Of a stretch of DNA of 20,287 bases, positions 1-20,287 are shown piece by piece (the first letter of the stretch is position 1; every line of letters begins with the position of its first letter). Under the pieces are notes generated by a model. It had not been told where the DNA came from. It was given only the letters and a program-made list of their open reading frames with translations, and ran no database searches. Origin of the DNA: a virus; the IMG/VR virus record IMGVR_UViG_3300042458_000724, positions 1 to 20,287 of that record; one strand, given 5' to 3'. A program made the translations under genes and the position numbers.

Positions 1-329
1 AATTTGGGTCACCCACTACAGGTCTTACTTATGAAATACAATTTGCTTCTGAAACACCATTTTGTGCTACTTTTGAGGGGTTAAGTGAATCGGGTGTAAC
101 AGATTATACATACGTTTCAGGACCCTTTTTACTTTGTGAAGATTGTGGAGAAGAACCACCAAGAAGTGCAAATACTGAATCTACAATCTGTTTAGAGGTG
201 TGTGGACCAGATGGAAATACCGTTATTGTTGTAAACCCACCACATCCAGAATGGACTGATGGATATGGAACTCAAGTTACACAATTAAATATGATTACTT
301 TAGGTGGTATTAATGGATTAAATAATTAA
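1..329 (+). CDS. Probable phage structural protein, C-terminal fragment
   Basis: An open frame runs in from the left window edge (codons from base 3) and stops with TAA at 327-329, giving about 108 residues of the C-terminal end; the start lies outside. The sequence is rich in Gly, Thr and Pro with alternating hydrophobic residues, as in beta-sandwich virion proteins. It has spaced cysteine pairs (CEDC about 45 residues in, and CLEVC near residue 65) and ends in a Gly/Asn-rich tail, GGINGLNN. The next gene begins only 4 bases downstream, so the two are probably co-transcribed. A tail, baseplate or fibre role is inferred from composition and neighbourhood only; no named family was recognised. 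Confidence 0.6.
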   Translation, partial: FGSPTTGLTYEIQFASETPFCATFEGLSESGVTDYTYVSGPFLLCEDCGEEPPRSANTESTICLEVCGPDGNTVIVVNPPHPEWTDGYGTQVTQLNMITLGGINGLNN

Positions 330-333
330 CTAT

Positions 334-783
334 ATGAATATAGAAAGAATAATAAGAAAAGTTTTAAAAGAAGAAGAGGAACATAGGTCTGGAAGATATA
401 TGTTTTTTTCTAACTTAGAACAAATGAGAAGACAATGTGATTTATTACTTGATTTAGATGAAGAAATGGTTGAGTCTATTTTAGAAAATGGTCACGATTG
501 GGCTCAAGATCATATATCAGAAGCAAAAAATAATATGGATCAAGTTTTTGATTTTATTATGAACAAAACACATGGTGACGTGTCTGTTGATGATGAAGAT
601 ATGATGATGTCTGAAGGTAGAAAAAAAACTGGTACAAAATTATGCGCTAGAGGTCTTGCATCGGCAAAATCTAAATACGATGTATTTCCCTCAGCTTATG
701 CGAACGGTCACGCTGTTCAAGTATGTAAAGGAAAAATCAAAGGACTTGACGGTAAAAAACATTGTTCTGGAGTTTATTGTTAA
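334..783 (+). CDS. Small phage protein with N-terminal IIRKxLxE motif and Cys-containing C-terminal module
   Basis: 149 residues, start ATG 4 bases after the preceding stop. Residues 3-13 form a short basic amphipathic helix (IERIIRKVLKE) ending in LKE|E, the kind of site cut by T4-type prohead proteases. The middle (residues 35-95) is acidic and helical. Residues 100-149 form a compact basic module with three cysteines and the string FPSAYANGHAVQVCKGK, a pattern I associate with small proteins recurring in large environmental phages; no function is known to me. Similar N-terminal motifs occur in the proteins at 1254-2012 and 17033-18304. Inference: a virion or head-packaged protein. Function is otherwise unknown. 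Confidence 0.75.
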   Translation: MNIERIIRKVLKEEEEHRSGRYMFFSNLEQMRRQCDLLLDLDEEMVESILENGHDWAQDHISEAKNNMDQVFDFIMNKTHGDVSVDDEDMMMSEGRKKTGTKLCARGLASAKSKYDVFPSAYANGHAVQVCKGKIKGLDGKKHCSGVYC

Positions 784-824
784 AAATTTATTAAAAAAAT
801 TTTTTATAATACTATTTTATTATG

Positions 825-832
825 TATCTTTG
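825..832 (+). promoter_or_regulatory. Bacteroidota-type -7 element (TATCTTTG) for the 852 gene
   Basis: TATCTTTG matches the Bacteroidota -7 consensus TAnnTTTG exactly and lies 19 nt before the ATG at 852, which predicts a short A-rich leader. The -33 region (about 796-805) is only a T-run, without a clear TTG, so the match is half of a promoter. It sits in the only non-coding gap (784-851) between two plus-strand genes. Confidence 0.5.
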
Positions 833-851
833 TTGAAATAAACAATAAGAT

Positions 852-1277
852 ATGACAAAAGGAATAAAAAGATTTTTCAGAAGATTAAAATTAAGATTTT
901 ATTTATGGACTAAAAAAAGTGATTATATAGTCCCAACATACGAACCGGAGAAAAGTTCTTATGAAAAAACTTGTTTTCACATTTGTTTAAAGGTTATCAA
1001 ACACCCAGAAACAAAATTTATGATTGCCCCAGTTTCAAACAAAAGATACGTTGAGAATAAATCTATGGATATCTTTATTACAATGATGGACGGGTCTATT
1101 GATTTAACAAATCACGTTTACCATTATAATGTAAAATTAAGTAAAAGGGATTGGGAAAGAATATCTTTTATTTTTGATAATGAAACAGAAAAAAGAAGAC
1201 TTAATTATGAAGATCTCATTAATTCTCAAATTAAAAATTCTCTACACAATGTGTTAGAACGAATATCTAATCTCTGA
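852..1277 (+). CDS. Hypothetical protein, 141 aa
   Basis: No family recognised. The N-terminus (residues 3-21) is strongly basic and aromatic (KRFFRRLKLRFYLW). The body contains alternating hydrophobic strands around residues 75-95 (DIFITMMDGSIDLTNHVYHY), then charged helices. No signal peptide or clear membrane segment is visible. The gene has its own host-like promoter element and a terminator just after it (1296-1317), so it looks like an independent transcription unit. Its last 24 bases overlap, tail to tail, the end of the minus-strand gene at 1254-2012. The host-type promoter suggests expression before the late head genes, but this is inference. Confidence 0.7.
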   Translation: MTKGIKRFFRRLKLRFYLWTKKSDYIVPTYEPEKSSYEKTCFHICLKVIKHPETKFMIAPVSNKRYVENKSMDIFITMMDGSIDLTNHVYHYNVKLSKRDWERISFIFDNETEKRRLNYEDLINSQIKNSLHNVLERISNL

Positions 1278-2012
1278 TAAGATATTAAAAACTATGGAGT
1301 CTACGGACTCCTTTTTTGTTTTATAGGATGTCATAACTGGTTTTTGTCCTTTACCAGATTGAGGATCATTTTTTTCGGCTTTTCTTTTTTGTTGGCAAGC
1401 AGATTTTTTTTGTGAATCCGACATTTTACCCGCAACACCAGCCGCCCTACATTTTGGGTATGATCCTTTATCCGAATCCTGTCTACCACAAGGGGGATGT
1501 TTACCATCAACTTTTCTGCAGATATCAACCCAAGGCCCTTTTGGTTGTGAAGATCCTTTTGGTTTTTTCTTTTTACCAAACCAAACCGCAAGATCCTCAA
1601 CAATTATATCTGGAGTTATCTCAACCCATTCACCAAGTTTAACGACGGTTTTTTTTGGGTCAAAGTTTTTTATTGGTTTTGCATCTAATTTTTTACCCGG
1701 TATTGAGTTCATAACCCCTCCATCGTCAGCAAACGTAAAAGCGTCAGGGTTGTTTTTTATATATTTAGTAATTTTTTCAGCTCTTTTTTCTCTTTTTTTT
1801 ATTTCACTTTTTTTGGTTGACATTTTACCATCTAAACTATCGTGATCTAACATTGCATCATCCCATTGGGTGACAAATTCAGTAAATGGTGCATTTTGAT
1901 GTTTTTCAAACTCTCTATATCCAGGCAATAAAGGGGAAACATAAGAACCTCTAGTTGCTTTTTCAGAGGTCGCCTCTAATAATATTTTCTTTATTAATTT
2001 TTTATCTATCAT
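1254..2012 (-). CDS. Basic phage protein with N-terminal LIKKxLxE motif and four-Cys module (DUF5872-like)
   Basis: 252 residues, Lys-rich. Residues 4-13 (KKLIKKILLE) form a short basic amphipathic helix followed by ATSE; LLE|A fits the (L/I)xE|A cleavage rule of T4-type prohead proteases, and the same EATSE string follows the predicted cleavage point of the capsid protein. Residues about 158-212 hold a cysteine module reading WVDICRK, PPCGR, YPKCRAAGVAG and SACQQKRKAEK. This looks like the DUF5872 type seen in phages and other viruses; that name is from memory and unverified, and the domain's function is unknown to me. Cys spacing suggests metal binding or disulfides. The last residues are read through the neighbour's terminator. 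Inference: a head-packaged, possibly DNA-associated protein. Confidence 0.75.
   Translation of the reverse strand: MIDKKLIKKILLEATSEKATRGSYVSPLLPGYREFEKHQNAPFTEFVTQWDDAMLDHDSLDGKMSTKKSEIKKREKRAEKITKYIKNNPDAFTFADDGGVMNSIPGKKLDAKPIKNFDPKKTVVKLGEWVEITPDIIVEDLAVWFGKKKKPKGSSQPKGPWVDICRKVDGKHPPCGRQDSDKGSYPKCRAAGVAGKMSDSQKKSACQQKRKAEKNDPQSGKGQKPVMTSYKTKKESVDSIVFNILSEIRYSF
1296..1317 (+). terminator. Rho-independent terminator after the 852 gene
   Basis: GGAGTC (1296-1301), loop TACG, GACTCC (1306-1311), then T6 G T4. A 6-bp perfect stem with a UACG tetraloop and a T-tract on the plus strand. It lies 19 bases after the stop of the 852 gene but inside the coding sequence of the convergent minus-strand gene, where it encodes the residues around ESVDS. 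Confidence 0.8.
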
Positions 2013-2017
2013 TATTT

Positions 2018-2029
2018 AATATAAATATT
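2018..2029 (-). promoter_or_regulatory. ATATTTAT motif upstream of the 2012 gene
   Basis: Sense strand AATATTTATATT; the 8-mer core (2021-2028) ends 8 nt before the ATG. This exact 12-mer also precedes the scaffold gene (9888-9899). The region is shared with the divergent plus-strand gene at 2037. Confidence 0.4.
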
Positions 2030-2036
2030 TGTTAAA

Positions 2037-2255
2037 ATGGAAAATGATAATAATAAAGAATTATTTGGTAACTTATTTGGATCCATTGATTTATTAAATG
2101 AAGAACACCTTGAGGTGATTTTATCCACAATGGATAAAGAACACTCAATATATTATTTAGTTGAGTCGGTGAAGGCAGCTCATAAAAGAGGTTCCTTTAC
2201 AATAGGCGAAACGGAAGTTATATCAAAGGCTATTAGAACTGTGTCTAGACAATAA
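2037..2255 (+). CDS. Small hypothetical protein, 72 aa
   Basis: Acidic at the N-terminus (MENDNNKELFGNLFGSIDLL), then two predicted helices, and a C-terminal half with YYLVESVKAAHKRG. No family recognised. It is divergent from the 1254-2012 gene across a 24-base AT-rich spacer that contains the ATATTTAT motif, and its last 33 bases overlap the end of the convergent membrane-protein gene (2223-2702). The leader is A/T-rich without a Shine-Dalgarno, as is usual here. The length is modest, but sensible amino-acid composition and tight packing against a divergent gene favour a real gene. Confidence 0.6.
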   Translation: MENDNNKELFGNLFGSIDLLNEEHLEVILSTMDKEHSIYYLVESVKAAHKRGSFTIGETEVISKAIRTVSRQ

Positions 2256-2702
2256 ACACACTTTATATAACATTAAATGTAGATGATATGAGCATAATGT
2301 TAGTATCCCCCAAACCTCCATCCAAAAGAAACTATTAAAAACCAAAAACAAAATAGATATCAAATATATTGGTAGATAAAATTTAAACCTTTTCGTTAAA
2401 TATAACGGAACCAAACAAGTGACAAAAAAAAGTATTGCAAAAATGTTATGTATCCAAAAATGATCAGGAACTGAAAATGAGGTTAATAATAATAAAAACA
2501 TTGCCGGTATTTTCCATTCATCTAACTCAAAAAAGAAATAACTAACAAGTGCGTTTGTTAAAATAAATAAAAACTGTAAATCGGTTTCCCACGATTGTGA
2601 TATTGATGTTAATTCCCCACAATAAAAATAAATGATAAAAGGTTGTAGTATAGCAAGAACTATAACAAACAACCTTCTAATAAAATCAAAACTTTTTATC
2701 AT
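2223..2702 (-). CDS. Polytopic membrane protein, 159 aa
   Basis: Four to five hydrophobic segments are visible, roughly at residues 8-28, 43-60, 66-80, 86-104 and 112-135, with WKIPAMFLLLL and DHFWIHNIFAILFFV among them. Only short charged loops separate them, so the product should lie in the inner membrane. Its ATG overlaps the stop of the upstream secreted-protein gene by four bases (ATGA, 2699-2702), which indicates translational coupling to that gene. The C-terminal tail overlaps the convergent 2037 gene. No named family is recognised; the look is of small flavobacterial membrane proteins. A role in modifying the host envelope or excluding other phages is possible but not shown. Confidence 0.75.
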   Translation of the reverse strand: MIKSFDFIRRLFVIVLAILQPFIIYFYCGELTSISQSWETDLQFLFILTNALVSYFFFELDEWKIPAMFLLLLTSFSVPDHFWIHNIFAILFFVTCLVPLYLTKRFKFYLPIYLISILFLVFNSFFWMEVWGILTLCSYHLHLMLYKVCLLSRHSSNSL

Positions 2703-4477
2703 CTAATAATTTTTCTCATAGTACCGTCGTCATAAATCTCAATTAGAATACCGTTGGTACTTTCAGGATTAACCTCTTGACCCATTAAATTTATATATTT
2801 AAGGATTTTTTTGTTTGTTATGTCCCTTGTAACTAAAATAGGTCCGTAAGTTTTAAATTCACCATCAATATCGTATTGTTGTAATCTGTAATATGTGATT
2901 GGGTTAATGTTATAATCAATATAAGAATAATTTATATCTTCTGTTGAATTTCCTGCAGAAGTTTTGGTTGTAATTTTTCTCCAATTTTCACCATCCATAC
3001 TTGATTCTAAATCAAAATGACTTGAGTTTTGTTCAGATGCTGTCGACCATTTTACTATATTCCATTGTGGGTATGAGATTGCATCAAATTGAGTAAGTTC
3101 TACTGGTAAAGGTGTTGGTGACGACACAAGAATTTTAAATGTTCCTGTTGTTCCAGCTCCATATTCCCAAAATCTAATATAAATTGTTTCTCCTGGTGTA
3201 AAATCTTCTCTATAAACCCAAGGCATTGCGCCATCCAAACCGTCATCATCGTCACATTCAATTTGGGTTAAAGAACCTATTGTTCCTCTATATATTGACA
3301 TTCCACCATCCGTAATACCACCAGTTTGTGTGTCAAAATCAAGTATTGTAACACCATTAGGTACAACTACTTTAAACCATACGTCTTCACTAACATATAA
3401 TGCACAAGTTGGTGTTGATTCCGTTGTTGTATTTGTTGACCCTACATTTGTAAAAGTTTTATACCCCAAACCATCATTTACGGTTAACGTGATTGCACCT
3501 GACGGATTATCATTAATAGGTGGTGTGGGAGGAGTTGTGCAAGTTCTAGACATTGTAAAGGTTCCTGTGTTTGTTGAGGAACCCGTAGTACTCCAATGAG
3601 CAATATAAATATAATATTGTGTACCATTAGTAGTTGTAAAGGTAAATGTTTCGGAATCACCTGAAAGACCAATATCCTGATTCGTCACATATGTGTATGT
3701 TGACCCACAAGTGGTACCACTCATAATTACCATTTCATGGTCAAATCCAGATCCAGCAACTGAGGTTATTGTTGTTGACTGACCATCGCCAACAAAACTA
3801 TACCAAACACCATAAGGGGATGAATACCCTAAAGGGGCGGTTTCAGACACGGTATTTACTGTAGTTCCTGCAAGTGATGATGTTCCACAAGGTAATAATG
3901 TTGATGAAGAACAATTATCATTTGATGGTGCTGGTGGATCGGTTACAGTTCCATTTAATGTAAAATCATCAAATCTAAAAGTTCCCGTTCCACTTGCCGA
4001 TGAAAGAGACATAACTATAGTTACAGTCCCCGTTAAATTATTTATTGGGTTTGCAACATTTATTGTTCCTGTGGACGAGCCCGTAGTTGGTGCGGTACCT
4101 GACCCAACACTTGTACCATTGATAGACATACTCCAATTTTGAGCCCCTTGATTACTGCGTTGTCTCCAAAAACTAAATGATGTTATTGATAATTGACTAC
4201 CTGAATTAACATTAAAAGTCAATGTAATTGTTGGGGTTCCGCTAGAATTACTAATACCTAACGCCCTACCTGTACTACCACCATAATCAATAAATCCTGT
4301 GAAACTTGTTGTCCAAGAAGATGATGATAGATTTGAATTAAGGATTGTGGGGGCTACGGTATAAGGTTTACCAGTAAAAGCATCAACACCAAAATTGTGT
4401 CGGTAAATCTGTGAATAAAATTTTAGAGTTGTGAACAAACCGAACACAAAAAAGATAAGTAAAAATAGTTTTTTCAT
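2699..4477 (-). CDS. Secreted multidomain beta-rich protein with T9SS-like C-terminal end
   Basis: 592 residues. Residues 1-23 are a signal peptide (MKKLFLLIFFVFGLFTT, ending FYSQ). Residues about 24-180 are a Ser/Thr/Gly-rich beta domain that opens YRHNFG and includes SFSFWRQRS and FRFDDFTLNG. Two further beta-sandwich domains start at NDNCSSST (about 187) and INDNPSGA (about 322), of the pre-peptidase-like kind common in Bacteroidota exoproteins. About 455-550 is a fibronectin-like module that opens PLPVELTQF and includes WSTASEQNSSHF and YYRLQQYDIDGEF, typical of T9SS cargo just before the sorting domain. The last 40 residues (INLMGQEVN, YDDGTMRKIIR) resemble the end of a type A sorting domain. 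It is adjacent to the subtilase and coupled to the membrane protein. It may bind or modify surfaces; no enzyme motif was seen. Confidence 0.85.
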   Translation of the reverse strand: MKKLFLLIFFVFGLFTTLKFYSQIYRHNFGVDAFTGKPYTVAPTILNSNLSSSSWTTSFTGFIDYGGSTGRALGISNSSGTPTITLTFNVNSGSQLSITSFSFWRQRSNQGAQNWSMSINGTSVGSGTAPTTGSSTGTINVANPINNLTGTVTIVMSLSSASGTGTFRFDDFTLNGTVTDPPAPSNDNCSSSTLLPCGTSSLAGTTVNTVSETAPLGYSSPYGVWYSFVGDGQSTTITSVAGSGFDHEMVIMSGTTCGSTYTYVTNQDIGLSGDSETFTFTTTNGTQYYIYIAHWSTTGSSTNTGTFTMSRTCTTPPTPPINDNPSGAITLTVNDGLGYKTFTNVGSTNTTTESTPTCALYVSEDVWFKVVVPNGVTILDFDTQTGGITDGGMSIYRGTIGSLTQIECDDDDGLDGAMPWVYREDFTPGETIYIRFWEYGAGTTGTFKILVSSPTPLPVELTQFDAISYPQWNIVKWSTASEQNSSHFDLESSMDGENWRKITTKTSAGNSTEDINYSYIDYNINPITYYRLQQYDIDGEFKTYGPILVTRDITNKKILKYINLMGQEVNPESTNGILIEIYDDGTMRKIIR

Positions 4478-4505
4478 TAAAATAGTTTTTTAAAAAATAA
4501 GATGT

Positions 4506-4526
4506 CCCCTATAATAAATATAGGGG
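4506..4526. terminator. Perfect 8-bp hairpin between secreted-protein and subtilase genes
   Basis: CCCCTATA (4506-4513), five-base loop, TATAGGGG (4519-4526). On the minus strand it follows the subtilase gene by about 160 bases and precedes the secreted-protein start by 28. No immediate T-tract follows on the minus strand (ACATCTTATTTTTT comes after it), so termination would be weak or partial. The ATATTTAT motif lies across the loop and the first bases of one stem arm (4514-4521), so the same site may be a regulatory element for the 4477 gene. Confidence 0.45.
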
Positions 4527-4601
4527 ATTGTCTCATTAATCAACCATTTTAATGTGTAAATGAATATTCTTGGGGAAATCTTTTATATTTACACTCCTAT
4601 A

Positions 4602-4733
4602 ATGATTATTTTAAATACTATTGTTATTGAAAATGACGATCCTAATAGAAGTGAGTATAATTTTATGTTATCTATTATTTTTTTCATTTTAGTTTTTGTA
4701 TATTTTTCTTACGATTATTCCGTTGTTTACTAA
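4602..4733 (+). CDS. Possible tiny membrane protein, 43 aa
   Basis: An ATG at 4602 opens a 43-codon frame ending with TAA at 4731. The second half is a single hydrophobic segment (FMLSIIFFILVFVYF). It fills much of the 211-base gap between the subtilase and the secreted-protein gene, on the opposite strand, and overlaps the last 45 bases of the subtilase gene. It has no clear promoter or ribosome binding site, and AT-rich DNA readily makes such hydrophobic frames by chance, so this is a weak call. Nothing else apart from the hairpin at 4506-4526 is seen in 4478-4688. Confidence 0.2.
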   Translation: MIILNTIVIENDDPNRSEYNFMLSIIFFILVFVYFSYDYSVVY

Positions 4734-6143
4734 GAAGTAATAACCTGGAAGTGCGTTTTCTATATTCGTTTCTTTACCGTTAATATCCATCACAACCATA
4801 TTTGATACGTCATTACCTAAAGTCGTTTTATATTTACCTGTAGTCCAACCATAATGGTTTCCGTTACCACCTTGATTACCGTTGTTTCCACCACCATTTC
4901 CTGGATTTGAATCATCAACACCATCCTCATCGTTACCGTGACCGTTATTACCATCGTCTACTATTTGAGTCATTCTCCATACTATCTGAATTGCAAGTCC
5001 TGAGTTTAATCTTCCTGAACCAATTTTACCAACATAGTTTGGGTTAAGTAAGTCGATGTTAGTTGCAGATAACCTTAAAATTGAGTCAATCTCTTGGTTA
5101 GTTAAGTCAGGTTTGATTGATAACATTAAAGCCACAGTACCTGTTACAAAAGGAGCGGCAAATGACGTTCCTGAGTTAGTTAAGTACCATCCCGGTGCGG
5201 ATGAGATCGGTACGTCATATCCAGGAGCACATATGTCAACAGAAGCGTTTGTTTGATGTGTTGTGTTTGGATTACCAATAACTCTTTCTATGTTATCCTG
5301 TGAACCGATACTAGTCACAGAGAATACGTTGTTATATGATGCGGGATACACTAAATTATTAGCCCCACCACAAGTAGTTCCGTTACCCGCTGAAGCCACT
5401 ATGAATGTCCCGTTATTATAAACCTCATCAATTGCTTGTTGAGCATAAGTGTTAAAAGAACATCCTGAAGTCCAAGATAAGTTGATTACTTTTGCTCCTG
5501 AGTATGTTGCAACTAACATATCGTTATAGTTCATTCTATAAAGACTAAGTGTTGTGTTATAACCTATTGAAGAATTACCGATAGCGTTATTTGTGTTTCC
5601 TGCGATTATATTTGCCACGGCCGTACCGTGTGTTCTTGTTGATGTGTTTGTGTTGTCATAATAGTTTATTTTACCGTTTAGTTCTTCGTGTGTAGTATAA
5701 TAGTTCTGATCAGATACCGCCACGTTTAAAGTTGGGTTACCTGTCGTATAAGTCCAAGCGGTTTCGGCGTTAATTAAGTTAAGTGCCCAATTTGTTGTAT
5801 ATAATAGACTATAATCATTTGGTAATGATAGTGTTTCATATGTAGGACCATATTCAATACCTTTTAAACCACTCACTTTATGTAGTGCGATATATAAATC
5901 AGTAACGTCACCGTTACAAACAAATTCATACACATTTAACAAAGACTCTTGTTTTGAAGATGGAAGAGCTTGTCTAAACTCAACATCAAAATTGTTATCA
6001 GAAGTTATTGATTGGAATTGTGGATTTCTTTGTAGTTGATCTACGTTTTCTACGGTTACCCATACAGAATTTTTTTGTCCAAAGGATAATACGGTTACTA
6101 AACTGATTAGTAGTGTTAAGATTGTTTTTTTTAGGTTTTTCAT
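4689..6143 (-). CDS. Secreted subtilisin-like serine protease (S8) with T9SS-like C-terminus
   Basis: 484 residues. Signal peptide 1-23 (MKNLKKTILTLLISLVTVLSFGQ, cut after the typical FGQ). Residues 24-110 resemble a short propeptide. The S8 catalytic domain spans about 115-390: Asp145 in VAVSDQNYYTTHEEL, His172 in THGTAVANIIAG, oxyanion Asn254 in ASAGNG and Ser327 in NSGTSFAAPFVTG, so the catalytic set is complete. Residues 397-430 are an Asp/Gly/Asn linker that may bind calcium. The end (VVMDINGKE, then PGYYFLVNNGIIVRKI) matches the last strands of a type A T9SS sorting domain, though about half the usual length. A terminator separates it from the capsid gene and a 200-base leader may give it its own promoter, as expected for an imported gene. 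Likely acquired from a Bacteroidota bacterium. The substrate is unknown. Confidence 0.92.
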   Translation of the reverse strand: MKNLKKTILTLLISLVTVLSFGQKNSVWVTVENVDQLQRNPQFQSITSDNNFDVEFRQALPSSKQESLLNVYEFVCNGDVTDLYIALHKVSGLKGIEYGPTYETLSLPNDYSLLYTTNWALNLINAETAWTYTTGNPTLNVAVSDQNYYTTHEELNGKINYYDNTNTSTRTHGTAVANIIAGNTNNAIGNSSIGYNTTLSLYRMNYNDMLVATYSGAKVINLSWTSGCSFNTYAQQAIDEVYNNGTFIVASAGNGTTCGGANNLVYPASYNNVFSVTSIGSQDNIERVIGNPNTTHQTNASVDICAPGYDVPISSAPGWYLTNSGTSFAAPFVTGTVALMLSIKPDLTNQEIDSILRLSATNIDLLNPNYVGKIGSGRLNSGLAIQIVWRMTQIVDDGNNGHGNDEDGVDDSNPGNGGGNNGNQGGNGNHYGWTTGKYKTTLGNDVSNMVVMDINGKETNIENALPGYYFLVNNGIIVRKIYKN

Positions 6144-6254
6144 TTTTATTGGTTTTTTTATTATTAGTTACTCACTACACCAATAGATACGTGAGATACC
6201 CACTAAAAACCACTTTTTGATACCCCCTAAACAATCACTTTACGACATGGGTAC

Positions 6255-6266
6255 TATGTTAACATA
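6255..6266. promoter_or_regulatory. 12-bp perfect palindrome TATGTTAACATA in the subtilase leader
   Basis: Perfect inverted repeat in the 226-base gap between the capsid and subtilase genes. A second, interrupted one (ACGTA, six bases, TACGT) lies at 6276-6291. On the minus strand the latter contains TATCTTTA, one base off the Bacteroidota -7 element. Together they could be a promoter and operator for the subtilase gene. The rest of the gap (6144-6250) shows GATAC repeated three times at 6184-6223 and nothing else I can name. Confidence 0.3.
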
Positions 6267-6310
6267 TGTAAGACCACGTAAAGATATACGTAGTTAGTAC
6301 TAAATTTCGT

Positions 6311-6345
6311 TAAAATAAAAAAGGAGACAATTTCTTGTCTCCTTT
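6311..6345 (-). terminator. Strong rho-independent terminator after the major capsid gene
   Basis: Minus strand: AAAGGAGACAA, GAAA tetraloop, TTGTCTCCTTT, then TTTATTTTA. The 11-bp stem is perfect, and the T-tract is on the minus strand only. It begins 24 bases after the capsid stop codon and insulates the head operon from the subtilase cassette. Confidence 0.92.
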
Positions 6346-6369
6346 CTTCTTATTCAGTTAAGATTTTGA

Positions 6370-8208
6370 TTATCTCAATTCTCTTAAATCAAATGTACGA
6401 ACTCCATCAACTGTGATTCTCGCGTAAAAACGGTTATTAACCATCTTCTTAGCGTATCTCGTCATTATACCTTTGATCGGTGTAAAGTTGAACGGGTTAT
6501 ACATTGTAGGTGTTAATTGTAGAGGTACATACGGTGCGTAAATGTAACCAGTGTCAAGTAAAGATGTTCCTTTGTGACCAATCAAGATTTGATTTGGTGG
6601 GAAGTAAGGATCTCTATATACTTGGTAACGACCAGAAAGTGTACCAACTCTTTCAATACCCATGTTGTATTGATCTTGCTCAGGAGACGCGTTAGATACG
6701 TGGAAGTATTCTAAATCGTCAAAGATTGCAGAAATCTCAGAAGAAACGATAATCCAGTTAGCTCCACCTCTCAAAGTTGATTTGTGAATTTGAGCTGACA
6801 ATTGGTTAACCGCAGTAATCAAAGTTTGATTCCAGTCTTTTTGAGTATAAGATGTAGTTAAAGACAATCTTCTCCATCCGTTGTAATCCCAACGTAGGTT
6901 CCAAGCCGCTCCTTTACGTAAGTCACGTAAAATTTCACGGTCAATCTCAGCTGCTACTTGTTCAGACAATAAAGCTGTTAATTCAGCCTCAGCGTCAATG
7001 TTGTGGAATGCCGCAACGTCTTGAGCTAATTCTGGAGACCATTGTGCTCTTAATTTTCTTTCAGTTACAGAAACTGTTACTGACTCTAAATCAAAAGAAA
7101 CCTCACCGATCTCATCTTGGAATTCAAGATTTTCATATGTTCTATAAACTGCTGTGAAATCAGTGTTACCTAATGTACCGATTGTAGAACCAGTATAACC
7201 ATCTAAAGAGTCATCACCACAAGTAGGACAAGCCGGACAAGATAGATCAACTTCTAAATAGATACAACCTGTTACGTCACAGATGTTGTTATAAGAACCA
7301 CCATTTCCTGTTTGAGGGAATGTTGTGTTAACTTGAGCACCGTAATTAACAATACCTTTACCATATTGTTGAGTAACTACTCTAAATAATAATGGTCTGA
7401 AATTACCGTTAGAGTCTTGTAATGCGTTACAAGTATCTGCAGATGTTGTGAAATCTGTATTAGCGAAGATTTTAAGGTCAGACAAGAAAGTCTCAGTATC
7501 AACCTCATTTCCGTCAGGACCGATTAATTTACCAGCTCCCTCACCTAAAGTTCTGAAATCACATAATGAAATAATAACTTTTCTAACGTTTTTGTTATTG
7601 TATTCACCAGCAGCATTTGATAAACCTCCGTTATTCCATACTTGTACTGTAGTGTCTGCGGTAACCGCTGACCATCTACCTTTTGAGTAATCAAATAAAC
7701 CAGCAGGATCTAAACCAGCTTCAGGACCTTCATAGAATAAATCATAAAGATTTTTCTTGAATGCGTTTGCGTTCGGTAAGTAACCATCTCCAACACCACC
7801 AATTCCTGGATTGTTAGGTGAACCTACAGGTGCGTAATGATCTGCAGTGTTTGTTGGGTTAGTTTGTTGGTATCCTTGAATACGTGGTACAAAGAAGAAC
7901 AATTTACCAATAGGTAAGTTCATTGCTTGTACAGAAACGATATCGTTAGCTAACAATTTAGAGAAAACTCTTCTTACGATAGGGAAAACAACTGTTTCAA
8001 ATGCTCCGTTAGAACCTTCAGAAGTTGCTTCGTTAATCAAGTGAGAAGCTTGGTTTTCATATAACTGAGCTACGTTTTCTTTTAGGTGGCCTTTAAGACC
8101 TTCAAGGAATCCTAATCTATCCCATTTGTTAATTGTATCTTCTTTGATAACTTTAAGGTGTTTTAACCCTATGTTACCAACAAGACCTGATTCTAATAAT
8201 GCTCCCAT
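6370..8208 (-). CDS. Major capsid protein, T4 gp23-like
   Basis: 612 residues; forms the hexameric head lattice. Recognised by blocks shared with T4 gp23: VRR then ANDIVSVQAMNLPIGKLFF (about 79-105), SVTERKLRAQWSPELAQD followed by a DAEAELTALL segment (about 380-415), and the C-terminal GYIYAPYVPLQLTP with KGIMTRYAKK (554-588). The prohead N-terminal arm is residues 1-60; HLINE|ATSE fits cleavage by the gp21-type protease after Glu60, as T4 gp23 is cut after its residue 65. An unusual insertion at about 300-340 carries C310, C315 and a CPACPTC cluster (C324, C327, C330). It is longer than T4 gp23 (521 residues). It follows the scaffold gene and has a long A-rich leader, with ATATTTAT 38 nt before the ATG. 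Confidence 0.95.
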   Translation of the reverse strand: MGALLESGLVGNIGLKHLKVIKEDTINKWDRLGFLEGLKGHLKENVAQLYENQASHLINEATSEGSNGAFETVVFPIVRRVFSKLLANDIVSVQAMNLPIGKLFFFVPRIQGYQQTNPTNTADHYAPVGSPNNPGIGGVGDGYLPNANAFKKNLYDLFYEGPEAGLDPAGLFDYSKGRWSAVTADTTVQVWNNGGLSNAAGEYNNKNVRKVIISLCDFRTLGEGAGKLIGPDGNEVDTETFLSDLKIFANTDFTTSADTCNALQDSNGNFRPLLFRVVTQQYGKGIVNYGAQVNTTFPQTGNGGSYNNICDVTGCIYLEVDLSCPACPTCGDDSLDGYTGSTIGTLGNTDFTAVYRTYENLEFQDEIGEVSFDLESVTVSVTERKLRAQWSPELAQDVAAFHNIDAEAELTALLSEQVAAEIDREILRDLRKGAAWNLRWDYNGWRRLSLTTSYTQKDWNQTLITAVNQLSAQIHKSTLRGGANWIIVSSEISAIFDDLEYFHVSNASPEQDQYNMGIERVGTLSGRYQVYRDPYFPPNQILIGHKGTSLLDTGYIYAPYVPLQLTPTMYNPFNFTPIKGIMTRYAKKMVNNRFYARITVDGVRTFDLRELR

Positions 8209-8245
8209 TTTTTTTATTTTTGGCTTTATTTTTATTTATGTATTG

Positions 8246-8255
8246 TATAAATATA
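8246..8255 (-). promoter_or_regulatory. ATATTTAT motif upstream of the capsid gene
   Basis: Sense TATATTTATA; the 8-mer is 38 nt before the capsid ATG, the longest spacing of the set. The 84-base gap between scaffold and capsid holds no hairpin terminator, so this may let the capsid gene be boosted separately. The leader between motif and ATG is almost all A and T. Confidence 0.4.
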
Positions 8256-8292
8256 CTTTACTTTTGAAAAAGTTAATTTTTCGTTTATTTTT

Positions 8293-9873
8293 TTATAATT
8301 TTGTCATTAAATCTTTCATTCTTAAAAACTGAGGATTTTCATATGTTTTTGATTCAATCAGATTAACTGCCGATCCAGAAGTGGACGTTTTATTAACAGT
8401 TCTTTCTAATGACTCAGTTATTGAAACATTTTCAGATAAAGAATTATTTGATAATTCAGACTTAACTACTCTATAAAGATTTTTTGATTCTTTTAATGTT
8501 TCAACATCATCAAATCTTCTTAGAATATTTATTTTTTCTTGTTTTGTGGTTGAATGTTCTGTAAATAATCTTGTTGCGTAAGCTAAATTTGAATTAAATA
8601 CCGCAACTTCATTTAATTTAGTTCTAAATAAATCAAGTGCTTTTCTGTATTCTCCATTTTTAGTTCTCAACTCAATTACTTCTTCTTTAAGATGTCTTGG
8701 TGCTGTTTTTGGTTTAGGTAAACCTCTACCAAATGATTTCCCGGAACCGTATGTTCTTGAAGCTTCTTTGGTTTCAACTTTTTTACCAGATTTAATTGGT
8801 CTAAATTCACCATCAAGATTTTCTCCGTCTTTGTAAGTAAATTTAGCTTTACCCATTCCTACTCCTTTGGTTCCTTCTTTTTGTTTAGTGGTTTTGTAGT
8901 CAGTAACTTGTCCGTATTTGAACTTAGGTCCTTTACCCATTCCTACCCCTTTAGACTTTTGTCTCATAGATTTAGCTTCAGATAAATTTTCATCATCTTC
9001 TTCATCATCATAAGAATACATTTCGTCCTCACCATATTCAGAATCAAGACTCATAAAATCATCTTCTTCATCCATACTCATTTTCATATCGTCCATTTCT
9101 ATTTCATAAACAATACCTTCTTCCATTTCGTCTTCATCTTCTTCTTCGTCATCAAAAGAAAAATCCTCCATTTCATCTTCTTCTTCTTCGTCATCAAAAG
9201 AAAAATCCTCCATTTCGTCTTCATCTTCATCATCATAAGAAGACATATCATCCATGTACATTTCTTGCATATCCATGTCCATTTCGTCTTCATCTTCTTC
9301 TTCATCATCAAATGAGAAATCTTCCATGTCTTCATCTTCCTCTTCTTCATCTTCAAAAGAATAATCTTCGTGTGATCCGAACATTTCCTCAAGGTCTTTT
9401 TCCATACTATTATTTTCCATAGATTCGTTTAGTTTAATGATGTATTCATCGTCATCATCGGTTAATGTGATAATATTGTTATCTCTAGTTACAACAACGC
9501 CATCATTATCACCCATGGCTTTAAACACTCGGATTACTTCAGAGTCAGACGCTCCTCTCATGTCGATTGTTTCATCTTCTTCTGGTTCCATCCCAGTCAT
9601 TTCATCACCCATCATCATAGGTTCTTCAGCATCCATTTCCGGCTCAGCAAAATCCATTCCTTCTTCCTCGTCAGGTAACATAGGAGTTTCGGCGTCGACA
9701 TCTTCAGGTGCTGGTGTTGTAATCTCCTCTTGTTCCATAAGAGATTCTTTTACTAATGAATTGATTTCTTTCCTCATAGTAGATGAAAGTATTCCTTGTG
9801 CATTTTTTTTAAGAGATTCTTCCAAATTTTTTATCTGGAATAATGTATCTTCTATCATGTTTTTTTCTGCCAT
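8293..9873 (-). CDS. Prohead core scaffold, T4 gp22-like in position
   Basis: 526 residues, extremely acidic. Residues 1-50 are helical and include KEINSLVKESLMEQ (35-48), which has the LxE pattern seen at the N-termini of other proteins here. About 105-150 is a small folded segment (VVVTRDNNIITLTDDDDEYII). About 165-300 consists of Asp/Glu/Met/Ser repeats around DFSFDDEEE. About 305-375 is basic, with two GVGMGK repeats. The C-terminal 130 residues are helical (KLNEVAVFNSNLAYATRLF). It lies directly upstream of the capsid gene, the gp22 position, and has the composition of a scaffold. The scaffold role is from position and composition; T4 gp22 is only 269 residues, so the acidic and basic middle is extra. 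Expected to be degraded or cut by the gp21-like protease during maturation. Confidence 0.8.
   Translation of the reverse strand: MAEKNMIEDTLFQIKNLEESLKKNAQGILSSTMRKEINSLVKESLMEQEEITTPAPEDVDAETPMLPDEEEGMDFAEPEMDAEEPMMMGDEMTGMEPEEDETIDMRGASDSEVIRVFKAMGDNDGVVVTRDNNIITLTDDDDEYIIKLNESMENNSMEKDLEEMFGSHEDYSFEDEEEEDEDMEDFSFDDEEEDEDEMDMDMQEMYMDDMSSYDDEDEDEMEDFSFDDEEEEDEMEDFSFDDEEEDEDEMEEGIVYEIEMDDMKMSMDEEDDFMSLDSEYGEDEMYSYDDEEDDENLSEAKSMRQKSKGVGMGKGPKFKYGQVTDYKTTKQKEGTKGVGMGKAKFTYKDGENLDGEFRPIKSGKKVETKEASRTYGSGKSFGRGLPKPKTAPRHLKEEVIELRTKNGEYRKALDLFRTKLNEVAVFNSNLAYATRLFTEHSTTKQEKINILRRFDDVETLKESKNLYRVVKSELSNNSLSENVSITESLERTVNKTSTSGSAVNLIESKTYENPQFLRMKDLMTKL
9147..9216 (-). repeat. 42-bp tandem coding repeat in the scaffold gene
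   Basis: Two perfect 28-base copies (9147-9174 and 9189-9216) at a 42-base offset encode MEDFSFDDE plus acidic residues, a 14-residue unit. A decayed third copy lies near 9308-9330. The in-frame period suggests slippage-driven expansion of the acidic region. Confidence 0.8.
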
Positions 9874-9887
9874 TGATAATTCTTTTC

Positions 9888-9899
9888 AATATAAATATT
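9888..9899 (-). promoter_or_regulatory. ATATTTAT motif upstream of the scaffold gene
   Basis: Sense AATATTTATATT, identical over 12 bases to the copy at 2018-2029; the 8-mer core is 17 nt before the scaffold ATG and directly downstream of the terminator at 9929-9959. That arrangement fits a new transcript starting here. Confidence 0.5.
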
Positions 9900-9928
9900 G
9901 TATTTTTCAGAAAAAATCAGCATAAAAC

Positions 9929-9959
9929 AAAAAAGGGAGACAATTGTCCCCCTTTTTTT
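9929..9959 (-). terminator. Terminator between the DUF4494-like gene and the scaffold gene
   Basis: Minus strand: A-run, GGGGGAC, loop AATT, GTCTCCC, T-run, with one G-U pair. It ends the transcript of the protease and 71-aa genes. Stem sequences resemble those of the capsid terminator (both contain GACAA and TTGTCTCC). The A-run on the other side makes it potentially bidirectional. Confidence 0.85.
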
Positions 9960-9977
9960 AAAAAAATAATTTTTTAT

Positions 9978-10193
9978 TTAATTAATTACTTCATCAATTT
10001 TACTTTCTGTGATTGATGTAATCCTCCAATCCATTGTGTAATTTTCATAAACTTTAGTTACTTTCGCCTCAACATCCGTTGGTGAATAACCCATAACTAA
10101 TTTTTCTTCTTTCATCTTTTTAACTCTTCCAGATTCGCTATCTAGTAAATCTGACGTAATTTTTGCTACAAAAAATTTTTCTCCTTGTTCCAT
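9978..10193 (-). CDS. Small DUF4494-like protein, 71 aa
   Basis: A compact alpha/beta protein: FFVAKITSD, then KMKEEKLVMGYSPTDVEAKV, then a strand with WRITSITESKIDEVI. This layout (a strand, Lys/Glu-rich hairpin, a phrase like YSPTDVEA, a second helix) resembles DUF4494, a small family of unknown function found in Bacteroidota and their phages; the assignment is by eye. It starts 4 bases after the protease stop codon and is followed by a terminator, so it is co-expressed with the prohead protease. It holds the place between gp21 and gp22; whether it takes part in head assembly is unknown. Confidence 0.65.
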   Translation of the reverse strand: MEQGEKFFVAKITSDLLDSESGRVKKMKEEKLVMGYSPTDVEAKVTKVYENYTMDWRITSITESKIDEVIN

Positions 10194-10197
10194 AATT

Positions 10198-10917
10198 TTA
10201 TTTTTCTAAATAATGAGTTAATCTTTTCATTAAGTCAAGTGATTTGTCTCCAGAGTCGTTAACATTTTTTTCAAGAGTCATTTTTTTCTCCTCATCTAAA
10301 TTTTCTTCATATTTCATTCTATCGTCTTTATTTAAAAATAAATAAGCTCCTGGAGTTGACGGTGATGATACAAGGTCAAAACAGATCAATTCAAAATCTT
10401 CCTGAACCTCATTCTGTTCCCCAACTTTTTTAAGTGACCCAACACCACGAGAAGATATACCTAATGTTACCCCTTGACGTAAGTAGTTTGCTGCCATATC
10501 TCCCTTTGTGGATACAATCCCTCTTTCGTGAAATCCTGGAGATGTAAGTAATTTTAATTTACCTAATAGTACCGGTCCATCCCACCATATTTCAGTAATC
10601 ATATGAGACACACGATCAAGATCTATTAAAGAAGATTCGGGATGATTTAATTCCGAAAGAGAAGTTCCTTTCTCAATCATTTTTTTATAATTTTCCGCTT
10701 CTCTTTTTAAAATCTTTTCCGGATAAACTCTTCCGTTTCTATTTGGTGTATTATATTTTTGTAAAACCGCATAAAATTCAAAGGGTTTTGAGTGATCTAA
10801 AAAAGTCTTTTCTTCCATTATAAAATGGTTATTTCTTTCTTTTGGATTGATGTATCCAGCGTCGTACTCAATAAGAATTAATTTTTTATTAAGTTCATTT
10901 TTTGTATTAATATGCAT
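10198..10917 (-). CDS. Prohead core maturation protease, T4 gp21-like
   Basis: 239 residues; serine protease of the herpesvirus-assemblin-like fold that cleaves scaffold and capsid in the prohead. Matches to T4 gp21: NTPNRNGRVYPEKIL (57-70), SELNHPES with catalytic His92, WWDG (111-114), TLGISSRGVGSL (151-162) with the catalytic serine at 155 or 156, and CFDLVSSPSTPGA (179-191). The Lys/Glu-rich C-terminus after residue 198 is probably removed by self-processing. The N-terminal LILIEYD agrees with the gp21 beginning, which supports the ATG at 10917 rather than the later Met34. It starts 2 bases after the stop of the homing endonuclease gene, an unusually tight junction. Confidence 0.93.
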   Translation of the reverse strand: MHINTKNELNKKLILIEYDAGYINPKERNNHFIMEEKTFLDHSKPFEFYAVLQKYNTPNRNGRVYPEKILKREAENYKKMIEKGTSLSELNHPESSLIDLDRVSHMITEIWWDGPVLLGKLKLLTSPGFHERGIVSTKGDMAANYLRQGVTLGISSRGVGSLKKVGEQNEVQEDFELICFDLVSSPSTPGAYLFLNKDDRMKYEENLDEEKKMTLEKNVNDSGDKSLDLMKRLTHYLEK

Positions 10918-10919
10918 TT

Positions 10920-11588
10920 TTATTTAAATTTCCATTTATATCCACCAGCACTCCTCCTTTGGTTATTAGCACACATTCTAATTGAGTTTCGGTTTATAGA
11001 TAAGTATTCGGATACTTCTTTTAAAGATCCCCAACCGGTAATAAAATTACCATCTAAGTCGTATTGGTCCACCGGTTTAAATTTACTTTCAATACAATAC
11101 TTTGATTGTTTCCTACCAAACATAGAATTTTTTTCACCTTTTCTTTTTTCGGATAATGACTTTCTACCTTCTTCGGTTAACTTTCTTTTTTTTGCGGATT
11201 CGCTCATTATTTTAATAGTTTCTTCAGTAAAAACCCTACCCTTTAATTTTTGTGAAATTAATTTATTTATTTCATCACCAAAATTACCACCATCCCCACC
11301 TTCAGTTAAATTTGTTAAATTATAACCCTTATCTTTATAGTATTTTACCCAATATTTTTCTTTTTCACTCCACTCATATTTTTGAACAGTGTCTATAATT
11401 TCCATTATTGGTTTTTTGTCTTCCTTAAGTAATTTTTGAATCCAATTATTCTTATAAGTTTTTTTATATTTACTTTTTCTTATGTGTTCTATAATTCTTT
11501 CTTTTGGATTATCGGATTTACCAACATATCTAATTTCATTATCATTGGGGTCTCTCAATACATAAATATATGTATATGTTTCTATCAT
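10920..11588 (-). CDS. Free-standing GIY-YIG homing endonuclease
   Basis: 222 residues. GIY-YIG nuclease domain at 5-100: YIYVL (7-11), RYVGKS (20-25), Arg31, the conserved Glu in SEKEKYW (74-80) and NLTEGGDG (93-100). Residues about 113-160 are NUMOD3-like DNA-binding repeats (GEKNSMFGRKQ). Residues 173-221 are a NUMOD1 module (VDQYDLDGNFITGW, SLKEVSEYL, RRSAGGYKWKF). It cuts DNA site-specifically and spreads its own gene. It sits between a conserved hypothetical gene and the prohead protease, almost abutting the latter, and no intron boundaries are seen, so it is an intergenic homing gene rather than an intron-encoded one. It is intact. Confidence 0.93.
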   Translation of the reverse strand: MIETYTYIYVLRDPNDNEIRYVGKSDNPKERIIEHIRKSKYKKTYKNNWIQKLLKEDKKPIMEIIDTVQKYEWSEKEKYWVKYYKDKGYNLTNLTEGGDGGNFGDEINKLISQKLKGRVFTEETIKIMSESAKKRKLTEEGRKSLSEKRKGEKNSMFGRKQSKYCIESKFKPVDQYDLDGNFITGWGSLKEVSEYLSINRNSIRMCANNQRRSAGGYKWKFK

Positions 11589-11608
11589 TACTTAATATTA
11601 ATTTTATG

Positions 11609-11616
11609 ATAAATAT
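11609..11616 (-). promoter_or_regulatory. ATATTTAT motif upstream of the homing endonuclease
   Basis: The 8-mer lies 20 nt before the endonuclease ATG and overlaps the stop codon of the 11616-12083 gene by one base. If the endonuclease is an insertion, this copy may originally have served the prohead protease gene. Confidence 0.35.
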
Positions 11617-12083
11617 TACTCCGTTTCGGTTTTTACTTTTATTACTTTAGTATTACCATTTTTCGTTAAACAAAATTTAAAATATTCGTTTTTAGTTAAG
11701 ACATCAGAATAAATTTCTTTTATAATTTTTTTTAAGGCTTTTTTTAATTTGGGGGATTTAAAATCAATTTCTACATTCAAAAATAAATTTATTTCTAAAT
11801 TCATAAATGATTTCTTTTTTATTCGTAAACCACTTATCCTAAGATCCAAATCAACAATATACTTATCATCAAATAATGTCTTATCTAAATTATCAAATAT
11901 TGAGTGTTTTATTGATCTATTCATATTCAAGACAATTCTACTCCAGTTTTCGTAGTCGTCTTTTGGCTCAACCCAAGTTTGTAAGTTTAAATAAAGTGAT
12001 TTAAATTCTTTTGAATCTACTGTCCCATAAAGGACTTTAGATGATCTGAAACCATTTATTTTGGTGGTTTTTCCTTTTTTCAT
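11616..12083 (-). CDS. Hypothetical protein, 155 aa
   Basis: No family name recognised. The N-terminus is basic (KKGKTTKINGF). A central segment has alternating hydrophobic residues (IVDLDLRISGLRIKKKSF, NLEINLFLNVEIDF), suggesting a beta sheet of paired strands. The C-terminus is a Lys-rich helix and strand (KLKKALKKIIKEI). There are no membrane segments or signal peptide. It is divergent from the bS21 gene across an 89-base spacer and is followed 27 bases later by the homing endonuclease gene. Position between the portal and protease genes suggests a head-assembly or late function, but that is inference only. Confidence 0.7.
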   Translation of the reverse strand: MKKGKTTKINGFRSSKVLYGTVDSKEFKSLYLNLQTWVEPKDDYENWSRIVLNMNRSIKHSIFDNLDKTLFDDKYIVDLDLRISGLRIKKKSFMNLEINLFLNVEIDFKSPKLKKALKKIIKEIYSDVLTKNEYFKFCLTKNGNTKVIKVKTETE

Positions 12084-12127
12084 AATTTTTTTCCATATGT
12101 CTTAGGTTTATTTTTAGAAAATTTACT

Positions 12128-12135
12128 TAATTTTG
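12128..12135 (+). promoter_or_regulatory. Bacteroidota-type -7 element (TAATTTTG) for the bS21 gene
   Basis: TAATTTTG fits TAnnTTTG exactly and lies 37 nt before the bS21 ATG. A TTAGG at 12102-12106 is at about the right distance for a degenerate -33 element. It points away from the head operon, so bS21 is likely transcribed on its own by host-type RNA polymerase. Confidence 0.5.
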
Positions 12136-12172
12136 AGATATATATCAATATAATAAACATTTTAAATAAATT

Positions 12173-12364
12173 ATGTTAATAGTCCACGTAAAAAAAAATG
12201 ACATTGAGAGAGCCCTTAAAGAATTAAAGGGTAAAGTAATAAGAACTCGTCAGAATTCCCAGTTAAATAATAGAAAAGAATTTACTAAAAAGTCCGTTGA
12301 AAATCGTGATATGTTAAATAAAGCGATTTATCGTCAGAAATTACAATTAAAGGCTTCTGTTTAA
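12173..12364 (+). CDS. rpsU: Phage-encoded ribosomal protein bS21
   Basis: 63 residues, the usual length of Bacteroidota bS21. Hallmarks of the family: N-terminal MLIVHVKKND, then IERALKELK, then LNNRKEFTKKSVENR and the C-terminal KAIYRQKLQLK. Compared with cellular copies as I remember them, the KPS before the last helix is KKS and the middle is Gln/Asn-rich, so it is divergent. In Bacteroidota ribosomes bS21 helps cover the anti-Shine-Dalgarno end of 16S rRNA, so a viral copy could replace the host protein and bias initiation. It lies alone on the plus strand, with its own host-type promoter element, and overlaps the convergent 12347-13063 gene by 18 bases. No Shine-Dalgarno is present in its own leader. 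Confidence 0.88.
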   Translation: MLIVHVKKNDIERALKELKGKVIRTRQNSQLNNRKEFTKKSVENRDMLNKAIYRQKLQLKASV

Positions 12365-13063
12365 TTCTTGTAATTTAAAATAATTTAATTTATCGTAATT
12401 TTCCGATTTAACTTTATTAATTGTTTCGGTTAATTTTGTTGAGACTTCAGAATCGGTTTCTTGAGATGTTATTTGTTCTAATTTCTCTAAAACGTCTTCT
12501 TTTATTATTTCGTATTTTAATTTCAATTTTTCATCAGACTCTAAAAGAATTGAGTCTAATTTTCTTTTTTCATTTTCAGATAGAGAAGATAGGTAATTTT
12601 TAACTGTTTTATTTGCAATATTTACCATTTCATTTATTGAAACATTTTTAAATTCGTTCTGAGATTCTTCTTTCTTCTTTAGGTTTTCAAGAATAACACT
12701 TTTACTTCTTATCTTACTTTCTAAAGTTAGGACATTATTTGAAAATAAATTATCAATATCCTCATAAGAATTCTTTGTATTTATCTGATCTACCCAAAGG
12801 GTGATATCTGAAATATCTGATTTAGAAATTTTATTTACGGTATTTTCGTATAAGGTGATACTTTGGGTTATAAAGTCTGTTGCAATAGATTCACTTAAAC
12901 CTTTATTTGATGATAACTCATCGTACAAATAATATAATTTATTTAAATTTTTATTTTTTGCAACCAATTGGTCAAATACAAATAAATCTCTTTTTAACGT
13001 GTTATTTGCGTATGACTCAACTAAACACTTTTCTATTTTTGATTTTAATAATCCAAACTTCAT
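12347..13063 (-). CDS. Probable prohead core or scaffold-associated protein, 238 aa
   Basis: Almost wholly helical and charged, with long Lys/Glu/Asn/Ser-rich heptad-like stretches. The N-terminus reads KFGLLKSKIEKCLVES; LVE|S at residue 16 fits the prohead-protease rule. The segment KLYYLYDELSSNKG (about 40-53) is one I recall from other large Bacteroidota phages, without a function attached. It lies between portal and prohead protease, the place of the small core proteins gp67 and gp68 in T4. Composition, N-terminal motif and position together suggest a core component, but no direct homology to gp67/gp68 is visible. Its end overlaps the convergent bS21 gene. Confidence 0.7.
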   Translation of the reverse strand: MKFGLLKSKIEKCLVESYANNTLKRDLFVFDQLVAKNKNLNKLYYLYDELSSNKGLSESIATDFITQSITLYENTVNKISKSDISDITLWVDQINTKNSYEDIDNLFSNNVLTLESKIRSKSVILENLKKKEESQNEFKNVSINEMVNIANKTVKNYLSSLSENEKRKLDSILLESDEKLKLKYEIIKEDVLEKLEQITSQETDSEVSTKLTETINKVKSENYDKLNYFKLQELNRSL

Positions 13064-13077
13064 AATAAATTTTTATT

Positions 13078-13085
13078 ATAAATAT
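13078..13085 (-). promoter_or_regulatory. ATATTTAT motif upstream of the 13063 gene
   Basis: The 8-mer is 14 nt before the ATG, in a 21-base gap, and touches the portal stop codon. No terminator lies between, so if it is a promoter it adds to read-through from the portal gene. Confidence 0.35.
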
Positions 13086-14872
13086 TACCCATTAAGCAAT
13101 TTTTCCAATTCCTTCTCAATTGCCCCTAAAGAATTTTTACCTTTTGACAAATCTATATACTCATCACCAAAGATATTATCACTTTCTAATAGTATATCAA
13201 AATTTGATTTCTCAACTCCATCCATCATAGGTTCTCCTCCAGGTGGTGGTGGTGGGCCTCCTGCCGGTGGTGCTCCACCTGCTGCGGCTCCTCCAGCACT
13301 TGCGGTTTCACCAGAAACAGTTTTGTATAATTTATCAACATTATCAAATAAACCTGTATGGGTAATAACGGTTGCGGTATTTGCAATTTCTGCCGCCACA
13401 GCTCTTTCCAATCTTATTTGTTGTATTTCAAGTTTAATATCTTCATCAGAGAAACCAAAAATATGTTTTTTAGCCCAAGTCGCTGATGTTGGTTGTATTG
13501 TGTTAGGAATCTCTGTAACCATATCTTTATATAAAGTTACCTTCTCTTTCCAAACGTCAATCATTAAAAGATCCGCTTGTTTAGAAGGATTTGTAAGACC
13601 TAAAGTAAAATTACCTAACTCATCCTCAAACCCTAATAAAAATAAATGTATAATTGCAATTTTATTTAATTCGGCAATTACTGATTTTTGAATTTTATTA
13701 ATCGTTCTTGCAAATCTAATATCTAATAACGATAGATTTTTCCCATCTCCCACCGCTTCCTCAAAACCTAAATAAGCTTTAGGTATTCTTAACGCGGTAA
13801 CAAGTTTCTTTTGTATATACTCAATATCAGCAATCTCCGATAGATTTTGTGCTCCGGCTAAGGTCTCAATTGGCATTGTTGCCGCGGGGTCTCTAACAGG
13901 AATGAAATAATCTTGATCTACCGCCATTTGGTTAAAACGTAAATCAACATTACCTGTTTTAGAATCAACTACTTGATCTCTTTTAAATTTGTTCGCTACA
14001 CGTTGTACGTAAGCCTCAACATCCTTATCATCCATATTACCAACGAAAACCTTAAATACCCTCCTTTCTGGAGCTCTGGAGGTTCTATAGATTAACATAG
14101 CATCTTCAGCTAATACAAGTTGTTTCCAGATACGTCTCGCTTTTTCTAACATAGATGTTCCATAAGGTAATTTTCTATCGTCCCCAAGTAACCTAAAATG
14201 AGCTATTTCCCAAGTATTAAACTCCATATCTTTGTTTTTCCAAACAAATTTCATAGTCTTGTGTTTAAAATCAGCTTCAGGCCCTAGATTTGCCGTCATT
14301 GTTCTTGCTTCCATTCCCCTCTCCAATCTCTCAATTTCAATATTTGGTAGTTGTAAACAACCAACAATTCCCTTTTCTGCATCCAATTTTAAGTAAACAA
14401 AATTATCACCGTATTTACAGGTATTTCGTATCCACATTGGTAAATTAATACTTAAGTCCAAAACTTTATTGAATAAGTCAGCCAAAATTGATTTTACTCT
14501 TTTTGATTCCGAATAAATTTGTAGGACATACCCATCTTGATTTGGTGTTGTTGATTCTTCGGAATAGATGTCAAGGGCTGTTGATATTTCTGGGGTATAT
14601 TCCATTGATTCATAATCATAAAATGCCGATAATCTAGTTGGTTCATAATAAACCGCTTGAGCATATAAATTATTTTCAATTTTTTTCCAATTATCAGAAA
14701 TATATAAACTTTGTTGCATTTGCAACTTTTCTTTTTCGTATTCTTGTTTGTCCGGTGTTCTTAATAATACCTTTTTATCCAACTTGTACGTTGGTCCATC
14801 CATATTTAACAAAGAATTAGGTCCAAATGTTTTGGATAATCTCTGCCATATCGTTAAATTATTTTGTTCCAT
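13085..14872 (-). CDS. Portal vertex protein, T4 gp20-like
   Basis: 595 residues; forms the dodecameric DNA gate at one head vertex and docks the terminase. The best match to gp20 is the segment LAEDAMLIYRTSRAPERRVF with VGNM following (254-280), then DYFIPVRDP (321-329) and ETLAGAQNLSEI then YIQKKLVTALRIPKAYLGF (336-370). The N-terminal region (85-120) with YTPEISTALDIYSEES also fits. Residues 522-548 are a Gly/Ala/Pro tract, a flexible linker before a C-terminal tail that holds ILLE|S at 560-564, a possible protease site. The order terminase, portal, core, protease follows T4. It starts 38 bases after the 87-aa gene. Confidence 0.93.
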   Translation of the reverse strand: MEQNNLTIWQRLSKTFGPNSLLNMDGPTYKLDKKVLLRTPDKQEYEKEKLQMQQSLYISDNWKKIENNLYAQAVYYEPTRLSAFYDYESMEYTPEISTALDIYSEESTTPNQDGYVLQIYSESKRVKSILADLFNKVLDLSINLPMWIRNTCKYGDNFVYLKLDAEKGIVGCLQLPNIEIERLERGMEARTMTANLGPEADFKHKTMKFVWKNKDMEFNTWEIAHFRLLGDDRKLPYGTSMLEKARRIWKQLVLAEDAMLIYRTSRAPERRVFKVFVGNMDDKDVEAYVQRVANKFKRDQVVDSKTGNVDLRFNQMAVDQDYFIPVRDPAATMPIETLAGAQNLSEIADIEYIQKKLVTALRIPKAYLGFEEAVGDGKNLSLLDIRFARTINKIQKSVIAELNKIAIIHLFLLGFEDELGNFTLGLTNPSKQADLLMIDVWKEKVTLYKDMVTEIPNTIQPTSATWAKKHIFGFSDEDIKLEIQQIRLERAVAAEIANTATVITHTGLFDNVDKLYKTVSGETASAGGAAAGGAPPAGGPPPPPGGEPMMDGVEKSNFDILLESDNIFGDEYIDLSKGKNSLGAIEKELEKLLNG

Positions 14873-14910
14873 ATTTAAAATTTAATAATTTTCTTTTTTT
14901 TCTAAATGTT

Positions 14911-15174
14911 TTAACACCAAACCAAATTAAAATAATCTTGGGTCAAAACATTTTCAAAATTTTGTGTTTCAATATTACAAGTTAATACCGGTAAAGTTGT
15001 AGTTGTGGTCGTTGTTGGGGTTATCAGTTGAGCTTCCGCAAACTCTTGATAAGGTTTTCTTTTTTTATTAAAATCCGGACTAAATGTTTTTGTACTATAG
15101 ATTGGTTGACCAACTACAATTAACGATGATCCTCCAATTTTTTTTCCAGATTTTTTTCTACTACTTAAACCCAT
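14911..15174 (-). CDS. Small Thr-rich protein between terminase and portal, 87 aa
   Basis: Basic, Ser/Gly/Lys-rich N-terminus (GLSSRKKSGKKIGGSSL), then a predicted strand, then a run of seven threonines in PTTTTTTTLP (about 53-62), and a final stretch with two cysteines, one as the last residue. Thr runs of this kind are linkers in Bacteroidota phage virion proteins; the function is unknown. It starts 11 bases after the terminase stop and has the ATATTTAT motif only 4 nt before its ATG, the shortest spacing of the set. Tight packing between two essential head genes supports a real gene. Confidence 0.65.
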   Translation of the reverse strand: MGLSSRKKSGKKIGGSSLIVVGQPIYSTKTFSPDFNKKRKPYQEFAEAQLITPTTTTTTTLPVLTCNIETQNFENVLTQDYFNLVWC

Positions 15175-15178
15175 AGCA

Positions 15179-15186
15179 ATAAATAT
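15179..15186 (-). promoter_or_regulatory. ATATTTAT motif upstream of the 87-aa gene
   Basis: Only 4 nt separate the 8-mer from the ATG, and it overlaps the terminase stop codon by one base. As a promoter it would give a leaderless message starting inside the gene, so this copy argues for a role at the RNA level or for chance. Confidence 0.3.
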
Positions 15187-16958
15187 TAACGTTTACCAAA
15201 TAACCAACCATATTCAATATAATCATTTTTAGAAGGTCCGGAAAAATCTTTAGTAAATCGTTCATTTCTTACATTTGTGTTTGGTAATTGTGGATTAAAA
15301 TACACTTCCTTCGCAACAGAATCGTTATTTGCTACAGTCCAGGACTCAATCATCATCTTTGTTTTTTCAGTAACCTTTTCTAGTTTTTGAAATGATGATT
15401 CTCCAACATATATTGCCATAGATATACCCATTATAAGGTCATCATGCTGACCTCTTTGGTGATCTGGTCTTCCATTTATATAAACAAAAGTATTCATTTC
15501 GTTATATAATCTAACACTCCTAATTTTAAATTTATGTCTTACGTATTCCTCAAATGCGGCAACGATCTGAACTCTTTTATTGTTAAAATTAATTCCGGGA
15601 ATTTTATCTACAGAAGTTTTATTAACCGCCCATATATTCATAGAATCAACACCATCAATATATAGGTTTTTATAACCAAGTTCTTGCATTTTTCTTACTG
15701 TTGTAATACCCATACCACCAGTTATGTCCACAACACAAAACGCACTATACATAAGACCCCATTTATAAGCGATCTCTGCTAAAGCATCCGGTGGTATCTT
15801 CCCAACATATTCTAATACTTGTTCTCTTTCATCAAAATCAATAATTTGAATTGATGAAAAATCCTCACTATCTCCCCTTGAAACATCAACCCCCATAATG
15901 TATTTATGTCCCTGAATTGGTTCCTTCCACATCCAAAGGGAATTACCCATTAGTTTAGTTGACGCTTCTTGTATCGTACTATCCTTAATATATTCAAGTT
16001 GTTTACTATCAAAAACGTTATCTCCTGAACCCAAAAATTCACAATTTAACTCCTGATTTATTTTTCGTTTATCATATTTTAACTTTTTAACCATTTTCTC
16101 ATACCAAGATGAGCATGGTTTATATCCTTTTGAGAAATATTCTTTTATCTTTTCATAATCTCTTTCATAGGAGTCTGAATCGGCAAATGACACATTCCCA
16201 GAATGATCTCTTTCTTCTTTATGTAATAGATAATCAACCATATCATCAGTTGGAACTAAAAAAAGATCTTTAGAGTATCTTGGGTCTTTCCACCAAAACA
16301 TTTCAGATATTTTAAAATTATTCATTCCTTTATTTGCCTGATTATATATTTCATAATAAATTGCGTCATATCCATTTGGTGTTGATACTACTATCACCTT
16401 ACCTCCGGTAGATAGTGACGCCATACAAGCCGCCCAGAAATCACCATCCGCTTCAATAAATGCCGCTTCATCAAATACAAGTACTGTGGGAGTATATCCC
16501 CTTAACGCATCTCGTGAGGTTGCAACCGCCTTTACTTCACATCCATTTGTTAATTTATAATGTCTTTGTGAGTTTTTATCGGCAGAAAATCCAGTCCCAA
16601 CCCAAGCAGGCCATTGGTCTACGAAAGCCCTAATTTTGTTTGCCATTTCCATTGAGGTATCAAGTTTGTTGGCGATAATTAGAATTTTTTCTGGTCGTTC
16701 TTTTTTTGCGAATACTAATTTTTTTGACACCCAAGCCGCAGTTACTGTTGAAACTCCTGCTTGTCTGTATTTTAATGCAATATTCTCCTCAAAATCTTCA
16801 TAGTCTTTTAACAATGAAATTTGATCTGGAAATAACTCTAATGGTACATATTTGGAAACCGTATTATCATAGGTTTGTAGGTAGGTTCTTAACGCATATG
16901 GGGTATCTTTCATACACCTCACATACTCCAACATTAATTGTTCTTTAGTTAATCCCAT
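15186..16958 (-). CDS. Terminase large subunit, T4 gp17-like
   Basis: 590 residues; ATP-driven DNA packaging motor and headful nuclease. ATPase domain: Walker A-like YRQAGVSTVTAAW (64-76), which deviates from the classical GKT as in many phage terminases; Walker B TVLVFDEAAF (158-167); coupling motif VVSTPNG (190-196). Nuclease domain of the RNase H type: Asp358 in MGVDVSRGDSEDFSS, Asp411 in CVVDITGGMG and Asp506 in QHDDLIM. Both domains are complete. The end of the gene is 11 bases from the 87-aa gene, and a terminator lies just upstream of its start, so it probably heads a transcript. No small terminase was identified in the window. Confidence 0.95.
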   Translation of the reverse strand: MGLTKEQLMLEYVRCMKDTPYALRTYLQTYDNTVSKYVPLELFPDQISLLKDYEDFEENIALKYRQAGVSTVTAAWVSKKLVFAKKERPEKILIIANKLDTSMEMANKIRAFVDQWPAWVGTGFSADKNSQRHYKLTNGCEVKAVATSRDALRGYTPTVLVFDEAAFIEADGDFWAACMASLSTGGKVIVVSTPNGYDAIYYEIYNQANKGMNNFKISEMFWWKDPRYSKDLFLVPTDDMVDYLLHKEERDHSGNVSFADSDSYERDYEKIKEYFSKGYKPCSSWYEKMVKKLKYDKRKINQELNCEFLGSGDNVFDSKQLEYIKDSTIQEASTKLMGNSLWMWKEPIQGHKYIMGVDVSRGDSEDFSSIQIIDFDEREQVLEYVGKIPPDALAEIAYKWGLMYSAFCVVDITGGMGITTVRKMQELGYKNLYIDGVDSMNIWAVNKTSVDKIPGINFNNKRVQIVAAFEEYVRHKFKIRSVRLYNEMNTFVYINGRPDHQRGQHDDLIMGISMAIYVGESSFQKLEKVTEKTKMMIESWTVANNDSVAKEVYFNPQLPNTNVRNERFTKDFSGPSKNDYIEYGWLFGKR

Positions 16959-16972
16959 AAAGATATTTTAAT

Positions 16973-16980
16973 ATAAATAT
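16973..16980 (-). promoter_or_regulatory. ATATTTAT motif upstream of the terminase gene
   Basis: The 8-mer is 14 nt before the terminase ATG and begins 3 bases after the terminator stem at 16984-17013. Terminator then motif then gene is the same layout as at the scaffold gene. Confidence 0.5.
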
Positions 16981-16983
16981 CAA

Positions 16984-17013
16984 AACCCCCAATTATTTTC
17001 ATAAAAGGGGGTT
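16984..17013 (-). terminator. Terminator upstream of the terminase gene
   Basis: Minus strand: AACCCCC (17013-17007), 16-base loop, GGGGGTT (16990-16984), followed by TTG. A 7-bp perfect stem with a short T-tract. It ends the transcript of the 17033-18304 gene, starting 20 bases after its stop codon. Confidence 0.8.
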
Positions 17014-17032
17014 ATTCTATAAGTTTGTGTTA

Positions 17033-18304
17033 TTATAATCCTAATTGAGATAAGATATCATCGTCTTCTTCGTCATCTTCTTCTTCATTATTTTCTTCTA
17101 ATTCCCTTACTATTTCATTTACCATTCTTTGGATTTTTTGTTTACCTGAAGGTTTTTCTTCTAAAACTTCTCTAAATAACTCAAAGAAGTCTTCCGCAGG
17201 CATTGCACTTAATCTCATAAATAAGTAATGTTGGATGTGTTTCATATCCTCTTCGGTAAGAATCTCAATCGGATATGATTTTTGTAACAATTCCCAAAAT
17301 ACCGGACCTAACTTTAAATCCCAAGCTTCGGCAGGTACCGTATCTTCAGCCGCCATAACCATTTCTGCTTGTTTTGGATCATCAGGTAGACCGTGTGTTC
17401 CAAATACTTCATAAACTCCTTTAACAAGTTCGTGAACTAATGTTGGAAAATTCGCCCCTCTTGCCTTAACCGTTGGTGGATCTGTATCTTTGTCAATCTC
17501 TGATGTCCCAAGTTCACTACCTTCTTGTCCTGACATTGCTTGTAATGTTTCTTCCGGATATAACCAATATAAATGGTCTATAATTGCCGTTGATATACCG
17601 TATAACTCAATAAGGTCTGGATCAATCTCATTTAATTTTTGAGAAACCATATGATACATATATTGACCTTTTTTGGCTGCTCCCCCAATAAGGGAATTGA
17701 TTAATCTTCTTTTTGCCTTCTCTCTATCAAAAGCATCCATAGCGTCTAAAAAGGCCTCAACATCATTTTCGTGTTGTTCCGCATTTTTAAATGCGTCCAT
17801 CATTTCTTCTCTTGATGGTTCTTCCGGTTGTCTTCTCATATTTTGATTTGACTCACTTTGACCCATACTAACAAGTTTCGCATCAAATTGTAACGATCCA
17901 GGAGGAATTGCCATTTCTTTTTTTACCAATTCTACCGCCAAATTTTCAAGTTCTTCTTTATTTCTTGATTCAATTACAGAACTTTGTCTAAGGGCTTGCA
18001 TTACTAACATCATAAGATTCATCAGTGGATTACCACTTGTTAAATGTCTGGTAGAACCAACCGTTCTTTCTAATGCGGATCTTAATTTTGTGACTGTATC
18101 GTTAAATCTTTTTGATGAAATAAGTTCAACAAAATCCCTACTCATTTTTGGCATTGCCGGGTGTTTTGAGTATGGGGTTGATTTATCTAAAATTTTTCTT
18201 TCAATACTCGGATCCATTCTTTCCGGACCTTCATAATCAATTGGAGCTTCATTTAATGCTCTTCTAATCAAGTTATTAAGTTTTCTATCGTTTAAATTTC
18301 CCAT
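17033..18304 (-). CDS. Probable virion-associated protein, 423 aa, with N-terminal LIRRxLxE motif
   Basis: Residues 8-20 (KLNNLIRRALNEA) form a basic amphipathic helix; LNE|A at 19 fits the prohead-protease rule, and the pattern aligns with KEINSLVKESLMEQ of the scaffold. The body is mainly helical: RFNDTVTKLRSALERTVG (about 68-85), a Met/Leu-rich stretch (NPLMNLMMLVMQAL), a charged segment around 170-200, and a conserved-looking C-terminal domain (AWDLKLGPVFWELL, HIQHYLFMRLSAMP, DFFELFREVLEE). The last 20 residues are mostly Glu/Asp. No family recognised and no membrane segment. It is 6 bases from the 18311 gene in a tight operon. A head-packaged or structural role is inferred from the motif and the location. 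Confidence 0.75.
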   Translation of the reverse strand: MGNLNDRKLNNLIRRALNEAPIDYEGPERMDPSIERKILDKSTPYSKHPAMPKMSRDFVELISSKRFNDTVTKLRSALERTVGSTRHLTSGNPLMNLMMLVMQALRQSSVIESRNKEELENLAVELVKKEMAIPPGSLQFDAKLVSMGQSESNQNMRRQPEEPSREEMMDAFKNAEQHENDVEAFLDAMDAFDREKAKRRLINSLIGGAAKKGQYMYHMVSQKLNEIDPDLIELYGISTAIIDHLYWLYPEETLQAMSGQEGSELGTSEIDKDTDPPTVKARGANFPTLVHELVKGVYEVFGTHGLPDDPKQAEMVMAAEDTVPAEAWDLKLGPVFWELLQKSYPIEILTEEDMKHIQHYLFMRLSAMPAEDFFELFREVLEEKPSGKQKIQRMVNEIVRELEENNEEEDDEEDDDILSQLGL

Positions 18305-18310
18305 TATATA

Positions 18311-19309
18311 TTATTTTAAATTAACACCAAGTTTATTCCACACTAACCAGTTTGGCATGTTTCCTTTACCCGCTTTAGGCGCTGGATTATATTTAGGTGC
18401 GAAAGGGTTTTTCTTTCCTGGTTCTTTTTCTCTAGTTTTTTCTTTTGTTCCCGGTTTTGATGGGGCAATTTCTTGTTCTTTAAATTCTTTTTTAGCCTTT
18501 GGTTTTGGATTATATTTAGGTGCGAAAGGGTTTTTTCGTTCCTTATCCTTTTCCTTCTCTTTTGTTTTAGTTCTTTCTTTTTCTTTAGTATCTTCACCTA
18601 AAGAGGACATTCTACCAATAGGTCTTTTCATAGTTTTCATTTCGTTTCCTTCTTCTTTTGAAAACATAGTATTCTTTTTTGGTCTTTTCAACATAAACGA
18701 TTCCGACTTATTAACTTTTTCGGTAATACGATTAATTAGTTGAGATTTAGTCATTCCTGGATTAATGTATTTATCTACCATTTCAACAATACTATCCTCA
18801 AGGAATCTTTCGTAATTTTCTTTTCTGACTTTAACGGTTTTTTCTGGGTGTAATTTTTCTGGTAAATTTTTATCTTTTGTGTCTTTTTGGAATTCATTTG
18901 CCCACTTGCACCATCTACTTTTTTTATCGTCACTTTTTGTACATTTGTTCCAAAAAAACTTTTGTTGTGCGGTGGATTTGTATTTCTCACTCACTTCTCC
19001 TTCTGTTGTTGGCATTCCATCTATAGTGGAATCTGGATCGTTAACAACATCTAATGTTGTGTCTTCTCCCATTTGAACCATAACTTCTTTAGTTGATGGG
19101 TCTTGACTAACACTTAATCCACCAATTTTACCACCTTCAGGTCCAATTTTATAAGTTTTCTTATTTGGGACTTCAGTAACTTGTTCTTTTGATTCCTCCT
19201 TTTCAAATTTCTCAGCAAGAACCCTTATTTGTGATTCCTTTAGATTTGATATTGTTTTAATCTCCAATCCATTATCCAAAAGGATTTTTATGTATTTGTT
19301 AGTTTTCAT
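18311..19309 (-). CDS. Lys-rich phage protein with Cys/Trp module and KNPFAPKYNP repeats
   Basis: The chosen start at 19309 gives 332 residues and an 11-base overlap with the upstream gene; an in-frame ATG at 19351 would add 14 residues and overlap by 53 bases. The start is followed by KTNKYIKILLDNGLEIK and NLKESQIRVLAEKF. A central module (about residues 110-140 of this version) reads KSTAQQKFFWNKC and SRWCKWANEF, a compact Cys/Trp module that may be the counterpart of the Cys modules in the genes at 334 and 1254. The C-terminal third is low-complexity Lys/Glu/Pro with two KNPFAPKYNP copies. No family name or enzyme motif is recognised. Probably disordered, nucleic-acid-binding or virion-associated; inferred only. 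Confidence 0.7.
   Translation of the reverse strand: MKTNKYIKILLDNGLEIKTISNLKESQIRVLAEKFEKEESKEQVTEVPNKKTYKIGPEGGKIGGLSVSQDPSTKEVMVQMGEDTTLDVVNDPDSTIDGMPTTEGEVSEKYKSTAQQKFFWNKCTKSDDKKSRWCKWANEFQKDTKDKNLPEKLHPEKTVKVRKENYERFLEDSIVEMVDKYINPGMTKSQLINRITEKVNKSESFMLKRPKKNTMFSKEEGNEMKTMKRPIGRMSSLGEDTKEKERTKTKEKEKDKERKNPFAPKYNPKPKAKKEFKEQEIAPSKPGTKEKTREKEPGKKNPFAPKYNPAPKAGKGNMPNWLVWNKLGVNLK
18383..18412 (-). repeat. 30-bp direct repeat, copy 1
   Basis: Identical over 30 bases to 18506-18535. The offset is 123 bases, so the reading frame is kept; both copies encode KNPFAPKYNP. Probably an internal duplication in the disordered tail of the protein. Confidence 0.85.
18506..18535 (-). repeat. 30-bp direct repeat, copy 2
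   Basis: Second copy of the coding repeat at 18383-18412. The flanking codons differ (ERKNPF here, GKKNPF in the other), so the identical block is limited to the repeat itself. Confidence 0.85.
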
Positions 19310-19709
19310 ATTGTACTTTTTTTTCAAATTCCAAAACGATATCTCGTTCATATAGTTTATCTTTCACTTCTTGTTCGGTTTCACCAAATTTAAAAACCAT
19401 TCTTTTTATTATGGAAAAATCCACCTCATCATTTTCTCTTTCCCACCCCATCGCAATTACACCGTCCATAGAATCTAAAACAGAAAAAACATCAGATTCT
19501 TGAACCAAATCTAATGTTATTTTTTCATTTTTTAATGTTCCAACTTTTTTAATGTACTCAACATCTGGAGGTAGTGGATATCCATTTGCGGGTTTTGATT
19601 CCCAATTTTCACCCCACACATCTTGGTTAACATCAGAGAATATAAATTCATAAATGTTATCTCCTTTGTAGTTAGGACCCATTCCGTTAATGTAAATTAA
19701 GTAACTCAT
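19299..19709 (-). CDS. Hypothetical protein, 136 aa
   Basis: Opens MSYLIYINGMGPNYKG, then an acidic Trp-containing loop (DVWGENWESKPANG), a likely helix-strand unit (VFSVLDSMDGVIAMGWERE) and a C-terminal Glu/Lys helix. No family recognised. No signal peptide or membrane segment. It overlaps the preceding gene by four bases (ATGA, 19706-19709) and the next by 11, which points to coupled translation within one operon of virion-type genes. The compact mixed alpha/beta appearance with conserved-looking Gly and Trp suggests a folded structural or adaptor protein; no function can be given. Confidence 0.7.
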   Translation of the reverse strand: MSYLIYINGMGPNYKGDNIYEFIFSDVNQDVWGENWESKPANGYPLPPDVEYIKKVGTLKNEKITLDLVQESDVFSVLDSMDGVIAMGWERENDEVDFSIIKRMVFKFGETEQEVKDKLYERDIVLEFEKKVQYEN

Positions 19710-20287
19710 AGGACATTTCCACTCGGTGTGATTTTTCTTTCAACCAGACCTTGTTTAAAGACTAGATTTTTATTATTTGTTGACCCTATCAATCTAGCTT
19801 TAGGGAATCTCTCAATAAATTTAAAAGCCATTCTTTCTTGTCTTAATGATTCTGAAAGTCTTTTAATTTCTTTTGTATTTTTTTCCTTTATAAATTCAAT
19901 TCTTTTTATTGTTTCTTCTTCTTTAATAAGGTATTCATCTTCTTTAATATCAAAATACTTAGAAATAATTTTATCCACGCTAGATTCTCCAAAAGTTCCA
20001 TTATAAGAATGTTTTTTTCTTCTATTTAATCTTCTTTCACCTTCTAACATTTTATCTTTTAATACAGAAGAGTACGCTCCTTTGAATTTATTTACAAATG
20101 CGTCACTTAAGTTTTTAAATCCTTCCGCCATTTCTCCTCCTGGAGTTGGAATTCCTTCCGGAGATGGTGGAGGTCCTTCTAAACCTGGTTCAGGTCCCAT
20201 TCCTCCCATAGGTTCTTCTTCCATTCCTTCATCGTCCATTCCTTCCATTCCCTCTTCACCTTCTTCTTCTTCCCCCTCCAATCTACT
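19706..20287 (-). CDS. Acidic/coiled-coil phage protein, 5' end outside the window
   Basis: The frame is open to the right edge: the first codons in the window read SRLEGEEEEGEEG, with a TTG at 20281 but no convincing start, so the N-terminus is missing. The visible part has an acidic Glu/Gly/Met tract, a Pro/Gly linker (EGPPPSPEGIPTPGGEM), then a basic segment (RRLNRRKKHSYNG) and a coiled-coil-like Lys/Glu helix (about 100-155), ending with a small hydrophobic unit (RLIGSTNNKNLVF). The acidic-then-helical composition is like the scaffold at 8293-9873 but without shared motifs. No family recognised. It is coupled to the next gene by a four-base overlap. Confidence 0.65.
   Translation of the reverse strand, partial: SRLEGEEEEGEEGMEGMDDEGMEEEPMGGMGPEPGLEGPPPSPEGIPTPGGEMAEGFKNLSDAFVNKFKGAYSSVLKDKMLEGERRLNRRKKHSYNGTFGESSVDKIISKYFDIKEDEYLIKEEETIKRIEFIKEKNTKEIKRLSESLRQERMAFKFIERFPKARLIGSTNNKNLVFKQGLVERKITPSGNVL

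Follow-up and report, generated by a model that had tools for sequence, protein, structure and literature searches.

A T4-like phage in which the capsid gene is followed by genes for proteins built like the secreted cargo of Bacteroidota raises the question of where such genes came from, whether the infected cell would export their products, and what the phage would gain from this export.

The cassette and its place in the phage genome

The window, which is the whole stretch of DNA analyzed here and comprises the entire 20,287 bases of an IMG/VR virus record, encodes a large terminase, a portal, a gp21-type head protease, and gp23 on its minus strand, all identified by family matches and lying in a single block, which bears out the T4-like setting proposed in a sequence-only reading of this DNA. 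A GIY-YIG/NUMOD homing endonuclease is encoded directly upstream of gp21 (10920-11588, minus strand). In the 3' direction, gp23 is followed by a terminator, a subtilisin gene, the gene of a 592-aa protein, and the gene of a 159-aa membrane protein (Table 1). The sequence-only reading had delimited these three reading frames correctly (484, 592, and 159 aa, all on the minus strand), and was also right on the ATGA overlap of the last two (2699-2702), the intact catalytic set of the subtilisin, and the strong terminator that separates the cassette from the capsid gene, which has a folding energy of -19 kcal/mol (z -3.8), a value equaled by 0 of 200 shuffles. A scan for sigma-70 promoters found no excess over shuffled sequences.

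Table 1. Coordinates of the cassette, its parts, and its borders in the window.
Feature	Positions	Strand	Basis or remark
Conserved phage gene, downstream border of the slot	1254..2012	-	
Membrane protein, 159 aa	2223..2702	-	ATGA-coupled to the 592-aa gene
592-aa multi-beta-sandwich protein (predicted secretion)	2699..4477	-	Signal peptide, Fn3-like module, short tail
37-residue short tail, KKILKYINLMGQEVNP..GILIEIYDDGTMRKIIR	2702..2812	-	Three predicted strands
Fn3-like module, residues 456-550	2828..3112	-	AlphaFold2 pLDDT mostly 80-90; conserved in slot proteins
Signal peptide of the 592-aa protein, residues 1-22, FYS/Q	4412..4477	-	Sequence
Pre-pro-subtilisin, 484 aa	4689..6143	-	PF00082 (Peptidase_S8) E 7e-29; PDB subtilisins by sequence and fold
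Shortened type A sorting tail, residues 438-484	4692..4832	-	Motif B DINGK, motif D PGYYFLV, motif E VRKIYKN
S8 catalytic domain, residues 116-394	4962..5798	-	Asp145, His172, Asn254, Ser327
Putative I9-type propeptide, residues 24-105	5829..6074	-	AlphaFold2; family assignment inferred
Subtilisin signal peptide, residues 1-22, SFG/Q	6078..6143	-	Sequence; kept in all phage homologues
Subtilisin gene leader	6144..6319	-	Inverted repeat CTATTGGT...ACCAATA just 5' of the ATG
Intrinsic terminator, gp23/cassette boundary	6320..6345	-	Folding and shuffles; found in relatives too
Major capsid protein gp23	6370..8208	-	PF07068 E 8e-72; upstream border of the slot

The subtilisin is composed of a signal peptide, an I9-like prodomain, an S8 catalytic domain, a linker rich in Asp, Asn, and Gly, and the short sorting tail. 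The catalytic Asp, His, and Ser, together with the oxyanion Asn, the PF00082 match, and the match to the subtilisin fold, place it in Peptidase S8 (the subtilases), and the four residues are invariant in 11 phage sequences, as well as in a set of 17 phage and cellular sequences. In the AlphaFold2 model, the propeptide region (approximately residues 25-98) has a beta-alpha-beta pattern, with a pLDDT of mostly 65-85, and because the region of residues 24-105 folds like a subtilisin propeptide, with moderate confidence, the enzyme is probably made as a zymogen. No relative of the subtilisin was recovered from the INPHARED phages by tblastn. The leader of the gene contains an inverted repeat, CTATTGGT...ACCAATAG, that abuts the ATG (6143-6195, minus strand), and a comparison of homologous leaders (window, L004, L013, L097, and L160) revealed compensatory changes in this repeat, CTATTGTT/AACAATAG and CTATTAGT/ACTAATAG; it is also present in the copy of L160, which was acquired independently.

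The relatives of the 592-aa protein contain CUB, GEVED, Fn3, or GBD_T9SS_assoc modules. The PDB held no sequence match to this protein, and the fold matches, with a TM of about 0.1-0.2, were set aside, while a tblastn search of INPHARED recovered just weak matches to the Fn3 module and tail, in uncultured phages of 460-640 kb. Stretches that resemble the Fn3 module and tail are found in two uncultured phages of 635-642 kb (L211, LR745206.1, and L212, LR756502.1), the second of which also encodes a 236-aa ORF with a signal peptide and a short tail. The slot genes of the 592-aa type have a TATTTATTA box some 10-30 bases 5' of the ATG, similar to a variant of the T4 late promoter, which was observed in the leaders of the window (4505-4527), L019, L021, L117, L121, L129, L137, L153, and L154; in the window, this box sits within an inverted repeat, TCCCCTATATTTATTATAGGGGA. 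Homologues of the membrane protein come after the same kind of gene in four relatives (L006, L010, L019, and L023).

A subtilisin that is 67-100% identical to that of the window, with most or all of its length encoded, was found in 17 other IMG/VR contigs (95-100% in three of them, 77-78% in most), and the search of related phages for the same cassette recovered the gp23-subtilisin junction in 16 of these contigs (L001-L016), which come from many metagenomes. The cassette segment recombines, given that the subtilisin of L003 is 95% identical to that of the window, but its gp23 only 78%. A survey of 44 loci, chosen by gp23 alone and each extending 4.5 kb or more beyond it on the downstream side, found that the slot of 13 loci encodes a protein with both a signal peptide and a sorting tail and that 31 lack the cassette; endonuclease-like ORFs occupy the slot in several other loci. 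These ORFs have 226-578 aa in L098, L103, and L105, for example. At three loci (L138-L140), the site is empty, with the next core gene beginning 294 bases after gp23 and nothing between them, so the proteins of the cassette are not essential.

The slot proteins of the relatives include SprB-repeat, CUB, GEVED, and GBD_T9SS_assoc modules. In L010 (9101-9790), an SprB-repeat protein of 229 aa is encoded between gp23 and the subtilisin. It has a signal peptide and a short type A-like tail (17.8 bits, under the cut-off); a role as an adhesin decoy is possible. A third, different subtilase (PrtP-like, 751 aa, with a signal peptide) lies in the slot of L125 (8478-10733), after an endonuclease-like ORF. 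The large, phage-like contig G013 (L024 / L206-L210; 175,894 bases) encodes type A and type B T9SS proteins, a DnaK-like protein, a gp32-like SSB, and a SusC/TonB-receptor-like protein that adjoins T9SS cargo. The cut-off of TIGR04131 was exceeded in the contigs of two relatives, G013 and G007.

Signal peptides and C-terminal tails

Both N-termini look like Bacteroidota signal peptides, as had been read from the sequence, when judged by a simple sequence rule. This rule was applied alike to the phage ORFs that have either tail and to the other ORFs, with a choice of start codon that favors signal peptides in both groups, and returned a signal peptide in 32 of the 32 distinct tail ORFs and in 40 of the 705 others (Fisher, 2.6e-36); several phage tails had themselves contributed to the profiles by which they were matched, and the remaining tails were found independently. 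All 32 tail ORFs combine a Sec signal peptide with a candidate C-terminal signal, which is the combination that defines T9SS cargo, and the signal peptides strongly suggest that the cassette proteins are exported by Sec.

Both C-termini had been likened to type A sorting domains, a likeness that was upheld for the subtilisin, through its relatives, and that is marginal for the 592-aa protein. Neither TIGR04183 nor TIGR04131 matched the window proteins, the two C-termini included, even at an E-value of 10, and the scan of the whole record was also negative. Nearly all the cellular homologues of the subtilisin that have a readable C-terminus, however, end in a long type A-like domain, which is kept in the phage homologues L024 and L160. 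With TIGR04183 (cut-off 23 bits), the scores were 58.2 bits for L044, 39.5 for L046, and 40.6 for L160, while L024 scored 18.7 bits in the protein scan and 24.1 in the genome scan. In the clade of the window, only the last 47 residues of this domain remain, with motifs B, D, and E, which are found in the subtilisin tails of all the phage copies, and the first strands (YPNP) are missing. The profile of the 47-residue tail scored 33.2 against the long type A profile (probability 92.7), in comparison with a maximum of 15.5 in 100 column shuffles. On the evidence of these profiles, the tail is demonstrably a shortened type A sorting domain, and the failure of the TIGR models in the window is explained by the presence of the long domain in the relatives, of which the window clade has the remnant. 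The structure prediction proposed for the C-termini placed strands within residues 450-483, at low confidence. The subtilisin-type short tail is nearly absent from the host genomes (1/100, E 7e-4), so the hosts may not use exactly this form.

The 37-residue tail of the 592-aa protein belongs to a distinct short family, with a marginal link to type A. AlphaFold2 predicts three strands (558-562, 577-582, and 587-591; pLDDT 68-89), the Gly of motif B is present, and GxY is mostly absent. The match to the long type A profile is weak (score 18.4, shuffle maximum 15.6), and because this score barely exceeds the shuffles, the tail is taken as a sorting signal by association and not by homology. A profile of the phage tails found it in 56 of the 100 genomes of the G016 family (Lishizhenia, Crocinitomicaceae), to which the hosts probably belong, with a best E of 8.6e-15 and up to ten tails per genome. 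Several of these tails lie on one megabase contig (G117), which indicates that they are not merely phage contamination of the MAGs. In the host loci retrieved, 0-5 residues lie between the end of the best tail match and the stop codon, and a signal peptide is found at the start of most of the complete ORFs. Across the phylum, the tail is found in 3 of 297 genomes, all of them SprA-positive versus 229 of the 297 overall, which is too rare for a test of co-occurrence. This tail of the Crocinitomicaceae may be an undescribed sorting signal that deserves a model of its own. In L054-L095, the tails follow the pattern ..GxEx......IYSDGxxxK.., which is apparently outside the coverage of TIGR04183.

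One relative, L024, has a body of the 592-aa type that ends in a longer, PNP-bearing region instead of the short tail, with 22.0 bits against PF18962, under the cut-off of 27. This comparison, in which one kind of body bears either a long or a short end, has the appearance of a swap that took place in nature.

Origin and history of the subtilisin

Homologues of the subtilisin at E <= 1e-60 are found in 26 of the 100 genomes of the G016 family, and all those with readable C-termini have the YPNP domain, with the single exception of L201. The nearest cellular homologues (712-721 aa) come from MAGs of Crocinitomicaceae and other Flavobacteriales, and have the full YPNP domain at their end; those in named MAGs are 47-57% identical to the phage protein over the prodomain and catalytic domain. 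They adjoin ordinary chromosomal-type genes, among them icd- and recJ-like ORFs. In a maximum-likelihood tree built on the prodomain and catalytic domain, 15 phage rows form one clade (100/99) within the diversity of the hosts, with L024, which has the long domain, branching first, and L160 is placed apart from this clade, among the hosts. The subtilisin of L160 begins 206 bases after gp23, in the same position as that of the window, and the clade of 15 and the separate L160 together indicate that a subtilisin entered the slot at least twice. The subtilisin gene of L024 lies away from gp23, on a contig without any gp23 match. By its homology, the phage subtilisin is a gene captured from Crocinitomicaceae-type hosts, and its sorting domain most likely shrank within the phage lineage. 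The phages probably infect Bacteroidota of the Crocinitomicaceae type, a host deduced from the same homology.

The subtilisin has a dN/dS of 0.10-0.19, which indicates purifying selection on the gene as a whole. The cassette had been proposed to be a moron-like import, of which the derivation of the subtilisin from a host stands. It has a terminator-bounded leader of its own and a patchy presence (13/44), as a moron would, yet its GC is capsid-like (0.36 in the two cargo genes, 0.37 in gp23) and its phage clade is old. A recent moron is disfavored by this single clade, the dN/dS, and the GC.

Export, possible benefit, and known systems

The reading preferred here, in which we place considerable confidence, is that the phages have a cargo slot behind gp23, whose tagged proteins are exported by the type IX secretion system (T9SS) of the host. 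Published short signals make such tails plausible, and on this basis we infer the export; its processing and timing are proposed as well. Guided by their signal peptides, the cassette proteins would cross the inner membrane through Sec, and their short C-terminal signals would then direct them through the T9SS of the host across the outer membrane. In this reading, the subtilisin is a captured host T9SS protease without its middle part of approximately 300 residues and the first half of its sorting domain. It would travel as a zymogen inhibited by the prodomain, and become active in the course of infection, either on the cell surface or after release. As to its target and the advantage to the phage, our best guess is that the surface of the infected cell is remodeled by the clipping of adhesins or matrix, which may be phage receptors or traps for the progeny. 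This clipping would limit superinfection and aid release. The surface proteins of the gliding machinery have been proposed as receptors of Flavobacterium phages (PMC7345892), which makes the stripping of receptors a reasonable guess. A more specific version, which combines a dedicated "secretome slot" of Crocinitomicaceae T4-like phages, minimal signals, of which the subtilisin tail evolved in the phage and the 37-residue tail comes from an undescribed short-signal family native to the host lineage, and a receptor-stripping protease that acts in superinfection exclusion, is tentative.

A nutritional or ecological benefit of the export, including the opening of matrix, is a live, if less likely, alternative: the infected cell would digest algal matrix or protein in its surroundings, which would make this an auxiliary metabolic function. 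Copiotrophic bacteria of fresh water probably use the cellular relatives as ordinary secreted peptidases, and the published phage T9SS cargo includes glycoside hydrolases (PMC7468147), but a single infection cycle is short, and the slot also holds adhesin-like and SprB-repeat proteins, which are a better fit to the modification of the surface.

Export by Sec only, with the proteins staying in the periplasm or outer membrane and the subtilisin cutting the envelope from inside for lysis, is unlikely. The tails would then be degenerate, as the absence of the first YPNP strands, the lack of a TIGR04183 match, and the near absence of the subtilisin-type tail from the hosts might indicate. A degenerate tail is, however, difficult to reconcile with the persistence of motifs B, D, and E in every phage copy of a gene that is under purifying selection as a whole, the recurrence of the 37-residue tail at C-termini in 56 of the 100 host-family genomes, and the function of short signals in P. 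intermedia (PMC11969387). It is very improbable that the proteins are components of the virion, that is, Ig-like decorations of the head or tail and a virion-associated protease, even though the genes come directly after the capsid gene, virions often bear beta-sandwich modules, and PHROG 3677, annotated as "protease", contains an S8 domain: the signal peptides of all 32 tail ORFs, the terminator and separate leader that divide the cassette from gp23, the nature of the nearest cellular relatives, which are T9SS cargo, and the empty sites all argue against this. An assembly chimera of host and phage DNA, which host-like proteins within a phage contig might evoke and which the sequence-only reading had named as the alternative that would overturn it, is rejected, given that the same junctions recur in 16 other independent, diverged contigs from different metagenomes, and that the GC of the cargo is close to that of the capsid gene.

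Export of the cargo by the T9SS of the host, the preferred reading, has its closest parallels in two groups of phages and one bacterial species. The literature searches found nothing later on phage T9SS cargo in the open literature than the two papers on these phages (PMC7468147 and PMC6949934), and nothing relevant on Crocinitomicaceae phages with secreted proteins. The sorting ends had been described as about half the normal length, which left the efficiency of export in doubt; they are indeed short, but this is no defect per se, given that the short CTDs of Prevotella intermedia (43-55 aa) undergo cleavage and glycosylation, and that models seat them in PorV as they do the long ones (PMC11969387). 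The same paper states that P. intermedia is the only species reported to have both long and short CTDs. Compared through this published description and not by alignment, the subtilisin tail has the features of these short CTDs, that is, a length of approximately 40-55 aa, motifs B, D, and E, a three-stranded sheet, a short distance from B to D, and a basic residue after the Gly of motif B, which is K/R in the subtilisin tail (PMC11969387). P. intermedia is an oral bacterium with cellular cargo, whereas the present tails are found in phages and freshwater Flavobacteriales. With HBP35, the PorT-dependent transport of GFP to the surface needs the last 22 residues, which contain motifs D and E, but not motifs A-C (PMC3120885). 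The secreted S8 subtilases of the Crocinitomicaceae (L044, L046, L047, and L050) share a homologous prodomain and catalytic domain with the phage enzyme, but have a middle region of approximately 300 aa and a full sorting domain of 72 residues, in contrast with the 484 aa of the phage form.

Beyond Prevotella, these findings indicate two short T9SS-type signals that escape the standard models, so that many secreted proteins, in freshwater Flavobacteriales as in their phages, probably go unrecognized. The sequences allow direct tests of how small a signal may be and of what surface proteolysis contributes to infection.

The control of the outer-membrane secretion of the host by phages has so far been noted in passing, for two groups of phages. 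Cryophage (Bellas et al. 2020, PMC7468147), a Bacteroidetes phage, has variable genes with T9SS type A domains, as here, for which a hijack of host secretion was proposed and which were termed a "unique occurrence"; this phage has 76 kb, and its cargo consists of an endoglucanase, a glycoside hydrolase, and a PA14 protein, the available passages describing neither a T4-like nature nor short signals. In the crAss-BACON cluster 2 phages (2019, PMC6949934), ORFs with T9SS sorting domains are found upstream of the head section, and adjoin head genes as in the present phages, but these are BACON-domain proteins of gut phages, and the available passages describe neither a protease nor short tails. 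Phage-encoded T9SS cargo is, then, already known; what is new, to our knowledge, is the existence of a slot dedicated to it, the convergence by which a subtilisin was captured, and the short tails. In comparison with Cryophage, the present phages are T4-like, their slot has a fixed place behind gp23, a subtilisin has entered it at least twice, and the signals are shortened. Here, the control of secretion looks systematic, with a single position in the genome, host proteases of one kind that were captured repeatedly, and export tags that are conserved.
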